From positions 1-62,670 of the forward strand of contig JAMFSN010000104.1 of NCBI GenBank assembly GCA_026225295.1: a DNA stretch of 62,670 nucleotides. The letters are read 5' to 3'. The notes under the pieces were generated by a model. That model ran no database searches and was not told the origin of the DNA. It saw only the letters and a list, made by a program, of their open reading frames with translations. This document shows, piece by piece, positions 1 to 62,670 of the stretch. The first letter of the stretch is position 1. Every line of letters starts with the position of its first letter. Both the position numbers and the translations under genes were made by a program. The stretch is from Frankia alni. GTDB taxonomy: Bacteria > Actinomycetota > Actinomycetes > Frankiales > Frankiaceae.

Positions 1-100
1 AGATCGCCCGAAATGTACCTTCGGTGTCTTTCGGCGGGGGGCCCGCATCCGTCCACCGCGCGGGTCGCGCGGGTTTCGGGAGCGTCACGCAGTCGCCGGG

Positions 101-1258
101 TTACCCGGCCGCGGGCAGGTGGAACAGCTCCGACAGGGCCAACAGGTGGCGATCCGGGGTACCGAATCCGATGGCCGTCGCCTTGGCCCGCTTGAGATAC
201 AGGTGCGCGGGATTCTCCCAGGTGAACCCGATGCCGCCGTGCATCTGGACGTTCTCCTCGGCCGCCCGGACCGCCACCAGCGAGCCGTGCGCCTGGGCGA
301 CGGCGGTCGCCGCGTCGGCGTCGGGATCCCCGGTCGCCACGCACACCGCCGCGTGCCGGGCCGCCGCGCGGGCCTGGGTGATCGAGACCCACAGGTCGGC
401 GGCCCGGTGCTTCAGACCCTGGAACGACCCGATGGGCCGGCCGAACTGGTAGCGCTCCTTGAGGTAGGCGACCGTCTGCTCGAGACAGGCTTCGGCGATG
501 CCGAGCTGTTCCGACGCGAGCAGGGCGGCGCCCGCGCCCACCCCGGCGCGGATCGCCTCGGCTCCTCGCGCCCCGGCCGCAAGGAGGGTCCCGGCGGCCC
601 CGTCGAAGGTGATGTCGGTGATCGGACGGGTGATGTCGAGCGAGACGACGGGGTCGCGGGTGACTCCGGCGCCGTCGGCCGGCACCGCGTACAGCCCGTC
701 GGCGGCCGGGACGAGCAGGACGTCCGCGCCGATCGCATCCACGACGTTGCGGGCCGAACCGGTCAGGGCGCCCCCGACCGCGCTGAAGACCGGATACGGG
801 CCGGCTCCGGCCGACCCCGACGCGGTGGCGGCCGGGGGGGTTGAGAACGGGAGGGTGGAGAACGGGACGACCAGCGCGGCGGTCCGGTCGCCGGCGGCCA
901 GCGCGGTCAGCAGCTCCGCCCCCGGTCCGGCGGGGTCGTCCCCCGCCGCGGCCAGCAGCGTGGCGGTGGCCACGACGGCGCTGCCCAGGAACGGAACGGG
1001 TGCCACGAACCGGCCCAGTTCCTCACACACGACGGCCGCCTCCCGCAGGCTCGCCCCGCTGCCCCCCAGCGACTCGGGAACGATCAGGCCGGCCAGGCCC
1101 ATTTCGATCGCGAGCACCCGCCACAGGTCGGTGTCGTACGGCGTCCGGCCCTCCTGGGCGTTTTCGAGCACCTGCTTCCAGGGCGCGCGGTCGGCGAGCA
1201 TCCCCCGCACCTCGCCCCGCAATTCATTCTCGATCTCGCTGTACAAAAGATCCGTCAT
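101..1258 (-). CDS. Acyl-CoA dehydrogenase, probable non-catalytic partner subunit
   Basis: A 385-residue protein with the acyl-CoA dehydrogenase fold, whose family oxidises acyl-CoA thioesters at the alpha-beta bond using FAD. The C-terminal segment RYQFGRPIGSFQGLKHRAAD and the later QMHGGIGFTWENP are family hallmarks. At the place where active members carry the catalytic YEGT-type glutamate this protein has IGFGTPDRH, so the usual base is missing. The ATG at 1258 overlaps the stop of the upstream acyl-CoA dehydrogenase as ATGA, so the two are translationally coupled. In actinobacterial sterol side-chain catabolism, paired dehydrogenases form alpha2beta2 enzymes in which only one subunit carries the full active site, and I infer the same here. 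Substrate unknown. Confidence 0.9.
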   Translation of the reverse strand: MTDLLYSEIENELRGEVRGMLADRAPWKQVLENAQEGRTPYDTDLWRVLAIEMGLAGLIVPESLGGSGASLREAAVVCEELGRFVAPVPFLGSAVVATATLLAAAGDDPAGPGAELLTALAAGDRTAALVVPFSTLPFSTPPAATASGSAGAGPYPVFSAVGGALTGSARNVVDAIGADVLLVPAADGLYAVPADGAGVTRDPVVSLDITRPITDITFDGAAGTLLAAGARGAEAIRAGVGAGAALLASEQLGIAEACLEQTVAYLKERYQFGRPIGSFQGLKHRAADLWVSITQARAAARHAAVCVATGDPDADAATAVAQAHGSLVAVRAAEENVQMHGGIGFTWENPAHLYLKRAKATAIGFGTPDRHLLALSELFHLPAAG

Positions 1259-2454
1259 CGGGGCAGGTCCTTCCACGGCACGGTGGTGTCGACGCGCGGT
1301 TCGGCCGGCAGGCCCAGCACCCGCTCGGCGATGATGTTGCGCAGGATCTCGGAGGTGCCGCCCTCGATGGAGTTGCCCCGGGCCCGCAGGTAGCGGTAAC
1401 CCGGGCCCCGGCCGAGGAAGTCGGCCGTGCCCGGTCGGCCCATCGTCCAGTCGTCGTACCGCAGGCCGTCGCCCTCCACCAGCTCGAGCGCGGCTCCGGT
1501 GATCTCCTGGTTCAGCTCGGCGAACACCAGCTTGGCGGCCGACCCCTCGGGCCCGGCCGCGCCGGCCGCCATCTGCTGGCGCAGCCGGTCGACCGCCAGC
1601 CGGGCCGTCTCGGCGCGCAGCCACAGCCGCATCATCGTCGTGTGCCCGGCGGGGGTGCGCAGCTCCGGCCGGTCCCGCCACGCGGTGGTGAGCAGGCCGA
1701 TCGCGCCGCCCTCGCGCGGTATCGCCCCGCCCCCGATCGAGACCCGCTCGTTCATCAGCGTGGTGCGGGCGACCCGCCAGCCGTCCCCGACCGCGCCCAG
1801 CCGGGCGCTGTCCGGGATGTGCACGTCGGTGAGGAAGACCTCGTTGAACTCGGCCTGCCCGGTGAGCTGGCGCAGGGGCCGCACGTCGACCCCGGGCGCC
1901 TTCATGTCGCAGATGAAGTAGGTCAGGCCCCGGTGCTTGGGCACGTCCGGGTCGGTGCGGGTGACCAGAATGCCGAAGTCGGCCCGGTGGGCCACGGACG
2001 TCCAGACCTTCTGGCCGTTGACGATCCACCCGTCGCCGTCGCGCACCGCCCGGGTGGCGAGCCCGGCGAGGTCGGAGCCGGCCCCCGGTTCGCTGAACAG
2101 CTGGCACCAGAGTTCCTCGCCGGTCCACAGCGGGCGCAGGTACCGGGCCCGCTGGTCGGCGTGGCCGTGTTCCAGGATCGTCGGCGCGGCCATGCCGAGC
2201 CCGATCACCAGCGGTCCGATCACCCGGTCGGGGGCCGACGCGGCCGCGAACGCCCGGTCGACCTCGGCCTGCAGGTCCCGGGGGGCTCCGAGCCCGCCGG
2301 CCCCGACCGGGTAGTGGATCCAGGCCAGCCCGGCGTCGAACCGGGCCCGCAGGAACTCGCCCGGATCGGTGGTCGCCGGATCGTGCGCCGTCAGGAATTC
2401 CTTGATCAGGACGGCGATCCGGCTGGCGTCGTACTCCGGAGCGGGCGGGGGCAT
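1255..2454 (-). CDS. Acyl-CoA dehydrogenase, probable catalytic subunit
   Basis: A 399-residue acyl-CoA dehydrogenase. The N-terminal helical part is followed by the middle-domain motif LFSEPGAGSDLAGLATRA near residues 115-135. The C-terminal domain ends in NSIEGGTSEILRNIIAERVL, which keeps the catalytic-region glutamate at about residue 364. It lies second in a minus-strand operon, 45 bp behind an SDR gene and overlapping the next acyl-CoA dehydrogenase by 4 nt. The arrangement points to one heteromeric dehydrogenase acting with the SDR in fatty acid, sterol or branched acyl-CoA catabolism. The sequence most resembles FadE-type enzymes of actinobacteria, but the substrate cannot be read from it. 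Confidence 0.92.
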   Translation of the reverse strand: MPPPAPEYDASRIAVLIKEFLTAHDPATTDPGEFLRARFDAGLAWIHYPVGAGGLGAPRDLQAEVDRAFAAASAPDRVIGPLVIGLGMAAPTILEHGHADQRARYLRPLWTGEELWCQLFSEPGAGSDLAGLATRAVRDGDGWIVNGQKVWTSVAHRADFGILVTRTDPDVPKHRGLTYFICDMKAPGVDVRPLRQLTGQAEFNEVFLTDVHIPDSARLGAVGDGWRVARTTLMNERVSIGGGAIPREGGAIGLLTTAWRDRPELRTPAGHTTMMRLWLRAETARLAVDRLRQQMAAGAAGPEGSAAKLVFAELNQEITGAALELVEGDGLRYDDWTMGRPGTADFLGRGPGYRYLRARGNSIEGGTSEILRNIIAERVLGLPAEPRVDTTVPWKDLPR

Positions 2455-2499
2455 CGGGACCTCCAGGTCGGGGGGCGACGGGCTGGGCGGCGGACAGGA

Positions 2500-3291
2500 T
2501 CAGGCGCGGGCCGCGACGAGCCGGGCCCGGACCTTGCGCATGCCGGCCAGCCAGCGGTCACGGTCGGCGGCCCGGCGCTGCTCGAATTCGGCGACCCGGG
2601 GGTGGGGCAGGATGAGGAACCGGTCGGCGGCCAGCGCCTCGATCACCGCGTCGGCCACCTGCGACGGTTCCAGCAGGTCGCCGGCCGCGAGCGTCGCCGA
2701 ACCGGTCGTCAGCCCGTCGAGCAGGGGGGTCCGCACGCCCTGCGGGCACAGGCAGGAGAACCCGACGCCGCTGTCGCCGCCGTACCGGATGGCCAGCCAC
2801 TCGGCCAGCGCGACCGCGCCGTGCTTGGTGACGGTGTACGGCGCGGTGTCCATCTCGGTGAGCAGTCCGGCCGCGGACGCGGTGACCATGAAGTGGCCCC
2901 GGCCCCGCTCGACCATCCGGGGCAGGACGGTCCGGGCCGCGTGGACGTGGGCCAGTACGTGCAGGTTCCAGGCCAACGCCCAGGCGGCATCGTCGCCCAG
3001 ACCCCGACCGGTGGCCGCGCCGGCATTGGAGCACCACAGGTCGATCGGCCCGATGGTGGACTCGATGGTGTCCACCACGCCGGCCAGAGCCAGCGGATCG
3101 GTGACGTCCAGCGCGAAGCCGTGCCCGACCGCGCCGGGCAGCGTGGCCGCCGCGCCGGCGGCCCGCGCCCCGTCCAGATCGGCGACGACGACCGCCCGCG
3201 CCCCCTCGGCGGCGAACCGCTCGGTCAACGCCCGGCCGATGCCGCTGGCACCGCCGGTGACGACAATGACACTCTCCCGCACGGCAGTCAC
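2500..3291 (-). CDS. SDR-family NAD(P)-dependent oxidoreductase
   Basis: A classical short-chain dehydrogenase of about 263 residues. The cofactor motif TGGASGIG lies near residues 13-20, the SNAGA motif marks the end of strand 4, and the catalytic stretch TASAAGLLTEMDTAPYTVTKH carries Ser, Tyr and Lys (YxxxK). The reading frame is open further upstream, but the fold begins just after a GTG at 3291 (VTAVRESVIVVTGG), which is the start chosen; no strong ribosome binding site supports it. It is the first gene of the operon with the two acyl-CoA dehydrogenases, so it probably oxidises or reduces a hydroxy- or keto-intermediate in the same catabolic route. Confidence 0.85.
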   Translation of the reverse strand: MTAVRESVIVVTGGASGIGRALTERFAAEGARAVVVADLDGARAAGAAATLPGAVGHGFALDVTDPLALAGVVDTIESTIGPIDLWCSNAGAATGRGLGDDAAWALAWNLHVLAHVHAARTVLPRMVERGRGHFMVTASAAGLLTEMDTAPYTVTKHGAVALAEWLAIRYGGDSGVGFSCLCPQGVRTPLLDGLTTGSATLAAGDLLEPSQVADAVIEALAADRFLILPHPRVAEFEQRRAADRDRWLAGMRKVRARLVAARA

Positions 3292-3362
3292 CCGCGGAAT
3301 ATAGGCCCCTCTTCCGGGCGTAGCCAACCCGATCGGGACGCCTCGCCCGACCGTGGCGGGGA

Positions 3363-3830
3363 CTACGGTCCGGCGGGCGTCCGGCGGGCGGCCGGGGGCA
3401 GGTAGCGGGCGCCCGCTCCGTAGGTCGCCGCGACGTCGGACGGGTTCGACATCCGGCACCGGGCCAGCGACAGACAGCCGCAGCCGATGCAGGTGTTCAG
3501 CCCGTCCCGGAGGGCCACGAGCGCCTGGATCTGCTCGTCCAACCGGCCGTGCCAGGCCCGCGAGATCTTCGTCCAGTCGGCTTTGTTCGGAGTTCGGGAT
3601 TCCGGCAGGCCCGCGAGGACCGAGCGGATCTCCTCCAGGCTCAGCCCGACATTGCGGGCGGCCCGGATGAAGGCGAGCCGCCGCAGGACCCCCCGCTCGT
3701 ACCGCCGCTGCCCGCCGGCCGTCCGGGTCGCGTGCAACAACCCCTCGCGTTCGTAGTAGCGCAGTGCCGAGGGCGCGAACCCGCCGCGCTGGGCGACCTC
3801 GGAGACGGTCATCAGGTCCGTGGGCTTCAT
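3363..3830 (-). CDS. soxR: SoxR, redox-sensing MerR-family transcriptional activator
   Basis: A 155-residue MerR-family regulator. Residues 6-75 form the winged helix (LMTVSEVAQRGGFAPSALRY), followed by a dimerisation helix and the [2Fe-2S]-binding cluster CIGCGCLSLARC with cysteines at 114, 117, 119 and 125. This spacing is diagnostic of SoxR, which turns on target promoters when its cluster is oxidised by redox-cycling compounds. It is divergent from an SDR gene, and a perfect 16-bp palindrome lies between the two starts. In actinomycetes SoxR usually controls a few oxidoreductases and transporters that handle endogenous redox-active metabolites, and the neighbouring SDR fits that role. The tail after residue 130 is Pro/Ala-rich. 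Confidence 0.95.
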   Translation of the reverse strand: MKPTDLMTVSEVAQRGGFAPSALRYYEREGLLHATRTAGGQRRYERGVLRRLAFIRAARNVGLSLEEIRSVLAGLPESRTPNKADWTKISRAWHGRLDEQIQALVALRDGLNTCIGCGCLSLARCRMSNPSDVAATYGAGARYLPPAARRTPAGP

Positions 3831-3849
3831 CCGACCAGCCTAGATTGAC

Positions 3850-3865
3850 TTGAAGTTAACTTCAA
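3850..3865. promoter_or_regulatory. Probable SoxR operator (perfect 16-bp palindrome)
   Basis: TTGAAGTTAACTTCAA is a perfect inverted repeat centred on GTTAAC, between the soxR start (3830) and the SDR start (3942). A TTGACT -35-like hexamer overlaps its left edge at 3845-3850. SoxR boxes in other bacteria are also palindromes centred on GTTAAC or a close variant in an over-long promoter spacer. Position, symmetry and the adjacent soxR gene make this the likely operator for both genes. Confidence 0.8.
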
Positions 3866-3941
3866 CTTGCACCATCGGTTCCGTAACCGGGAACCCGCCC
3901 CCGGGCTCCCGCCACCCGCGGATGAAAAAGGGGCGCAGCAC

Positions 3942-4676
3942 ATGCCTGTCGCATTGATCACCGGAGCTTCGCGGGGGTTCGGCCGCGAGATCGCCCGGGC
4001 CCTGGCCGCCCGCGGCTGGGCCCTCGTGCTGGACGCCCGCAATCCGGCCGACCTCGACACGGTCGCCCGGGAACTCGCCGACGTGACCTGGGTGGCCGCC
4101 TATCCGGGCGACGTCGCCGACCCGACCCACCGCGCCGGGCTGGCCGCCGCGGCCGCCGACTTCGGGCGGCTGGACCTGCTCGTCAACAACGCGAGCACCC
4201 TCGGACCCAGCCCCCTGCCCCCGCTCGCCGAACTCCCGCTCGAGGAGCTGGCCGAGGTCTACCGGGTCAATGTGCTGGCTCCGCTCGGGCTGGTCCAACT
4301 GACCCTGCCCCAGCTGCGGGCGGCCGGCGGCACGATCGTCGACGTCAGCTCGGATGCGGCGGTCGAGGCGTACGAGGGCTGGGGCGGCTACGGCTCGTCG
4401 AAGGCCGCGCTCGACGCCGTCTCGGCGGTCCTGGCCGTCGAGGAGCCGACCGTCCGGGTCTACGGGTTCGACCCCGGCGACATGCGCACCGCGATGCACC
4501 AGGCCGCGTTCCCGGGGGAGGACATTTCCGACCGCCCGGAACCGGCCAGCGTCGTGCCGGCCCTGCTCCGGCTGCTGGACAGCCGACCGGCCAGCGGCCG
4601 CTACCGGGCCGCCGACCTGACACCCGCCGATCTGGGCTCGCCGGCGGCGGTCCCGGCGGAGGTGGGTCGTGACTAG
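3942..4676 (+). CDS. SDR-family oxidoreductase, likely SoxR target
   Basis: A 244-residue short-chain dehydrogenase. TGASRGFG (residues 7-14) is the NAD(P)-binding glycine motif, NNAS follows strand 4, VSSDAA supplies the catalytic Ser, and Tyr150/Lys154 form YGSSK. The frame is open upstream to 3867, but the Rossmann fold starts at the ATG at 3942, so that start is chosen. It is transcribed divergently from soxR across a SoxR-type palindrome, so it is probably induced by redox-cycling compounds. Its last 8 nt overlap the start of the QueA-like gene, which implies co-transcription. Substrate unknown; quinone or aldehyde reduction would fit the regulation. Confidence 0.87.
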   Translation: MPVALITGASRGFGREIARALAARGWALVLDARNPADLDTVARELADVTWVAAYPGDVADPTHRAGLAAAAADFGRLDLLVNNASTLGPSPLPPLAELPLEELAEVYRVNVLAPLGLVQLTLPQLRAAGGTIVDVSSDAAVEAYEGWGGYGSSKAALDAVSAVLAVEEPTVRVYGFDPGDMRTAMHQAAFPGEDISDRPEPASVVPALLRLLDSRPASGRYRAADLTPADLGSPAAVPAEVGRD

Positions 4677-5808
4677 CGCCCCCGCGACCAGTGTGAGGGC
4701 CCCCGGGCCCGCCTCCTGGTTCACCCTGCCCGACGAGCTGTCCGCGACCGAACCACCGGAAGCCCACGGCGTCGCCCGCGACGGGGTGCGGCTGCTGGCC
4801 GCGACCGGCGGCCGGACCCGGGCCGGCCGACTCGAACCGGTCCGGCTGCGGCACGGCCGGTTCCGCGACCTGGGCAGTTACCTGCGGGACGGCGACCTGG
4901 TGGTGGTCAACACCTCGGCCACCCTGGCCGCCGCGGTGGACGGCGTCCGGGCCGACGGCCGGTCGGTGCTGGTGCACTTCTCGACCCGCCTGGACGATCC
5001 GGGCCAGTGGGTGGTCGAGCTGCGCGACGGCCGGCGGGGCCGACTCGGGGACGGCCGCGCGGGCGAGCGGATCGCGTTGCCGGGCGGCGCGACGGTGACC
5101 TTGCTGGACTCGTACCCGCCGGTCGTCATGGGCGCCGACCACCGGGACGGTGCGCCCGGCCCGGCCGGGACCACCCGGTTGTGGCGGGCCCGGGTCGCGG
5201 TCGAGGGCGGCGCGGCCGAGCGGTACCTGGCCGCCCACGGTCGGCCGATCAGCTACTCCTACGTGCCGGAGCGCTGGCCGCTGGCCGACTACCAGACGGT
5301 CTTCGCCGGCGAGCCGGGCAGCGCGGAGATGCCCAGCGCCGGCCGGCCCTTCACCGCCGAGCTGGTCACGTCACTGGTCGCCGCCGGGGTGGCGGTGGCC
5401 CCGATCACCCTGCACACCGGGGTGTCGTCGCTGGAAGCGGGCGAACGGCCACTTGCCGAGCGGTTCCGGGTCCCGCCGTCGACCGCCCGAGCGGTGTCGG
5501 CGACGCGGACCGCCGGGGGACGGGTGGTGGCGGTCGGCACGACGGTCACCCGGGCCCTGGAGACCGTCGCCGACCCGGACGGCACTGTACGAGCGGGCGC
5601 CGGTTGGACGGAGCTGGTGCTCGGCCCGGACCGCCCGGCCCGGGTGGTCGACGGGATCATCACCGGCTGGCACGCGCCGGACGCCTCCCACCTGCTGTTG
5701 CTGGAAGCGGTGGCCGGCCGGGACCTCGTCCGCGCCGCCTACGACGAAGCCCTGGCCACCGGCTACCGCTGGCACGAGTTCGGCGACAGCTGCCTGCTCC
5801 TGCCCTGA
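4669..5808 (+). CDS. Divergent QueA-family protein (SAM:tRNA ribosyltransferase-isomerase-like)
   Basis: A 379-residue protein recognisable as QueA-family by GDLVVVNTSATLAA near residue 80, the RYQTV-like DYQTVFAGEPGSAEMPSAG, and ITLHTG. True QueA transfers and isomerises the ribose of S-adenosylmethionine onto preQ1-tRNA to make epoxyqueuosine. Here signature positions differ: the usual PTAGLHFT is PSAGRPFT (A224-T229) and the usual LHVGxGTF is LHTGVSSL. The GTG at 4669 follows a GGAGGTGG ribosome binding site and lies inside the end of the SDR gene. No other queuosine gene is in the window, and the gene sits downstream of SoxR control. I infer a related but altered function; ordinary QueA activity is not ruled out. 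Confidence 0.8.
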   Translation: MTSAPATSVRAPGPASWFTLPDELSATEPPEAHGVARDGVRLLAATGGRTRAGRLEPVRLRHGRFRDLGSYLRDGDLVVVNTSATLAAAVDGVRADGRSVLVHFSTRLDDPGQWVVELRDGRRGRLGDGRAGERIALPGGATVTLLDSYPPVVMGADHRDGAPGPAGTTRLWRARVAVEGGAAERYLAAHGRPISYSYVPERWPLADYQTVFAGEPGSAEMPSAGRPFTAELVTSLVAAGVAVAPITLHTGVSSLEAGERPLAERFRVPPSTARAVSATRTAGGRVVAVGTTVTRALETVADPDGTVRAGAGWTELVLGPDRPARVVDGIITGWHAPDASHLLLLEAVAGRDLVRAAYDEALATGYRWHEFGDSCLLLP

Positions 5809-5824
5809 GTGACCCGCGATCAGA

Positions 5825-6010
5825 TCAGCGGCGCTCGGCGTAGGTGAAGGCCAGGAAGGCGTCGAACTCTTCGTCGGAGCCGAAGGTGTCGGCGGCGAGG
5901 TCGTCGAGGGAACGGATGGGCTCGGTGCCCTTGGCGGCCAGCAGCTCATCGGCGGTGATCTGGGGCCGCAGCGGGGGGTGGAGCGGGCGATCGGCTTCCG
6001 GAGGGTTCAT
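5825..6010 (-). CDS. Small acidic hypothetical protein, antitoxin-like
   Basis: A 61-residue protein from the ATG at 6010, which has a well-placed GGAGG eight bases upstream; an upstream in-frame ATG at 6055 would give 76 residues but lacks a clear ribosome binding site. It has a proline-rich N-terminus and an acidic, helical C-terminal half (SLDDLAADTFGSDEEFDAFL). The shape recalls short antitoxin-type proteins of actinobacteria, but there is no toxin-like partner next to it. It is convergent with the QueA-like gene, 16 bp apart. No function can be assigned. Confidence 0.6.
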   Translation of the reverse strand: MNPPEADRPLHPPLRPQITADELLAAKGTEPIRSLDDLAADTFGSDEEFDAFLAFTYAERR

Positions 6011-6189
6011 GGCCAGGGCCTCCACGGTGATCTTGCCGGCTGCGGGCGAAGCCATCGTACGGCGGTGTCCTGGCCGTCACCGACTGTCGCCGAACGACGG
6101 GCAGGGCCGGCCGACGGCTCCAGCAGGCCGCACCGCCGCGTTGGCCGGCCGACCGGCCCTGCCGGCTGTATCTGTCGGAGCGGCCTGGG

Positions 6190-8691
6190 ATGCTGGACGG
6201 TGTGACGATCTCTTCCTCTACGGCTGTCCAGGCACCGTCCATCCCCGCCCGCATCGCGAGTGAGCTCGGTGTCCGCGCCCACCAGGTGACCGCGGCCGTC
6301 GACCTGCTCGACGGCGGGTCGACGGTGCCGTTCATCGCCCGGTACCGCAAGGAGGTGACGGACACCCTCGACGACATCCAGCTGCGCGCCATCGACGAGC
6401 GGCTGCGCTACCTGCGGGAACTGGAGGAGCGGCGGACCGCGATCCTCGACTCGGTCCGCGAGCAGGGCAAGCTCGACGCCGAGCTCGAAGCCCGGATCCG
6501 GGGCGCCGATTCGAAGGCGCGGCTCGAGGACATCTACCTGCCGTACAAGCCGAAGCGCCGGACCAAGGCCCAGATCGCCCGCGAGGCGGGGCTCGAGCCG
6601 CTCGCCGAGACGCTGCTGAGTGACCCGACGGCCGACCCGGCCACGGTCGCGGCCGGGTACGTCGATGCCGAGCGGGGGGTGGCCGATCCGGCCGGGGCGC
6701 TGGACGGCGCCCGGGCGATCCTGGTCGAGCGGTTCGCCGAGGACGCCGACCTGATCGGCGGGCTGCGCGAGCAGATGTGGTCGAGCGGTCGGTTGTCCTC
6801 GCGGGTGCGGGACGGCCAGGAACAGGCCGGCGCCAAGTTCTCCGATTACTTCACGTTTGCCGAGCCGTTCACCCGGCTGCCCTCCCACCGGGTGCTGGCC
6901 CTGTTCCGGGGCGAGAAGGAAGAGGTCCTCGACCTGACCTTCGACCCGGAGGGCTCCGACCCGGCGCCCGGGGCCGCGCCGGTCGGTCCGACCCGGTACG
7001 AGGCGCGGATCGCGCACCGGTTCGAGATCGCCGACCAGGGCCGGCCCGGTGACCGGTGGCTGGTCGAGACGGTCCGCTGGGCGTGGCGGACGCGGATCAT
7101 CGTGCACCTGTCGATCGACCTGCGGATGCGGCTGTGGCAGGCGGCCGAGGACGAGGCGGTCCGGGTCTTCGGGGCCAACCTGGGTGACCTGCTGCTGGCT
7201 GCGCCGGCCGGAGCCCGGGCGACCATGGGCCTCGACCCGGGCCTGCGCACCGGGGTCAAGGTGGCGGTCGTCGACGCCACCGGCAAGGTCGTCGCCACCG
7301 AGACCATCTACCCGCACGAGCCGCGCCGCCAATGGGACGCCTCGATCGCGACCCTGGCCCGCCTGGCCGCCGCCCACCAGGTGGAACTGATCTCGATCGG
7401 GAACGGCACCGCGTCCCGGGAGACCGACCGGCTGGCCGCCGAACTCGCCAAGCGGCATCCCGAACTGCCGCTGACCCGGGTCGTGGTGTCCGAGGCCGGC
7501 GCGTCGGTGTATTCGGCGTCGGCGTTCGCGTCGCGCGAGCTGCCCGACATGGACGTCTCGTTGCGGGGCGCGGTCTCGATCGCCCGCCGGCTGCAGGACC
7601 CGCTGGCCGAGCTGGTCAAGATCGACCCGAAGTCGATCGGGGTCGGGCAGTATCAGCACGACCTGGCCGAGGCCAAGCTCTCCCGGTCCCTCGACGCGGT
7701 GGTCGAGGACTGCGTGAACGCGGTCGGCGTCGACGTCAACACGGCCTCGGCCCCGTTGCTGACCCGGGTCAGCGGCATCGGCGGCACGCTGGCCGAGGCC
7801 ATCGTGCGGCACCGGGACAGCCACGGCCCGTTCCGGACCCGGCGCACCCTCACCGAGGTCGCCCGGCTCGGGCCGAAGGCGTTCGAGCAGTGCGCCGGTT
7901 TCCTGCGGATCACCGGCGGCGACGACCCGCTCGACGCCTCCAGCGTGCATCCCGAGGCCTATCCGGTGGTGCGGCGGATCCTCGACGCGACCGGCGTCGA
8001 CCTGCCCGGTCTGATCGGCAACCGCGAGGTGCTGCGCACGCTGACCCCGGACCCGTTCGTGGACGAGACCTTCGGCCGCCCGACGGTGGCCGACATCCTG
8101 GCCGAGCTGGAGAAGCCGGGCCGCGACCCGCGCCCGGCGTTCACCACCGCGACCTTCGCCGAAGGGGTCGACACGATGGCCGACCTCAACCGGGGCATGG
8201 TGCTGGAAGGCACGGTCACCAACGTGGCCGCGTTCGGGGCGTTCGTCGACGTCGGCGTGCACCAGGACGGACTGGTGCACGTGTCGGCCATGGCGAAAAC
8301 GTTCGTCAAGGACCCGCGCGACGTGGTGAAGCCCGGCGACGTGGTGAAGGTCAAGGTGCTCGACGTCGACATCCCGCGCAAGCGCATCTCGCTGACCCTG
8401 CGCCTGGACGACGAGGTCGGTGCGGCCTCCGGCGCCTCCGACTCCGCTGGTGCGGCCGGTGCGGCCGGGACCGGGGGTGGGGCCCGCCGGGGTGGACCGC
8501 GCCGTGACCAGCCGGTCGGCGAGGGGGCTGGTCGCGGGACCAGCGGCGGCTCCGGTCGGTCCGGTGGTTCGGGTGGTTCGGGTCGGTCCGGTGGTTCGGG
8601 TGGTTCGGGTGGTTCGGGTCGGTCCGGTGGTTCCGGTGCTTCCGGCGGCGGCGCGATGGCCGATGCGCTGCGACGGGCCGGCCTCGCCTAG
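6190..8691 (+). CDS. tex: Tex-family RNA-binding transcription accessory protein
   Basis: An 833-residue Tex protein. The N-terminal helical region carries VPFIARYRKEVTDTLDD and LEDIYLPYKPKRRTKAQIA, then comes a YqgF/RNase-H-like domain (MGLDPGLRTGVKVAVVD), a helix-hairpin-helix section (LLTRVSGIGGTLAEAIVRHR), and an S1 RNA-binding domain at about residues 665-740 (LEGTVTNVAAFGAFVDVG). Tex proteins bind nucleic acid and influence transcription and stress fitness; the mechanism is not well fixed. The last 90 residues are a Gly/Ser/Arg-rich tail encoded by imperfect 9-nt repeats, which is beyond the usual family end. The ATG at 6190 has a GGAG-like site upstream; a GTG at 6202 is an alternative. 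Confidence 0.95.
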   Translation: MLDGVTISSSTAVQAPSIPARIASELGVRAHQVTAAVDLLDGGSTVPFIARYRKEVTDTLDDIQLRAIDERLRYLRELEERRTAILDSVREQGKLDAELEARIRGADSKARLEDIYLPYKPKRRTKAQIAREAGLEPLAETLLSDPTADPATVAAGYVDAERGVADPAGALDGARAILVERFAEDADLIGGLREQMWSSGRLSSRVRDGQEQAGAKFSDYFTFAEPFTRLPSHRVLALFRGEKEEVLDLTFDPEGSDPAPGAAPVGPTRYEARIAHRFEIADQGRPGDRWLVETVRWAWRTRIIVHLSIDLRMRLWQAAEDEAVRVFGANLGDLLLAAPAGARATMGLDPGLRTGVKVAVVDATGKVVATETIYPHEPRRQWDASIATLARLAAAHQVELISIGNGTASRETDRLAAELAKRHPELPLTRVVVSEAGASVYSASAFASRELPDMDVSLRGAVSIARRLQDPLAELVKIDPKSIGVGQYQHDLAEAKLSRSLDAVVEDCVNAVGVDVNTASAPLLTRVSGIGGTLAEAIVRHRDSHGPFRTRRTLTEVARLGPKAFEQCAGFLRITGGDDPLDASSVHPEAYPVVRRILDATGVDLPGLIGNREVLRTLTPDPFVDETFGRPTVADILAELEKPGRDPRPAFTTATFAEGVDTMADLNRGMVLEGTVTNVAAFGAFVDVGVHQDGLVHVSAMAKTFVKDPRDVVKPGDVVKVKVLDVDIPRKRISLTLRLDDEVGAASGASDSAGAAGAAGTGGGARRGGPRRDQPVGEGAGRGTSGGSGRSGGSGGSGRSGGSGGSGGSGRSGGSGASGGGAMADALRRAGLA
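8560..8640 (+). repeat. In-frame 9-nt repeats coding the Gly/Ser tail of Tex
   Basis: About nine imperfect copies of GGTTCGGGT or GGTCGGTCC-type units encode GGSGRSGGSGGSG. Such tracts change length easily by slippage and are a likely site of strain variation. Confidence 0.85.
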
Positions 8692-9070
8692 CGGGAACCG
8701 GCCCGGAACTGTGCCTTGACCGGGTGAACGGTCGCCATGCCGCCCGTCTGCGCTGACGGTTCGGCGCGAGGACGGGTCGGGTCGCGGCGGCGGCGCGTCG
8801 GTCGGGTCCCCCCCGGGCCTGACCTCGCGAGTACGCCGCCGCAACCCGATCCGTGCCGATTACTCTAAGTGTTCGCACGCATGGCGTTAAGAGGCTTGAA
8901 CGCCAAGTTTTGTCGATCTGATTACGTAACGTAACCAGGACTGGGAGGAGAGCGGCTGACCCGGCAATCGGGCGCCGGAAACCGGGCCGATGGTCCCTAT
9001 CCGAAAGGGGTAAAAGCGCTGGGGGTGGGTAATTCATCTTCAGTCGGCGTTAACCCTAAAAGGAGCCATC
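8692..9070. promoter_or_regulatory. Gene-free 379-bp region upstream of the small membrane protein
   Basis: No plausible gene is present. The part from about 8860 to 8945 is less GC-rich and holds TTACGTAACGTAA-type sequence around 8920-8935, suggesting a promoter. Between 8950 and 9020 there are three short potential hairpins in a row (CCCG-GCAAT-CGGG, CCGG-AAA-CCGG, and CCCTATCCGAAAGGGG), so the leader of the next gene may be structured. I could not match it to a known riboswitch class. Confidence 0.4.
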
Positions 9071-9283
9071 ATGGCGACCCGTGTCCGGACGAGGACCTAC
9101 AGCAGCGTCAGCCTCGGAACAATCATCTGGCTGGTTATCGGACTGCTCATCACCATCAACCAGGGTTACTGGCACATCGATAAGTGGAGTAACCACTTCA
9201 CGAGCAGCCTGATCACCGCGATTGTCGCCACTGTGCTGTGGCCGATCTCCCTGTTCTTCACGTGGGTTCTGCACCGCCGCTGA
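9071..9283 (+). CDS. Small two-helix membrane protein
   Basis: A 70-residue protein with an ideal AAAGGAG ribosome binding site before the ATG. A basic N-terminus (MATRVRTRTY) is followed by a transmembrane helix at about residues 15-29, a short polar loop (WHIDKWSNHF) and a second helix at about 45-66 ending in HRR. This suggests a hairpin in the membrane with both ends cytoplasmic. It contains no cysteine, so it is not a lanthipeptide precursor despite the LanC-like gene downstream. A strong hairpin separates it from that gene, so it is probably its own transcript. Function unknown. Confidence 0.75.
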   Translation: MATRVRTRTYSSVSLGTIIWLVIGLLITINQGYWHIDKWSNHFTSSLITAIVATVLWPISLFFTWVLHRR

Positions 9284-9599
9284 CCCACGTCACCGGCCGG
9301 GCTCGGGGACGCCATATCGTCCGGCCGGAGGTGAGCATCAGCGCAGCGTGGAAACGCCGAGCGGGCGGAGGGTTCCGGGTCACCACCCGGGCCCTCCGCC
9401 CGCTCGGCGTCCGATGCCTTCCGCGGCAATCGCCACCGTTCCGCACCGCGCGCGGAACGGAACGCCACTTCCAGGCCGCAGATCGGCCGGCGTTCGTCGT
9501 CGGTCCGGTCCCGGCTTCCCCGGGGGCCGTGATCGGCCCGTTCCGGGCCTCCCGTCACGATCCGGGCGTTGGTCACCACCGGAGTGAGACCATCCTGAC
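9284..9599. other. Gene-free 316-bp stretch between small membrane protein and LanC-like gene
   Basis: Apart from the hairpin at 9355-9409 I see no gene. The last 40 bases before the LanC-like start carry a GGAGTGAG sequence that may be its distant ribosome binding site. Confidence 0.4.
9355..9409 (+). terminator. Strong hairpin, probable terminator
   Basis: A perfect 18-bp stem (9355-9372 with 9392-9409) encloses a loop that itself can pair CCGGGT with ACCCGG. No U-tract follows, which is common for actinobacterial terminators. It lies 70 bp after the small membrane protein gene. Confidence 0.8.
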
Positions 9600-10979
9600 G
9601 TGTCCACGACGAACCGGGACCGGTCCCGTGACCCGGGGTCGCTCGCGGCGCGGGCCGAGGCGGCCGGGCGGGAGGCCTTCGCCTGGTTGTCGACCGGGGC
9701 TCGGCCCGCGCCCGGCGGCTGGCAGTGGCTCGACCAGGACGAGACCCCCTCCGACACCCTTTACGACGGCACGGCCGGGGTGCTGCTGGCCTGCGCCGAG
9801 GCGGAGGCGGGGGATGGCGTCCCGGCGGATCTCGCGGCGGGGGCCCGCGACCGGCTCCTCCACCTCGCCGGGCGGGCCACCGATCCGGACGGTTCGAGCG
9901 GGTTGGACGGTTCGAGCGGGTTGGACGACGGCTTGTTCACCGGGTGGGCCGGACTGGCCGTCGCGCTGAGGGCCTGGTCGCAGGCCGCCGGCGAGCCGGC
10001 CGCGCGGGCCGCGGCCGACCGGATCCTCGAGGCCGTGGCCGCCCGGATCGTGCGGTCCGACGACCCAGCCCGGCCCTACGACATCATCGCCGGGGACGCG
10101 GGAACCCTGCTGGCCCTGCTCGGCACGGGGGCGGTGCCGGCCTCGAGCCCGGCGGCGGCCCCCGGTTCGGTCGTCCGGGAGGCGGCCGGGGTGCTGGTCG
10201 ATCGGCTGATCGCCGGAGCCGAACCGGCCGCGCCCGCCGGGCCGACCGGCACCGGTGGGGGGCTCACCTGGCGGCTGGCCCCGGGTTGGCCGTCGCTGAT
10301 GCCGGGTTTCTCGCACGGGTCTGCCGGGGTCGCCTTCGCCCTGGCCGCCGCCAGCCGGGTTCTCGACCGCCCGGACGCGCTCGCCGCCGCACGGGCCGGC
10401 GGCCGGGCCCTCATCGCGGTGGGCGACCGACCGACCGGCTGGGCGGTGCCGGACCGGATCCCGCCGAAGGGTCCGGAGGAGCAGTTCTCCTACGGCTGGT
10501 GCCACGGCCCGACCGGAACCGTGCGGCTCTTTCTCGCCCTCGACGAGCTGGACCCGGACGCCGGGTGGTCCCGGGTGGTCGACGCGGCGCTGGCCGCGGT
10601 GCGGGCCAGCGGTCTGCCGGCCCGGCTCTACCCGGGGTTCTGGGACAACCTGGGCCGGTGCTGCGGCACGGCCAGCGTCGGGGTGCTGGCGCTCGAACGG
10701 TTCGCCGCGACCGGCGACCGGGCCTGGTTGGACTGGGCGGACGAGTTGGCCGAGGACGTCCTGGCCCGGGCGGTCACCGACGAGCGGGGCACCCGCTGGT
10801 TCAACACCGAGCACACCCGCACCCCGCCCGAACTCCCGGCCCAGTCCGAATTCATGCAGGGGGCGGCGGGTATCGCCGGCTGGCTGCTGCGCCTCACCCA
10901 CGCCCACCGGTCCCCGGACGGCCCGCTGTCCCCGGACGGCCCTCTTTTCCCCGGGGTTTTCGACCGGCTGCCCTGGTGA
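9600..10979 (+). CDS. Stand-alone LanC-like cyclase with a Cys-Cys-Gly zinc motif
   Basis: A 459-residue protein of the lanthionine-synthetase-C-like alpha/alpha-barrel family. Internal motifs repeat as DGLFTGWAGLAVAL, PGFSHGSAGVAFAL (His239), YGWCHGPTGTVRL (Cys301) and GRCCGTASVG (Cys354-Cys355). Classical LanC enzymes hold zinc with Cys, Cys and His (CHG). Here the third ligand appears to be Cys (CCG), as in a subgroup of LanM cyclases known for relaxed substrate use. No LanB/LanM dehydratase or Cys-rich precursor is visible nearby, so its partner is unknown; a role in glutathione-type or other thioether chemistry is possible. The GTG start overlaps nothing upstream. Two in-frame tandem duplications (DGSSGL at 9889-9925 and SPDGPL near 10910) mark flexible loops. 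The GTGA at its end couples it to the GrpB gene. Confidence 0.85.
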   Translation: MSTTNRDRSRDPGSLAARAEAAGREAFAWLSTGARPAPGGWQWLDQDETPSDTLYDGTAGVLLACAEAEAGDGVPADLAAGARDRLLHLAGRATDPDGSSGLDGSSGLDDGLFTGWAGLAVALRAWSQAAGEPAARAAADRILEAVAARIVRSDDPARPYDIIAGDAGTLLALLGTGAVPASSPAAAPGSVVREAAGVLVDRLIAGAEPAAPAGPTGTGGGLTWRLAPGWPSLMPGFSHGSAGVAFALAAASRVLDRPDALAAARAGGRALIAVGDRPTGWAVPDRIPPKGPEEQFSYGWCHGPTGTVRLFLALDELDPDAGWSRVVDAALAAVRASGLPARLYPGFWDNLGRCCGTASVGVLALERFAATGDRAWLDWADELAEDVLARAVTDERGTRWFNTEHTRTPPELPAQSEFMQGAAGIAGWLLRLTHAHRSPDGPLSPDGPLFPGVFDRLPW

Positions 10980-11512
10980 GCGCCGAGATCGTCGTCGAAC
11001 CGTACGACGAGCGGTGGCCGGACCGGTTCGACGCCGAGCGGGTCGCACTCGAGCGGATTCTTCAGCCGTGGCTGGCCGGCGGAATCCACCACATCGGATC
11101 CACCGCGGTTCCGGGCCTGCCGGCCAAGCCCATCATCGACCTGATCGCCGGCGTCGAGGACCTCGACCGGGCCCGCGCGGCGGTCGGTCCGTTGGCCGGG
11201 CGGGGCTACGTCCACGCGGCGCACCGGCCGGCCACGCTCTACTTCTACCGCCCCGCCGCGGCCGACCCGGTTCCCGGCGATGCTGACGTTCACACCCACC
11301 ACCTGCACCTCACCGAGCCGGGCCGCGATCGGTGGCGGGAACGGCTCGCCTTCCGGGACGCCCTGCGGGCCGACCCGGCGCTGGTCGGCGAGTACCGGGA
11401 CCTCAAGCAGCGGCTGGCCGGCGAGCATCCGGGCGATCTCCTGGCTTACACGGCCGGCAAGCGGGCGTTCGTCGTCGCCGTGCTGGCCGGGGCGGGCGTC
11501 ATTCTTGGGTGA
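10976..11512 (+). CDS. GrpB/UPF0157 family protein
   Basis: A 178-residue protein beginning at the GTG that overlaps the LanC-like stop as GTGA. It carries the family signature IHHIGSTAVPGLPAKPIIDL near residues 38-57, followed by HTHHLHL and KQRLAGEHPGDLLAYTAGKR. UPF0157 proteins belong to the nucleotidyltransferase superfamily and are sometimes fused to CoA-biosynthesis kinases, but their biochemical role is unsettled. Coupling to the LanC-like gene suggests the two are expressed together. Its 3' end overlaps the convergent ABC-F gene by 14 nt. Confidence 0.9.
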   Translation: MSAEIVVEPYDERWPDRFDAERVALERILQPWLAGGIHHIGSTAVPGLPAKPIIDLIAGVEDLDRARAAVGPLAGRGYVHAAHRPATLYFYRPAAADPVPGDADVHTHHLHLTEPGRDRWRERLAFRDALRADPALVGEYRDLKQRLAGEHPGDLLAYTAGKRAFVVAVLAGAGVILG

Positions 11513-13139
11513 CCTGGCCGTCCTCGACGTGCCAGTGTCGGGTCAGCGCGACCGCCTCCAGCATCCGCCGGTCGTGGGTGACCAGGATCAACGTGCCCGG
11601 GTAGTCGGCCAGCGCCGCCTCGAGCTGCTCAATGGCCGGCAGGTCCAGATGGTTGGTCGGCTCGTCGAGGATCAGCAGGTTCACCCCCCGCGCCATCAGC
11701 AGCGCGAGCGCGGACCGGGTCCGTTCGCCGGGGGACAGCCCGGTCGCCGGGCGGTCGACGTGGTCGGCCCGCAGCCCGAACTTGGCCAGCAACGTGCGCA
11801 GCTCGGCGGTGGCCAGGTCGGGGAGCAGCGCGCCGAAGACCTCCATGAGCGGGCCCGGGACGGTGAACAGCCGGCGGGTCTGGTCGACCTCCCCGACCAC
11901 CACCCCCGGGCCGAGCCGGGCCGAACCGGCGGTCAACGGCAACCGTCCGGTCAGGGCGCCGAGCAGGGTGGTCTTGCCGGAGCCGTTCGGACCGGTGATG
12001 GCCAGCCGGTCGGTCCGGTCGAGCTGGGCGGTCACCGGGCCGAGCGTGAACCCGCCGTCCCGGCGCACCACCGCGTCCCGCAGGACGGCCACCACGTCAC
12101 CCGAGCGGGGGGCGGCGGCGATGGTCATCCGCAGTTCCCACTCCTTACGCGGTTCCTCGACGACCTCGAGCCGCTGGATCATCCGGTCGGTCTGCCGGGC
12201 CTTGGCGGCCTGCTTCTCCGACGACTCGGCCCGCAGTTTCCGGCCGATCTTGTCGTTGTCGGTCGACTTGCGCCGCGCGTTGCGGACCCCCTTCTCCATC
12301 CAGGCCCGTTGGGTGCGGGCCCGGTCGGTCAGCGCGGTGCGGCGGTCGGCGAACTGTTCGTAGGCCTCCCGCGCGTGGCGCCGCCCGACGGCCCGTTCCT
12401 CCAGGTAGGCCTCGTAGCCACCGCCGTAGAAGGCGACCCGGTGCTGGGCCAGGTCGAGTTCCAGGACGTCGGTGACCGTCCGGGCCAGGAACTCCCGGTC
12501 GTGGCTGACGATGACGGCGCCGGCCCGCAGCCCCAGGACGAACTCCTCCAGCCGCAGCAGCCCGTCCAGGTCCAGGTCGTTGGTCGGTTCATCGAGCAGG
12601 AAAACGTCGAACCGGGCCAGCAGCAGCGACGCGAGGCCGGCCCGGGCGGCCTGGCCGCCGGACAACGAGGTCATCGGGGCGTCCAGCTCGAGGGTTCCGC
12701 CGACGTCATCGGCCACCGTCGCGGCCCGCTCGTCGAAATCGGCGCCGCCCAGGGTCAGCCACCGGTCCAGGGCCGCCGAGTAGGCCTCGTCGGACCCTGG
12801 TTCGCCGGTCACCATCGCCTCGGTCGTGGCCTCCATCGTGGCCAGCGCCTCGGTGACGCCGGTCCGCCGGGACAGGAACTCCAGCACCGTCTCGCCCGCC
12901 CGGCGCTCGGGCTCCTGGGCGAGGTAGCCGACCGGCGCGGTGGGCGGGGCCAGCGCGACCGTCCCGGTCTCGGGCCGGTCGGTTCCGGCCAGCATCCGCA
13001 GCAGGGTCGACTTGCCGGCCCCGTTCACGCCGACCAGCCCGATCACGTCGCCGGGCGCGATGACCAGATCCAGCCCGCTGAACAGTTCCCGCGCGCCGTG
13101 CCCGGCGGCGAGACCCTTGGCGACGAGGGTTGCGGACAT
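11499..13139 (-). CDS. ABC-F family ATPase (ribosome-associated type)
   Basis: A 546-residue protein with two ATP-binding cassettes and no membrane domain. Cassette 1 has GVNGAGKST, LSGGQ and FLLDEPTND; cassette 2 has GPNGSGKTT, LSPGE and LILDEPTNHLD. Between them is a charged helical linker rich in Arg and Lys (NARRKSTDNDKIGRKLRAES), the element that reaches into the ribosome in ABC-F proteins. These act as translation factors and some confer antibiotic resistance by target protection. The start has GGAGTCC upstream. Whether it is housekeeping or a resistance type cannot be told from the sequence. Confidence 0.93.
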   Translation of the reverse strand: MSATLVAKGLAAGHGARELFSGLDLVIAPGDVIGLVGVNGAGKSTLLRMLAGTDRPETGTVALAPPTAPVGYLAQEPERRAGETVLEFLSRRTGVTEALATMEATTEAMVTGEPGSDEAYSAALDRWLTLGGADFDERAATVADDVGGTLELDAPMTSLSGGQAARAGLASLLLARFDVFLLDEPTNDLDLDGLLRLEEFVLGLRAGAVIVSHDREFLARTVTDVLELDLAQHRVAFYGGGYEAYLEERAVGRRHAREAYEQFADRRTALTDRARTQRAWMEKGVRNARRKSTDNDKIGRKLRAESSEKQAAKARQTDRMIQRLEVVEEPRKEWELRMTIAAAPRSGDVVAVLRDAVVRRDGGFTLGPVTAQLDRTDRLAITGPNGSGKTTLLGALTGRLPLTAGSARLGPGVVVGEVDQTRRLFTVPGPLMEVFGALLPDLATAELRTLLAKFGLRADHVDRPATGLSPGERTRSALALLMARGVNLLILDEPTNHLDLPAIEQLEAALADYPGTLILVTHDRRMLEAVALTRHWHVEDGQVTQE

Positions 13140-13230
13140 CGGACTCCTTCCGGGGCTTGGGGGGTCCGACGCTACTGGCGATCGTCAGGCACGATCGAGG
13201 GACCATGACCTGTGTGACGCGATCTCCGCG

Positions 13231-15752
13231 ATGACCACCTCGACCGAGACCGGTCCGGCGCCCCTGACGCTGACCGACGAACTGCCGCCCACCACCGACC
13301 CGGACGGCCTGTTCGACGTGTTCAGCGCCTGGGCCGAGCGGCGCGGGCTGGAGCTCTACCCGGCCCAGCAGGACGCGCTGATCGAGATCGTCTCCGGCTC
13401 GAACGTCATCCTGGCCACCCCCACCGGCTCGGGGAAGAGCCTGGTGGCGACGGGCGCGCACTTCGCCGCCCTGGCCGCGATGCGGCACGCCGGGGGTCAG
13501 CGCACGTTCTACACCGCGCCGATCAAGGCGCTGGTGTCGGAGAAGTTCTTCGCGCTGTGTGACACGTTCGGGCCGGCCAACGTCGGCATGATGACCGGCG
13601 ACGCGACCGTCAACGAGACCGCGCCGATCATCTGCGCGACCGCCGAGATCCTGGCCAACATCGCCCTGCGGTTCGGCGCCGCCGCCGACGTCGGCCAGGT
13701 CGTCATGGACGAATTCCACTTCTACGCCGACCCCGACCGGGGCTGGGCCTGGCAGGTACCGCTGCTCGAACTGCCCCGCGCGCAGTTCGTCCTGATGTCC
13801 GCGACGCTCGGCGACGTCACCCGGTTCGAGCAGGATCTGACCCGCCGCACCGGTCGACCGACCACGGTGGTGCGCTCGGTCGAGCGGCCGGTGCCGCTGT
13901 TCTACCGGTACGTGACGACCCCGCCGCACGAGACGCTCGAGGAGATCCTCGGTACCCGCCAGGCGCCCGTCTACCTCGTCCACTTCACCCAGGCCGCCGC
14001 GGTGGAACGGGCCCAGGCGCTGATGAGCATCAACGTCGCCACCCGGGCCGAAAAGGACGCGATCGCCGAAATGATCGGCGGTTTCCGGTTCACCGCCGGC
14101 TTCGGGAAGACGCTGTCCCGGCTGGTCCGGCACGGAATCGGCGTCCACCACGCCGGAATGCTGCCCAAGTACCGCCGGCTGGTCGAGATGCTGGCCCAGG
14201 CCGGCCTGTTGAAGGTCATCTGCGGCACCGACACGCTCGGGGTCGGGATCAATGTGCCGATCCGGACGGTCGTTTTCACCGGCCTGTCGAAATACGACGG
14301 CGTCCGCACCCGACTGTTGTCGGCCCGCGAATTCCACCAGATCGCCGGTCGGGCCGGCCGGGCCGGTTACGACACGGCCGGCAATGTCGTCGCCCAGGCC
14401 CCCGATCACGTCATCGACAACGAGAAAATGCTCGCCAAAGCGGGGGACGATCCCAAGAAACGCCGCAAGATCGTCCGGAAGAAGCCGCCGGACGGCTTTG
14501 TCGGCTGGGGCCGGCCGACCTTCGAACGTCTGATCGCGGCCGAACCCGAGCCGCTCACGTCGAGCTTCACGGTCAGCCACGCGATGGTGCTGAACATCAT
14601 CAACCGGCCCGGCGACGCGTTCGCCGCCATGTGCCACCTGCTGCGGGAAAACGACGAGAACCGGCGTTCCCAGGGCCGGCTGATCCGGCGGGCGATCGCC
14701 ATTTACCGGGCTCTGCTGGCTGCCGGGGTGGTCGAGCGGCTGCCGGAACCCGATGAGAACGGGCGGACCGTCCGGGTCACCGTCGACCTCCAGTTCGACT
14801 TCGCGCTCAACCAGCCGCTGTCCCCGTTCGCGCTGGCCGCCCTCGAGCTGCTCGACCGGGAATCGCCGACCTACGCGCTGGACGTCGTCTCGATCATCGA
14901 GGCGACGCTCGGCAACCCCCGCCAGATCCTGGCCGCCCAGCGGAACCGGGCCCGCGGCGAGGCCGTGTCGAAAATGAAAGCCGAGGGCATCGAGTACGAG
15001 GAGCGGATGGAACTGATCGAGGACGTCACCTATCCGCGCCCGCTGGCGGAGTTCCTGGGCGCCGCCCTGGACATCTACCGGCGCGGCGCGCCGTGGGTGG
15101 ACGACTACCAGCTCGAGCCGAAGACCGTCGTGCGCGACATGTACGAGCAGGCGATGACGTTCGTCGAATACGTGGGCCATTACCAACTGGCCCGGTCCGA
15201 GGGGCTCGTCCTGCGCTACCTGGCCGACGCCTACCGCGCCCTGCGCCAGACGGTGCCCGACGAGGCGAAGACCGAGGAGCTGGAGGACCTGCTGGCCTGG
15301 CTCGGGGAGCTGGTCCGGCAGGTCGACTCGAGCCTGCTCGACGAGTGGGAGCAGCTGCGCGCCCCGACCGACTCACCGCCAATACGCGGGCGTTCCGGGT
15401 GCTGGTCCGCAACGCGCTGTTCCGGCGGGTGGAGCTGGCCGCGCTGCGGCGGTACTTCGACCTCGGGGCCCTCGACCCGACCAACGAGTGGGACACCGAG
15501 CGGTGGGCCGCCGCCCTCGAGCCCTACTTCGCCCAGCACGGTGAACTCGGTACCGGGCCCGACGCCCGCGGCCCGGCCCGGCTGATCATCGACGAGCAGC
15601 CGGAAGGGCGGCCGGGGATCTGGGCGGTCCGTCAGATCTTCGACGATCCGGCCGGGGATCACGACTGGGGGATCAGCGCCGAGGTGGACCTGGCCGCCTC
15701 CGACGAGGCCGGCTCGGCCGTGGTGCGGGTGACGTCCGTCGACGGAGGTTGA
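13231..15752 (+). CDS. Ski2-like DEAD/DEAH-box helicase with DUF3516, one frameshift
   Basis: A superfamily 2 helicase. It has ATPTGSGKS (Walker A, about residue 64), MDEFHFY (Walker B) and LMSATL. Motifs IV-VI are GVHHAGMLPKYR, GTDTLGVGINVP and QIAGRAGRAGYD. The helical C-terminal region ends in a DUF3516-type domain. The initial frame would stop at 15585 after an unnatural Pro/Ser-rich stretch. The true C-terminus (LTANTRAFRVLVRNALFRRV through VVRVTSVDG) resumes one frame back at about 15370 and ends at 15752. This equals one missing base, near the run GCCCCGACC. It could be an assembly error or a real lesion; without it the protein would be about 840 residues. The role is probably RNA or DNA unwinding. 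Confidence 0.85.
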
Positions 15753-15948
15753 TGGCCGGTCGGCCACCGCCCGGCGGAGCGATGCCCTCCTTCTGCCTGA
15801 TTGTCCTGGTCCACGGGTGACTAACCCGATGCGGGGCGTGACAGAGGCGATCATCGTGGGCAGACTGGTGCCCTATGACGCGCGTTATTCGGGGGACGCA
15901 GGCGGCAGCCGGTTCGGCAGGCGGTTCGGCTACGGGTGGGGCACGCCC

Positions 15949-16860
15949 ATGACGCCGCTCGAGCCGTGGCCGTCGGACACGCTGGACGATTTCAACGCGG
16001 CCCTGATTGACCTGGCCGACCGCTATGAACAGGCGGACCCGGCCCATTCCGCCGACCGGGCGGCGCGACTGGCCGAGGCCGCGGCGGTGGTGGCCGAGCG
16101 GGGGGTCAGCTCCCAGGCCGGCCTCGACTGGTCGGCGCTCATCGCCCGACTGCTCGTCCTCGAGGCGAACGGGCTGGTCGATTCGGGCCACGGCGAGCAG
16201 GCCAACCGGGTCACCCACCGGGCCGAAACCGTGGCCGCCCGGATCCGGGACTGGCCGACCGTCGCGCACGCCTTCGCCATCCGGGCGATGTGGGCGCGCA
16301 CCGAGTCCCGGTGGGAGGACGCGCTCGAGTTGGCCCGCCACGGCCTGACCTACGCCGGCCACGCGCCGGTCGCCGCGATGCTGGCCGGCGGTGAAGCGTC
16401 CGCCCTGACGTCGCTGGGGGACCGGGAGAGCGCCGTCGAAGCCCTCGACGGCGCCCACCGGCTGATGCTGGCCCTGCCGGCCGAGGATCACGGCCGGCTG
16501 GGCTACAGCCTCGACGCGTACCACCCCGCCCTGTTCGCCACGGTGGCCTCGACGGTGCTGGTCCGGCTGGGCGCGCTCGATGCCGCGGCGCCCCATCTGC
16601 TGGAGGCGCGGGAGGGTGTCGAGCAGGCCGGGGCCACCGGCCTGTGCTCGTCGGTCCGGTTCACCGAGGCGGAGGCGGCCTTCGTCCGCAATGACGTCGA
16701 CACCGCCGAGATGTGGGCGACCGACGCGGTGGCGGTGGCCCTGGCCGCCGGGCGCCCGGCCCGGTGGATCGTCGACGCCGTGACGAACCTGGCCGGGCGG
16801 GCCCGGGCGACCTACGGACAGGACTGGTCGGGGCTGGTCAGCTCGGCCGGCGGCGTCTGA
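15949..16860 (+). CDS. TPR-like all-helical protein, regulator-type
   Basis: About 303 residues from the ATG at 15949 (MTPLEPWPSDTL); the frame is open back to a GTG at 15817, so the start is uncertain. The protein is a run of helix pairs (AARLAEAAAVVAERG, HAFAIRAMWARTESRWEDALEL, AGGEASALTSLGDRESAVEAL), typical of TPR superhelices that form the C-terminal half of actinobacterial XRE or AfsR-type regulators. No helix-turn-helix is visible, so it may be a protein-binding scaffold. Its last 49 nt overlap the convergent MEDS/HATPase gene. Confidence 0.72.
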   Translation: MTPLEPWPSDTLDDFNAALIDLADRYEQADPAHSADRAARLAEAAAVVAERGVSSQAGLDWSALIARLLVLEANGLVDSGHGEQANRVTHRAETVAARIRDWPTVAHAFAIRAMWARTESRWEDALELARHGLTYAGHAPVAAMLAGGEASALTSLGDRESAVEALDGAHRLMLALPAEDHGRLGYSLDAYHPALFATVASTVLVRLGALDAAAPHLLEAREGVEQAGATGLCSSVRFTEAEAAFVRNDVDTAEMWATDAVAVALAAGRPARWIVDAVTNLAGRARATYGQDWSGLVSSAGGV

Positions 16861-17846
16861 GCGGGCCGCGATCCCTTGCGGTGCGCGGGTGGGGCCGGCT
16901 GATCCCACAGGTGCAGCCGGACGATCGTGCCGGTGCGGCTCGAGCGGACCTCAACCAGGTCGCAGACCTGGTTGACGAGCCAGAGCCCCCGCTCGCTCTG
17001 GACCGACCCGGGGCGGGGGGCGACCCGCCCGACCAGCGGGTCGACTATGTGGCCGGTGTCGCGGACCTCGCAGACCAGGCCCGTGCCGTCGCGCTCGGGC
17101 CAGGTGGCGACGGTGCCGTGCCCACCGGCGTGGACGACCGTGTTCATGATCAGTTCGGAGACCGCGCTCAGGAGGTCGCGGATCCGGCTGGAGGCCAACC
17201 CGGCGCCGTCGGCGCCGTACCAGACGAAACTGAGCACCGCGCCGAGGTCATCGCGGCCGAAGGCGAGGCCGCGGGCGTCCGAGGGGCGGTCCGGCAGCGG
17301 CTGGCCGATCGCCGCGTGGACGATCCGCGGGTCGGTGTAGGGCGCGCTGCGGGTCCGCTGTTCGCGGGCGGTGAGGATCGGATGGTTGCGTTCGGCGTCG
17401 GCGAGCGTGGCCGGGCTCAGTCCGTTGACGTCGTAGGGGCACAGGATGCTGATGGCCGAGTCCGCAAAGGCCAGGTTGAGCAGGGCCTCGTGCCGGGTCG
17501 CCTCGATCGTTTCGGCCGGGGAACGCCCGTTCCAGATCGGTTCGCCGATGAAGCGGACCCGGCGGTCGGGATGGGCGGTCAGGAAAGAAGAGATCGTCGG
17601 GATGATTCGCGACGGATTACGTCCGACCACACCCATGTCGATGAACCGCACCTGGGCGGCGTCGGCGGGAATGCGCTCCGACAGGATGTGCCGTTGCCAG
17701 CGGGGTACGGCCACAAAGATCGGCTCGCCGACGCCCAGACCAGCCCGCATGAAATCGCCGGTCCCGTCCACGTATTCATCGGCGGTGCCGTAGAAGAGCG
17801 CCTCATGGTGCAGGCTCCCGCCGACCCGCGGCAGTACGTCCGGCAC
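16812..17846 (-). CDS. MEDS-domain protein with HATPase (anti-sigma-like) domain
   Basis: About 344 residues. The N-terminal half is a MEDS (DcmR-type sensory) domain, seen in HEALFYGTADEYVDGTGDFM and VRFIDMGVVGRNPSRIIPTI. The C-terminal half is an RsbW-like HATPase_c with ELIMNTVVHAGG (N box), CEVRDTG and GLWLVNQVCDLVEVR. It lacks a phospho-acceptor His, so it is not an ordinary kinase; in Streptomyces such proteins are candidate anti-sigma factors or switch kinases. A GGAGGT sits nine bases before the GTG at 17846, favouring that start over the GTG at 17855. Divergent from the membrane protein gene at 18052. Confidence 0.82.
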   Translation of the reverse strand: MPDVLPRVGGSLHHEALFYGTADEYVDGTGDFMRAGLGVGEPIFVAVPRWQRHILSERIPADAAQVRFIDMGVVGRNPSRIIPTISSFLTAHPDRRVRFIGEPIWNGRSPAETIEATRHEALLNLAFADSAISILCPYDVNGLSPATLADAERNHPILTAREQRTRSAPYTDPRIVHAAIGQPLPDRPSDARGLAFGRDDLGAVLSFVWYGADGAGLASSRIRDLLSAVSELIMNTVVHAGGHGTVATWPERDGTGLVCEVRDTGHIVDPLVGRVAPRPGSVQSERGLWLVNQVCDLVEVRSSRTGTIVRLHLWDQPAPPAHRKGSRPAQTPPAELTSPDQSCP

Positions 17847-17933
17847 GCGCGGCACACCTCCGTCCGATCGTGGGTGGGTAGGTGTATTCCTACTGTCGGA
17901 TGTACCAGGCCGACCCCTACGTTAACCCCGCCG

Positions 17934-17953
17934 CTGTCACCTCGTGGTGACAG
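17934..17953. promoter_or_regulatory. Perfect 8-bp inverted repeat in a divergent promoter region
   Basis: CTGTCACC-TCGT-GGTGACAG lies between the MEDS gene and the membrane protein gene. It could be an operator dimer site or a leader hairpin. No regulator is assigned. Confidence 0.5.
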
Positions 17954-18051
17954 TGCGCGTGATCGCGGTGGGGCCTTTGGCCCGTAGGGCGGTCGCCGGG
18001 CGTGCGCGCCGGCCTGCGACGATCAGCCCGACGCTGGGGAAAGGGGCCTGA

Positions 18052-19351
18052 GTGCCGAGTTCTGTGGTCATCGACGTCGCCATCGGGATGATCTTCATTT
18101 ACCTGATCTTTTCGGTGGCCGCGTCGCGGTTGAGCGAGTTCGTCAGCACGCTGCTGCACTGGCGGTTCGCGGGTCTGGTCAAGGGCATCGAGGGGCTGCT
18201 GGAAGGCGGCTCGTCGGGTGCCACCGCCGTGCCCCGGGCCGACGGTCCGGGCGATGCCGTGGCTGGCGATGACGCGGCCGGTCCGGTCCGGCTGACGGCG
18301 GCCAGCGTGCTCGACCACCCGGTGGTCACCGGGCTGACGGCCGGCCTCGGCCGGAACGCGAAGCCGTCGTACCTGCCCTCCCGGGCATTCGCGACGGCCG
18401 TTCTGGACCTGCTGGCCCCGCCGGTCGAAGCGGTGCTCGACGACATCCGTCAGCAGCTGCCGGAGGTCGCGGGGATGGGGGTGGCGGCCCGGACCCGGGC
18501 GGCGCGGTTGACCGACGCCGCGCTCGCCGCGCCGAGCGGTCCGAACCTCACCGCCGTCCGGGATGCCCTGCCGGCCGCGACCCCGGCCGCGGCGCCGACG
18601 GCGTCGCCCACTGCTCCGCCGCCGGGCCCTGCTCCGTCTCCGGGCCCGTCGCCGTCCCCGAGCATGGCGGCGGCCCGGGCCATCCTGACCAGGTTCGCGG
18701 ACGAACCGGAACGGACCGTGATGGACCGGATCCGGGACGGTGTCGCGGGGCTGCCGGCCGGTAACCCGGCCAAACGGGCCATCCTGCGGATGCTGGTCGA
18801 TGCCGACGGGGATGTCGACCGGCTGCGGGCCTCGCTGGAGCGGTGGTACGACGACGCGATGGCCCGGATGGGCGGCTGGTACAAGCGGCGCGTCCAGCTC
18901 CTGCTGCTGGCTCTGGGTGCCGCCCTGGCCATCGGATTCAACGTCGACACGGTCAACCTGGCCCAGGTGCTGTGGCGGGTGCCGGCCGAGCGGGCGGCGG
19001 TGGCCGAGGCAGCCGGAAGCGCCGCCGGGAAGAACGTCGGGGCGGTCGACACCACCGTCCGGGGGATCAGCGCGCTGAACCTGCCGATCGGGTGGACGCC
19101 TGCCCACGTCACCCGGCCGGGCGTCGTGGGCCACCCGCTGAGCACCGATCCGCGCCGGGTCCCGTGGAGCGCCGGGGCGATCGCGGTCAAGGTCCTCGGC
19201 CTCGGGCTGACGACGATCGCGTTGTCGTTCGGCGCGACGTTCTGGTTCGACGCGCTGAGCAAGGTCTCCGGCCTCCGTGACGCCGGCGCCAAGCCGGCCG
19301 CCGGTGCGAGTGGCCACCGTCCCGACGCAGACCGACCCGGCCTCGGCCTGA
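18052..19351 (+). CDS. Membrane protein of unknown function, 3' end uncertain
   Basis: GTG start with AAAGGGG upstream. An N-terminal transmembrane helix (MIFIYLIFSVAAS), a cytoplasmic or periplasmic body with a Pro/Ala/Ser-rich linker (about residues 175-205), and two further helices at about 285-305 and 380-400 followed by FWFDALSKVSGLRD. No family is recognised. The frame stays open to 19830, deep into the opposite histidine kinase gene. However, a +1 shift near 19300 would give a natural-looking tail (VATVPTQTDPASA) and a stop at 19349-19351, just before a bidirectional hairpin. I therefore place the end at 19351, with a suspected indel or error. Confidence 0.6.
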
Positions 19352-19379
19352 CCCCCCGCGCCCGACCCGGACGGGTTCG

Positions 19380-19419
19380 CCGCGGAACGCTGATTGCGCT
19401 TACAACCAGCGTTCCGCGG
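19380..19419. terminator. Bidirectional terminator hairpin
   Basis: A perfect 13-bp stem, CCGCGGAACGCTG (19380-19392) with CAGCGTTCCGCGG (19407-19419), and a 14-nt loop. It lies between convergent genes, the membrane protein and the histidine kinase. Confidence 0.75.
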
Positions 19420-19442
19420 GGCGTTCCGGTCGGACCGGTGCG

Positions 19443-20957
19443 TTACGGGGTCGGTGCGGCGGTCGGGACCGGGGCGGTCGCGAGTTCGGGGAGCGCCGCG
19501 GTGTCCTGGGCAAACGGCAGCGTCACCACGAACCGGGTGTTGCCCGGCTCGGAGGTGACCTTCAGATCGCCGTGGTGCTTGTTGACGACGATGCGCCAGG
19601 AGATGTCGAGCCCGAGTCCGGTGCCCTCGCCGACCGGCTTGGTCGTGAAGAACGGCTCGAAGATCCGGTCGATGATCCCGGCCGGGATCCCGGGGCCGGT
19701 GTCGGCGATCTCGACCACCACCTGGTCGTCGACCCGCGCGGTCCGGACGGTCAGCGTGCCGGACCCGTCCATGGCGCTCGCGGCGTTGTCGATGAGGTTG
19801 GTCCACACCTGGTTCAGCTCGGCCGCGTAGGCGGAGATCGGCGGCAGCGAGCGGTCGTAGTCCTTCACCACGCTGACGTGATCGCCGATCTTGCGGCCGA
19901 GCATCACGATCGTGCTGTCCAGCAGCTCGTGGATGTCGACCGACCGGTAAGCGGCCCGGTCCATCTGGGAGTACTGCTTGGCCGAGGTGACCAGGTTCGA
20001 GATCCGCGTCGTCGACTCGTCGATCTCGTTCATCAGCAGCTCGGTCTCGATGGTGTAGTTCAACCACCGCACCGCGCCTTCCAGCGCCCCGCCCGGCGCG
20101 GTGTCGGCGAGATGGTTCAGCCAGTCGACGTCGATGCCCCCCGCGACGAACGTCGCGGCCAGATCCCAGCCGCCGGCGATGTCGTGGTCCTCCAGCCAGT
20201 CGGCCAACGAATCCTCGCGGTCGCTGGCCTCGAGCGGGCTGAGGGCCGGCGCTTTGGCGAGCCGTTCGACCGCGTCCTGCTGGAACGTGATCAGCGTGGT
20301 CATCGTCTCGCGGTCGTATTTCCCGCCCGCGATCATCTTGAGCTTCTGCCGCATCCCGGCCACCCGCTCGCGCAGCGAGGACGTGGCCCGCACGGCCGCC
20401 GCGGCCGGGTTGTTCAGTTCGTGGGTGAGCCCGGCGGACAGCGCGCCGAGGGCGAGCAGCCGTTCCCGCTGGGCGACCGCCTGGTTCGACGACTGGATGC
20501 CGAAGAACAGCCCTTCCAGCAGGTGGACCGCCATCGGGAACCACTCGCGCATGACCCGCGCGAACACCTGCGCGTCGAGCACGAAGAAGCGCGACCGGGT
20601 GGTGACCCGCAGGGAATTGACGTAGACCTGCGGCTGTCGGTCGCCGATGTAGGCCCGCCAGGCCCCGCTGTAGACGCCCCGCTGAGAGGTGGAGTTGACA
20701 TCGACGTCGTCGCTGCCGACCCGCCGGGACATCACCAACGAGCCCTCGATGAGGACATAGAAGCAGGTCGCCGGGTCGCCCTCGGTGAAGACCGGGCCGG
20801 GCTGGAAGATCTCGATGTGCCCCTCGCGGCACAGCTCTTCCAGCCGGTCGTCCGGGAGCTTCTCGAACAGGAACAGCGTCCGCAGTTCCTCCGGGCTGCA
20901 CGGCCCGCGGGTCGACGTGCTGGTCGGCCTGTCATTCATCGCGTCTCCAGCACTCAT
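19443..20957 (-). CDS. Histidine kinase with N-terminal cyclic-nucleotide-binding-type sensor
   Basis: A 504-residue soluble protein. Residues about 15-150 form a CRP/cNMP-binding-like beta-roll (LFLFEKLPDDRLEELC, FTEGDPATCFYVLIEGSLVM). The kinase core has H box LSAGLTHELNNPAAAAV (His179), N box LNQVWTNLIDNAASAM, and G boxes IADTGPGIPAG and GTGLGLDISWRIV. There are no membrane helices, so it senses a cytoplasmic signal. Its start ATG at 20957 overlaps the stop of the receiver-oxidoreductase fusion as ATGA, so the two form a coupled two-component pair; an ATG at 20939 is an alternative. Whether the sensor binds a cyclic nucleotide is not evident. Confidence 0.93.
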   Translation of the reverse strand: MSAGDAMNDRPTSTSTRGPCSPEELRTLFLFEKLPDDRLEELCREGHIEIFQPGPVFTEGDPATCFYVLIEGSLVMSRRVGSDDVDVNSTSQRGVYSGAWRAYIGDRQPQVYVNSLRVTTRSRFFVLDAQVFARVMREWFPMAVHLLEGLFFGIQSSNQAVAQRERLLALGALSAGLTHELNNPAAAAVRATSSLRERVAGMRQKLKMIAGGKYDRETMTTLITFQQDAVERLAKAPALSPLEASDREDSLADWLEDHDIAGGWDLAATFVAGGIDVDWLNHLADTAPGGALEGAVRWLNYTIETELLMNEIDESTTRISNLVTSAKQYSQMDRAAYRSVDIHELLDSTIVMLGRKIGDHVSVVKDYDRSLPPISAYAAELNQVWTNLIDNAASAMDGSGTLTVRTARVDDQVVVEIADTGPGIPAGIIDRIFEPFFTTKPVGEGTGLGLDISWRIVVNKHHGDLKVTSEPGNTRFVVTLPFAQDTAALPELATAPVPTAAPTP

Positions 20958-22636
20958 CGCTTCTCCAGATACCGGTGGACGAGCGTGATCGCCATCGCGC
21001 CTTCCCCGATGGCGGTGGCGACCCGCTTGACCGAATCGGCCCGCGCGTCCCCGGCCACGAAGACCCCGGGAATGCTGGTCTCCAGGTGGTAGGGGTCGCG
21101 GTCCAGGGTCCAGCCGGGCGGCCGTTGGCCGTCGACCACGAGATCCGGCCCGGCGACGACGAAGCCGTGCTCGTCCCGGATCATCACGTCCTCCAGCCAT
21201 TCGGTGCGGGGTGCCGCCCCGATGAAGACGAACAACCACTGGGTGTCAAACGTTTCCGTTTCACCGGTTGTGCTGTGGCGCAGGGTCAGACCCTGCAGGT
21301 GCCCGTCCCCGTCGCACGAGACCACCTCGGTGCAGGTCCGGACGTTGATCGCCGGAACCCCGGCGATCTGCTGGATGAGGTAGTGCGACATCGAGGCTTC
21401 CAGCGAGGAGCCCCGCACGACCATCGTCACGCTCCGGGCGTGGCGGGCGAAGTACATGGCCGCCTGGCCGGCCGAGTTGGCGCCGCCGACGATGAAGACG
21501 TCCTGGCCGTCGCAGCTCGTCGCCTCGGTGAGCGCCGAGCCGTAGAACACCCCGCGGCCGGTGAGCGGGCTCAGACCGGGGGCGGCGAGCTGCCGGTAGG
21601 AGACGCCGGTGGCCAGGATGACGGCGTGCGCGTCGATCCGGCCGCCGTCGGCGAACCGCACCGTGCGCGCCGAGCCGTTGGCCTCGAGCCCGACGACGTC
21701 CTGGGCGGTGATGACCTCGGCCCCGAACTTGCTGGCCTGCCGCCGGGCCCGGTCGGTGAGCTGCGAGCCCGAGACACCGTCCGGAAAGCCGAGGTAGTTC
21801 TCGATCCGCGAGCTCTGCCCGGCCTGCCCACCGGTCGCGACCCGCTCGATGAGCACGGTCCGCAGCCCTTCCGATGCGCCGTACACGGCCGCCCCGAGGC
21901 CGGCCGGACCGCCGCCGATGACGATGACGTCGTAGAAGTCGGCGGCCGGGACGGTGCTCAGCCCGACCTGGTCGGCGATCTCGCCGTCGCCCGGGTCGAT
22001 CAGCGCCTTGCCTTCGGGCGTGACGACCACGGGCAGGGTCTCGCCGTCGGTGCCGGCCGCCGCGAGCAGTCGCTGCCCCTCGGGCTCCTCGGAGTAGTAC
22101 CAGCGGTACGGGACCTGGTTGCGGGCCAGAAAGTCGCGCACCTCGTACGAGCGGGCCGACCAGCGGTGCCCGACCACCTTGGCTTCCGGCACCACCCGGT
22201 GATCGGCGGTGCGCCAGGCCTCGAGCAGCTCGTCGACCACCGGATAGAGCTTCTCTTCCGGCGGATCCCAGGGCTTCAACAGATAGTGATCGAGATCGAC
22301 GACATTGATCGCTTCGATTGCCGCGTCAGTGTCGGCGTACGCCGTGAGCAGAACCCGACGCGCGTTCGGGAACAGGTCCATCGCCCGTTCGAGGAATTCC
22401 AGGCCGTTCATGTTCGGCATCCGGTAGTCGGCCAGGAGCACCGCGACCTGGTCGCCCCGCAACTTCATTTCCCGCAGTGTTTCCAGCGCCTCCTCGCCCG
22501 ACTCGGCGCGGACGATGCGGTGCGCTTCGCCGTACCGTCGGCGCAGGTCACGGGCGACCGCCCGCGAGACGTTGCGGTCGTCGTCGACAGTGAGGATCGC
22601 CGGCCGTTCAGCCGGCGGGCGGGTCGTCACAGCCAT
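20954..22636 (-). CDS. Response regulator fused to a glutaredoxin-like and thioredoxin-reductase-like oxidoreductase
   Basis: A 560-residue three-domain protein. Residues 12-130 are a receiver domain with acidic pocket DDD (18-20), phospho-acceptor Asp70 in LLADYRMPNMNG and the Lys in LLKPWD. A thioredoxin/glutaredoxin-like domain without a CxxC follows (RWSARSYEVRDFLARNQVPY). The rest is a FAD/NAD(P)H oxidoreductase with VIVIGGGPAGLGAAVYG, FIVGGANSAGQAA and VFVAGDARAD. The redox CATC pair of true thioredoxin reductase is absent (the region reads GSALTEATSCDG), so electrons must leave by another route. It is coupled to the cNMP-sensor kinase, so the output of the phosphorelay is apparently an enzyme rather than a DNA-binding domain. 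Start ATG 22636; a GTG at 22672 is possible. Confidence 0.93.
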   Translation of the reverse strand: MAVTTRPPAERPAILTVDDDRNVSRAVARDLRRRYGEAHRIVRAESGEEALETLREMKLRGDQVAVLLADYRMPNMNGLEFLERAMDLFPNARRVLLTAYADTDAAIEAINVVDLDHYLLKPWDPPEEKLYPVVDELLEAWRTADHRVVPEAKVVGHRWSARSYEVRDFLARNQVPYRWYYSEEPEGQRLLAAAGTDGETLPVVVTPEGKALIDPGDGEIADQVGLSTVPAADFYDVIVIGGGPAGLGAAVYGASEGLRTVLIERVATGGQAGQSSRIENYLGFPDGVSGSQLTDRARRQASKFGAEVITAQDVVGLEANGSARTVRFADGGRIDAHAVILATGVSYRQLAAPGLSPLTGRGVFYGSALTEATSCDGQDVFIVGGANSAGQAAMYFARHARSVTMVVRGSSLEASMSHYLIQQIAGVPAINVRTCTEVVSCDGDGHLQGLTLRHSTTGETETFDTQWLFVFIGAAPRTEWLEDVMIRDEHGFVVAGPDLVVDGQRPPGWTLDRDPYHLETSIPGVFVAGDARADSVKRVATAIGEGAMAITLVHRYLEKR

Positions 22637-22976
22637 GGGGACCGGGTTCGGCCGTCGCTGCCGGCCGGGCACGGGAGGAGTCGGGGGGAGCGGGCGGGGA
22701 CGGTCGGGGGGCTGAACTCTCGCCTCATCGGCTCAGTCTACGATCTGCGCTCTCGGGCCGACAAATAGATTTTGGGAGACGTTCGCCGGAACTGAGCAGA
22801 ATAGTACGCGGGAAATCAATGGCGCAATGGCATTTATCAGTGAGGAACTTGACGCATTGACCGCTCGTCGCGGTTGTGCACCGATGATGGCCCGGTCCGG
22901 TCGGCGGCCGCGACGATCCCCGGGCCGGTAGCGTGCGGTTCCTGACCGGCGAACCGATGAACGGAAGGCGGGACCC
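22637..22976. promoter_or_regulatory. Gene-free divergent region, AT-richer centre
   Basis: No gene is visible. The part from 22735 to 22860 is clearly less GC-rich than its surroundings and includes TTGACGCATTGACCG near 22848, a plausible promoter element. It lies between the divergent oxidoreductase fusion and the small acidic protein gene. Confidence 0.45.
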
Positions 22977-23147
22977 ATGAGCGAGAACAGCGACTACCAG
23001 CCCCGATCGGGCTCCGAGACCCCGATCGACCCGGAGGACCTGGCCATGGCCGAGGGTCTCGACCCGACCCCGGAGAACATCGAGCGCATGCGGGTCCGGA
23101 TCGCCGAGATCGGCGCGCGGGCCGCGGTCGACCGCGCCACCGACTGA
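22977..23147 (+). CDS. Small acidic protein, hypothetical
   Basis: A 56-residue protein read as MSENSDYQPRSGSETPIDPE and onward, with GLDPTPENIERMRVRIAEIG in the second half and ending RATD. GGAAGGCGGGA precedes the ATG with suitable spacing. It is hydrophilic, with an unstructured N-terminus and one predicted amphipathic helix (residues 33-47), and has no known domain. The codon usage is normal third-position GC, which supports it being real. It lies just before a triple repeat and the DNA ligase gene on the same strand. Confidence 0.65.
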   Translation: MSENSDYQPRSGSETPIDPEDLAMAEGLDPTPENIERMRVRIAEIGARAAVDRATD

Positions 23148-23192
23148 CCGGGACCGGTGACTGACCGGGGTCGGTGACTGACCGGGGTCGGG
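23142..23192 (+). repeat. Three tandem copies of a 17-nt unit
   Basis: GACTGACCGGGACCGGT, GACTGACCGGGGTCGGT and GACTGACCGGGGTCGGG stand head to tail. The first copy contains the stop codon of the small acidic protein, and the array ends 17 bases before the ligase ATG. Each copy also creates a possible GTG start (23157, 23174), which makes the ligase start ambiguous. Confidence 0.85.
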
Positions 23193-23209
23193 CCGGGCAG
23201 GATCGGGAG

Positions 23210-24820
23210 ATGCTACTGGCCGATCTCGCTGACACGTCGGGCACGGTGGCCGGGAGCGCGGCCCGGTCGGTGAAGATCGCGGCGCTGGCCGAGGTCCTGC
23301 GCCGGGCCGGCCCCGACGACGTGCCGGTCGCCGTCGCGTTCCTGGCCGGCGGGTTGATGCAGCGCCAGATCGGCGTGGGTTGGGCCAGTCTGCGGGATCT
23401 CCCGCCTCCGGCGGAAACACCGGCGCTGCCGGTCGGGGCGGTGAATGCGCTGTTCGAGCGCATCGGCGCCGAGGCGGGCCCGGGCTCGACCGGTCGCCGA
23501 CGGCTGCTGCTGGCTGGGTTGTTCGCCGAAGCGACCGCCGTTGAGCAGGACTTCCTGCGCGGTTTGTTGGCCGGCGAACCGCGCCAGGGCGCTCTCGAAG
23601 GAATTATGGTCGAGGCCGTGGCGCGGGCCGCCGAGGTACCGGCCCCGGGTGTCCGCCGGGCCCTGATGCTGCGGGGTGATCTCGGGATCGTGGCCGCCGC
23701 GGCGCTGCGGGACGGGGCTGCCGGGCTGTCCCGGTTCCACCTGGAGGTGGGCCGCGGCCTACGGCCGATGCTCGCGCAGAGCGCGCCCGATATCGACGCG
23801 GCGCTGGGCCGGATCTGTCCGGCGGCGATCGAGTGGAAGCTCGACGGGGTCCGGGTGCAGGTCCACCGGTCGGGCGACGAGGTCCGGATCTTCACCCGCA
23901 GCCTGGACGACATCACCACCCGGCTGCCCGAGGTGGTGGCGGCCGTGCTGGCCCTGCCGGTCCGGGCCGCGGTGCTCGATGGCGAGGTCATCGCGCTGCG
24001 GGCCGACGGGCGGCCACGTCCGTTCCAGGTCACCGCGAGCCGGGTCGGGACCCGCGGCGCCCCGGGCGGCCGAGCCGCCGGCGGGTCCGGTGCGGCCGAG
24101 CCGCTCGCGGTGTTCTTCTTCGATCTCCTGCACCGGGACGGCGAGGACCTGCTGGACCGCCCGGGTGCCGACCGCCAGGCCGCGCTGGCCGCGGTCGTGC
24201 CGGCGCCGCTGCGGCCGCCGCGGCTGGTGGTCGGGACCGGGGCGGCCGACGCCGCGTCCGGATCCGATTCGGCGGCCGGCCCGGAGGCCGATGGCGGGGA
24301 AGCGGCGGCGTTCCTGGCCGACGCCGTCGGTCGCGGCCACGAAGGGGTGATGGTCAAGTCGTTGACCGCGCCCTACGAGGCCGGTCGGCGGGGCGCGGGA
24401 TGGTTGAAGGTGAAGCCCCGCCACACCCTTGACCTGGTCGTTCTGGCCGCTGAGGAGGGTCACGGCCGCCGCCGGGGCTGGCTGTCCAACCTGCATCTCG
24501 GGGCCCGGGACCCGGCCGGCGGGTTTGTCATGCTCGGCAAGACCTTCAAGGGCATGACCGACGAGTTGCTGGCCTGGCAGACCGAGCGCCTGCGGGAACT
24601 GGCCGACCCCGCGAGTGACGCCGACCCGTCGGGCGGGTACGTGGTGCGGGTCCGGCCGGAGCTGGTGGTCGAGGTCGCGTTCGACGGCCTGCAGACCAGC
24701 ACCCGGTATCCGGGCGGCCTGGCGCTGCGGTTCGCCCGGATCGTCCGGTACCGCCCGGACAAGACCGCCGCCGAGGCCGACACCATCGACAGCGTCCGGG
24801 AACTGGTGCCGCCGGACTGA
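23210..24820 (+). CDS. lig: ATP-dependent DNA ligase
   Basis: A 536-residue ligase. The N-terminal DNA-binding helices (about 1-175) precede the adenylation domain with motif [14 protein letters not shown], in which Lys210 is the AMP acceptor. Motif IIIa is AVFFFDLLH, motif [10 protein letters not shown] and motif [17 protein letters not shown]. The C-terminal OB domain includes [10 protein letters not shown]. These ligases seal nicks using ATP and are accessory to the NAD-dependent LigA in actinobacteria, usually in repair. The ATG at 23210 with GGGAG is chosen over upstream GTGs in the tandem repeat. The stop is 3 bp from that of the convergent transporter. Confidence 0.93.
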
Positions 24821-24823
24821 CCG

Positions 24824-26246
24824 TCAGCTGGCGGGGGCCGGACTGCCCGCCGCCGCCGACGCGGCGGATGACGGTTGGGCGGTGACCGCCGGCCGGGGCG
24901 GCGCAGCGTGAGGCAGGCGACCGCGGCGGCGATGTTGGCCCCGGCCGCGACCAGCCAACTGTGCTGGTAGGCGGTCCGGGTCGCGGCAGCGGTGGCCGGC
25001 GTGCCGAGCACCGTCACGAACACCGCGACGCCCAGGGCGGACGCGACCTGGCGGCCGAGGTTGACGATCGCCGAGCCGGTCGCGAACCGTTCCGGCGGCA
25101 GCGCGGTGGCGCTCGCGCCGATCAGCGTGGGCAGGGCCAGTCCGACGCCGATACCGGTCAGGAGCATGCCGGGCAGCAGGTCGGCCGGGTAGTGGGGGTC
25201 GAGCTGACGAACACGACCCGCCAGACCAGCCCGGCCGCGAAGACGATGTTCCCGAGCGCCGCGACCGGGGCGGCCCCGTAGCGGCGGACGAACGGTCCGG
25301 CGCCGATGGCGAGCGCGGGAACCATCGCCGGACCCGGTGCGATCGCCAGGCCGGCCCGCAGCGCCGAATAGTGCCAGACGTCCTGGCACCACAGGGTGTT
25401 CGACAGCAGCATGATCGCGAACGCGATGCTGAACAGGAACGTCGCGCCGCTCGCCGACCGGTAGGTCGGTATCCGCAACAGCTGCAGCTCGACCAGGGGA
25501 TTGTCGTGTCGCGCGCAGCGCCGGAGGAACCAGGCGAGCGTGGCGGCCGCCCCGGCCAGCAGCCCCAGCGGGCCGGCCGAGCGCCAGCCCCAGGTCGGGC
25601 CCTCGACCAGGCCGCCGGTGAGCGCTCCGATGGCGACGGTCAGCAGAACGGCGCCCAGCAGGTCCGGCACCGGTTCGCCCCCGCGGGCCGGCGGGTGGGG
25701 CAGGACCTTCCGCCCGGCGACGAAGGCGGCGATCCCGACCGGCAGGTTGACCAGGAACACCCAGCGCCAGTCGAGCTGGACCAGCAGGCCCCCGACCACC
25801 GGTCCCAGCGCGGCGGACAGGCCCCCGACGGCCGCCCAGACGCGAATCCGGTTGCCGCGCTTCTCGGGTGGACTGGCCGCCATCAGCAGCGCCAGGGACG
25901 TCGGGATCAGCGCCGCCGCGCCGGCCGCCTGGAACAGTCGGGCCACGATCAGCGCCCCCAGGTCCGGAACGGCGGCGCAGGCCGCCGAGGACAAGGTAAA
26001 CAGCGCCAACCCGCCCAGGAAGACGCCCCGCTGGCCGGTGCGGTCGCCCAGTCGCCCGGCGACGACCAGCAGCGCGGCGAACACGATCGCGTAGGCGTTC
26101 AGGATCCAGGACAGGTTCGCGAGCGAGTTGCCACTGAAGTCGCGGCCGATGCTCGGCAACGCGACGTTGACGATGAACAGGTCGAGGTTCGACATGAACA
26201 CTGCCGCCACGACCACGGTGAAGGTCGTCCGCTCCCGGCCCGTCAT
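24824..26246 (-). pseudogene. MFS drug-type exporter, disrupted by two frameshifts
   Basis: A DHA2-type (14-helix) major facilitator. The N-terminal part reads NLDLFIVNVALPSIGRDF, GRLGDRTGQRGVFLGG and ALGPVVGGLLVQLDWRWVFL. The first frame stops at 25158 soon after VWRVVF. The next helix (DPHYPADLLPGMLLTGIGVG) continues one frame back from about 25200, and after CLTLRR near 24900 a second shift gives a plausible end (PAVTAQPSSAASAAAGSPAP) with a TGA at 24824. Each shift equals one missing base in a GC-rich run. They may be assembly errors or real inactivation. Start ATG 26246 sits after an operator-like repeat; an ATG at 26273 is an alternative. Probably exports small hydrophobic compounds and is repressed by the divergent HxlR protein. 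Confidence 0.78.
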
Positions 26247-26251
26247 GCCAT

Positions 26252-26268
26252 GGTTTGATATTCCAACC
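26252..26268. promoter_or_regulatory. Operator-like repeat, copy 1 (HxlR site candidate)
   Basis: GGTTTGATATTCCAACC, a GGTT-N9-AACC inverted half-site, matches 15 of 17 positions of the copy at 26298. It lies just upstream of the preferred exporter start. Confidence 0.7.
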
Positions 26269-26297
26269 GCCATGGGTTGGCACTCTAGCGCAGTGCC

Positions 26298-26314
26298 GGT
26301 TTGATATGGCAACC
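26298..26314. promoter_or_regulatory. Operator-like repeat, copy 2 (HxlR site candidate)
   Basis: GGTTTGATATGGCAACC lies 46 bp from copy 1 and 8 bp before the HxlR start. Two near-identical sites flanking a divergent promoter next to a repressor gene suggest joint autoregulation and exporter control. Confidence 0.7.
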
Positions 26315-26321
26315 TTTGCTT

Positions 26322-26834
26322 ATGGCCTCCGGTGAGAGCACCGTAAGACCCGGGCCGGCTCCGCTGCCGGCCGGGCATGAGCTGCCCGGCCGTCCGTGCT
26401 CCGTGGCGTCCGCGCTCGATCTCGTCGGAGACAAGTGGTCGCTGCTGGTGGTCCGGGAGATCTTCTTCGGCAACCGGCGGTTCAACGAGATCGCCCGCAA
26501 CACCGGAGCCCCCCGCGACCGGCTGGCGGCCCGGCTGCGGGCCCTCATCGAGGCCGGCGTGCTCGAACAACGGGAGTACCAGACCGCGCCGTCGCGCTCC
26601 GAGTACCACCTCACCGCGGCCGGCCGGGATCTCGAGCCGGTCATCCACGCCCTGCTGGCCTGGGGCGACCGATGGGTGTCACCGACGCCGCCGGTGACGG
26701 TGATGCACGGCGACCACGAGCTCGACTCCGAGTCGACGTGCCGGGCCTGCGGGGAGGTGGTGGCCCCGCGGTCGCTGCGGATCCGGGTCAACCGGGCTGG
26801 CTGGGACCGGTCCGGGGCGGCGACCACCGACTGA
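26322..26834 (+). CDS. HxlR-family transcriptional regulator
   Basis: A 170-residue protein with the HxlR winged helix at about residues 20-110: CSVASALDLVGDKWSLLVVR, then FFGNRRFNEIARNTGAPRDRL and LEAGVLEQ-type wing sequence, with YHLTAAGRDLEPVI. A short C-terminal extension holds CRACGEVV, a possible metal- or redox-responsive Cys pair. Divergent from the MFS exporter with two shared 17-bp repeats between them, so it most likely represses that gene and itself. Inducer unknown. Confidence 0.9.
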   Translation: MASGESTVRPGPAPLPAGHELPGRPCSVASALDLVGDKWSLLVVREIFFGNRRFNEIARNTGAPRDRLAARLRALIEAGVLEQREYQTAPSRSEYHLTAAGRDLEPVIHALLAWGDRWVSPTPPVTVMHGDHELDSESTCRACGEVVAPRSLRIRVNRAGWDRSGAATTD

Positions 26835-26895
26835 GCCGACCACCGACCGAGCCGACCGTCCGCAGCCCGCAAGGCCCGGAACCGGGCGGAATCGG

Positions 26896-27243
26896 CTAGT
26901 GCAGGTGGAAGCGCCAGTCGGACGGGACGCGACCGGCCGGCCCGGGGGTGGTCTGGTCCACCGGGTGGTCCTCGGGGGCCGGCAGCTGCGGCCCGTCGTA
27001 GAACTGCTCGTCGGCGTAGTTCCAGAACCACGACTCGCCCGGCTCGAAGCTCTGGATGATCGGGTGCCCGGCGGTTGCCGCGTGGTGGCTGGCGTGCTGG
27101 GACGGCGATGAGTCGCAGCAGCCGATGTGGCCGCACTGCGCACAGCGCCGCAGATGCAGCCACCAGCCGTCGGCGGCTTCACATTCGACGCAGCCAGGCC
27201 CACTGGGAACGGCGGCGGTATCGATGCCCTGCACGCCCGTCAT
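26896..27243 (-). CDS. UBP-type zinc-finger protein
   Basis: A 115-residue protein dominated by a ZnF-UBP-like domain: GCVECEAADGWWLHLRRCAQ, CGHIGCCDSSPSQHASHHAA, then GHPIIQSFEPGESWFWNY. The Cys/His pattern matches bacterial stand-alone UBP zinc fingers common in actinobacteria. Some sit next to oxidoreductases, but no role is established. The ATG at 27243 starts just before the domain; the longer upstream frame is not supported. A C-terminal Pro-rich tail follows. Confidence 0.88.
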   Translation of the reverse strand: MTGVQGIDTAAVPSGPGCVECEAADGWWLHLRRCAQCGHIGCCDSSPSQHASHHAATAGHPIIQSFEPGESWFWNYADEQFYDGPQLPAPEDHPVDQTTPGPAGRVPSDWRFHLH

Positions 27244-27386
27244 CGTAGCTCGTTCGGGCGACCGGATCGCCCGGCGGCGCCCAGTGGCGGCCCCGCGCCA
27301 TCCCTGCAACCGTGGCGACCAGACCCGGCAATGGCGGCAATCCGCGGCGGCCGGCACCGGTCGCCCCGCGTACGGGGGTGGATGCG

Positions 27387-27983
27387 ATGGATCAACAGAC
27401 AGGAATCAGGAGCAGATCCCAGGCGCTCGGCCGGGCGGCCGGGGGCGCGGCCGCACTGGCCGGCACGGCGGTGTTCGCGGTCGCCTGCGGCAGCGGGGGC
27501 AGAAGCACGAGCGCCTCGGTGGTGCCCGCCAAAACGGTCGTCCGGACGGTGACCGTCCCACCGGCCACCACCCCGCCGGTTACTGCTCCGGCGCCCGGAC
27601 CGACCCGCGTGATCGTCATCTCGCCGAGCCCGGCCGCCGTCGCCCCCGCTCCGGCGGCGCCGGCGCCGCCGAACCCGCGGGTTTACGTCAGTGGGAGCGA
27701 AACCGAGGCTCAGCAGGAGCTCATCGGTGAAAGCTGGAACGGATACACCTGTTCCGCCTCGGAGGTCGAATCCATCGCGACCGTGTGGTCGGCGTCGTTC
27801 AACGTCGATGCCGCCGGCTGCCCGGGCAACCTCATCATGAACCTGTACACCTTCAACACCGCCGCGGAAGCGAACAGCTTCCAGTCGGCGTTCAACGCGC
27901 GGAACGGCTCGGCGTGGACGATCTTCGACACCGGCACGACCCCCAGCGGTCGGGCCTACGTCGCCGTCTATCACAACGGGTAG
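27387..27983 (+). CDS. Predicted lipoprotein of unknown function
   Basis: A 198-residue protein with an N-terminal signal ending in the lipobox AVFAVAC (Cys34), so it is probably anchored outside the membrane by lipid. A Pro/Thr/Ala-rich linker (about 60-105) leads to a compact C-terminal part (VYVSGSETEAQQELIGESWN, then NGYTCSASEVESIATVWSAS) with a pair of cysteines that may form a disulfide. The fold is not recognised. The ATG at 27387 is chosen over the open upstream frame because the signal peptide follows it closely. Convergent with the lipoprotein gene at 28001. Confidence 0.7.
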   Translation: MDQQTGIRSRSQALGRAAGGAAALAGTAVFAVACGSGGRSTSASVVPAKTVVRTVTVPPATTPPVTAPAPGPTRVIVISPSPAAVAPAPAAPAPPNPRVYVSGSETEAQQELIGESWNGYTCSASEVESIATVWSASFNVDAAGCPGNLIMNLYTFNTAAEANSFQSAFNARNGSAWTIFDTGTTPSGRAYVAVYHNG

Positions 27984-28000
27984 CCGCCACCGGCGCGCCC

Positions 28001-28882
28001 TCACGGTCCGACGAGCCGGGCGGCCGCGGCCAGTTGGGCGGAGTTGGCCGCCGCGACCAGCGTGAGGGCCGCGCGACGGGTGGCGATCAGCTGCCGCTGG
28101 TAGCCCGCTTCGACGGTGAACCAGATGCCGACCAGGTTGGTCTGCTGCTTGCAGTGCACGTCGGCGGTGGCCGTCGCGATCTGCACCGCTCGCGGCCCGT
28201 GCTTCCAGCGCGGGTCGCCCGGCGGGTCGAGCGGGTTCGCGTACCGGTAGCCGGCCGCCTTCATGCACCGTGACCAGGCCGTGTCCGCCCGGGCGACGGC
28301 GGGATCGGTGCTCGACCGGTTGAAGCTCTCCGAGGACAGCTGCTGGGGAAGGTCCACGTCGGCGGCCGGGGCGCCCGCCGCGAGCCGCTGGTTGGCCTGC
28401 CCCGTGCAACCGCCGGCCGGGACCGGTACCCCGTGTGCGGTGCGGTCGGTCCCGTCGAGCGCCCGCAACTGCGCGGTCGTCGGGGCATTGGCGCCTGTTT
28501 CGTCGGGCCGGCCCGGGTGGGACGCCGGGTCGCGGGGCCCCAGGCCGTAGCCGTACCGGGCGGCCAGGGCGGGATCGGCGACGCCGTAGCGACGCTCGTT
28601 CCAGCTGCTCGGTCCGGTCGGTGGGCCCTGGGTGAGCGGGGGGAACGAGTAGCCGAGACGCTGCATGCACCCGTGGGTCAGCACCCGGCGCGCCTGCCCG
28701 ACCCGGTCCAGCTCGCTGACCGACAGCAGGTAGGTGTCGAGCGGCAGGTGCAGGTCGGTGGAGCGCAGCAGGGTCGGGATCCGCGCGGCGCCGAGCGTCG
28801 TCGGCGCGCTTCCCGACGAGCATCCGGCCGTCGCGGCCAGGACGAGTGCGGCCCGGGCCGCGGCGTTGCGGATGGTCGGCAT
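28001..28882 (-). CDS. Predicted lipoprotein, actinobacterial, unknown function
   Basis: A 293-residue protein with a short signal peptide and lipobox ATAGC (Cys21). Several conserved-looking elements include THGCMQRLGYSFP, WSRCMKAAGYRYANP and VHCKQQTNLVGIWF. Similar His/Cys-spaced elements (CM...GY) occur in secreted proteins of other actinomycetes with no known job. The ATG at 28882 has GGGAGCC upstream. A strong hairpin lies behind its own start region, marking the end of the gene upstream on the same strand. Confidence 0.72.
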   Translation of the reverse strand: MPTIRNAAARAALVLAATAGCSSGSAPTTLGAARIPTLLRSTDLHLPLDTYLLSVSELDRVGQARRVLTHGCMQRLGYSFPPLTQGPPTGPSSWNERRYGVADPALAARYGYGLGPRDPASHPGRPDETGANAPTTAQLRALDGTDRTAHGVPVPAGGCTGQANQRLAAGAPAADVDLPQQLSSESFNRSSTDPAVARADTAWSRCMKAAGYRYANPLDPPGDPRWKHGPRAVQIATATADVHCKQQTNLVGIWFTVEAGYQRQLIATRRAALTLVAAANSAQLAAAARLVGP

Positions 28883-28949
28883 GGTGGCTCCCGCTCAGCG
28901 TGTCTCCGACGCCGTTGATGGTGTTCTTCGATATTCGGCGCTGACGTGT

Positions 28950-28999
28950 GGCCGGGGGTCTTTCCGACCGCTCGCGCGCGTCGGTAAAGACCCCCGGCC
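28950..28999 (-). terminator. Hairpin terminator of the secreted I36-type gene
   Basis: GGCCGGGGGTCTTT (28950-28963) pairs perfectly with AAAGACCCCCGGCC (28986-28999), and the loop can extend with CCGAC/GTCGG. It lies 44 bp after the stop of the gene at 29043. Confidence 0.82.
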
Positions 29000-29042
29000 C
29001 GGATAGTCCGGCGACCGCTGCGCCCGTCACCGGAATGAGCCG

Positions 29043-29576
29043 TTAGTGCGTCCAGTAAACCGACGCGTCCCGGTTGGAGTAGGTGGAGCTGAAGTTACCT
29101 CCGGTACGGGGCGACACGAATCCACAGGAGCCCGTGTAGTTCAGCCCGGTGCAGACGTGCGCGGTGTACAGGGTGTCGTAGTTGTAGTCCGACTCGGCGT
29201 TGTAGTACGCGCTCGTACCCACGCCGGATCCGCTCGTCTGGAAACGCACGGGACGAAGGTCGGCGGTGTTGTCGAAGACGCCGACCCGGCTGCCCGTGTA
29301 GTTCTGGAAATAGAACAGGCAAAAGTCGCCGGCGGTTCGACCGCGATAGGTGGCGCACGATCCGGTGGTCGAGATGACCGTGGACGGGTTGCGGCGGACG
29401 GCGGCCACCGCCTGGTTGGCCGCCCCCGGATGCACCGCGACCGCGCTGACGCGACCGACCGGTTTCGCCGCCGTGGGCGTACTCGCGCCCGCCGGGACCG
29501 CCACCGCGAGCACGGCACCGCTGAGGGCCAGCGCGCCGAGTGCGAGCTTCATCGCGGTCACACGTTTGATTGCCAT
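29043..29576 (-). CDS. Secreted protein, peptidase inhibitor I36 / crystallin-like
   Basis: A 177-residue precursor with a classical signal peptide (MAIKRVTAMKLALGALALSG) and likely cleavage after VPAGA. The mature part carries FCLFYFQNYTGSRVGVFDN and CTGLNYTGSCGFV, the repeated Tyr/Gly pattern of the beta-gamma-crystallin-like I36 family, which includes a Streptomyces metalloproteinase inhibitor. Four cysteines may form two disulfides. An AGAAGGGCGAG site precedes the ATG at 29576. It is monocistronic, with a promoter region upstream and a strong terminator. Inhibitor activity is family-based inference. Confidence 0.82.
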   Translation of the reverse strand: MAIKRVTAMKLALGALALSGAVLAVAVPAGASTPTAAKPVGRVSAVAVHPGAANQAVAAVRRNPSTVISTTGSCATYRGRTAGDFCLFYFQNYTGSRVGVFDNTADLRPVRFQTSGSGVGTSAYYNAESDYNYDTLYTAHVCTGLNYTGSCGFVSPRTGGNFSSTYSNRDASVYWTH

Positions 29577-29934
29577 AGTATTCTCGCCCTTCTCTCGTTG
29601 AACGTTGTCCGTCTCGACCCGGTTTGGGTTCGGTGGACAATCTCCGGCGCGGATTCCCGACCGCATATGCTTTCGGTGATTCTCCGCGCAGATCACAGAA
29701 TGCTCGCCGGCTCGTCTCTGCGATGAAAGGACACGACTGGCGGTCTGTCGTCTTCCCGACACGGCTCGAAAAGCCCTGGAAAGCCTGCGGAACTACGTCG
29801 TAGTTATCTCCCGAGCCGGCCGTGACGCGCGTCGGAAGCGCACCCGTGAATGATTGTGTTCTTCACAGGTGATTCAACTATCTGCGCCGCTCGAAATGCG
29901 ACGGCCGGCCTCGGGCGCCGACCCGGGGGCTGGT
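29577..29934. promoter_or_regulatory. Gene-free 358-bp region upstream of the I36-type gene
   Basis: No gene is visible. It includes lower-GC sequence at 29660-29760 and a perfect 7-bp-arm palindrome, AACTACG-T-CGTAGTT, at 29791-29805. That may be an operator for the secreted protein gene. The region also contains the 3' flank of the deformylase gene. Confidence 0.45.
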
Positions 29935-30504
29935 TCAGCCCGAGCGGCGCAGCGACCGCAGTTCCCGGCCGGCCTGCTCGGCTTCCGCGGGATCCACCGG
30001 GCCGTCCCGCAGCGCCGCCTGGGCGGCTCTGCGGTCGTCACCGGTCAGGCGGGCGAGATAGAGCGTGCCGTCCAGGTGATCGACCTCGTGCTGGAAACAC
30101 CGGGCCAGCAGGCCCTCCCCGGAGTACTCGACCGGCGAGCCGGCCGCGTCGACCCCGCTGACCGATGCCGCCAGGGTCCGCGGCGTCGGGAAGTACAGCC
30201 CGGGAACCGACAGACACCCTTCCGGGCCGTCCTGGACGCCCGGACCGGGGGTCAGCACCGGGTTGACGACGACGAGCGGGCGGCGCTCGCTCGTCGGGTC
30301 GTCGGCGTCGTACTGGGTGTCGAAGACGAAGATGCGCAGGCCGACGCCGACCTGCGGGGCGGCCAGGCCGACGCCGGGCGCCGCGTACATGGTGTCGATC
30401 ATGTCCGTCGCCAGGCGTTCGAGCCGGGCATCGAAGGTCTCGACCGGGTCGGCCGGGGTGCGTAGAACCGGGTCGCCGACGGTACGGATGGGCAGGACGG
30501 CCAT
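29935..30504 (-). CDS. def: Peptide deformylase
   Basis: A 189-residue iron/zinc hydrolase that removes the formyl group from the N-terminal methionine of new proteins. The three motifs are intact: GVGLAAPQ (44-51), EGCLS (95-99) and HEVDH (139-143). Metal ligands are Cys97, His139 and His143, with Glu140 as general base. The C-terminus is short and charged, as in actinobacterial forms. Divergent from the DUF302 gene. The ATG at 30504 is chosen because MAVLPIRTVGDPVLR is the usual family start. Confidence 0.97.
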   Translation of the reverse strand: MAVLPIRTVGDPVLRTPADPVETFDARLERLATDMIDTMYAAPGVGLAAPQVGVGLRIFVFDTQYDADDPTSERRPLVVVNPVLTPGPGVQDGPEGCLSVPGLYFPTPRTLAASVSGVDAAGSPVEYSGEGLLARCFQHEVDHLDGTLYLARLTGDDRRAAQAALRDGPVDPAEAEQAGRELRSLRRSG

Positions 30505-30611
30505 ACCGACACTGTCGCACAGCCGTCCCGGAGCCGATTGGGTTCCCGCGTCCCGGATACGTCACCGCGCGAGGGATGCGGATGGCCGCGCGGCCCCACT
30601 ACGGTGACGGG

Positions 30612-31022
30612 ATGAGCACCGGAACCGGTCGGCCGGCGGCGCCCGGACTGGTCACCGTAACGAGCGCCCACTCCGCGGACGAGACGATCAGCCGCCTGGA
30701 GGCGGCCGTCCGCGAGCAGGGGCTGACGATCTTCGCCCGCATCGACCATCGGGCGAACGCGTGGGGCGTCGGGCTCGACCAGCCGCCCGCCTATGTTCTG
30801 ATCTTCGGTGCTCCGAAGGGCGGGACCCCGGTGATGCTGGCCGCGCCGCTGATCGCGCTCGACCTGCCGCTGCGCGCCCTGGTCTGGGCGGACGCCGCCG
30901 GCGCCGTCTGGGTCAGCTACCACGACCCGGCTGCTCTGGCCGAGACCTACGGTGTCCCGGCCGAGCTGGCCGGCAACCTGCGGGGCATCGTGACGCTCGT
31001 CGAGGCGGCCGGCCGTCCCTGA
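30612..31022 (+). CDS. DUF302 domain protein
   Basis: A 136-residue cytoplasmic protein covering one DUF302 domain: TVTSAHSADETISRLEAAVR, then GLTIFARIDHRANA and YVLIFGAPKGGTPVMLAAP, with LPLRALVWADAAGAVWVSYHDP. DUF302 proteins have a small alpha/beta fold and often bind or accompany metal or redox functions, but no activity is proved. The ATG at 30612 directly precedes the domain. It overlaps no neighbour; the next gene is convergent. Confidence 0.88.
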   Translation: MSTGTGRPAAPGLVTVTSAHSADETISRLEAAVREQGLTIFARIDHRANAWGVGLDQPPAYVLIFGAPKGGTPVMLAAPLIALDLPLRALVWADAAGAVWVSYHDPAALAETYGVPAELAGNLRGIVTLVEAAGRP

Positions 31023-31034
31023 CCGCGGCGGCGG

Positions 31035-31652
31035 TCAGCCTTCGTCGGCGACCTCGCGGTCGTCGACGTGCCGGCCGAGAGCGGCCGTGTAGCGGTCGAG
31101 TGCGGCGATCATCGTCTGGTCACGATCCGGGCCGGCCGCCACCCCGAATACGTACGGCATGAAACCGCCCAGCGCGCCGAGGCCGCCGAAAATCTGCTCC
31201 GCTTCCCGCGGAGGATGGATCTCGGCCGGGTCACCGACGGCGACCCAGCCGATCGGCACCAGCCCGCCGGCCGGCAGGCGGCAGCCGATGTGAACCGTCC
31301 CGCCGAGCGCCACCGTGCTGGCCCGACCGACCTGGGCGCCGTTGAAGACCATCGCGTTGGTCGCGATGAAGACGGCGTCCGCCACCTCGCAGCCGCTGAG
31401 GTGGGCGTGCGGCCCGACCAGGACGTGGTTGCCGACGCGGAGCGGGTGCCGGGCCGTGCCCCGCAGCACCGCCTGCTCCATGATCACGCAGCGTTGCCCG
31501 ATCGTGATCGGTCCGCTCTCGGCGGTCAGGATCGCCCCGGCCAGCACCCGGCTGCCGGCTCCGATCGTGACCTCGCCCGAGACCAGCGCCGAAGAGTCCA
31601 CCAGCGCGTCCGGGTGGATGTTGGGCCGTCGACCCAGATGTTCCCGCAGCAT
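31035..31652 (-). CDS. Left-handed beta-helix protein, gamma-carbonic-anhydrase-like
   Basis: A 205-residue hexapeptide-repeat protein. Repeats such as HPDALVDSSALVSGEVTIGA, VLRGTARHPLRVGNHVLVGP and HAHLSGCEVADAVFIATNAM build a left-handed beta-helix. The family includes gamma-class carbonic anhydrases and acyltransferases. His88-region residues (HAHLSG) are compatible with one metal ligand, but the full three-His set is not clear, so activity is uncertain. The C-terminal helix ends in a charged tail. It precedes the SRPBCC gene's 3' end by 40 bp on the same strand. Confidence 0.85.
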   Translation of the reverse strand: MLREHLGRRPNIHPDALVDSSALVSGEVTIGAGSRVLAGAILTAESGPITIGQRCVIMEQAVLRGTARHPLRVGNHVLVGPHAHLSGCEVADAVFIATNAMVFNGAQVGRASTVALGGTVHIGCRLPAGGLVPIGWVAVGDPAEIHPPREAEQIFGGLGALGGFMPYVFGVAAGPDRDQTMIAALDRYTAALGRHVDDREVADEG

Positions 31653-31691
31653 CGGCCCATCCTGCCGCCGTCGCCGATCGGGTGCGCGACC

Positions 31692-32183
31692 TCAGACCGC
31701 TTCCAGCTCGCGGCGGAGGCGTCCAAGGGTGGTCCGCATGCCCTCGCTGTTGGCCGCCGGCCGGTCGTTGGCGACGTGGCCGGTGAAGATCCGGCCCAGC
31801 AGAAGCGAGCCGCGGTTGCGGCGGTCCTCCCAGTACTCGGTGACCTCGGTGCTGGTCGTGGCCCGGTCAGGGGTCGGGCCGTCCCCCGCGCCCGGGGCGA
31901 AGCGGTAGCCCCAGCGAGCGACCGGCAACCCGAAGATGTTCACGTCGAACGCGAACTCCTGGCCCGGGACCGCCACGACGACCTCGCAGGACGTGAACCA
32001 GACGTACCAGCCCCGCCGGTTGAAGCCGATGAAGCGGGCCGGTGCCCCGTTGGTGTGCCGCCAGATCAGGACGCCGAAGCACTCCGGACTCCAGCGGGTC
32101 ATCCGGCGCACGTCGGCGACGGCCGCGTACACCGTTGTCGCGGGCACGTTCACGGCGATCTGCTCCGTAACGTCGACTGCCAT
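31692..32183 (-). CDS. SRPBCC-family (polyketide cyclase/dehydrase-like) protein
   Basis: A 163-residue helix-grip protein: the N-terminal VDVTEQIAVNVPATTVYAAV and VADVRRMTRWSPECFG are typical, with a long curved sheet enclosing a hydrophobic cavity and a C-terminal helix. Such proteins bind lipids, sterols or polyketides, or act as coenzyme-Q-type carriers. No catalytic residue can be named. Same strand as the flanking beta-helix gene and SDR gene, with gaps of 40 and 48 bp, so a loose operon is possible. Confidence 0.88.
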   Translation of the reverse strand: MAVDVTEQIAVNVPATTVYAAVADVRRMTRWSPECFGVLIWRHTNGAPARFIGFNRRGWYVWFTSCEVVVAVPGQEFAFDVNIFGLPVARWGYRFAPGAGDGPTPDRATTSTEVTEYWEDRRNRGSLLLGRIFTGHVANDRPAANSEGMRTTLGRLRRELEAV

Positions 32184-32231
32184 GGGGGCACGATAGCGGG
32201 GCCGGAAGCCGGGGTCCGCCGCTCGTCGGGG

Positions 32232-32999
32232 TCAGACCGCGGCCCGGCCGCCGTCCACGCTGAGCGTGGCGCCGTGAATGTTGGCAGCGTCGTCGCTGGC
32301 CAGAAACACCACCGCCGCGGCCACTTCGGCCGGGGTGTTCAGCCGCCGGGACGGCATCGCGGCGACGATCGGGGCGATCCGGTCGCCGAACATCGCGGTC
32401 CGCTCGGTGAGCGTCGGACCGGGCGCGACGGTGTTGACCCGGACGCCGGCCGGCCCGTACTCGGCGGCCCAGGACTTGGTCAGCGAATGCAGCGCGGCCT
32501 TCGAGGTGCTGTAGAGCGCTGAGCCGGCCATTCCCACCAACCCGTTGATCGAGCCCACATTGACGACGGCGCCCGTCCCCCGGTCGGCCATTGCCGTCGC
32601 GATCATGCCGGTGAGCAGGAACGCGGCCTTGACGTTGACCGCCAGCACCTGATCGATCAGATCCTCGTCGACCTCCCCGGTCGGGGCCGGCATGACGAGT
32701 TGCGCGGCGTTGTTGACCAGAACGTCGAGTTGGCCGCCGGCCGCGGCGGTGGCCGCGGCGGCCAGCGCGGCGATCGCGGGCCGGCCGCCGGCCAGGTCGG
32801 CGGCCACGAAGTCGGCTCGACCGCCGGCCTCGGCGATCGACGCCGCGACCCGCTTCCCGCTCTCGGAATCCCGGCCGCTGACGATGACGTGGGCCCCCTC
32901 GTCCGCCAGAGCCCGGGCGATCGCGACCCCGATTCCGTTCGTCGAGCCGGTCACCAGGGCGCTCTGCTGCGCCAGTCGCTTACTGAGGTGGGTGGTCAT
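32232..32999 (-). CDS. SDR-family oxidoreductase controlled by a divergent TetR
   Basis: A 255-residue classical short-chain dehydrogenase. TGSTNGIG (cofactor), NNAAQ, VGSINGLVGMAGSALYSTSK (catalytic Ser, Tyr, Lys) and SVDGGRAA at the C-terminus are all present. GGGAGAAAGCC precedes the ATG at 32999. The open frame upstream of this is not coding. It is divergent from a TetR gene with two inverted repeats between them, so it is probably the main target of that repressor. Substrate unknown. Confidence 0.92.
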   Translation of the reverse strand: MTTHLSKRLAQQSALVTGSTNGIGVAIARALADEGAHVIVSGRDSESGKRVAASIAEAGGRADFVAADLAGGRPAIAALAAAATAAAGGQLDVLVNNAAQLVMPAPTGEVDEDLIDQVLAVNVKAAFLLTGMIATAMADRGTGAVVNVGSINGLVGMAGSALYSTSKAALHSLTKSWAAEYGPAGVRVNTVAPGPTLTERTAMFGDRIAPIVAAMPSRRLNTPAEVAAAVVFLASDDAANIHGATLSVDGGRAAV

Positions 33000-33033
33000 G
33001 GCTTTCTCCCGCCGCTGTGGACATCCCGGTGGT

Positions 33034-33051
33034 GTGGACTGCACAGTCCAC
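33034..33051. promoter_or_regulatory. TetR operator candidate, perfect 18-bp palindrome
   Basis: GTGGACTG-CA-CAGTCCAC lies 35 bp from the SDR start and 88 bp from the TetR start. Its core recurs in the second site at 33070. The symmetry and size fit a TetR-family dimer site. Confidence 0.82.
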
Positions 33052-33069
33052 AACGTGGCAGGATAAAAA

Positions 33070-33085
33070 TGGACCCGCAAGTCCA
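33070..33085. promoter_or_regulatory. TetR operator candidate, second site
   Basis: TGGAC-CCGCAA-GTCCA shares the TGGAC/GTCCA half-sites with the upstream palindrome. It overlaps a low-GC stretch (GGATAAAAAT) that may be the -10 element of the TetR gene. Confidence 0.7.
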
Positions 33086-33138
33086 GAATCGGGCCGCCGA
33101 CTCCGGTCCCCGGGCCGGAGCGCCGAACGGAGGTGGGC

Positions 33139-33741
33139 ATGACCGGGACGCTGACTCCCAAGGGCCTCGCGACGCGGAACCGGATCGTCGGAGGCGCGGC
33201 TGACGAGATCCGCGAACACGGACTGTCGACCGTGACGCTGGACGACGTGCTGGCCCGGACCGGGACGAGCAAGAGTCAGCTCTTCCACTACTTTCCCGAC
33301 GGGAAGGACCAACTGCTGCTCGCGGTCGCCCAGCACGAAGCGGACCGGGTCCTGAGCGATCAGGAACCCTGGCTGAGCAGCCTGACGTCCTGGTCGGCCT
33401 GGCAGTCGTGGCGCGACGCGGTGGTCGGCCGGTACCGCCGGCAGGGCCAGCAGTGCCCGTTGGGCGGTTTGATCTTCCAGGTCGGCCGCAATACGCCCGG
33501 CGCCCAGGCCGTCACGGCCGGGCTGTTGGGCCGGTGGCGGGCCCAGATCGCGACGGGGATCCGCGACATGCAGGGGCAGGGTCAGATCGCCGCCGGCGTG
33601 GACGCCGACCGGTCGGCGGCCGCGCTGCTGGCCGGAATCCAGGGGGGCGTGCTGGTGCTGTTGTCGTCCGGCGAGCTCTCCCACCTGGAGGCGGCGTTGG
33701 ATGTCGCGATCGAGCACCTGCGGGGCCGGCCGGCCTGGTAG
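33139..33741 (+). CDS. TetR-family transcriptional regulator
   Basis: A 200-residue regulator. The helix-turn-helix is at about residues 10-55: TRNRIVGGAADEIREHGLST, then LDDVLARTGTSKSQLFHYFP. The ligand domain has the TetR_C-type segment QQCPLGGLIFQVG typical of the LmrA/YxaF-like group. The ATG at 33139 follows GGAGGTGGG; a GTG at 33133 overlaps that site and is less likely. It is divergent from the SDR gene with two matching operators, implying repression of both. Confidence 0.92.
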   Translation: MTGTLTPKGLATRNRIVGGAADEIREHGLSTVTLDDVLARTGTSKSQLFHYFPDGKDQLLLAVAQHEADRVLSDQEPWLSSLTSWSAWQSWRDAVVGRYRRQGQQCPLGGLIFQVGRNTPGAQAVTAGLLGRWRAQIATGIRDMQGQGQIAAGVDADRSAAALLAGIQGGVLVLLSSGELSHLEAALDVAIEHLRGRPAW

Positions 33742-33798
33742 CCGGGGCGGCCCGGAAAATCGGTCGCCAGCGGGCAGTTCGAAGGTCACGATCGGTGC

Positions 33799-34482
33799 AT
33801 GGTTCTTCCCGTCGAGTTGTGGCCCCTGTCCGGCCTCGTGGTGCGGACGCCGACCCTCGAGCTGCGGGCCGCTCGCGAGGCCGACCTGGTCGCCCTGGCC
33901 GAGCTGGCCGCCGACGGAATCCACGAGCCGGAGTTCATGCCGTTCTCCACCCCCTGGACCGATACGACCCCGGTTGAACGGGCCCGGAGCGTCCTGCGCT
34001 GGCACTGGGGCCGCTGGTCACGGTGGCAGCCGGACGACTGGGCCCTGGATCTCGTGGTGATCCAGGACGGTGTGGTCGTCGGCACCCAGGGCCTGGAATC
34101 GAAGCAGTTCGCGGTCCGGCGGGAGGTCGACACCGGTTCCTGGCTGGGGCTCAAGTATCAGGGCGCCGGCATCGGCACCCGGATGCGGTGGGCCGCCCTG
34201 CACCTGATTTTCGCCGGGTTGGGAGCGGAGTACGCGACCAGCGGGGCCTTCGTCGACAATCCCGCGAGCCTCGCGGTGTCCCGCAGGCTCGGCTACCTCG
34301 ACGACGGTATTGAGCGGTGGGCCCGCCGGGGTCGGGCGGCCGAGGTACACCGGGTCCGGCTGTCCCGGGCGGCGTTCGCCGGATCGCGGGCCGGCGGGTC
34401 GCGGGAGGCCGTGACGATCCACGGCCTCCCGGCGACGCTGCCCTGGTTCGGGCTTGCGGACGTTGCCGACCCGCCCGGGTGA
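33799..34482 (+). CDS. GNAT acetyltransferase, RimJ/RimL-like
   Basis: A 227-residue GNAT protein. LRAAREADLVALAELA and the acetyl-CoA-binding stretch YQGAGIGTRMRWAALHLIF are characteristic, and VDNPASLAVSRRLGY matches the RimJ/RimL subgroup that acetylates N-termini or small amines. The family-typical N-terminal addition (WPLSGLVVRTPTLELR) is present. It stands alone between the TetR gene and the convergent cupredoxin gene. Substrate not inferable. Confidence 0.92.
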   Translation: MVLPVELWPLSGLVVRTPTLELRAAREADLVALAELAADGIHEPEFMPFSTPWTDTTPVERARSVLRWHWGRWSRWQPDDWALDLVVIQDGVVVGTQGLESKQFAVRREVDTGSWLGLKYQGAGIGTRMRWAALHLIFAGLGAEYATSGAFVDNPASLAVSRRLGYLDDGIERWARRGRAAEVHRVRLSRAAFAGSRAGGSREAVTIHGLPATLPWFGLADVADPPG

Positions 34483-34497
34483 CGTTCGCGGGTGACG

Positions 34498-34944
34498 TTA
34501 TTGAACGATGACCTGGGCCGTCATGTACGGGTGGATCTCGCAGAGGTAGCTGTAGGTCCCGGCCTTGGTGAACGTGTACGAGAAGGATTTCCCGGTCTGC
34601 AGGTCGTTGGAGTCGAACGCGTGGTTGGTGGCGGTGACCGTGTGTGTGGCGGTGTCCTTGTTGGTCCAGGTCACCCTGGTGCCGACCGGCACGGTCAGGG
34701 CCTTCGGCGCGAACGCGAAGTTCTGGATGGTGACGGCCCGGGTCTGGCTGGTGCTGGTACCGCCGGTCGCGCTGGCGGCGGCGGTCGGGCTGGTGGCGGC
34801 GGTCGGGCTGGCGGGGTTGACGGCCACGCTCGCGCTGGCGACCGCGCCGGTCGAACCGGACCCGGAGGAGGAACCGCCGCAGCTGGCCGTCCCGATCGCC
34901 GTGGCGATCAGGACACCCGCGGCCAGTGCAATTCGAGTATTCAT
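34498..34944 (-). CDS. Cupredoxin lipoprotein (plastocyanin-like)
   Basis: A 148-residue lipoprotein with lipobox GTASC (Cys22), a Ser/Ala/Thr-rich spacer (23-68) and a cupredoxin domain. Type-1 copper ligands are all visible: His101 in ATHTVT, Cys135 and His138 in YLCEIHPYM, and Met141. It should be a membrane-tethered electron carrier outside the cell. Its start overlaps the stop of the ferritin-like lipoprotein gene, so it is the last cistron of a three-gene operon whose other members are ferritin-like. It probably passes electrons to or from the reactions of those proteins. Confidence 0.93.
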   Translation of the reverse strand: MNTRIALAAGVLIATAIGTASCGGSSSGSGSTGAVASASVAVNPASPTAATSPTAAASATGGTSTSQTRAVTIQNFAFAPKALTVPVGTRVTWTNKDTATHTVTATNHAFDSNDLQTGKSFSYTFTKAGTYSYLCEIHPYMTAQVIVQ

Positions 34945-35768
34945 CAGACGGTCAGTTCCGACGGGGCCACGGCGTCACCGATGCCGATGAAGGAATCCGG
35001 CACCGGGTACTGGCCGAGGATGAAATGCAGAATCGCCGCGTGCTGGGCTTCGACCGGCGCGATGCTGGCCGCCGTCGAAATCCCCTGGGCGTTGGTGACG
35101 TGGGAAACCGCATAGGTATAGGTCGATGCGGCCCCGTTCTCCAGCCCGAGCGCGAGGGTGGCGACGCCGGCGATGCTGCTGGTCGCGTTGAGGGCGGCCA
35201 CCTTGGCGGGGGCGATCTTCACCGGGGTGCCGGTCACGGCAGGCAGCTTCGCGCTGGTCAGGACGCCGTTCCAGGCCTGCGCGTGCTGGGCGTGCTGACC
35301 CTTCACGGTCGTCACGAACTGGAGCACGGCCGGCGGCACGGTGCCGTAGTCACCGGCGCCGGCCTTCTTCGCCGCTCCGGTGTACGCGGCGACGGCCAGG
35401 TTCTCCAGCGCCGCCGCGAGGGCGACGACCTTGAGGTCGCCGGTGTACCTGCTTGCGGCGGCCGACGCGGATGCCACGGCGCCCGCCGGGCTGGCCGTCG
35501 CGCCGGTTGAGCCGGCCGAGCCACCGCTGGTGGAGCCGCAGGCGGCCAGCGCGCCGGTCGTGGCCATGGCCAGCCCGCCGAGCAGCAACCCGCGCCGGGA
35601 GGCCGCGGCCGTCCCGACCCGGGCGACCACCGAACGGTTGTGCTCCTCGATGTCGGCCAGCGTGGCCTGGACCGCCGGGAAGGTGGCCCGGTGCAGCTCG
35701 TCGAGCGCCTGCGTCGCGGACCGCAGCTCCGCCTCGCTGATGCCGATGTCGCTTCGGCTGTCGCTCAC
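34944..35768 (-). CDS. Tat-exported ferritin-like lipoprotein
   Basis: A 274-residue protein from a GTG at 35768. An unusual 57-residue helical, hydrophilic N-terminus precedes a twin-arginine signal (SRRGLLLGGLAMATTGALAAC) with lipobox Cys77. After a Ser/Gly/Ala linker come four helices with diiron-type residues: Glu122 (LENLAVAAY), His159/His162 (GQHAQHAQAWN), Glu210 (LENGAASTY) and Glu240-His243 (EAQHAAIL). This matches the Ferritin_2 (DUF-type) group rather than storage ferritin. The glutamate of the second helix is Gln here, unlike its sister gene. GTGA overlap upstream and 1-nt overlap downstream show tight coupling. Role inferred: extracytoplasmic metal or redox chemistry. Confidence 0.88.
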   Translation of the reverse strand: MSDSRSDIGISEAELRSATQALDELHRATFPAVQATLADIEEHNRSVVARVGTAAASRRGLLLGGLAMATTGALAACGSTSGGSAGSTGATASPAGAVASASAAASRYTGDLKVVALAAALENLAVAAYTGAAKKAGAGDYGTVPPAVLQFVTTVKGQHAQHAQAWNGVLTSAKLPAVTGTPVKIAPAKVAALNATSSIAGVATLALGLENGAASTYTYAVSHVTNAQGISTAASIAPVEAQHAAILHFILGQYPVPDSFIGIGDAVAPSELTV

Positions 35769-36631
35769 TGGACGGCTCCTTCGGCGGCCGGCGACGCCAT
35801 CGAGGTCGGGTAGAAGGCATTCGGGAAACCGACGCTGCCCGCCGCCTTCGGCAGTTGGGCGACCGGCGGCGGAAGCGCGATCATCGCCGCGTCGTTCGCG
35901 TTGAGCAGCGCCTGAACGGCGAGCAGTACCGCCTGGTGCTGGGCTTCCACCCCGGCGACGCTGGTGAACAGCTGCCGCAGGTCGGGGGTGGTCACCAGGC
36001 TGGTGTCCTTGACGTAGGTCTCGGCCGCGACCGTCTCCAACGTGATGGCCAGCGAGACGACGTCGCCCGGGCCCTTGATCTTGGGGACGGCCGCCGCGAC
36101 GACCGGCGCGTATTTCGGGTCGGTCCCGGTCTGGGCCTTGCCGCCCAGCTTGACGGCGGCGGCGTTGAAGGCCTGGGCGTGCTCGGTGTGCTGGGTCATC
36201 GTCTTCTGCGCGAACGCCCTGATGACGGGGTTGGCCGAGCTGCCCCCGATGAACGGAAGCGTCAGCGCCGTCTGGTAGGTCGAGACCGCGAGGTTCTCGA
36301 TGGACGCGGCGGTCTGGAGCGCGGCGACGTCGGTCGTCGCGGCCCGGGCGCTTGCGGCCACGGCGAGCAACCCGCCGCCGGCCAGGCCACCCACCACGGC
36401 GGACCGCAACAGTCCGCGTCGTCCCGTCCGGTCAGCGGTGGGCCAGCGGTCCGGCCCGGTCGCCTCGGCGGCTGTCGCTTCGGCCGCGGGGCGGTCCTGG
36501 GGCCGCTCCCCGCCGGCCACGTCCACGAAGGCGGCCAGCGACTCGCGGGTCGTCCGCATGGCATCCGAGTGCCGGTCGTCCGACTCCTCGCACAATTCGC
36601 GCAGTCGTCGTTCGTCGACGGTGTGGTGCAC
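35765..36631 (-). CDS. Tat-exported ferritin-like protein
   Basis: A 288-residue protein from a GTG at 36631 with GAGGAAGG four bases upstream; the longer frame lacks support. A 70-residue hydrophilic N-terminus precedes the Tat-like signal GRRGLLRSAVVGGLAGGG and an AxA cleavage site (ARA). The mature ferritin-like domain has Glu112 (IENLAVSTY), His148/Glu150/His151 (QHTEHAQAFN), Glu199 (LETVAAETY) and Glu229-His232 (EAQHQAVL), a full set for a diiron site. It is the first gene of the operon with a second ferritin-like lipoprotein and a cupredoxin. The two ferritins are paralogues and may form a mixed oligomer. Confidence 0.88.
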   Translation of the reverse strand: MHHTVDERRLRELCEESDDRHSDAMRTTRESLAAFVDVAGGERPQDRPAAEATAAEATGPDRWPTADRTGRRGLLRSAVVGGLAGGGLLAVAASARAATTDVAALQTAASIENLAVSTYQTALTLPFIGGSSANPVIRAFAQKTMTQHTEHAQAFNAAAVKLGGKAQTGTDPKYAPVVAAAVPKIKGPGDVVSLAITLETVAAETYVKDTSLVTTPDLRQLFTSVAGVEAQHQAVLLAVQALLNANDAAMIALPPPVAQLPKAAGSVGFPNAFYPTSMASPAAEGAVQ

Positions 36632-36976
36632 GAAACCTTCCTCACCGTTCCCGCGAGCCGAACGCCCGGCGGGCGACGGACCGGAGGAGCTGTACGCGAT
36701 CAGCATCAGGGCAATTACTCAGAGTGTTCTAGCACGATCGCGACGGCTTCCCCTTGAAGTGCCGCGTGACCGGCCGGCATCGCCGTCACCAGCCGGTTCG
36801 CGCCCGGTCCGGACGCTCGGGGGCCGTCGGCCCCGGGAATTTCGGACCTCTTCTCATTCGGGCCGGATCGGGTGGTTTAAAACTTTTTCGTGGTTGACCG
36901 GTCGCGATCGGATTGCCCGCCGAGTGCCCGGGTACCACCCCCTCAGCTGGTCGTTCTTCAACTTTAGGGGTTAATA
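36632..36976. promoter_or_regulatory. Divergent 345-bp promoter region (ferritin operon and glsB)
   Basis: No gene is visible. The low-GC stretch GGTTTAAAACTTTTTCG at about 36873-36890 stands out. A SigB-like promoter for the glsB side is annotated separately. Confidence 0.5.
36910..36935 (+). promoter_or_regulatory. Putative SigB-type stress promoter
   Basis: GGATT, a 15-nt spacer and GGGTAC fit the GNNT-N14-16-GGGTAC/T pattern of actinobacterial SigB-like stress sigma factors. It is 41 bp upstream of the GlsB-like start, and both genes behind it belong to stress-induced families. Confidence 0.6.
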
Positions 36977-37246
36977 GTGGGCATAATCGCCTGGATTGTT
37001 CTGGGACTCATCGCCGGTCTGATTGCCGAGCGGCTCACCGGTGAGCAGACCGGTTGGGTGATGGCCGGCGTCGTGGGAATCTTCGGCGCCCTGCTCGGCG
37101 GCTGGCTCGCCAAGGTGGTCTTCCACGTCCACTCCCTCAACACGTTCTTCAATGTGTCGACGTGGATCACCGCCATTGTCGGCGCCGTGGTTCTGCTGCT
37201 CATCGTGCGTGCCCTGACCAGCAGCCGCGGCCGGAGCCGGGTGTAA
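36977..37246 (+). CDS. GlsB/YeaQ/YmgE-family stress membrane protein
   Basis: An 89-residue protein with three transmembrane helices: IIAWIVLGLIAGLIAERLTG, the Gly-rich VMAGVVGIFGALLGGWLAKV and ITAIVGAVVLLLIVRAL. It covers the whole transglycosylase-associated/GlsB family length. These proteins are induced by stress and have no defined biochemical activity. GTG start with AGGGGTT upstream. It is followed 51 bp later by a CsbD gene and preceded by a SigB-like promoter, so the two form a small stress operon. Confidence 0.92.
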   Translation: MGIIAWIVLGLIAGLIAERLTGEQTGWVMAGVVGIFGALLGGWLAKVVFHVHSLNTFFNVSTWITAIVGAVVLLLIVRALTSSRGRSRV

Positions 37247-37297
37247 CCACCCCGGCATATCAACGCTTTCATTCCGGAACAATCAGAAGGAGTTCCC

Positions 37298-37468
37298 ATG
37301 AGTGTCGTCGCCACCCTCAAGCATTCGGTGCAGCGCATCACCGGCAAGGGCAAGCAGGTCACCGGTCGGGCCACCGGCCATCACGACACCGAGGCGAAGG
37401 GCAGTGCCGAGAAGTCGGGCGCGGACCTCAAGCAGGCCGGCGAGAACGTCAAGGACGCGCTTCACTAA
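37298..37468 (+). CDS. CsbD-family stress protein
   Basis: A 56-residue hydrophilic protein read as MSVVATLKHSVQRITGKGKQ and onward, with HHDTEAKGSAEKSGADLKQA and NVKDALH at the end. Lys/Gly-rich helical repeats match the CsbD-like family, whose Bacillus founder is SigB-dependent. AGAAGGAG precedes the ATG with ideal spacing. It is probably co-transcribed with the GlsB-like gene. The family is thought to be unfolded and stress-protective; no activity is known. Confidence 0.85.
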   Translation: MSVVATLKHSVQRITGKGKQVTGRATGHHDTEAKGSAEKSGADLKQAGENVKDALH

Positions 37469-37498
37469 GCAGCTTCGAAAATCAGCATCCTCGAATCT

Positions 37499-37527
37499 GA
37501 TCGGCCGGCCGTTCTGGCCGGCGGATC
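37499..37527. terminator. Hairpin after csbD
   Basis: GCCGGCC-GTTCT-GGCCGGC (37504-37522) extends after one mismatch into GATC/GATC on both sides. It lies 31 bp after the CsbD stop and could terminate that transcript. Confidence 0.7.
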
Positions 37528-37621
37528 CGCGATCGGGCCGGTGGGCCCTCGGCATTGTTGCCGGGGCCGCCGGCCCGTTTCGGCGTCATCGGCGTCATCG
37601 GCGGCCGGGCGTACGGCGCCT

Positions 37622-38188
37622 TCAGCGCCCGCCCGGTCCGCCGCCGTCCGGGCCGGCCCGCAGGAGGCTGAAGACCAGGTCCTGGGCGTACCGGAAATCG
37701 TCGTCGACAGCGCTTTCCCGTCCGGTGAACCGACCACTCGACTCGCTGATGGCGAAGCCGAGGACGAAGGTGGTCAACAGCCGTTCCAGCCGGGGAACGA
37801 GCTCGGGTGGTTGGCCCGTGGCCCGCAGAATGGCCAGGACGCTGTCGCGGACCCGGAGTGCCGGCGCAGTGGCGGCCGGACGGGTCAGCAGAAGGCCGAA
37901 AACCGCCGGATGAGCCCGGGCGGTGCGTCGGATTCCGTCCGCCAGCCCGGCCAACTGCTCTTCCCACGGCGTCCCGTCGGCCGGGGTCGGCAGCGTGCTC
38001 AACAGCAGCTCGACCAGCCCGTCGAGCAATTCGTCCTTGTCGCGCACGTGGCGGTAGAGGGCCATCGGGGTGACGCCCAGCCGCCCGGCGACCGCCCGCA
38101 TGGTCACCGCGGGCAGACCTTCGTCGTCCGCCAGACCGAAGGCCGCGTCGAGGACGGCCGAGCGGCTGATCTGGGCGGCGCGAGGCAT
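37622..38188 (-). CDS. TetR-family regulator of the adjacent ABC exporter
   Basis: A 188-residue TetR-like protein. The helix-turn-helix is at about residues 5-50 (ISRSAVLDAAFGLADDEG, then AVAGRLGVTPMALYRHV), followed by a TetR_C domain of the tetracycline-repressor type (LRVRDSVLAILRATGQPPEL). Gly/Pro-rich at the very end. Divergent from an ABC-transporter ATPase gene with a 28-bp palindrome between them. Probably represses the exporter until its substrate binds. Confidence 0.9.
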   Translation of the reverse strand: MPRAAQISRSAVLDAAFGLADDEGLPAVTMRAVAGRLGVTPMALYRHVRDKDELLDGLVELLLSTLPTPADGTPWEEQLAGLADGIRRTARAHPAVFGLLLTRPAATAPALRVRDSVLAILRATGQPPELVPRLERLLTTFVLGFAISESSGRFTGRESAVDDDFRYAQDLVFSLLRAGPDGGGPGGR

Positions 38189-38210
38189 ACCACGAGTATG
38201 ACAGGCTCAG

Positions 38211-38238
38211 GTCTACGTCGTATGCTTACAGCGTAGAC
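38211..38238. promoter_or_regulatory. TetR operator candidate, 28-bp inverted repeat
   Basis: GTCTACG and CGTAGAC arms are perfect, with an inner GTA/TAC pair (GTCTACG-TC-GTA-TGCT-TAC-AG-CGTAGAC). It is 23 bp from the regulator start and 14 bp from the ABC gene start, right where promoter elements for both should lie. Confidence 0.85.
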
Positions 38239-38251
38239 TTAGGAGGGTGAC

Positions 38252-39187
38252 GTGCTGGCGGTGACCGGTCTGGTGGTGGGGTACGGCGGTGGCCCGCCGG
38301 TGCTCGACGGCTTCGACCTGCGGGTCGAGGCCGGGGAGGTGGTCGGGTTGATCGGCCCTAACGGAGCCGGGAAGTCGACGCTCGCGCGGGCCGTGGTCGG
38401 CCTGCTCCGACCCGGGCGCGGGCAGATCGTGGTGGCGGGCGTCGACCAACGGCGCCAGCCCCGGGCCGCCCGGGCGCTGACCGGCTGGGCGCCGCAGGAA
38501 CTCGCGCTCTACCTGCGGGCCACGGTGCGGGAAAACCTGCGGCTGTTCGGCGGCCTGGCCGGCCTGGGCGGGGCGCGGCTGCGCTCCCGGCTGAAGCTGG
38601 TCGCCGAGGCGGTCGCCCTCACCGGGTTGCTCGACACCCAGGTCCGCCGGTTGTCCGGCGGCCAGCAGCGGCGGGCCCAGGCCGCGACGGCGATGATGCA
38701 CGAGCCGCGGGTGCTCCTGCTCGACGAGCCCACCGTCGGCGCCGACCCGATCACCCGCGAGGCGCTGCTGGCGGCGGTGCGAGCGTTGGCCGACCGGGGC
38801 ACCGCGGTCCTCTACACCACCCACTACCTGCCGGAACTCGACGGGCTCGACGCCACCGTGGCCGTCGCGGCGGCGGGTCGGGTCCTCGCTCGCGGGACCC
38901 GGGCCGAGCTGCTCGCCGACCTGGACGCGACGGTGACGCTGACCTTCCACGGTCCCGCGCCCGCGCTGACCGGCGCGATCCGGCCACCGGGCCGTCCTGG
39001 GACGTTGCTCCTGCGCGGCTCCGATCCGGAGCGACGGCTGGCCGGCGCGGTGCGGGAACTCGGGACCGCCGGTTCCGGCGCCGACCTCGTGCGCCTGCGG
39101 TCGGTTGCGGTTCGTCCCCCGACCCTCGACGATCTCTACCGGCGGCTGGGTCCGCTGGGCCGACCCGTCGCGGCGCATGGGGTCTGA
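38252..39187 (+). CDS. ABC-2 exporter, ATP-binding subunit
   Basis: A 311-residue ATPase of the drug-exporter (DrrA-like) type. It has GPNGAGKST (Walker A), PQELALYLRATVRENL (Q loop), LSGGQQRRAQ (signature), LLLDEPTVGADP (Walker B and D loop) and YTTHYLPE (H loop). A C-terminal regulatory extension follows (VTLTFHGPAPALTG and later). AGGAGGGTGAC precedes the GTG. It overlaps the permease gene by 11 nt and is under the divergent TetR gene. Likely exports a hydrophobic compound such as an antibiotic or lipid. Confidence 0.93.
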   Translation: MLAVTGLVVGYGGGPPVLDGFDLRVEAGEVVGLIGPNGAGKSTLARAVVGLLRPGRGQIVVAGVDQRRQPRAARALTGWAPQELALYLRATVRENLRLFGGLAGLGGARLRSRLKLVAEAVALTGLLDTQVRRLSGGQQRRAQAATAMMHEPRVLLLDEPTVGADPITREALLAAVRALADRGTAVLYTTHYLPELDGLDATVAVAAAGRVLARGTRAELLADLDATVTLTFHGPAPALTGAIRPPGRPGTLLLRGSDPERRLAGAVRELGTAGSGADLVRLRSVAVRPPTLDDLYRRLGPLGRPVAAHGV

Positions 39188-39947
39188 CCGTCAATGGCCG
39201 GGCGCGGTCAATCGGACCGCGGTGATTGCCCGCCATACCGCGCTGCTGGTGACCCGCGATCCCGGCCCCATGATCGGTTACACGCTGATGCCGCTGCTGC
39301 TCATGGCGGTGCTGCGGCCGCTCTACGGTGCGTTGTATCCGGGCCGGCCGCAGAGCGCGCTGGCGCAGCTCGCCCCGGGGCTGGCCGTCATGTTCGCGCT
39401 GTTCGCGCTGAAGGTGGTCGGCGCCGGCCTGCTGGACGAAAGGATCGGGCGGACCTGGGACCGGCTCGCCGCCGGCCCGGCCCGCCCGGGCGAGATCCTG
39501 GTCGGCAAGGCCCTGCCGTTCCTGGGGATGGTTCTCGTTCAGCAGGCCGTTCTGCTGGGCGTCGCGTGGGCCGCCTTCGGTCTCCGCCCGCGGGATGGGT
39601 GGGCGCTGGTCGCCGGGGCCGCGTTCGTGTGGTCGCTCGCCATCCTGGCGGCCGGTACCGCGGCGGCCCGGTTCGCGCGGAGTCCGGCCCAGTTGAGCGC
39701 GGCCGGCGACGTCGCCGCCATCGCGGTGACCTGCCTGTCGGGCGCCCTCGTCCCACGGCGGCTACTGCCGGGTTGGGCCTCGGCCGTCGCGCCGTACACC
39801 CCGGGCTACTGGGGCCTGCGCGTTTACCAGCAGGCCCTGCGCGCGGAGGTCGGATCCCTGCTCCGGGCGGCCGCCATCCTGCTCGCTATCGCTTTACTGT
39901 CCGCGGCGCTCGCGGTGGGTGGCTCTCTGCGGGGCGCGGGGCGCTGA
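39177..39947 (+). CDS. ABC-2 exporter, permease subunit
   Basis: A 256-residue membrane protein with six predicted helices, among them MIGYTLMPLLLMAVLRPLYG, LAPGLAVMFALFALKVVGAG, FLGMVLVQQAVLLGVAWAAF and LLRAAAILLAIALLSAALAV. The cytoplasmic ERIGRTWDRLAAGPARPGEI loop is characteristic of ABC-2 permeases. The ATG at 39177 lies inside the ATPase gene's end, so the two are coupled. It has no separate signal and works with the ATPase as a dimeric exporter. Confidence 0.9.
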   Translation: MGSDRQWPGAVNRTAVIARHTALLVTRDPGPMIGYTLMPLLLMAVLRPLYGALYPGRPQSALAQLAPGLAVMFALFALKVVGAGLLDERIGRTWDRLAAGPARPGEILVGKALPFLGMVLVQQAVLLGVAWAAFGLRPRDGWALVAGAAFVWSLAILAAGTAAARFARSPAQLSAAGDVAAIAVTCLSGALVPRRLLPGWASAVAPYTPGYWGLRVYQQALRAEVGSLLRAAAILLAIALLSAALAVGGSLRGAGR

Positions 39948-39961
39948 GCTGGCGGGTTGCT

Positions 39962-39985
39962 CCGCTGTACCGCTGTACCGCTGTA
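39962..39985. repeat. Three tandem copies of an octamer
   Basis: CCGCTGTA is repeated three times in the 80-bp gap between the permease gene and the convergent GH16 gene. It can be a slippage hot spot. No function is evident. Confidence 0.85.
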
Positions 39986-40027
39986 CCGGTTGGCGTGGTA
40001 GCCGTTTGGACACACGGAGCGGGCTGG

Positions 40028-41116
40028 TCAGGGGTGCTGCCAGACGTTGAGATAGTCGATGTCCATGGAGGCCGGGAAGGGGGTGCTGCCGGTGATTCCG
40101 CCTTTCAGCGGACCCCAGCTTCCACCGACCGAGAGGTTCGCGATGATGTAGAACGGGTAATTCTTGATCGCGGCCGGGGTGGTGATCGTGTTTCCCATCT
40201 TCTGGCCGTCGAGATACCAGGTCAGGCCGGTCGGCTCCCAGTCCAGACCGTATACATGCCAGTTGGTCGCCGCGTTGGAGATCGTCGCGACCTGCGGAGA
40301 GCAGGGATGGCCGCAGCCACCACCGGCACCACCCCAATGAGCGGTGAAATGGTAATCGCCCGGATCGTTGCCGGGGATCTCGAAAACGTCGTACTCGCCG
40401 GTGTCGGGCCAGGCCTTCCCACCTTGCTGCTGTTGTTCGGGTAGCTCCCACAGTGACGGCCAGTAGCCGTCACCGGCCGGTATCCGAACCCGACCCTGGT
40501 AAAAGCCGTACGTATAGGAGAAGCCTGTGTAATTGGCCGGCTTCGGACCGAATGTTGCCGGCCACGGGCCGGTCGCGACCATACCGGAACGGATCTGCCC
40601 GGCGGTGCGGGTCGCGGTCAGGTGCAGTTGCCCGCCGGATACCGTCACATTGGGGTTATCGGTGGTCGCGGTGTTGAACGTTTCCTGCTCGTTGTTGTAC
40701 GGCACACAGGAAGCCCGGAACGACGGGTTGCACAACTGCCAGTGGGTCAGGTCCAGGCTTGTCCCGTTGAAGTTATCGCCGAACGCCAGCTTCCAGTTGC
40801 CGGGGATTCCGGGACCGCCCGCCCCCGCCGGATCGCCGCCCTCGGGCGGCGTCGGCGCTCCCACCGGGGTGGTCGCCGCGGTGCCGGGAGCGGTCGGGAC
40901 CGCCGTCGGTGTCGCCGTGGACGCGGGTGTCGATCCGTCCGGAGCGGTGATGACGGCGGCCTGGTTCTGAGCCACGGCACCAGCCGTCGGACCGGCGGCC
41001 GGAGCGGCGGTGAGGGTGTGGGCCGGGCCGTTCCTCGCTCCGGCCAGCCCGGCGGCGGTCGCCAGCGTCACCGCGGCGGTCACCGCGACGCACCGGCCCG
41101 CGGTCGCGCGGTTCAT
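40028..41116 (-). CDS. Secreted glycoside hydrolase family 16 (beta-glucanase type)
   Basis: A 362-residue enzyme. An N-terminal signal or anchor helix (VAVTAAVTLATAAGLAG) and a Pro/Thr/Ala linker (about 40-105) lead to the GH16 jelly roll. The catalytic motif is intact: GEYDVFE with nucleophile Glu241, Asp243 and acid/base Glu246. WELPEQ, YHFTAHWGG and GLTWYLDGQKMG are also family-typical. GH16 enzymes cut beta-1,3/1,4-glucans or related polysaccharides. It is the last gene of the operon, with an ATGA overlap to the GH16-GH26 gene. It could trim a self-made polysaccharide as well as digest external glucan. Confidence 0.93.
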   Translation of the reverse strand: MNRATAGRCVAVTAAVTLATAAGLAGARNGPAHTLTAAPAAGPTAGAVAQNQAAVITAPDGSTPASTATPTAVPTAPGTAATTPVGAPTPPEGGDPAGAGGPGIPGNWKLAFGDNFNGTSLDLTHWQLCNPSFRASCVPYNNEQETFNTATTDNPNVTVSGGQLHLTATRTAGQIRSGMVATGPWPATFGPKPANYTGFSYTYGFYQGRVRIPAGDGYWPSLWELPEQQQQGGKAWPDTGEYDVFEIPGNDPGDYHFTAHWGGAGGGCGHPCSPQVATISNAATNWHVYGLDWEPTGLTWYLDGQKMGNTITTPAAIKNYPFYIIANLSVGGSWGPLKGGITGSTPFPASMDIDYLNVWQHP

Positions 41117-43731
41117 ACGCCGGCCTTCCCGAACAGCGCCTTGTACCGGGCCGCAGCCTGCGGGTTCTGTTTTCCGTTGACGAGCGACGAGCAGACATTC
41201 CCGGCGTCCGGATCGTCGAAGTAGGCCTCATACCCCATGACGTCCTGGTTGGCCAGGAAGGTGTTGTACATCTGCTGGATGTAAAGCGGGTTGTCGCCGC
41301 CCCCACCGCTTGAGCTGCAGGACGCGACCCCCCACTCGCCGACACCGAGTTTCTTGCCGTTGGCCCGGGCGAAGGCGATCGCCTTGCACATCCCGTTCAG
41401 GCCCGCGCACTGGGCGTTGAACGCGGTCGCGGTGGGCGACGCCGGCGACATGTCGTAGGAGTCGATGCCGACGTAGTCCACATACGCGTTGCCGGGGTAG
41501 GCGTCATACGGGTTTCCGCTGGCCGGCACCTGTGAACCGTGGGCCGTGAACGTCCAGTCCATCTGAACCTTCGGGTCCGTCGACCGGAGCGCGGTCGCCG
41601 CATGCTGGTAGCAGCCCTTGAATGCAGCGCCGCTGGCGTCGGAATGCCAGTACATCCAGGTTCCGTTGAACTCCCAGCCCAGTCGGATGATCGCGTCGGC
41701 CCGGTTATGGGCGACGAGGAAACTGCCCAGTTTCCGCCAGTCGTCGTCATAGGCCCCGGTCGCGCATTCCGCATTGCTGCCGGCGCCCTGCGGGAACGTC
41801 GGCACCGACAACACCAGTCGGCCGGCGAAACCGCGGTACGTGTCGACCGGCCACACGGGATTGGTGATGCCGGCCCAGCCCTGGTCGCGGGTGACGTAGG
41901 CCTGCACGAGGTCGATCGGTCGCCCCCGCCAGGTGCCGAACGCCTGCGCCCCGCCCGGATCGGTGGTCGTCCAGACCCCGGACATCCACGGCAGCCCGGA
42001 CAGACTGCCCGTGGTCGTCGTCGTGGGTGCGGTCGCCGCCGGAGTTCCGGTTGCGGCGGCGGTCGGGGGCGGACCTGCGGCGGTCGGCGCCGGACTCACG
42101 CCGGCGGTCGCGGTCGGCGCGTAGTACCGCACGTAGTCGACCGTCATCGTCTGCGGCCAGGTGCCGCTGGTCGCCGGGCCGTTGGTGTCGACCACCGCGA
42201 CGTCGAGCAACGCGGAGACGTCGGTGTCCCAGAGCCAGACCGGTACCTGGGCGCGGTCGATCCGGTGGACCACCTGCCCGTCGAGATACCAGGTCAGCCC
42301 GGCGGACGACCAGTTGAGCGCGTAGGTGTGAAAGGCGTCGGCGAGATTCCCCGTCGTGGTGGTCGTCCCGCCGTCGTTCCACCCGGACTGCCAGGGGGCG
42401 CCGGACCGGTCGATGCCGTGCAGGCTGGTGTGGACGGCGTTCGGTTGGTCGGAGGTGACCTCGGCGATGTCGGTCTCGCCGGCGGCCGGCCAGCCGACTG
42501 TCCCCAGATTGCTACCCAGCAGCCAGAACGCCGGGAACGCGCCGCCGCCGGTCGGCATCTTGATGCGGGCCTGGAGCGTCCCGTACCGGAAGGTGCGCAG
42601 CCCGGTGGTCTCCACCCGGCCGGAGCTGTACGCCGTCCCGCCGCAGGATGGTTCCCGGCGGGCGCTCAGTTGGAGATCGCCCCGGCCGTCGAGGGCCACG
42701 TTGCGCGGGTCGTAGCACTCGAGTTCGGCGGTGCCCTTGGCCACGCCCGACTCGACTTTCCAGTTCGTGGCGTCCGGTGGGGCGCCGGTCGCGCCGTTGA
42801 AGTCGTCGGACCAGAGCAACTGGCCGCCACCGGCCTCTGGCGCGGTCGGCCCCGGTGCCGCCGCGGCCGGTGCGGTCGAAGCAGTCGGCGGGGTGACCGC
42901 CATCGGTGTGGGGTTGCCCGCGGCCGGTGCGGTCGCGGTCCCCCGGTCCGCGCGCAGCGGCACCAGCGTCGAACCGATCGGGGACGGCGTCGCCGCCGGG
43001 TTGGACGTGGCCGTCGGACCCGGCGTGGCCGTCGGGCTGGGCGTGGCCGTCGGGCTGGACGTGGCCGTTGGGCCCGGCGTGGCCGTCGGACCCGGCGTGG
43101 CCGTTGGGCTGGGCGTGGCCGTCGGATCGGTGCTTGGCGCGGCCCCGGTCGGCGACGGTGGCGCCGTCCGGCTCCCACCGGTCGGCGCGTCGGCCGCCCC
43201 GACCTGGGCGGCCAGACCGGTGGCCGTGAGCGCGGGCCCGGCCACCAGCGGACTGCTGCTCGCGGTGCCGGTCGGGGTCGTGGCGGTGGCGGTCGGGGCC
43301 AGATCGCCGGCGGCGCCGCCGGCCGAGGTGCCGTTCACGGCCCGGCAGGCCTGCGGCTCACACCCGTAGGCGGCCAGGTAGGAACCGTGAATGCTCAGGT
43401 TCGCGTTCCCCGTACCAGCCTGCACGACGAACCCGCCCGCGTGCGGCGTCGCGGTGGCCGGCACCGGCGAGGTCAGTCCCGCGTCGGGGGTCGACGCCTC
43501 CACCGTGACCTGGGCCGGGGTCCCCGACAGACCCGTGACCGCGCACTGGCCGGCGGCGTCCGTTCGACAGCTGAACGTCCCGAACCGGCTGTCGGCCTGG
43601 GCCGGGGTGGACCGGCTGATCTCCAGAACCACGACCGCGACGAGGGTGAGCGTGACGGCGGCCGCGACGACGCCGAGCGTCCGGCGGTGCCGCTCGAACT
43701 GCCACGCCGCCCCCGTCACGATCCGGTTCAT
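41113..43731 (-). CDS. Double glycoside hydrolase, GH16 plus GH26-like, membrane-anchored
   Basis: An 872-residue protein. A single N-terminal membrane helix (about 18-38) is followed by a Cys-containing domain of unknown fold (45-130, FGTFSCRTDAAGQCAVTGLS) and a Pro/Thr spacer of PTATPG/PTATPS repeats (about 200-260). A GH16 domain (about 305-545) has the active motif GETDIAE (Glu419, Asp421, Glu424). A second spacer leads to a GH26-like domain (about 585-872) with acid/base Glu687 in LGWEFNG and nucleophile candidate Glu799 in GVGEWGV. GH26 includes beta-mannanases and mixed-linkage glucanases. ATGA overlaps tie it to the giant Ser/Thr-rich gene before and the GH16 gene after. Two different active sites on one wall-spanning stalk is an unusual design. 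Confidence 0.9.
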   Translation of the reverse strand: MNRIVTGAAWQFERHRRTLGVVAAAVTLTLVAVVVLEISRSTPAQADSRFGTFSCRTDAAGQCAVTGLSGTPAQVTVEASTPDAGLTSPVPATATPHAGGFVVQAGTGNANLSIHGSYLAAYGCEPQACRAVNGTSAGGAAGDLAPTATATTPTGTASSSPLVAGPALTATGLAAQVGAADAPTGGSRTAPPSPTGAAPSTDPTATPSPTATPGPTATPGPTATSSPTATPSPTATPGPTATSNPAATPSPIGSTLVPLRADRGTATAPAAGNPTPMAVTPPTASTAPAAAAPGPTAPEAGGGQLLWSDDFNGATGAPPDATNWKVESGVAKGTAELECYDPRNVALDGRGDLQLSARREPSCGGTAYSSGRVETTGLRTFRYGTLQARIKMPTGGGAFPAFWLLGSNLGTVGWPAAGETDIAEVTSDQPNAVHTSLHGIDRSGAPWQSGWNDGGTTTTTGNLADAFHTYALNWSSAGLTWYLDGQVVHRIDRAQVPVWLWDTDVSALLDVAVVDTNGPATSGTWPQTMTVDYVRYYAPTATAGVSPAPTAAGPPPTAAATGTPAATAPTTTTTGSLSGLPWMSGVWTTTDPGGAQAFGTWRGRPIDLVQAYVTRDQGWAGITNPVWPVDTYRGFAGRLVLSVPTFPQGAGSNAECATGAYDDDWRKLGSFLVAHNRADAIIRLGWEFNGTWMYWHSDASGAAFKGCYQHAATALRSTDPKVQMDWTFTAHGSQVPASGNPYDAYPGNAYVDYVGIDSYDMSPASPTATAFNAQCAGLNGMCKAIAFARANGKKLGVGEWGVASCSSSGGGGDNPLYIQQMYNTFLANQDVMGYEAYFDDPDAGNVCSSLVNGKQNPQAAARYKALFGKAGV
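43011..43125 (-). repeat. 18-nt coding repeats of the Pro/Thr spacer
   Basis: About seven imperfect copies encode alternating PTATPG and PTATPS units in the GH16-GH26 protein. This is a flexible, probably glycosylated stalk whose length may vary between strains. Confidence 0.85.
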
Positions 43732-46700
43732 GTCGCCGGGCCGCCGCTATCGGTCGGACTGGCCGATGACCCGGTGGTCGTGATGCTGGAGGCGCTGGTC
43801 GTCGAGCCCGATTTCGCGCTCGTCGTCGCGCTGGTGGTGGCGGCCGCGGTTCCCTTGGTCGCGCTGGTGGTGCCGGCCCCGGTTCCCTTGGTCGCGCTGG
43901 TCGATCCGGCCGCGTCCGCGGCGTGGCTGACCGGGGCCGCCAGGCCCGGTCCCGGCGGTGGCCCGGGGAGATCGCCGTGCTGGCTCGGGGTGGTCACCGG
44001 GCTGGTCGGCGACGGGGTGGTCACCGGGCTGGTCGGCGGCGCGGTGGTCGCCGTCGCCTGCTTACTTCCTACGGTCGACGGTCCGGCGCTGGTCGGGGTG
44101 GGGCTCACCGTGCTGGCCGCCGCGTGGTGGGAGCCGTGCTGGTGGGTGCTGTCCTGCTGGGCGGTGTTGCTCTGCTGGGCGGTGCTGCTCTGCTGGGCGG
44201 TGCTGCTCTGCTGGGCGGTGCTGCTCTGCGGGGCGGTGCTGCTCTGCGGGGCGGTGCCCGACCCGGCCGCGCTGCTCTGGTTGCCGGTGGTCGGGGTGGC
44301 CGAAATCGCCGGGGCGGAATGGTGCGTCGACTCGTGGTTGGACGGTTGGCTGACCGCCGCGGTGCTCGTCCCGGCCGTCCCGGAATGGGCGTGGTGGGAG
44401 GTTTTCGACGATCCGGTGGTGGCCCCCGACGACGTCGAACCGCTGGTCGGTGCGCTCTGCGAGCCGGCCGACGCGGTCGACGTGGTCGAGCTACCGGTCG
44501 ACCCGTGACTGCTCGGCGTGGTGCTGGCCGGCTGGCTGCTCGACGACGAGCTGCTGGTGCCGGCCGGTTGAACGGGCGCGGTGCCCGTCGTCGTGGTCGA
44601 GCTGTGATGACCCGCCCCGGTCTTCAGCAGGCCGGAGCCCGCCGTCGGGTTGGGCGGGGCGGACCCGGCGCTCGTCGAACCGGTCTTCTCGGCGGTGGTG
44701 CCGGAGCCGACCGAACTGGTCGCCGCCGTGGACGTCGACGGTGTGGTGTCCGGCTGGCCGGTGGAGGCGGTCTTCGACCCGCCGCCGGTTCCCGCCGTCG
44801 CGGACTGCGCCGCCGCGCTCGTCAAGCCCGTCGTGGCCGACGTACCGGCTGACCCGTTCGTCGGGGAGCCGCCACTCGCCGTACCGGTCTCGATGGCGTG
44901 GCTCCCCGTCGAAGAGGTACTGGTCGTCGGGTGGGACGAGGTGGTCGCCGGGCTCCCGGCCGCGTGGGAGTTCGAAACAGATTCCTTCGACGGGGACGCG
45001 GTCGACGTCGACGTGGTCGCCGGGGACGTGGTCGACGGGGACGTGGTCGACGTCGAGCTCGTCGGCGCGGAGGACAAGGCCGCGAACGGCGAGACCGAGG
45101 ACCGGGCCCGGACCGTCGAGGTTCCTGACGGCGATCCGCTCGATCCGGTCGCGCTCGAGTCAGCGGCGCTCGATTTGGTCGCGCTCGACGTCACCGGGGA
45201 ACTCGTTGTGGACGAGGCAGCGACGGAGGTCGGCGTGGTCGAAGCGGGGGCTGAGGCTGCGGTTCCGAGTGTGGCGGGCACGCTGATCACGTGGCCCAGG
45301 TCCGCGAACCGGGTTGCGGATGCGCTCGTCGTGCCCGAGCCGCTGTCGGACGACGACGACCCGCCCGGGGCGGCCGCTCGCGGGACGGAGTCAGCTCCCG
45401 GGAGCTTGAGCACGGAGATGTGAACGGCCGGAGCCGCGACCTCGGGGGCAGCGACCTTCGGAGCCGTGACCTTCGGAGCGGTGACCTCGGGGGCCAAGAT
45501 TTCGGGGGCCAAGATTTCGGGGACATGGATCTCGGGAGCGGTGACCCGCGGCGCCGCAACCTCCGGAAGCTTGATGGTCGGGGCTTCGAGTGCCGGGCGC
45601 CGGCCCGGGGCGCGCGGCGTGAGGTGAACGGGTCCGGACGGCCGGGCCAGCGACTGGGACGGGGCCGACATCGGGGCCAGCCCGCGGGCAACCGGTGCGG
45701 TGATCGGCGTGATCGGCGTGACCGCCCGGCGGCCGGGAGGCCGCGGGGTCAGCGCGCTGTCCGGCGTGAGGTCGGGGAAGCCGCTGGCGCCGGCCAGCGC
45801 GCCCCCGAGAACCTCGCCCAGCACCCCTCCGGTCGGGCTCGCCGACGGGCGGGCCGCCGCACCGTCGATGGTGGTAGCGGGGTCGGGCCCGTTACTGGCC
45901 GCAATCGCGGTCGGCACGCCGGTCCGGGTCAGCACCGGGCCGCTCGCCGGATCGGTGGTGGTCCGCCCGCCCTCCCGATCGATGGGCGGGGTCAGCGGCA
46001 GGGTCGGGATCCCGGTGCCGGCCGCCGCGTCGACGACCTGCCGGGCCAGCACGGTGCCGTTGGCCGGGATGGCCGGCAGGGGCGCGGTGGTGGCCTGGGT
46101 CACGTACGGGCCGAGCTGCCGAACCTGGTCGGACAGCAGCGCCTGCTGGCTCTCCAGCAGCTGGGACCGCTCGTCGAGGCCGCTCAGCAACCCGGTCGGC
46201 CCGGCCGACGGGGTGGCGGTCGTCTCGACCGTGCGCAGCGCGGCCAGCTGGCGTCGGGTGTCGGCGAGATTGCTCGATGCCTGGTGGTAGGCGTCGTAAG
46301 CCGCGAGGTCGGCCTGCAGCATCGCCTGTTCCCGCGACAACTGCGACTCGAGCCGGTCGAGCTGCTGGGCGGTCGTCGCGGCCGTTCCGGTCCGGCGGCT
46401 GGCCGGAGCCTTCTTCCAGGTCGCCTGGGCCCGTCGGATGATCGTGAGCTGCGTCGAGATGGCGGTCAGCTGGTGGCGAGCCGTCAACGGCCATTCGCGG
46501 GCCGCGAGGCTGATGGAACTCGGGGCGATCGCCGGTCCGGCGACCGGCGCGTCGGGCAGGGTCATGCCGCGCCAGACGACGATCGTGGTGCCGGCCACGA
46601 GGGTGGCGGCCCCTACCGTCGCGGTCACCCGGCGGCGGCGGGTCCGGCGCCGGTTGGCACGGTAAGCGGCCAACTTCGCCGCCCGTCGGCTTCGCCGGTC

Positions 46701-47105
46701 GCCACCCTCCGCACCGTCCTGGCCCGGCTCGCGTTCCGGCCCGGTCTCCGACGCCGACCCGTCGTCCGACACCAACCCGGACTCCGACTCCGGGACGACG
46801 GCGGTCGCCCCGTCGGGCGGCCAGTCCAGGCTGGTCAGCGGCTCCGAGGCCTGGTCCTCGTCGCCCACCAGCCGGAGGATCGATGGGGACGGGGGAGCCG
46901 CCCACGGCGACGTTTCGGCGGTGGGGGTCGTCCCGGCCGATGACCGGGGCGACCCGGCGCCCTCGCCGCTCACGTGCCGGGCCGCGCGCCGATGCTCCGG
47001 CGAACAGAACTCGACCGGCGGCGTCACTTCCTTGTCGCACCACGGCTGAAACCCACAGTAACTCGGCATCGTGCCTTTCCCCGACGACCGTTGATGAATC
47101 TGCAT
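43728..47105 (-). CDS. Giant Ser/Thr-rich single-pass membrane protein with N-terminal Cys/His motif
   Basis: A 1125-residue protein of unknown function. Close to the N-terminus is a metal-binding-like motif, C17-x5-C23-x10-C34-x3-H38 (YCGFQPWC ... FCSPEH). An acidic stretch and a strongly basic segment (RRRTRRRRV) follow, then one transmembrane helix (about 160-179). Outside is a Gln/Leu-rich coiled coil (about 205-330) and more than 700 residues of low-complexity Ser, Thr, Ala and Pro with several repeat types (APEIL/APKVT; AQQSST). This resembles a mucin-like wall-spanning stalk with a cytoplasmic zinc-finger-like end. Start ATG 47105 (GGAAAG upstream); ATG 47069 is also possible. It is the first gene of an operon with two glycosidases. 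No relative is recognised. Confidence 0.8.
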   Translation of the reverse strand: MQIHQRSSGKGTMPSYCGFQPWCDKEVTPPVEFCSPEHRRAARHVSGEGAGSPRSSAGTTPTAETSPWAAPPSPSILRLVGDEDQASEPLTSLDWPPDGATAVVPESESGLVSDDGSASETGPEREPGQDGAEGGDRRSRRAAKLAAYRANRRRTRRRRVTATVGAATLVAGTTIVVWRGMTLPDAPVAGPAIAPSSISLAAREWPLTARHQLTAISTQLTIIRRAQATWKKAPASRRTGTAATTAQQLDRLESQLSREQAMLQADLAAYDAYHQASSNLADTRRQLAALRTVETTATPSAGPTGLLSGLDERSQLLESQQALLSDQVRQLGPYVTQATTAPLPAIPANGTVLARQVVDAAAGTGIPTLPLTPPIDREGGRTTTDPASGPVLTRTGVPTAIAASNGPDPATTIDGAAARPSASPTGGVLGEVLGGALAGASGFPDLTPDSALTPRPPGRRAVTPITPITAPVARGLAPMSAPSQSLARPSGPVHLTPRAPGRRPALEAPTIKLPEVAAPRVTAPEIHVPEILAPEILAPEVTAPKVTAPKVAAPEVAAPAVHISVLKLPGADSVPRAAAPGGSSSSDSGSGTTSASATRFADLGHVISVPATLGTAASAPASTTPTSVAASSTTSSPVTSSATKSSAADSSATGSSGSPSGTSTVRARSSVSPFAALSSAPTSSTSTTSPSTTSPATTSTSTASPSKESVSNSHAAGSPATTSSHPTTSTSSTGSHAIETGTASGGSPTNGSAGTSATTGLTSAAAQSATAGTGGGSKTASTGQPDTTPSTSTAATSSVGSGTTAEKTGSTSAGSAPPNPTAGSGLLKTGAGHHSSTTTTGTAPVQPAGTSSSSSSSQPASTTPSSHGSTGSSTTSTASAGSQSAPTSGSTSSGATTGSSKTSHHAHSGTAGTSTAAVSQPSNHESTHHSAPAISATPTTGNQSSAAGSGTAPQSSTAPQSSTAQQSSTAQQSSTAQQSNTAQQDSTHQHGSHHAAASTVSPTPTSAGPSTVGSKQATATTAPPTSPVTTPSPTSPVTTPSQHGDLPGPPPGPGLAAPVSHAADAAGSTSATKGTGAGTTSATKGTAAATTSATTSAKSGSTTSASSITTTGSSASPTDSGGPAT
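44150..44257 (-). repeat. 18-nt tandem coding repeats (AQQSST units)
   Basis: About six head-to-tail copies of an 18-nt unit such as CTCTGCTGGGCGGTGCTG encode AQQSST or APQSST. Copies are nearly identical at DNA level, so recent expansion is likely. Confidence 0.88.
45440..45560 (-). repeat. 15-nt tandem coding repeats (APEIL / APKVT units)
   Basis: Eight or more copies of a 15-nt unit encode a pentapeptide of the form AP(E/K)(I/V)x. Adjacent copies (for example GGGGGCCAAGATTTC twice) are identical. This forms an extended Ala-Pro rod in the giant membrane protein. Confidence 0.85.
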
Positions 47106-47371
47106 GATTTCTTTCCAGGTGATCCGGCGATTTAGTTGTGATGAATGGAACAGTGGGGGGCGGGCCGGCCCGCGACGAAACCGCCAACTGGCGAACCGCT
47201 ACGTACCGATCCGGCAATACCGACGGTAGTACCCGGCGGCAAATGCAGGGAAGAGGTCGGGGGTGGCGAAAATGCGCCATTGTGTCCGCTTCGCGCCACC
47301 GCGCATCCGGGTCGGTGGACCAGCGGGCGGTCCGATGGCGTTTATACGCCGGGCGTGTCTGAATTCAGCCA

Positions 47372-48445
47372 TCACCCGGAGTAGGCCCGTCCCGGCAGGT
47401 CCCCCTCGGTGAGCGGTCGCAGGAGCTGGCCGCGCCCCCCGACCTTCGGAAGCAGGCCGTGCTGGGCCGCCGCCGCGCCCAGGCCGAAGCGCCCGGAGAC
47501 CCCGAGTTCCTCACACATCTGCTCGATGTCCCGGGTAATGGTCCGGACGTGTTTTCCGAGTCGTTCGGCGATGATCTTCTCGGTCAACCCGATCGACAGC
47601 AGTTCCAGCACCGCGCGCTTGCGCCGCTCGGTTTCCGACGCCGCGTCGTCGTCGTCATTTACCGGCCTGGCCTGCTCGTAGACCTGGTCGATCATGGTGG
47701 TGACGGCGGTGACGAGCGTCGGCGCCCGCAGCATGATCGCGCCATGGTTCATGTCCTGCGCGTCGACCGGGACCAGAGCGACCGACCGGTCGACCACCAC
47801 CGCGCGCATCGGCACCGCGTCGGTCTGCCGGACATCGCCCAGCGCACTGGTCGGGCCGGCCGGGTTCAGCCGTCGGATTTCGGCCAGCGCCTCCGCGGTG
47901 ATCGCCCCCCGCACCCGCAGGCCTTTCTCCCGGGCCCGAACCAGCTGCGCATTGATCGCCGAGCGGGCGGCCGGCGGGGTGGTCCCCAAGGTCATCCACA
48001 GCACTGACCGTTCCGCCTGTTGCACGACATCGGTGAGGCTCGACCACACCTCGCTGCCGCCGCTCACGGTTTCCTGGATCGCGGCCGGACCGGGCCGCCG
48101 ACCGGCCATGAATGCCCGGAACAATTCCGTATCGTAAAGCGCGGCCCGGGCCGACGCCAGGCGTGCCCGTTCCGCCATGAGGGTCGCTTCGTGGCGGGCA
48201 TGTTCGACGGCCATTACCTGTACCGGGTCCAGCGCTATCCAGCGATCGGCGCTGACCTCCCGGACCAGGTTCCGGGCGGCCAGGTGGCGTATCGCCGCCG
48301 CCACCTGGTCGTAACCCGTCCCGACCCATTCGGCCAGTTCGTCCACCCGGGAATGGGAATGCAATGCGATCGCCCGATAGACCTGTTCACTGAATGCATC
48401 CAGGCCCAGTTCCCCTGCCACCGCCGACCGCCCCATGTCACTCAC
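47372..48445 (-). CDS. TrmB-like/LuxR-type transcriptional regulator
   Basis: A 357-residue regulator. The N-terminal part has a TrmB-like winged helix (LGLDAFSEQVYRAIALHSHS and DQVAAAIRHLAARNLV). A phospholipase-D-like or sugar-sensing middle follows (VLWMTLGTTPPAARSAINAQ, GAIMLRAPTLV). The C-terminal LuxR-type helix-turn-helix is ELLSIGLTEKIIAERLGKHV near residues 285-325. This TrmB-LuxR mix is common in actinobacteria, often beside secreted or specialised-metabolite genes. It is 266 bp upstream of, and on the same strand as, the stalk/glycosidase operon, so it may control it. GTG 48445 is the listed start; ATG 48436 is an alternative. Confidence 0.87.
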   Translation of the reverse strand: MSDMGRSAVAGELGLDAFSEQVYRAIALHSHSRVDELAEWVGTGYDQVAAAIRHLAARNLVREVSADRWIALDPVQVMAVEHARHEATLMAERARLASARAALYDTELFRAFMAGRRPGPAAIQETVSGGSEVWSSLTDVVQQAERSVLWMTLGTTPPAARSAINAQLVRAREKGLRVRGAITAEALAEIRRLNPAGPTSALGDVRQTDAVPMRAVVVDRSVALVPVDAQDMNHGAIMLRAPTLVTAVTTMIDQVYEQARPVNDDDDAASETERRKRAVLELLSIGLTEKIIAERLGKHVRTITRDIEQMCEELGVSGRFGLGAAAAQHGLLPKVGGRGQLLRPLTEGDLPGRAYSG

Positions 48446-48997
48446 CGTGGCTCCGTCGCTTTTTTCTGCAATGACTTCTCTGTCTAGCAGGCGTTCGGTT
48501 GTGGCGTATGGCGTTCGGGTGACCCGGCGGCCCAGATTCTGTCTGGGAACACCGGCCCATCAACGGATGGTCATCAAAGGGACGATTGCTTGCGGCGGGG
48601 AGGGGCCGCCGGCTGGGTTGGCCGGCGGTCGTCGTTGCCGAGGCCCAAAGCTCGATGTCGGGGGAAACCCTCGGGGGGGCCGCCCCGATCGGGGGACATG
48701 AAGGACAAACAGGGGTCATGACGGCGCCGCCCCGAGCCGGCAGAATTCATCTCAGACGCCGCGCCCGTCCGTTTCGGAACGGGGGTCGAGAGGGACGGGC
48801 GCGGCGTCGACGCGGTGGGAGGGAACCGCGGTGGGGGGACGGAGTCGGTCCGCGGCCGGTATCGGGGGAGCCGGTCGGATTGTCACTGTCGCTGGAGGTC
48901 GAGCGACCAGTTCGGGGGGACGTGGTCGTTCGACGGGTCCGGCGCGCTCGCGGTGGCCGAGAAATCGGGTGCCGCGGGCGTCTTTCCCGTTCCGCGC
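48446..48997. other. Gene-free 552-bp region with G-runs and a long hairpin
   Basis: No credible gene is visible. There are many G5-G7 runs on the plus strand, and a CCGCCGG-N9-CCGGCGG hairpin near 48606-48628. The region holds the promoter of the TrmB-LuxR gene at its left end and the 3' flank of a TetR gene at its right end. A stable RNA cannot be excluded. Confidence 0.4.
48755..48808. terminator. Perfect 16-bp stem hairpin
   Basis: GACGCCGCGCCCGTCC (48755-48770) pairs with GGACGGGCGCGGCGTC (48793-48808) across a 22-nt loop. It is 190 bp downstream of the TetR gene, so it may terminate that transcript, or end an unseen RNA. Confidence 0.65.
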
Positions 48998-49669
48998 CTA
49001 CGTGCCCGCCGGGCTGACGCCCGGCCAGACCTCCCCGTGCAGCAGGCCGCCGAGGCCCTGCCACAACAGATTCATCAACTGCCGGCTGGTGTCCTCCGGT
49101 CGTTGCCCGGGATGGTCGATCAACCCCTCGCTCAGCGATTCGGCCGCGCCGACCAGCGCGGTGGACAGCCCCCGCAGCTCGTCGGTCCCGAGCGGATTCC
49201 CCTGCCTGACCGCCGCCCGGCCCAGCAGTTCGGTGACGTTGTCGAGCAGCAGGCGGCGGGTCGCCACCGCCTCGTCGCCGGCCGGGCCTTCCTGCCACAC
49301 CACCTGTTGGTAGAGAACCCGCCACTCGTCGCGAAATCGGGCCACGAAGCTGAAGAACGCGTTAAGTCCGCGCCAGAGCTGTTCCTCGATCGGCAGATCC
49401 TCGGACACGACGCTGGAGATCGCCTCGATCAGCGCCTCGGTGACGCGGCGCATACACATGCGGTAGAGCTCGGCCTTGGATCCCAGATACGCGTACAGCG
49501 TCGGCTTCGAGATGCCGGCCGCCTCGGCGATCTCGTCCATTGAGGTCTTGTGGTAGCCGTGCTCGGCGAAGATCGAAACCGCCGCCGCGAATATCTTTTC
49601 TCCCTGATCCGTTGGGGCGGTACGGCCCGATTTGGCGGCGGGTTCGGGCTCGGTATTCACGTCCGGCAT
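48998..49669 (-). CDS. TetR-family transcriptional regulator
   Basis: A 223-residue regulator with a 20-residue charged N-terminal extension. The helix-turn-helix is at about 25-68: GEKIFAAAVSIFAEHGYHKT, then EIAEAAGISKPTLYAYLG and KAELYRMCMRRV. A long alpha-helical ligand domain follows. No enzyme or transporter gene is adjacent, so its target cannot be inferred. It resembles AcrR/fatty-acid-responsive members only in a general way. Confidence 0.9.
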   Translation of the reverse strand: MPDVNTEPEPAAKSGRTAPTDQGEKIFAAAVSIFAEHGYHKTSMDEIAEAAGISKPTLYAYLGSKAELYRMCMRRVTEALIEAISSVVSEDLPIEEQLWRGLNAFFSFVARFRDEWRVLYQQVVWQEGPAGDEAVATRRLLLDNVTELLGRAAVRQGNPLGTDELRGLSTALVGAAESLSEGLIDHPGQRPEDTSRQLMNLLWQGLGGLLHGEVWPGVSPAGT

Positions 49670-50233
49670 GCTATCCCGGCGCCGCCCCCGGAAACGGCGA
49701 CCCGGTGTTGATCTTCAGATCGCCCGGCGCGTTCGCCGGTCGATGCGCGTGACGCGGCCCGATCGATCACGAACACGACCCCGGACCGGTCCTTCCGGAT
49801 CCGGTTCGGACGGCCGACGCGGGAATGGTGGACCGCTGGTCGACTTTGGCGGGGGCCCGTTGCGCAACCGTCCGCGAGTGTGGCGCGTCCGCGTTGCCCG
49901 ATGGGGTGAGAAGGCGGTCAATGGCCCGCGTCGGTTCTCCCGCCGGGCGCCGCCGGGGCCGCTCCCTCGCCGGCCTGCACGTCGCTGACCTGGGTACTTG
50001 CCCCGGTGCTACGCCGGTCTGGTGAGGGGGAAAGCTCCCGGGGCACGCCCCTGGGAATGGGGCGCCGGGTGGCTTGGTCCACGTGGGCGAGACAACAGAA
50101 AAGATGGTTAACCCGTGCGCCTGCGAAACGCGAAGGCGATTCGCGTATACGCTTGGTAGACCAAGAGGTTTCGGTCCTCGGGTATATCACGCGTACGAGC
50201 ACATCCCGACCCCCGTACACAGGAGTAGACGCC
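49670..50233. promoter_or_regulatory. Long lsr2 leader/upstream region with nested palindromes
   Basis: 564 bp without a credible gene. At 50037-50069 CCCGG/CCGGG encloses a second hairpin GCCCC-TGGGAAT-GGGGC (50047-50063). Closer to lsr2 are three palindromes in a row: CGCGAA-N5-TTCGCG (50129-50145), GCGTATACGC (50143-50152) and CTTGGT-AG-ACCAAG (50152-50165). The last 110 bp are AT-richer than the surroundings. This suggests a multi-input promoter with a structured leader; I cannot match a known riboswitch class. Confidence 0.5.
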
Positions 50234-50608
50234 ATGGCACAGAAGACGATCGTCTCGCTCATCGACGACCTGGACAGCGGCGAGGCGGACGAGACCGTCA
50301 GCCTCGGACTCGACGGCGTCAGCTACACCATTGACCTGTCGGAAAAGAACGCCACTGTCCTGCGGGAGGCGCTCGCGCCGTTCGTTGCCTCCGCTCGCCG
50401 GACCGGCGGTCGCGCTCCCCGTCGCACCGCGACCGCAACGACCGCGAAGGCCAAGGGAACGCCGGTGGCCGCCGGTTCCACCCGCCGTTCCGGCAGCAGT
50501 GACGACACCGCCGCGGTCCGGGAATGGGCCCGCGCGCACGGCCACAAGGTCAGCGACCGGGGCCGCATCTCTTCCTCGGTTCTCGACGCCTACCAGAAGG
50601 CTCACTAG
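50234..50608 (+). CDS. lsr2: Lsr2, histone-like nucleoid-associated protein
   Basis: A 124-residue Lsr2. The N-terminal dimerisation domain is MAQKTIVSLIDDLDSGEADE through LGLDGVSYTIDLSEKN. The linker is Arg/Ala/Thr-rich. The C-terminal DNA-binding domain (VREWARAHGHKVSDRGRISS) has the AT-hook-like RGR at 109-111. Lsr2 is the actinobacterial counterpart of H-NS: it silences AT-rich and horizontally acquired DNA. AGGAGTAGACGCC precedes the ATG. The upstream palindromes and AT-rich stretch fit autoregulation, which is inferred. Confidence 0.96.
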   Translation: MAQKTIVSLIDDLDSGEADETVSLGLDGVSYTIDLSEKNATVLREALAPFVASARRTGGRAPRRTATATTAKAKGTPVAAGSTRRSGSSDDTAAVREWARAHGHKVSDRGRISSSVLDAYQKAH

Positions 50609-50742
50609 CCCGGTTGTCAGGCCGAAAATTATTGACCCGGGGATCATGGTCTCCGACGGCGCAAAAAAACGATGATCGCGCCGCCTTTGATCCTCTGGAC
50701 GGTGCGGAAAACTGTCCGACCCGTCCGGTACGAACTACCGTG

Positions 50743-50787
50743 CGACCCTGCCGTCCCGGCCCGACGAGTCCCGGGGCGGCAGGGTCG
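50743..50787. terminator. Bidirectional hairpin between lsr2 and uvrD-like gene
   Basis: CGACCCTGCCG (50743-50753) pairs with CGGCAGGGTCG (50777-50787). Three tandem CCCGTCGT octamers follow at about 50788-50811. It lies between convergent genes. Confidence 0.72.
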
Positions 50788-50828
50788 TCCCGTCGTCCCG
50801 TCGTCCCGGCGGGAGTCCGGTAGTGACG

Positions 50829-52922
50829 TCAGGCCCACAGGTCGTCGAGCGTCGGCAGCGCCACCGGCGCCATCCCGGCCGGGCGTACCGTCGGCGTTGG
50901 CCGGTCGGCCTCCTGGACGTCGAGCGCGGCCACCGCTTCGTCGGTGAGAAATCGGCTGGCCGGCGCGTAGCTGTGTTTGTCGTCGCGGGCCCGCCGGTGG
51001 TGGGGCATGCGCAGGGGCGTGTAGAGGGCCAGGTCGTCGCGGGCCCGGGTGGCCGCGACATAGAACAGCCGCTGTTCCTCGGCGAGACCGGTCGGGCTGG
51101 TGAGTGACAGGTCGGACGGGAACGCCCCGTCGACGACGTGGATGAGATGCACCGACGCCCATTCGAGGCCCTTGGCCGAATGCACCGTCGACAGGACCAG
51201 GTAGTCGTCGTCCAGGCGCGGTGGGCCGGCCAGGTCACCGGTGGACGCCGGCGGGTCGAGCGTCACCTCGGCGGCGAAGTCGTTCAGGCTGGCCGCCGAA
51301 CCGGCCGCGCTGACCAGACGGTCCAGGTCGGTCAGGCGGGCCGCGTGATCGCCGTACCGATCGACGATCAGGGGCCGGACCAGGTCCAGCACGGCGGCCG
51401 CCCGGGCCGCGATCGGAGCCCGCCCCCGAGCCTGCACCAGGGCGCTGAGGGTCGCGCCGAGCGCCGTCCGGGTCGCGGCCGGGGCGGCGGCGACCGCCTC
51501 GGCGTGCCGGTCGCAGTCGTTCCAACCGTCATTCCCACTGGTGTCCCAGTGGTCCGTCCCGCTGCCGCTCCCGCCGTCGTTCCCGACCCTGCCCGGTTCC
51601 CGCCCCGCGCCGGGGGCGAGCACGTCGAGCAGCCGCCGGGCCCGGGCCGGCCCGATGCCGTCGTGCAACCGCAGGAGCCGGAACCACGCGACCTCGTCGC
51701 GCCGGTTCTCCAGCAGGCGCAGACCGGCCACGAAGTCCTTGACGTGCGCGGCTTCCAGGAACTTCAAGCCGCCGTACTTCACGAACGGCACTCCGCGGGC
51801 GGTGAGTTCGACCTCCAGGACGTCGCTGTGGTGGGACGACCTCATCAGCACCGCCTGGTCGCGCAGCCGTTGCCCGTCCTGGGCGGCGGTCAGCACCGCG
51901 TCGACGACCAGCCGGGCCTCGGCCGACACGTCGTGGCAGCGCACCAGCCGGGCCCGGGAACCGCCGGTCCGGTCCGAGCGCAAGGTCAACGCTTCGCCGT
52001 CGGACGGCGGTCGGACGGCGTTGGCCAGGTCGAGCAGGGGCTGACGGGACCGGAAGTTGCGCTCCAGCCGGATCACCCGCGTGCCGGGGATCGTGCGGGC
52101 GACGTCCGCGAGGTGCCGGCTGTCCGCGCCGCGGAACCCGTAGATGGCCTGACCGTCGTCCCCGACGACGGTCAGGCCCCGCCCGTCCGGGCACAGCAGC
52201 CGCACGATGTCGACCTGCGCGGCGTTGACGTCCTGATACTCGTCGACCAGGACGTGATCCCAGCGGGCGGCCAGGCCCGGCCCGTGGGTCGGGTCGGCCA
52301 GCAGGCTCTGCCAGGCCAGGAGCAGGTCGTCGAAGTCGAGCACCCCCTGGCCCCGCTTACCGGCCACGTAGGCGCGGAACAGCTCGAGAATCGCGGCGGT
52401 GTGCGGCCCACACCAGGGAAACGCGGTGGCGATGACGGCCCGGGCCGGGCGGGCGGTGTTCACCGCCCGCGAGTAGATGTCCAGGAGGGTCCCGGCGCGC
52501 GGGAAACGTTCGGCCGTCCCCCCCAGTCCGTGATCGTGCCGGAGCAGATCGAGCAGGTCGGAGGCGTCCGACGCATCGAGCACCGAGAGGGCCGGCGGCA
52601 GCCCGAGGGCCTCCGCGTGCGCGGACACGAGGCGGTGGGCGACGGCGTGGAACGTCCCACCCCACAACCGCCGCCCCGCGCCCCGGTCGCCGCAGACGGC
52701 CGCGGCCCGGGCCAGCATCTCGTCGGCCGCCCGCCGGGTGAACGTCAACAGCAGGATGCGGCCGGGATCCACCCCCCGGTCGACCAGGTTGGCCACCCGC
52801 GCGACCAGGGTCCGCGTCTTTCCGGTGCCGGCCCCGGCCAGGACGACCAACGGTCCGTCGCCATGGGTCGCGGCGGCCAACTGTCGTTCGTCGAGGCCTT
52901 CATCCCACGCCGTATCGAACAC
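50829..52922 (-). CDS. UvrD/PcrA-like superfamily 1 DNA helicase
   Basis: A 697-residue helicase. Motifs in order: Q motif ERQLAAATHGDG, Walker A AGAGTGKT, Ia LLLTFTRRAADEML, II LVDEYQDVN, III VVGDDGQAIYGFRGA, IV IRLERNFRS, V VLSTVHSAKGLEW and VI RLFYVAATRARDD. It unwinds DNA 3' to 5' in repair or recombination. It is longer than the minimal core because of an inserted Gly/Asp/Asn-rich loop (GNDGGSGSGTDHW near residue 455), and shorter than AdnAB/RecB types. GTG start at 52922. Single gene between convergent lsr2 and a sedolisin gene. Confidence 0.94.
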   Translation of the reverse strand: MFDTAWDEGLDERQLAAATHGDGPLVVLAGAGTGKTRTLVARVANLVDRGVDPGRILLLTFTRRAADEMLARAAAVCGDRGAGRRLWGGTFHAVAHRLVSAHAEALGLPPALSVLDASDASDLLDLLRHDHGLGGTAERFPRAGTLLDIYSRAVNTARPARAVIATAFPWCGPHTAAILELFRAYVAGKRGQGVLDFDDLLLAWQSLLADPTHGPGLAARWDHVLVDEYQDVNAAQVDIVRLLCPDGRGLTVVGDDGQAIYGFRGADSRHLADVARTIPGTRVIRLERNFRSRQPLLDLANAVRPPSDGEALTLRSDRTGGSRARLVRCHDVSAEARLVVDAVLTAAQDGQRLRDQAVLMRSSHHSDVLEVELTARGVPFVKYGGLKFLEAAHVKDFVAGLRLLENRRDEVAWFRLLRLHDGIGPARARRLLDVLAPGAGREPGRVGNDGGSGSGTDHWDTSGNDGWNDCDRHAEAVAAAPAATRTALGATLSALVQARGRAPIAARAAAVLDLVRPLIVDRYGDHAARLTDLDRLVSAAGSAASLNDFAAEVTLDPPASTGDLAGPPRLDDDYLVLSTVHSAKGLEWASVHLIHVVDGAFPSDLSLTSPTGLAEEQRLFYVAATRARDDLALYTPLRMPHHRRARDDKHSYAPASRFLTDEAVAALDVQEADRPTPTVRPAGMAPVALPTLDDLWA

Positions 52923-52960
52923 CTGTACGATTTTACGATACGGCGGGGCTGCGGTTCACC

Positions 52961-54544
52961 TCAGCTCAGATCTTTGGCCGTGGCCCAGGCCAGCACCGCT
53001 TTCGCGGCCTTGGCGTTGGCGCCGGTGTGGAGGCCGTTGGCCCACGATCGGGTGGCCGTCCACAGCGTCGTGTCGGCATCGGCGGGCGGCGGCGGGTTGG
53101 TGGGCGGCGGCGTCGGGGTCGTGCCGGAGCCGAGCGCGGCCAGCAGCTTCGAGCCGACCGGGCTCCCGAGCCCGGAGGCCGGGTCCCAACCCTTCCCGGC
53201 GGCGTAACCCTCGTTGTTGCCCGACGTGATGTCGGTGAAGGCGGTCGGCGTGGCGTAGGCCACCGTGGCCAGGTCGCCGACCGGCTTGCCGGTCAGTTGG
53301 ACCAGGCGCGCGACCAGCCCGGCCAGCAGCGGCGCGACCGCCGAGGTGCCCCCGATGACCCCGGATTTCCCGTCGACGACGACCTTGTAGCCCGACTCCG
53401 GGTCCGCGTTCCCGGTGATGTCGGGCAGCCCGCGGTAGGAGCCGACCGTGGCCGGCTGCCAGGTCGGGCGGTGGAACGTCTTCGAGTAGCCGCCGCCGGT
53501 GGCCGAGTTCGCGCCGTCGTCCCACACCGATTCGCCCGCCCACGCGCCGTTGCCGTCGATGGTGAGCCGCGTTCCGCCGCAGGCGATGACGTTGGGGGAG
53601 CTGGCCGGGAAGTCGGCGACCGGCCCGGACGTGCCGTCGTCGGCGCCCGAGTCGCCGGCCGCGGCGAGGACCACGATGCCGGCCGCCCGGGCGGTGGCAA
53701 AGGCCTGGTCGAAGGCCTGGAGGGACTGCGCGGTCCAGGACGATTCGGGGCCGCCCCAGCTGATGCTGATGGCGGCCGGCGCCGGGGTGGCCTTGGCCGC
53801 CGCGTTGATCGCGGCCAGGAAGCCGGCGTCGGTGTTCGGCCCGAAGTAGACAACCTGGGCGGCGCCCGGGGCGACCGCCCCGGCCACCTCGATGTCGAGC
53901 AGCACCTCACCGTCCGCGCCGTTCGGGTCCTGGCCGGGCTCGTTCGCGGCGCCCTGGACCCCGACCGCGGTGACCTTCGGGGTCGACAGGCCCAGCCCAC
54001 CGAAGTAGGTGGTCAGGTCGGACGTCCCGAACCCGCCGCCCAGCTCGATGATGGCGATGGTCTGGCCGCTGCCGGTGGCGGCCGGGAAGTCGTACGCCTT
54101 GGCCACCTGGACGGCGGTCAACCCGGCCGGCGCGGCGGCGGCCGGACGGAACCGCGGCCGGGCGGCGGGCCGCTCGTCCAGACCCAGCACGGCGACGACC
54201 GCGTCGTCCAACTCGTCGGGCAGGGCGACCGTGCCTTCCCGGCCCCGCAGCGTCCGGCCGTCGACGTCGTACAGGTTGAGGTCGGTGTCGAACGCCCGGG
54301 CGACCGCGCCGACATCACCCCGCAGTCGGACGGTGCGCGCCGCCGCGTCGGTCTCGACGACCTCGAGGCCGTGGTCCTTGGCGAACGTGTGGACCGCCGT
54401 CACGTCGGCGGGCGCGGCGTCGAGGTCGGCGCTGTCGGCCGAACCGGGGCGCAGCACCACCGTGACCGCCACGGTCTGCTCCGGCGGCACCGGTGACAAC
54501 GGGGTGCCGAGCGATGGTCGGTACGAGCCCTGGATCCGGCTCAT
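52961..54544 (-). CDS. S53 family serine-carboxyl peptidase (sedolisin/kumamolisin type)
   Basis: A 527-residue protease precursor. The pro-domain (about 20-125, with VVLRPG and VRLRGDVGAVARAFDTDL) precedes the catalytic domain. Catalytic residues are Glu213 and Asp217 (GEVLLDIEVAG), oxyanion Asp298 (AAAGDSGAD) and Ser401 (GGTSAVAP). The Ca-binding-type end DPASGLGSP is present. It lacks a signal peptide, as in kumamolisin. AGGAGGGGAC precedes the ATG at 54544, so the longer open frame is rejected. A Pro/Thr-rich linker and a 40-residue C-terminal tail are extra. Active in acidic conditions in characterised relatives. Confidence 0.94.
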   Translation of the reverse strand: MSRIQGSYRPSLGTPLSPVPPEQTVAVTVVLRPGSADSADLDAAPADVTAVHTFAKDHGLEVVETDAAARTVRLRGDVGAVARAFDTDLNLYDVDGRTLRGREGTVALPDELDDAVVAVLGLDERPAARPRFRPAAAAPAGLTAVQVAKAYDFPAATGSGQTIAIIELGGGFGTSDLTTYFGGLGLSTPKVTAVGVQGAANEPGQDPNGADGEVLLDIEVAGAVAPGAAQVVYFGPNTDAGFLAAINAAAKATPAPAAISISWGGPESSWTAQSLQAFDQAFATARAAGIVVLAAAGDSGADDGTSGPVADFPASSPNVIACGGTRLTIDGNGAWAGESVWDDGANSATGGGYSKTFHRPTWQPATVGSYRGLPDITGNADPESGYKVVVDGKSGVIGGTSAVAPLLAGLVARLVQLTGKPVGDLATVAYATPTAFTDITSGNNEGYAAGKGWDPASGLGSPVGSKLLAALGSGTTPTPPPTNPPPPADADTTLWTATRSWANGLHTGANAKAAKAVLAWATAKDLS

Positions 54545-54657
54545 GTCCCCTCCTGATGATGCGACGAGCAAGCAACCAACTACGGACAATCAGTGCAGAT
54601 CTTTGACGACCGGCAGTCGGTTGTCCACCTCTGGGCTGGTTGTCCGCCCCGCCCGGC

Positions 54658-55998
54658 TCAGGTACCGGGCTCGCCGGGGAGCGCTCGGAGGCGTCCGCGC
54701 AGGAATTCCCGGACGGCGGCGTTGCCGGTCCGGTCGATGGCCGCCGCGTAGGCCGACGCGGCCTGCGCGGACCGGCCGAGGCGCCGCAACAGGTCGGCCC
54801 GCACGGCGTGGAACGGCTGGTAACGGTCCAGTTCGGGGTGCTCGCCGAGCTGGTCGAGCACGGTGAGTGCGGCGGTCGGGCCGGCCACCTCGGCCAGCGC
54901 GACCGCCCGGTGCACGGCGATCACCGCGGTCGGGGTGAGGGCGAGCAGCTGGTCGTACAGGCGCAGGATCTGGCCCCAGTCGGTGGCCGGGGCGCTCGCC
55001 GCGTCGCTGTGCACGGCGGCGATCGCCGCCTGGATCTGGTACGGCCCCGGCTGGTCGCGTCGCAGGCACCGGCGGACGAGCCCGAGACCTTCCTCGACCA
55101 GCCCCCGGTCCCAGCGGCGCCGGTCCTGGTCGGCGAGCAGCACCAGCCCGCCGGCCGGGGTGGTCCGCGCCGCGCGCCGCGACTCGGTCAGCACCATGAG
55201 AGCGAGCAGCCCCAGGGCCTCCGGTTCGTCGGGCATCAGGGCGATGAGCAGCCGACCCAGGCGAATCGCCTCGGCCCCCAGCTCGGCCCGGATCAGCTCG
55301 TCGCCGGCGCTCGCCGTGTAGCCCTCGTTGAAGATCAGGTACACGACCGCCAGCACGGCCCGCACCCGCTCCGGCAGGTCGGCCTCGGTCGGGATCCGGT
55401 AGGGGATCCGGGCGTCGCGGATCTTGCCTTTGGCCCGGGCCAGCCGCTGGGCCATCGTCGGCTCGGAAACCAGGAAGGCGCGGGCGATCTCAGCGGTCGT
55501 GAGCCCGCCCAGCAGCCGCAGCGTCAACGCGACCCGGGCGGCGGGCGCGAGTGCCGGGTGGCAGCAGGTGAAGATCAGGCGTAGGCGGTCGTCGCGCACG
55601 GGACCTCCCTGATCAACCGGCTCGGCCTGGACGTGCAGCGACGCCGCCTGCGCGTGCCGGTCGGCACGGGAGGCTTCCCGCCGGAGGCGGTCGATCGCCC
55701 GGTGCCGGGCGGTGGTGATGATCCAGCCGGCCGGGCTGGGGGGCAGCCCGGCCGCCGGCCAGCGGTCCACCGCCGCGACGAACGCCTCCTGCACCGCTTC
55801 CTGCGCGACGTCGAGGTCGCCGAAGACGCGGACCAGGACGGCCACCGCCCGGCCGTACTCGGCGCGGAAGACCTGCTCGATCTCCGCTGTCGGGACCGGC
55901 GCGGGCGCCCCGGCTGACCGGCTCAGTTCGGGAGCCGGTCGCGGAAGGGGCGCACCTCGATCGGCAGGGTCGTCGCGCTGGCCAGCCGTCGGCCCCAC
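54658..55998 (-). CDS. ECF-type RNA polymerase sigma factor with TPR-like C-terminus (ECF42 type)
   Basis: About 446 residues from a GTG at 55998 that overlaps the preceding gene by 76 nt. Sigma-2 ([34 protein letters not shown]) and sigma-4 ([20 protein letters not shown]) occupy residues 40-215. A long helical C-terminal part ([36 protein letters not shown]) is the hallmark of ECF42. That group lacks an anti-sigma factor and is linked to DGPF (YCII) proteins, as here. The true start is uncertain, since homology begins near VPTAEIEQ and no standard codon lies closer. Probably controls the adjacent gene and itself. Confidence 0.9.
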
Positions 55999-56276
55999 TT
56001 GAGGGCGGCGTCGAGGTCGGGAGCCGTGATGATCGTGAACCCGCCGAGATGTTCCTTGCCTTCGATGAACGGGCCGTCGGTGGTCAGGACGTCGCCGTCG
56101 CGGGGGGTCAGCACGGTGGCGGTGGTGGCGGGGAACAGCCCGCCGTTGAAGACCCAGGCGCCGGCCGCCCTGAGGTCGCGGTTCAGCTCGTCGAGGTCCC
56201 GGCCGATCGCGCTCAGAACCTCGGGGGCGGGAACGGGCCCGTCCGGCTGGTACACGCTGAGCAGGTACTGCGTCAC
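55923..56276 (-). CDS. DGPF/YCII-domain protein, ECF42 partner
   Basis: A 117-residue protein whose GTG at 56276 follows GGAGGAG by six bases. It carries [12 protein letters not shown] at the start and [19 protein letters not shown], which contains the DGPF motif. YCII-like proteins have a ferredoxin-like fold with a conserved His/Asp; their function with ECF42 sigma factors is not settled. The gene overlaps the sigma factor's 5' end and lies in the same operon. Divergent from the aldo-keto reductase gene. Confidence 0.9.
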
Positions 56277-56408
56277 GAGATGCTCCTCCATCCGGCCGCC
56301 GGCGTTTTCCGGCGTCTCACCATGGACACGAACGGCGGCGGCCCGGATCGACACCCAGGACCCGCCCGGTTCACCGGCCGGCTCGATTTCACTGGCAGGC
56401 TCGGCGCC

Positions 56409-57332
56409 ATGCCTACCCCTGCTGACCCGCCCGCCCTGGTGACCGCGGCCGCCGCCGGAGCCTGGACACTCGGCGACCGGACCGTCAACCGGGTCGGGTT
56501 CGGTGCGATGCGCCTGACCGGGCGCGTCCCCTTCGGCGACGGCCCGCCGAGCGACCGGGACCGGGTGATCGGGGTGCTGCGTCGCGCGGTGGAGCTGGGG
56601 GTCAACCACATCGACACCGCCGCTTTCTACTTTTCGTCCCGGCGATCGGCCAACGAGCTGATCAACCGGGCGTTGGCCCCGTACCCCGAAGACCTGGTCA
56701 TTACGACCAAGGTCGGCCCGGGCCGTGATCGGTCGGGGGCCTGGCAACCGCCGGCGACGCCCGCGCAGCTGCGCGGGCAGGTCGAGGAGAACCTGCGCCA
56801 CCTGGGCCTCGACCAGCTCGACGTGGTGAACCTGCGCGTCCAGGGGGCGGGCTCGCTCGCCGAGCGGTTCGGGGCCCTGTCCGACCTGCGCGACGCCGGG
56901 CTGATCCGGCACCTGGGCATTTCCAATGTGCGGCCCCACCACCTGGCCGAGGCGCAGGCCATCGCGCCGGTGGTCTGTGTGCAGAACCGGTACGGCATCG
57001 ACGACCGGTTCCAGGACGGCTCTGATCTGGGTGACTTCGTGCGGACCTGCGGGGAGCGGGGCGTCGCCTTCGTGCCGTTCTTCGCGATCGCCGGTACCGG
57101 TCGGGAGACCGGGCCGGGCGACGGCTCCGCTGGCGAGGAGATCCGGGCCGTCGCGCGGGCCCACGGCGCGACGGTCGCGCAGATCCGGCTGGCCTGGACC
57201 CTGCACCAGGGCTCCCACGTGCTGGCCATCCCGGGCACCGGGAACCCGGACCACCTGATCGCCAACGTCGGGGCCGGGGCGCTGCGGCTGTCGGCCCACG
57301 AACTGCGGCGGCTGAACGAGCTTCCCTATTGA
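56409..57332 (+). CDS. Aldo/keto reductase
   Basis: A 307-residue (beta/alpha)8-barrel NADPH-dependent reductase. VNRVGFGAMRLTGR, DTAAFYFS (catalytic Asp and Tyr) and ITTKVG (Lys) are visible, as are HLGISNVRP and the phosphate-binding IPGTGNPDHL. The usual catalytic His is Asn/Leu here (VVNLRVQG), which occurs in several actinobacterial members. The ATG at 56409 starts the family region after a poor open upstream frame. Divergent from the ECF42/DGPF pair, so it may belong to their regulon. Substrate unknown. Confidence 0.93.
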   Translation: MPTPADPPALVTAAAAGAWTLGDRTVNRVGFGAMRLTGRVPFGDGPPSDRDRVIGVLRRAVELGVNHIDTAAFYFSSRRSANELINRALAPYPEDLVITTKVGPGRDRSGAWQPPATPAQLRGQVEENLRHLGLDQLDVVNLRVQGAGSLAERFGALSDLRDAGLIRHLGISNVRPHHLAEAQAIAPVVCVQNRYGIDDRFQDGSDLGDFVRTCGERGVAFVPFFAIAGTGRETGPGDGSAGEEIRAVARAHGATVAQIRLAWTLHQGSHVLAIPGTGNPDHLIANVGAGALRLSAHELRRLNELPY

Positions 57333-57568
57333 GCGGGGGGCGGCAGCGCGGGCGGGTCGTCGATCACGGTGTTCTGACCGCCGGCCAGCACCGCGCCGTA
57401 CGGGCTGCCCCACAGCAGGTCGGCGGCAAACATGCTGTCGTACCGGTCGGCGTCGCTGTGGTCCAGGCCGGCCTGGAGCCGCTCGATCAGGTGCCGCACG
57501 GCGTCCTCGGCGTCGTCGGCCGCGGCGGGCTGGTTCAGGGTCGGTCGTTCGCGGGTGTCCGGGTACAT
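57326..57568 (-). pseudogene. Truncated NTF2/SnoaL-like gene
   Basis: An 80-residue open frame whose first 55 residues match the N-terminus of SgcJ/DUF4440-type NTF2-like proteins (DAEDAVRHLIERLQAGLDHS, then YDSMFAADLLWGSPYGAVL). The family usually runs to about 140-170 residues. Here it ends after an unrelated Pro-rich tail that overlaps the end of the aldo-keto reductase gene. So the 3' two-thirds seem deleted. A short functional protein cannot be ruled out. Confidence 0.6.
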
Positions 57569-57583
57569 CGTCGAAGGTTAAAA

Positions 57584-57601
57584 GGTGAAGTGCCCTTCAC
57601 C
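57584..57601. promoter_or_regulatory. Inverted repeat in a divergent promoter
   Basis: GGTGAAG-N4-CTTCACC lies between the truncated NTF2-like gene and the secreted protein gene. Directly after it, GCAAGATCCGT is repeated twice head to tail (57603-57624). It may be an operator. Confidence 0.55.
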
Positions 57602-57685
57602 GCAAGATCCGTGCAAGATCCGTCTCGGGCGGTTGGGCCTTTCGGGCGTAGCGAGGACCTGCGGAAACACGGTAGAAACCATTTC

Positions 57686-59008
57686 ATGACAAACGGGTCG
57701 TACCGCAAGGTCGTCTTCGCCGGGGTGCTGGGGCTCGGATCGGCGGTGCTGGCCGGGGCGCTGGCGGCCGGGCCGGCGGCCGCCACCGGAACCGCCGCCG
57801 CTGCCGCCGCGACCGGGCCCGCGGATCGGCCGGCCGTCGCGCCGGTCGTCCTGACCGGGCCCAGCGTCGTGACCCAGGCGGTCGACATCTCCCCGTCGGG
57901 CATCGTGGTCGGCACGTCCCAGCCGCAGCCGGAGCCGACCGACGGCATGCCGGTCCCCCCGCCGGCCACCGGCTGGCGCTGGCTGCCGGCCGGACCGCGG
58001 TACGTCGGGCAGGAACTGGCCGTTCCGGCCGGCACCACCAGCGTCTCGATCGCCGGGGTCACCGATCTCGGCGAGGCCGGCGGCACGGTCCAGAGCGGAC
58101 GGTTCAGCTATCAGCCCGTCCGGTGGTCGATCTCCGGCCGCCAGACGACCCCGCTCGGGTCGGCGGCCGGCGGCCCGACCACCGCCAATGCGATCTCGAC
58201 GACCAGCGCGGTCGGGCCGGCCCAATGGGCGGTCAGCACCGGCGACACGATCAGCGGCGCCGGGACCCTGGTCGCCCGGGACGGCACCCGCACCGAGCTG
58301 AGCGGCACCCCGGAGCTCAGCGGGGCCCGGATCGTGGACGCCTATTCGATCGGCGGCCCGGCCACCGCCCTGCTCGGGACGACCAGCGGGGTCGGGTACG
58401 GCTCGACCGGCCGGCCCGTCATCTGGCGCGACGGCGCAACCCTGACCCTGCCCGTCGTCTCGTCCTTCCCGCTCGGCAACGACTGCACCTCGGGGATCCA
58501 GCCCGACGGGTCGGTCGCTTACAGCGGCCCCCAGGGCCTGAGCAACGGCGCGATCGTGACGGTCATCGCTCTGCACCGCGGCGGCATCCCCGGCACGGAG
58601 GTCCCGCTGCCGACCGGCGGCCGGACGGCGACGGTCGGGTGCCCGTCCCTCGACACCTTGTCCGCCGACGGATCCGTGGTCGGGCAGCTGCAGGCGACCG
58701 CTACCCAGCCGGCCGAAGCCGCGCTGTGGCGCAACGGGACGCTGGTGCCGCTCGGCGTACGGACCGGCGAGACGGCCACCGCCGCCCAGGCGGTCGCGAC
58801 CGGGGGACGGGTCGTCGTGGTCGCCACCACCACCGACGGGGTCAGCCAGCCCTACCTGTGGCGCAACGGGGCGCGGACCCCGCTCACCGTACCGGCCGGT
58901 TGGACCCTGCGCTCCGTGGTGGAAATGACCGACGCGGGCGCGGTGCTGGCCAACGTGCAGAATTCCGCGGGTGACATTCGTCCGGTGGTCTGGAACACCG
59001 GCCGCTGA
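57686..59008 (+). CDS. Secreted HAF-repeat-like beta-propeller protein
   Basis: A 440-residue protein with a signal peptide (YRKVVFAGVLGLGSAVLAGA) and a likely AxA cleavage site near residue 34. The mature part repeats a pattern of the type VDISPSGIVVG ... WRWLPAGP ... VTDLGEAGG, then VIWRDGATLTLPV and LWRNGTLVPLGV, resembling HAF-type extracellular repeats that fold as a beta-propeller. No catalytic residues stand out. The ATG at 57686 is chosen because the signal peptide follows it. Followed by glucose-6-phosphate dehydrogenase on the same strand, probably by chance. Role unknown. Confidence 0.75.
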   Translation: MTNGSYRKVVFAGVLGLGSAVLAGALAAGPAAATGTAAAAAATGPADRPAVAPVVLTGPSVVTQAVDISPSGIVVGTSQPQPEPTDGMPVPPPATGWRWLPAGPRYVGQELAVPAGTTSVSIAGVTDLGEAGGTVQSGRFSYQPVRWSISGRQTTPLGSAAGGPTTANAISTTSAVGPAQWAVSTGDTISGAGTLVARDGTRTELSGTPELSGARIVDAYSIGGPATALLGTTSGVGYGSTGRPVIWRDGATLTLPVVSSFPLGNDCTSGIQPDGSVAYSGPQGLSNGAIVTVIALHRGGIPGTEVPLPTGGRTATVGCPSLDTLSADGSVVGQLQATATQPAEAALWRNGTLVPLGVRTGETATAAQAVATGGRVVVVATTTDGVSQPYLWRNGARTPLTVPAGWTLRSVVEMTDAGAVLANVQNSAGDIRPVVWNTGR

Positions 59009-59098
59009 CGGGGTGGAGACCTGCTCGACACCCCTGCCGGAACCTTGAGTGCGACCGGTTGCCCGTTCAAAGCGCTCGCTGGGGGTAAGAACCCAGTT

Positions 59099-60505
59099 GT
59101 GCCAGACAACGACCTGCCGCCCACGACCTTCATCGTCTTCGGGGCCACCGGTGACCTCGCGCACCGCATGGTCCTGCCCGCGTTCTGGGAGCTGGCCGAC
59201 GCCGGGCTCCTACCGACCGATTGGCGGCTGGTCGGGAACGGGCGGGGGGATGTCGCCCACGAGGATTTCCGGACCCGGCTCCGGGACAGCATCCGGGCCG
59301 CCGGCGGGAAACCGGAGGGGACGACCTGGGACGAGTTCGCGGCCCGGTGTTTCTTCGCCGGCGGTGGCTTCGACCCGGGTGATCCACACGATCTGGGCGC
59401 CGCCGTGGCCAAGGCCGACGAAGCCCTCGGCGGGTCGCCTCAGCGGGTCTTCTACCTGGCCGTTCCGCCCAGCGCGTTCGCCGATCTGACCACCGCGATC
59501 GGGAACCACGGACTCGCCGAGCGGGCCCGGGTGGTCTACGAGAAGCCCTTCGGGACCTCGATGGAGTCGTTCCGGGCGCTGGACCAGACGGTGCACCAGG
59601 TCCTCCAGGAGGACCAGGTTTTCCGGATCGACCATTTCCTGGGCAAGGAGACGACCCAGGACATTCACACTGTCCGCTTCGCCAACGGATTGTTCGAACG
59701 GTCCTGGGACGCCACCAACGTGGCCGCGGTGCAGGTTGACGTGCCCGAGACGCTCGACGTGGCCAACCGGGCGGCCTTTTACGACGCCACCGGCGCCATC
59801 CTCGACATGCTTGTGACCCACCTGTTCCAGCTGGTGGCCGAAATTGCCATGGAGGTGCCGCGGACGCTCGACGCGGAGCACATCGGGGCGGCCCGGGAAG
59901 CGATCATCCGCTGTTTCCGGCCCCTGGCGTCACAGGATGTCGTCCTCGGTCAGTACGAGGGTTACACCGACATTGAGGGCGTGCCCGAGAACAGCACGAC
60001 GGAGACGTTCGTCGCGGCCCGGCTGTGGATCGACAACGACCGCTGGCGGGGCGTCCCGTTTCTGCTCCGGACCGGCAAATGCCTGGCCGAGAGTCATCAG
60101 CGGGTCAGTGTCATCTTCCGGTCGCCCGAGAATTCCCTGCACGGGGAGCTTCCCCGCCCGGGCACGGTGCTGTCGTTCGAGTTGTCGGGAACCGGATCGA
60201 TCTCCCTGTCGATGGTGGGTAACCGGCCGGCGCCGGCCAAGGGGCTCGCCTCCCTCACCACGGCGGTGGCGCTCGACGAGGGCTTCCACGCGGAGATCCT
60301 GCCGCCCTACGCGCGGCTGCTACACAACATTCTGGCTGGTGACCGGTCCGCATTCACCCGTCCGGACGGCCTCGAGAGCGTGTGGGAGACCGCCCGGCCG
60401 CTCCTCGACGCCAAGCCGAAGCCCGAGCCGTACGAGCGGGGTTCCTGGGGGCCGGCCAGGGCTACCGCCCTGGCGGGCGACATCGGCTGGCTGCTGGGCC
60501 CCTAG
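59099..60505 (+). CDS. zwf: Glucose-6-phosphate dehydrogenase
   Basis: A 468-residue enzyme that oxidises glucose-6-phosphate to 6-phosphogluconolactone, the entry to the oxidative pentose phosphate pathway. FIVFGATGDLAHR (about 11-23) binds NADP. EKPFG and RIDHFLGKE (176-184) hold the substrate-binding and catalytic residues. WRGVPFLLRTGKCLAE is also family-typical. The GTG at 59099 (VPDNDLPPTTF) fits the start of homology; a TTG at 59045 is possible but has weak support. Other pathway genes are not next to it, so it may be an extra isoform. Confidence 0.94.
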   Translation: MPDNDLPPTTFIVFGATGDLAHRMVLPAFWELADAGLLPTDWRLVGNGRGDVAHEDFRTRLRDSIRAAGGKPEGTTWDEFAARCFFAGGGFDPGDPHDLGAAVAKADEALGGSPQRVFYLAVPPSAFADLTTAIGNHGLAERARVVYEKPFGTSMESFRALDQTVHQVLQEDQVFRIDHFLGKETTQDIHTVRFANGLFERSWDATNVAAVQVDVPETLDVANRAAFYDATGAILDMLVTHLFQLVAEIAMEVPRTLDAEHIGAAREAIIRCFRPLASQDVVLGQYEGYTDIEGVPENSTTETFVAARLWIDNDRWRGVPFLLRTGKCLAESHQRVSVIFRSPENSLHGELPRPGTVLSFELSGTGSISLSMVGNRPAPAKGLASLTTAVALDEGFHAEILPPYARLLHNILAGDRSAFTRPDGLESVWETARPLLDAKPKPEPYERGSWGPARATALAGDIGWLLGP

Positions 60506-60525
60506 TCGCCGGGCCCCTAGTCGCC
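60492..60525. repeat. 15-nt tandem duplication at the end of zwf
   Basis: GGGCCCCTAGTCGCC occurs twice in a row, so the zwf stop codon TAG is present in both copies. Read into the next gene remnant, this suggests a small local duplication. Confidence 0.8.
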
Positions 60526-60532
60526 GGGCCGG

Positions 60533-60962
60533 CAGGGGCGGGCCCGGTGGGCTCGGCGGGTGTGGGGCGCCCTCGGAAGGTCTCGCGGGCCGGGTCGACG
60601 CGGGCCGGAACGACTACGGCCTGTCCTTCGGCCCGAGCAACGTCGGGATCTGGACGGTTGGCCTCGCGGTCGAACTCGCGGACGGCCCCCGCGCCGTCGC
60701 CCGGGCCCGCGCCTTGCCTATCGACCCGGCCACCCCACCCAACCGGGTCGGCCACCACTACATCGACCTCGCCCGGGGTCAACTCCTGGCCGGTAATCAT
60801 CACGCGGCGCTGGATGCGCTTCTGGCGGCCCGTCGGATCAGCCCTCAGCAGGTCCGGCACCACCCGATGGTCCGCGAAACCGTCCACACCCTCGCTCTCG
60901 CGGAGAAACGGTCATCCGAAACGTTGCGCGGCCTGGCCGCCTGGATCGGAATAGACGAGTAG
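60533..60962 (+). pseudogene. Remnant of an XRE-family regulator, C-terminal end only
   Basis: The frame encodes AGRNDYGLSFGPSNVGIWTV, ALPIDPATPPNRVGHHYIDL and AARRISPQQVRHHPMVRETV, ending AAWIGIDE. This matches the last 120 or so residues of actinobacterial XRE/TPR regulators, which are usually about 400 residues with an N-terminal helix-turn-helix. No start codon or helix-turn-helix is found in frame; upstream lies zwf. So the N-terminal two-thirds are missing. Possibly the deletion is joined at the 15-nt duplication. Confidence 0.7.
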
Positions 60963-61094
60963 CACCACGGTCTCGGCGGGAACGTCGATCGGCCGTTACC
61001 GGCCGCCTAAGGGCATTCCGTAACGCTGGGAAATGGTATGCCGTCCTGGATCAGGAAACGCCCGGCCCGTCAGGAGCGGCCTGAAATGGGGGCT

Positions 61095-61586
61095 TCACGC
61101 AGGATCAGGATCGGTAGTGGGGTGATTGGCGGCGAACCGCTCGATCCAGCGCCGCTGTCCGCGCGTTTCGATCGCCCGGGGTCGGTAGCAGCGGCGGGTC
61201 CAGGCCACGGCGTCGGCGCTGGACTGCCCGGTCAGAACGACCATGCAGGCGATGACCGTCCCCGTGCGGCCGGTGCCACCACCGCAGGCCACCTCGACGC
61301 GACGGCCGGACCGGGCGAGCCGGTAGGCCCGTTCAACGGCGGCTATGGCGTGGTGATCGTCGCGCGGGACGCGAAAGTCGGGCCAGTCGACCCACTCCGC
61401 CGGCCAGTCGGGCCGCCATGGTTGCCGTCGAAGTCCTCGGCCACCATCCGGGTCCGGCTGGCGGCCGAGGTAAAGCCCGAAGTCGGGAGCCGGACCGTCG
61501 GGCACCGGCTCCCGTCGACCTCGCCCGCGGATCAGCGTGCCGTCGGGCAGGGCGATTGCCCCGCGGAGCGGTTCGACCATGCCCAC
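61095..61586 (-). CDS. Protein-tyrosine-phosphatase-like protein
   Basis: A 163-residue protein with the P-loop VACGGGTGRTGT: Cys101 and Arg107 form CX5R. WVDWPDFRVPRDDHHAI holds Asp residues that may be the general acid, and the QSSADAVAWTRRCYRPRAIE helix is typical of the dual-specificity-like fold. It most resembles small bacterial phosphatases of the PTP superfamily that act on phosphotyrosine, phosphosugars or inositides. GTG start at 61586, or ATG at 61580. Convergent with the XRE remnant, and divergent from the enoyl-CoA hydratase gene. Confidence 0.85.
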   Translation of the reverse strand: MGMVEPLRGAIALPDGTLIRGRGRREPVPDGPAPDFGLYLGRQPDPDGGRGLRRQPWRPDWPAEWVDWPDFRVPRDDHHAIAAVERAYRLARSGRRVEVACGGGTGRTGTVIACMVVLTGQSSADAVAWTRRCYRPRAIETRGQRRWIERFAANHPTTDPDPA

Positions 61587-61702
61587 ATCCTGCCGCCTCA
61601 GCGGGGCCGGCCGCCGGCCCTGGTCAAACTCGCTGCCCCGCCACTAGCGTCGGCTCGGCTCAGGAGACGTCGACGCAGCTCAGGTGAGATGGGGGACGAC
61701 GG

Positions 61703-62515
61703 ATGACAGATGATCTGGGCGCGGCCGGGTTGCGGTTCGAGCGGGACGGCGCGGTCGGTTGGTGCATCATCGATCGGCCGGCGGCGCGCAACGCGCTGAC
61801 GCCGGCCATGTACTTCGGCCTCAAGCGGGCCGTGCGACTGGTCAACACCGACCCCGAACTGGCCGCGTTGATCATTACCGGCACCGGCGACGTGTTCGCC
61901 CCGGGCGGCGACCTCGGTGGGCGCTCGGAGCCGGGTGACGCCGTCCTGCCCGACCTGGGCGGTGCCGACATCCTGCCCTTCCTGACGATCCGCGACAGCC
62001 GGGCGCCGGTGGTCGCGGCGGTCAACGGGATCTGCCAGGCCGGTGGGCTGCTGATCGCGATGATGTCCGACGTGGCGGTGGTCAGCGACCGGGCCACGTT
62101 CCGGGTCCCCGAGCTGCTGCGCGGCATCCCCGACGCCACCTACGCCGCCGTCCTGCCCGCCCACGTCGGGCTGGCCGTGGCCCGGGACCTGCTGCTGTCG
62201 GCTCGCCGGTTCGACGCCGCCGAAGCGCTGCGGCTGGGACTCATCAGCCGGGTCGTCCCCCACGACCAGTTGCGGGAAGCCGCGGTGCAGGCCGTCGGGG
62301 AGATCCTGCAGACCGGGCCGGCCGCTCGTACGCACGTCAAGCGCATGCTCAACGAGCGCTACGGACTCATCGATTACCAGACGATGTTCTGGTCCCTCGA
62401 GCAGTCGCCGGAACCCCGTGAAGGCATGCGCGCCTTCATGGAGAAGCGGGCTCCGGAGTGGGTCCCGGACCAGTTCGCCGACGACCGGTCCGCCGGGAGC
62501 AAGGGACGCCCGTGA
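61703..62515 (+). CDS. Enoyl-CoA hydratase/isomerase family protein
   Basis: A 270-residue crotonase-fold protein. WCIIDRPAARNALTPAMYFG and ALIITGTGDVFAPGGDLGG form the first half of the CoA site and oxyanion hole. PVVAAVNGICQAGGLLIAMM is the second. The catalytic glutamates of classical hydratases are not both obvious (VPELLRGIPDATYAAVLPAHVG), so isomerase or other crotonase activity is possible. GGGGGACG precedes the ATG at 61703. May belong with acyl-CoA catabolism as in the first operon, but it is far away. Stop only 7 bp from that of the convergent gene. Confidence 0.92.
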   Translation: MTDDLGAAGLRFERDGAVGWCIIDRPAARNALTPAMYFGLKRAVRLVNTDPELAALIITGTGDVFAPGGDLGGRSEPGDAVLPDLGGADILPFLTIRDSRAPVVAAVNGICQAGGLLIAMMSDVAVVSDRATFRVPELLRGIPDATYAAVLPAHVGLAVARDLLLSARRFDAAEALRLGLISRVVPHDQLREAAVQAVGEILQTGPAARTHVKRMLNERYGLIDYQTMFWSLEQSPEPREGMRAFMEKRAPEWVPDQFADDRSAGSKGRP

Positions 62516-62522
62516 ACGCCGG

Positions 62523-62670
62523 TCAGGTGTTCCGCAGGGTGTTGAGGACGGCGTCGGTGAGTTCGGGGCGGCAGATGAGGAGGTCGGGGAGGTAGGGGTT
62601 GGGTTGGTTGTAGTGCAGGGGGGTGCCGTCGAGGCGGGAGACGTGTAGGCCGGTGGCGGCGGCGACGGCG
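62523..62670 (-). CDS. 3'(2'),5'-bisphosphate nucleotidase / inositol monophosphatase-like, 3' end
   Basis: Only the last 48 codons are inside the window, reading AVAAATGLHVSRLDGTPLHY, then NQPNPYLPDLLICRPELTDA and a stop at 62523-62525. LHVSRLDG-type sequence followed by a PYLPDLLICRPEL end is typical of actinobacterial CysQ-like members of the inositol-phosphatase family, which recycle PAP or related phosphates. The catalytic metal motif lies beyond the window, so function rests on the C-terminus alone. Confidence 0.72.
   Translation of the reverse strand, partial: AVAAATGLHVSRLDGTPLHYNQPNPYLPDLLICRPELTDAVLNTLRNT

Follow-up and report, generated by a model that had tools for sequence, protein, structure and literature searches.

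A Frankia-family operon that couples GH16 and GH26 glycosidases to an orphan stalk-like protein and may act on beta-glucan

Why should a gene for a very long, Ser/Thr-rich membrane protein stand at the head of an operon for two glycosidases? The question is posed by three genes in the window (the whole stretch of DNA analysed here, 62,670 nucleotides), and it has several parts: which polysaccharide the enzymes would cut; whether the membrane protein shares in their work; and where the operon came from. The relevant features are the following.

47372 to 48445, minus strand: candidate regulator, 266 bp upstream of gene 1 in the same orientation; weak helix-turn-helix matches
43728 to 47105, minus strand: gene 1, open reading frame of 1125 codons for a predicted membrane protein, an orphan
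46959 to 47069, minus strand: Cys/His motif region of gene 1 (C-x5-C-x10-C-x3-H), a sequence motif without Pfam match, predicted to be cytoplasmic
43728 to 43731, minus strand: stop/start overlap of genes 1 and 2, ATGA, from the coding-strand sequence
41113 to 43731, minus strand: gene 2, open reading frame of 872 codons, GH16 plus GH26 by Pfam
41113 to 41116, minus strand: stop/start overlap of genes 2 and 3, ATGA, from the coding-strand sequence
40028 to 41116, minus strand: gene 3, open reading frame of 362 codons, GH16 by Pfam

On the coding strand the sequence at each junction is ATGA, just as the preliminary description of this locus had reported. Third-position GC is high in genes 1, 2 and 3 taken whole (0.81-0.90) and in segments along the full length of gene 1, repeats included (0.86-0.92), which argues that all three are coding, the low-complexity part of gene 1 among them. 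The start of gene 1 is ambiguous, with purine-rich sites upstream of both Met1 and Met13. Promoter and terminator scans of the operon returned nothing exceeding chance. The product of the upstream candidate regulator shows weak helix-turn-helix matches at both ends, TrmB-like in the N-terminal and LuxR-type in the C-terminal part; none reaches its curated cut-off.

The enzymes offer the firmest ground. Gene 2 encodes, in order, an N-terminal hydrophobic anchor or signal; a small domain (residues 45-140), for which neither Pfam nor the PDB gave a significant match; a Pro/Thr/Ser linker; a GH16 domain (about 303-538); a second linker; and a GH26 domain (about 575-872). Gene 3 is simpler, with an N-terminal hydrophobic segment, a Pro/Thr/Ala linker and a GH16 domain (about 106-360). 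The membrane or signal segments earlier proposed for both enzymes are present, one in each (hydropathy 2.59 in gene 2 and 1.80 in gene 3), and these hydrophobic N-termini together with the linkers fit export of both products. The N-terminal tethers could instead be cleaved signal peptides.

Both GH16 domains pass the Pfam model PF00722 (64.5 and 65.9 bits against a cut-off of 22) and keep the ExDxxE motif: ETDIAE at 419-424 in gene 2, with Glu419 and Glu424; and EYDVFE at 241-246 in gene 3, with Glu241 and Glu246. Their closest PDB relatives are beta-1,3-glucanases (3atg, E 9.5e-45; with the gene 3 family profile, 2vy0, E 3.7e-36), and by this proximity in sequence the domains are probably of laminarinase type. 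Named glucanases were considered as NCBIfam identities and rejected, their scores lying far under the cut-off.

The GH26 domain of gene 2 passes PF02156 with 33 bits against a cut-off of 20.2, in a match that spans only profile positions 153-262 of 311. Its catalytic residues are Glu687 (in WEFNG) and Glu799 (in GEWG); for all six catalytic glutamates of the two enzymes the positions first proposed proved exact and the motifs intact, and the assignment to GH16 and GH26 likewise stood, with scores above the cut-offs for both families. When a profile built from 15 frankial GH26 sequences was compared with known structures, lichenase 2vi0/2bvd came first (E 1.4e-11), followed by xylanase and then by mannanases, and both catalytic glutamates align with those of lichenase. 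The predicted structure (pLDDT 83, pTM 0.87) is a TIM-like barrel whose top PDB match is again a lichenase (2cip, E 2.5e-11). Throughout the frankial set, a Trp takes the place of the lichenase His that precedes the acid/base Glu, and the predicted fold matches known GH26 structures with a TM-score of about 0.6-0.7; because of these two features the domain is regarded as a divergent type to which the substrate of lichenase cannot safely be transferred. Gene 2 probably carries, then, an endo-glycanase of a divergent type nearest to lichenase.

These properties suggest a lineage-specific operon that cleaves beta-1,3- or mixed beta-1,3/1,4-linked glucan, with enzymes attached to the surface or secreted, a reading to which a probability of about 45% is attached. 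Gene 2 would be a two-headed enzyme in which a flexible linker joins a GH16 laminarinase-type endo-glucanase to a lichenase-like GH26, the whole being tethered or exported by way of its N-terminal hydrophobic segment; gene 3 would supply a second exported GH16 enzyme; and the main substrate of both would be an envelope glycan of the cell itself. We infer the linkage specificity, the retention at the surface and the action mainly on the cell's own envelope glycan.

An external substrate has to be weighed against this. GH16 laminarinases are classical scavenging enzymes, and the kinship of the GH16 domains with beta-1,3-glucanases would suit a nutritional or antagonistic role, in which beta-glucans from outside (fungal wall, plant callose, mixed-linkage glucan) are digested for food or attack while gene 1 holds the cell on its substrate. 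In the source genome, a draft 97.6% complete in 412 contigs, the matches to NifH are no more than weak (best E 5e-6); the organism is therefore taken as probably belonging to a non-nitrogen-fixing lineage of the Frankia family, and the seeming absence of NifH makes a free-living life likely. Against an external substrate stand the neighbours tested, which are a putative regulator, TetR regulators, a ferritin-like protein and a pair of ABC-2 type transporter genes; the closest transporter is the ABC-2 type pair, on the opposite strand; and Pfam recognised no sugar uptake system and no exo-glycosidase among these neighbours. The clustering of uptake functions and exo-glycosidases with endo-enzymes that defines a polysaccharide utilization locus was thus not seen among the neighbours tested. 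Frankia strains have, moreover, been judged in the available text of Mastronunzio et al. 2008 (PMC2266912) to have few plant-wall-degrading enzymes. An external substrate is accordingly considered rather unlikely.

The distribution of GH26 favours the cell's own glycan as substrate: every one of the 27 high-quality Frankia-family genomes contains the domain, and copy number goes up to 10 (range 0 to 10 among 35 genomes), with four copies in the source genome by the Pfam model. Named bacterial genomes searched with the GH26 domain alone yielded nothing. The profile of the gene 3 GH16 domain (GH16-B) found four loci in such genomes, all from Frankia (Frankia canadensis; Frankia sp. AgB1.9, AiPa1 and R82); at family level, the relatives are Frankia and sister lineages. 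Among the plasmid records listed, gene 2 was matched in its GH16 part only.

Where does gene 1 fit? Its product consists of a Cys/His motif (C17, C23, C34 and H38), an acidic linker, a strongly basic stretch, a single candidate membrane helix at about 160-178 (mean hydropathy 1.65, a borderline value), a segment at about 185-350 whose composition suggests helices, and, from about 350 to the end, a tail of more than 700 residues in which Ser, Thr, Ala, Pro and Gly predominate. The order of parts given in the preliminary description is thereby borne out, with a membrane helix that stays borderline. By the positive-inside rule, the Cys/His end would lie in the cytoplasm. A Cys/His end inside, one membrane helix and an ectodomain outside could make a signalling receptor or an anti-sigma-like protein, which would sense glycan outside the cell, relay the signal through the Cys/His end and so control both enzymes. 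This is highly improbable: gene 1 has no match in Pfam or NCBIfam, its Cys/His end included in the case of Pfam, and with these models no cytoplasmic sigma-binding or kinase domain is recognisable; no sigma factor was recognised beside the operon; and there is no relative in which conservation of the Cys/His residues might be seen. Sensing or relay by the Cys/His end, as first suggested, thus found backing neither in a domain match nor in a relative.

Relatives of gene 1 were sought with its less repetitive parts. The N-terminal 323 residues matched nothing among 57 other genomes, and the segment past the membrane helix nothing among 197 other genomes of the class; plasmid sequences also left the gene unmatched. 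The Cys/His motif has no relative among 35 family genomes; weak matches to it (E 0.03-1) were set aside as noise, the motif being retained in none. A very diverged relative could escape the first search pass, in which scoring was limited to the best candidates from each genome, and the genomes searched included no second member of the source strain's own genus.

In the favoured reading of a glucan-cleaving operon, the product of gene 1, coupled in translation to gene 2, would project from the membrane as a long brush, rich in Ser and Thr and probably glycosylated. That this brush keeps the enzymes in the envelope or sets their spacing there, as a stalk or scaffold, is only suggested; the function of gene 1 may be unrelated to the enzymes despite the overlap with gene 2.

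The catalytic domains themselves point to an origin close at hand. The window GH26 is 77-78% identical to a standard frankial-type GH26 on contig C8 of the same genome, with which it forms a fully supported pair in the tree. GH16-B and its paralogue on contig C359 share 89% identity and are likewise a supported pair. For the GH16 domain of gene 2 (GH16-A) the counterpart is a gene on contig C229, at 59% identity and also with the small N-terminal domain, although here the tree does not fix the exact branching. DNA similarity is restricted to the catalytic regions, and no match in the relatives searched spans both the GH16 and the GH26 domain. Since the closest relatives of the catalytic domains, or some of the closest, lie elsewhere in the genome, the operon looks as if it was assembled recently within its own lineage, by domain duplication and fusion.

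The preliminary description had staked its surface system on two points: a three-gene order conserved beyond this strain; and glycosidase domains that are active and of the named families. The first was not found, for neither a gene 1-like protein nor the gene order occurs in the 19 GH26 and 6 GH16-B neighbourhoods of related genomes, and gene 1 has no detectable relative; the second held, in Pfam scores and in catalytic motifs alike. A neighbouring helicase proved uninformative for synteny: one match of 59-68% in another family genome lies on a contig that otherwise has no gene correspondence with the window, and the remaining matches are distant paralogues (about 35-40%).

The standard frankial GH26 genes have a neighbourhood of their own, which is conserved and without obvious glycan role: nearly all of the 19 neighbourhoods (L038-L057) place the gene beside an Hsp70-like gene, recognised from its N-terminal sequence, and an HpcH-type lyase-like gene, assigned from weak NCBIfam matches only. 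On contig C8 of the source genome, too, the standard GH26 adjoins a lyase-like gene.

A related gene pair occurs in a virus. A provirus in Frankia genome G004 carries adjacent GH16-B and GH26 genes in that order, joined by a 4-base ATGA overlap (L096:7951-11036), with genes for tail protein, tape measure, portal and major head upstream; the IMG/VR viral contig with this GH16-B/GH26 pair is IMGVR_UViG_637000115_000001. The pair also carries a domain remotely related to the N-terminal one of gene 2. Sixteen further viral contigs contain a frankial-type GH26 (26-34% identity). In three of them GH26 is fused to, or lies just downstream of, a phrog_5313 protein (L136:1858-6846, L138:1348-6930, L141:1251-6699), and in two of these three (L136 and L141) tape-measure genes stand upstream. 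The GenBank phage genome set gave no GH26 match. The same provirus locus also encodes a tail protein (phrog_1887; L096:12196-15171); the part of this open reading frame before phrog_1887 resembles an S53/sedolisin-type peptidase and has 44% identity with the product of the window gene at 52961-54589.

Genes 2 and 3 might on this evidence descend from depolymerases of prophage tail modules that later gained bacterial tethers: the Frankia provirus holds the two families together with a remote relative of the gene 2 N-terminal domain, and other viral contigs hold frankial-type GH26 beside, or fused to, tail-region proteins. Such a descent is nonetheless quite unlikely, given that the window GH26 and GH16-B have their closest kin elsewhere in the same genome, whereas the provirus copies are more distant (46% identity for GH26 and 60% for GH16-B); that the vicinity of the window operon showed no recognisable phage genes; and that the phage may have acquired the genes from its host, gene flow in that direction being equally possible.

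The provirus bears on the substrate as well. Lying directly downstream of tail genes, its GH16-B/GH26 genes are a candidate pair of tail-borne depolymerases, and phage enzymes in the tail region usually degrade the surface polysaccharide of the host. That a related pair lies among the tail genes of a provirus of Frankia lends indirect support to action on the cell's own glycan, and by this analogy a frankial envelope glycan is a plausible substrate for the operon. A bolder extension is very unlikely, if attractive: gene 1 would be a new type of envelope scaffold in the Frankia family, a glycosylated brush that arrays the translationally coupled glucanases, and these would trim a frankial surface beta-glucan that is also attacked by phage tail enzymes, possibly removing or remodelling a phage receptor.

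If the enzymes do act on the cell's own glycan, a beta-glucan is predicted on the frankial envelope; many GH26-like proteins alongside few plant-wall-degrading enzymes would be explained; and bacterial and phage enzymes should cut one and the same polysaccharide, a target that the provirus pair makes testable. Otherwise, the operon is a modest case of domain shuffling, in which duplicated glycosidases were joined to an orphan stalk protein. The enzyme families and the expansion of GH26 in Frankia are already known. What is new is the orphan stalk, the fusion of GH16 with GH26 in a Frankia-family lineage, and the coupling of this fusion to another GH16; a literature search by the exact terms 'GH16-GH26' or 'GH26-GH16', a narrow test, returned no paper that uses either.

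Among known systems, the nearest in organism is the set of Frankia 'putative glycosidases' with a ManB/GH26-like domain, whose expansion was reported by Mastronunzio et al. 2008 (PMC2266912). These proteins come from the same family of organisms, and their GH26-like expansion is most likely the one to which the window set belongs. The available text gives a cell-envelope target as one possibility for that family, on other grounds, but does not describe the fusion to GH16, an operon with GH16 or the orphan stalk (PMC2266912).

Among enzymes of known structure, the GH16 laminarinase-type endo-beta-1,3-glucanases (PDB 3atg, 2hyk, 2vy0 and 3iln) align with the window GH16 domains over most of their length, ExDxxE included, although the window domains diverge in sequence and the gene 2 copy is fused to GH26. 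The GH26 lichenase Endoglucanase H (PDB 2vi0/2bvd/2cip) is the best match to the window GH26 by profile and by fold, with the catalytic Glu pair aligned, but identity is about 16% over the model and Trp replaces His before the acid/base residue. The provirus pair of IMGVR_UViG_637000115_000001 differs from the operon in being two separate proteins in the reverse order, with tail genes upstream and without the stalk; yet it presents the same two families in adjacent genes, joined by the same ATGA overlap.
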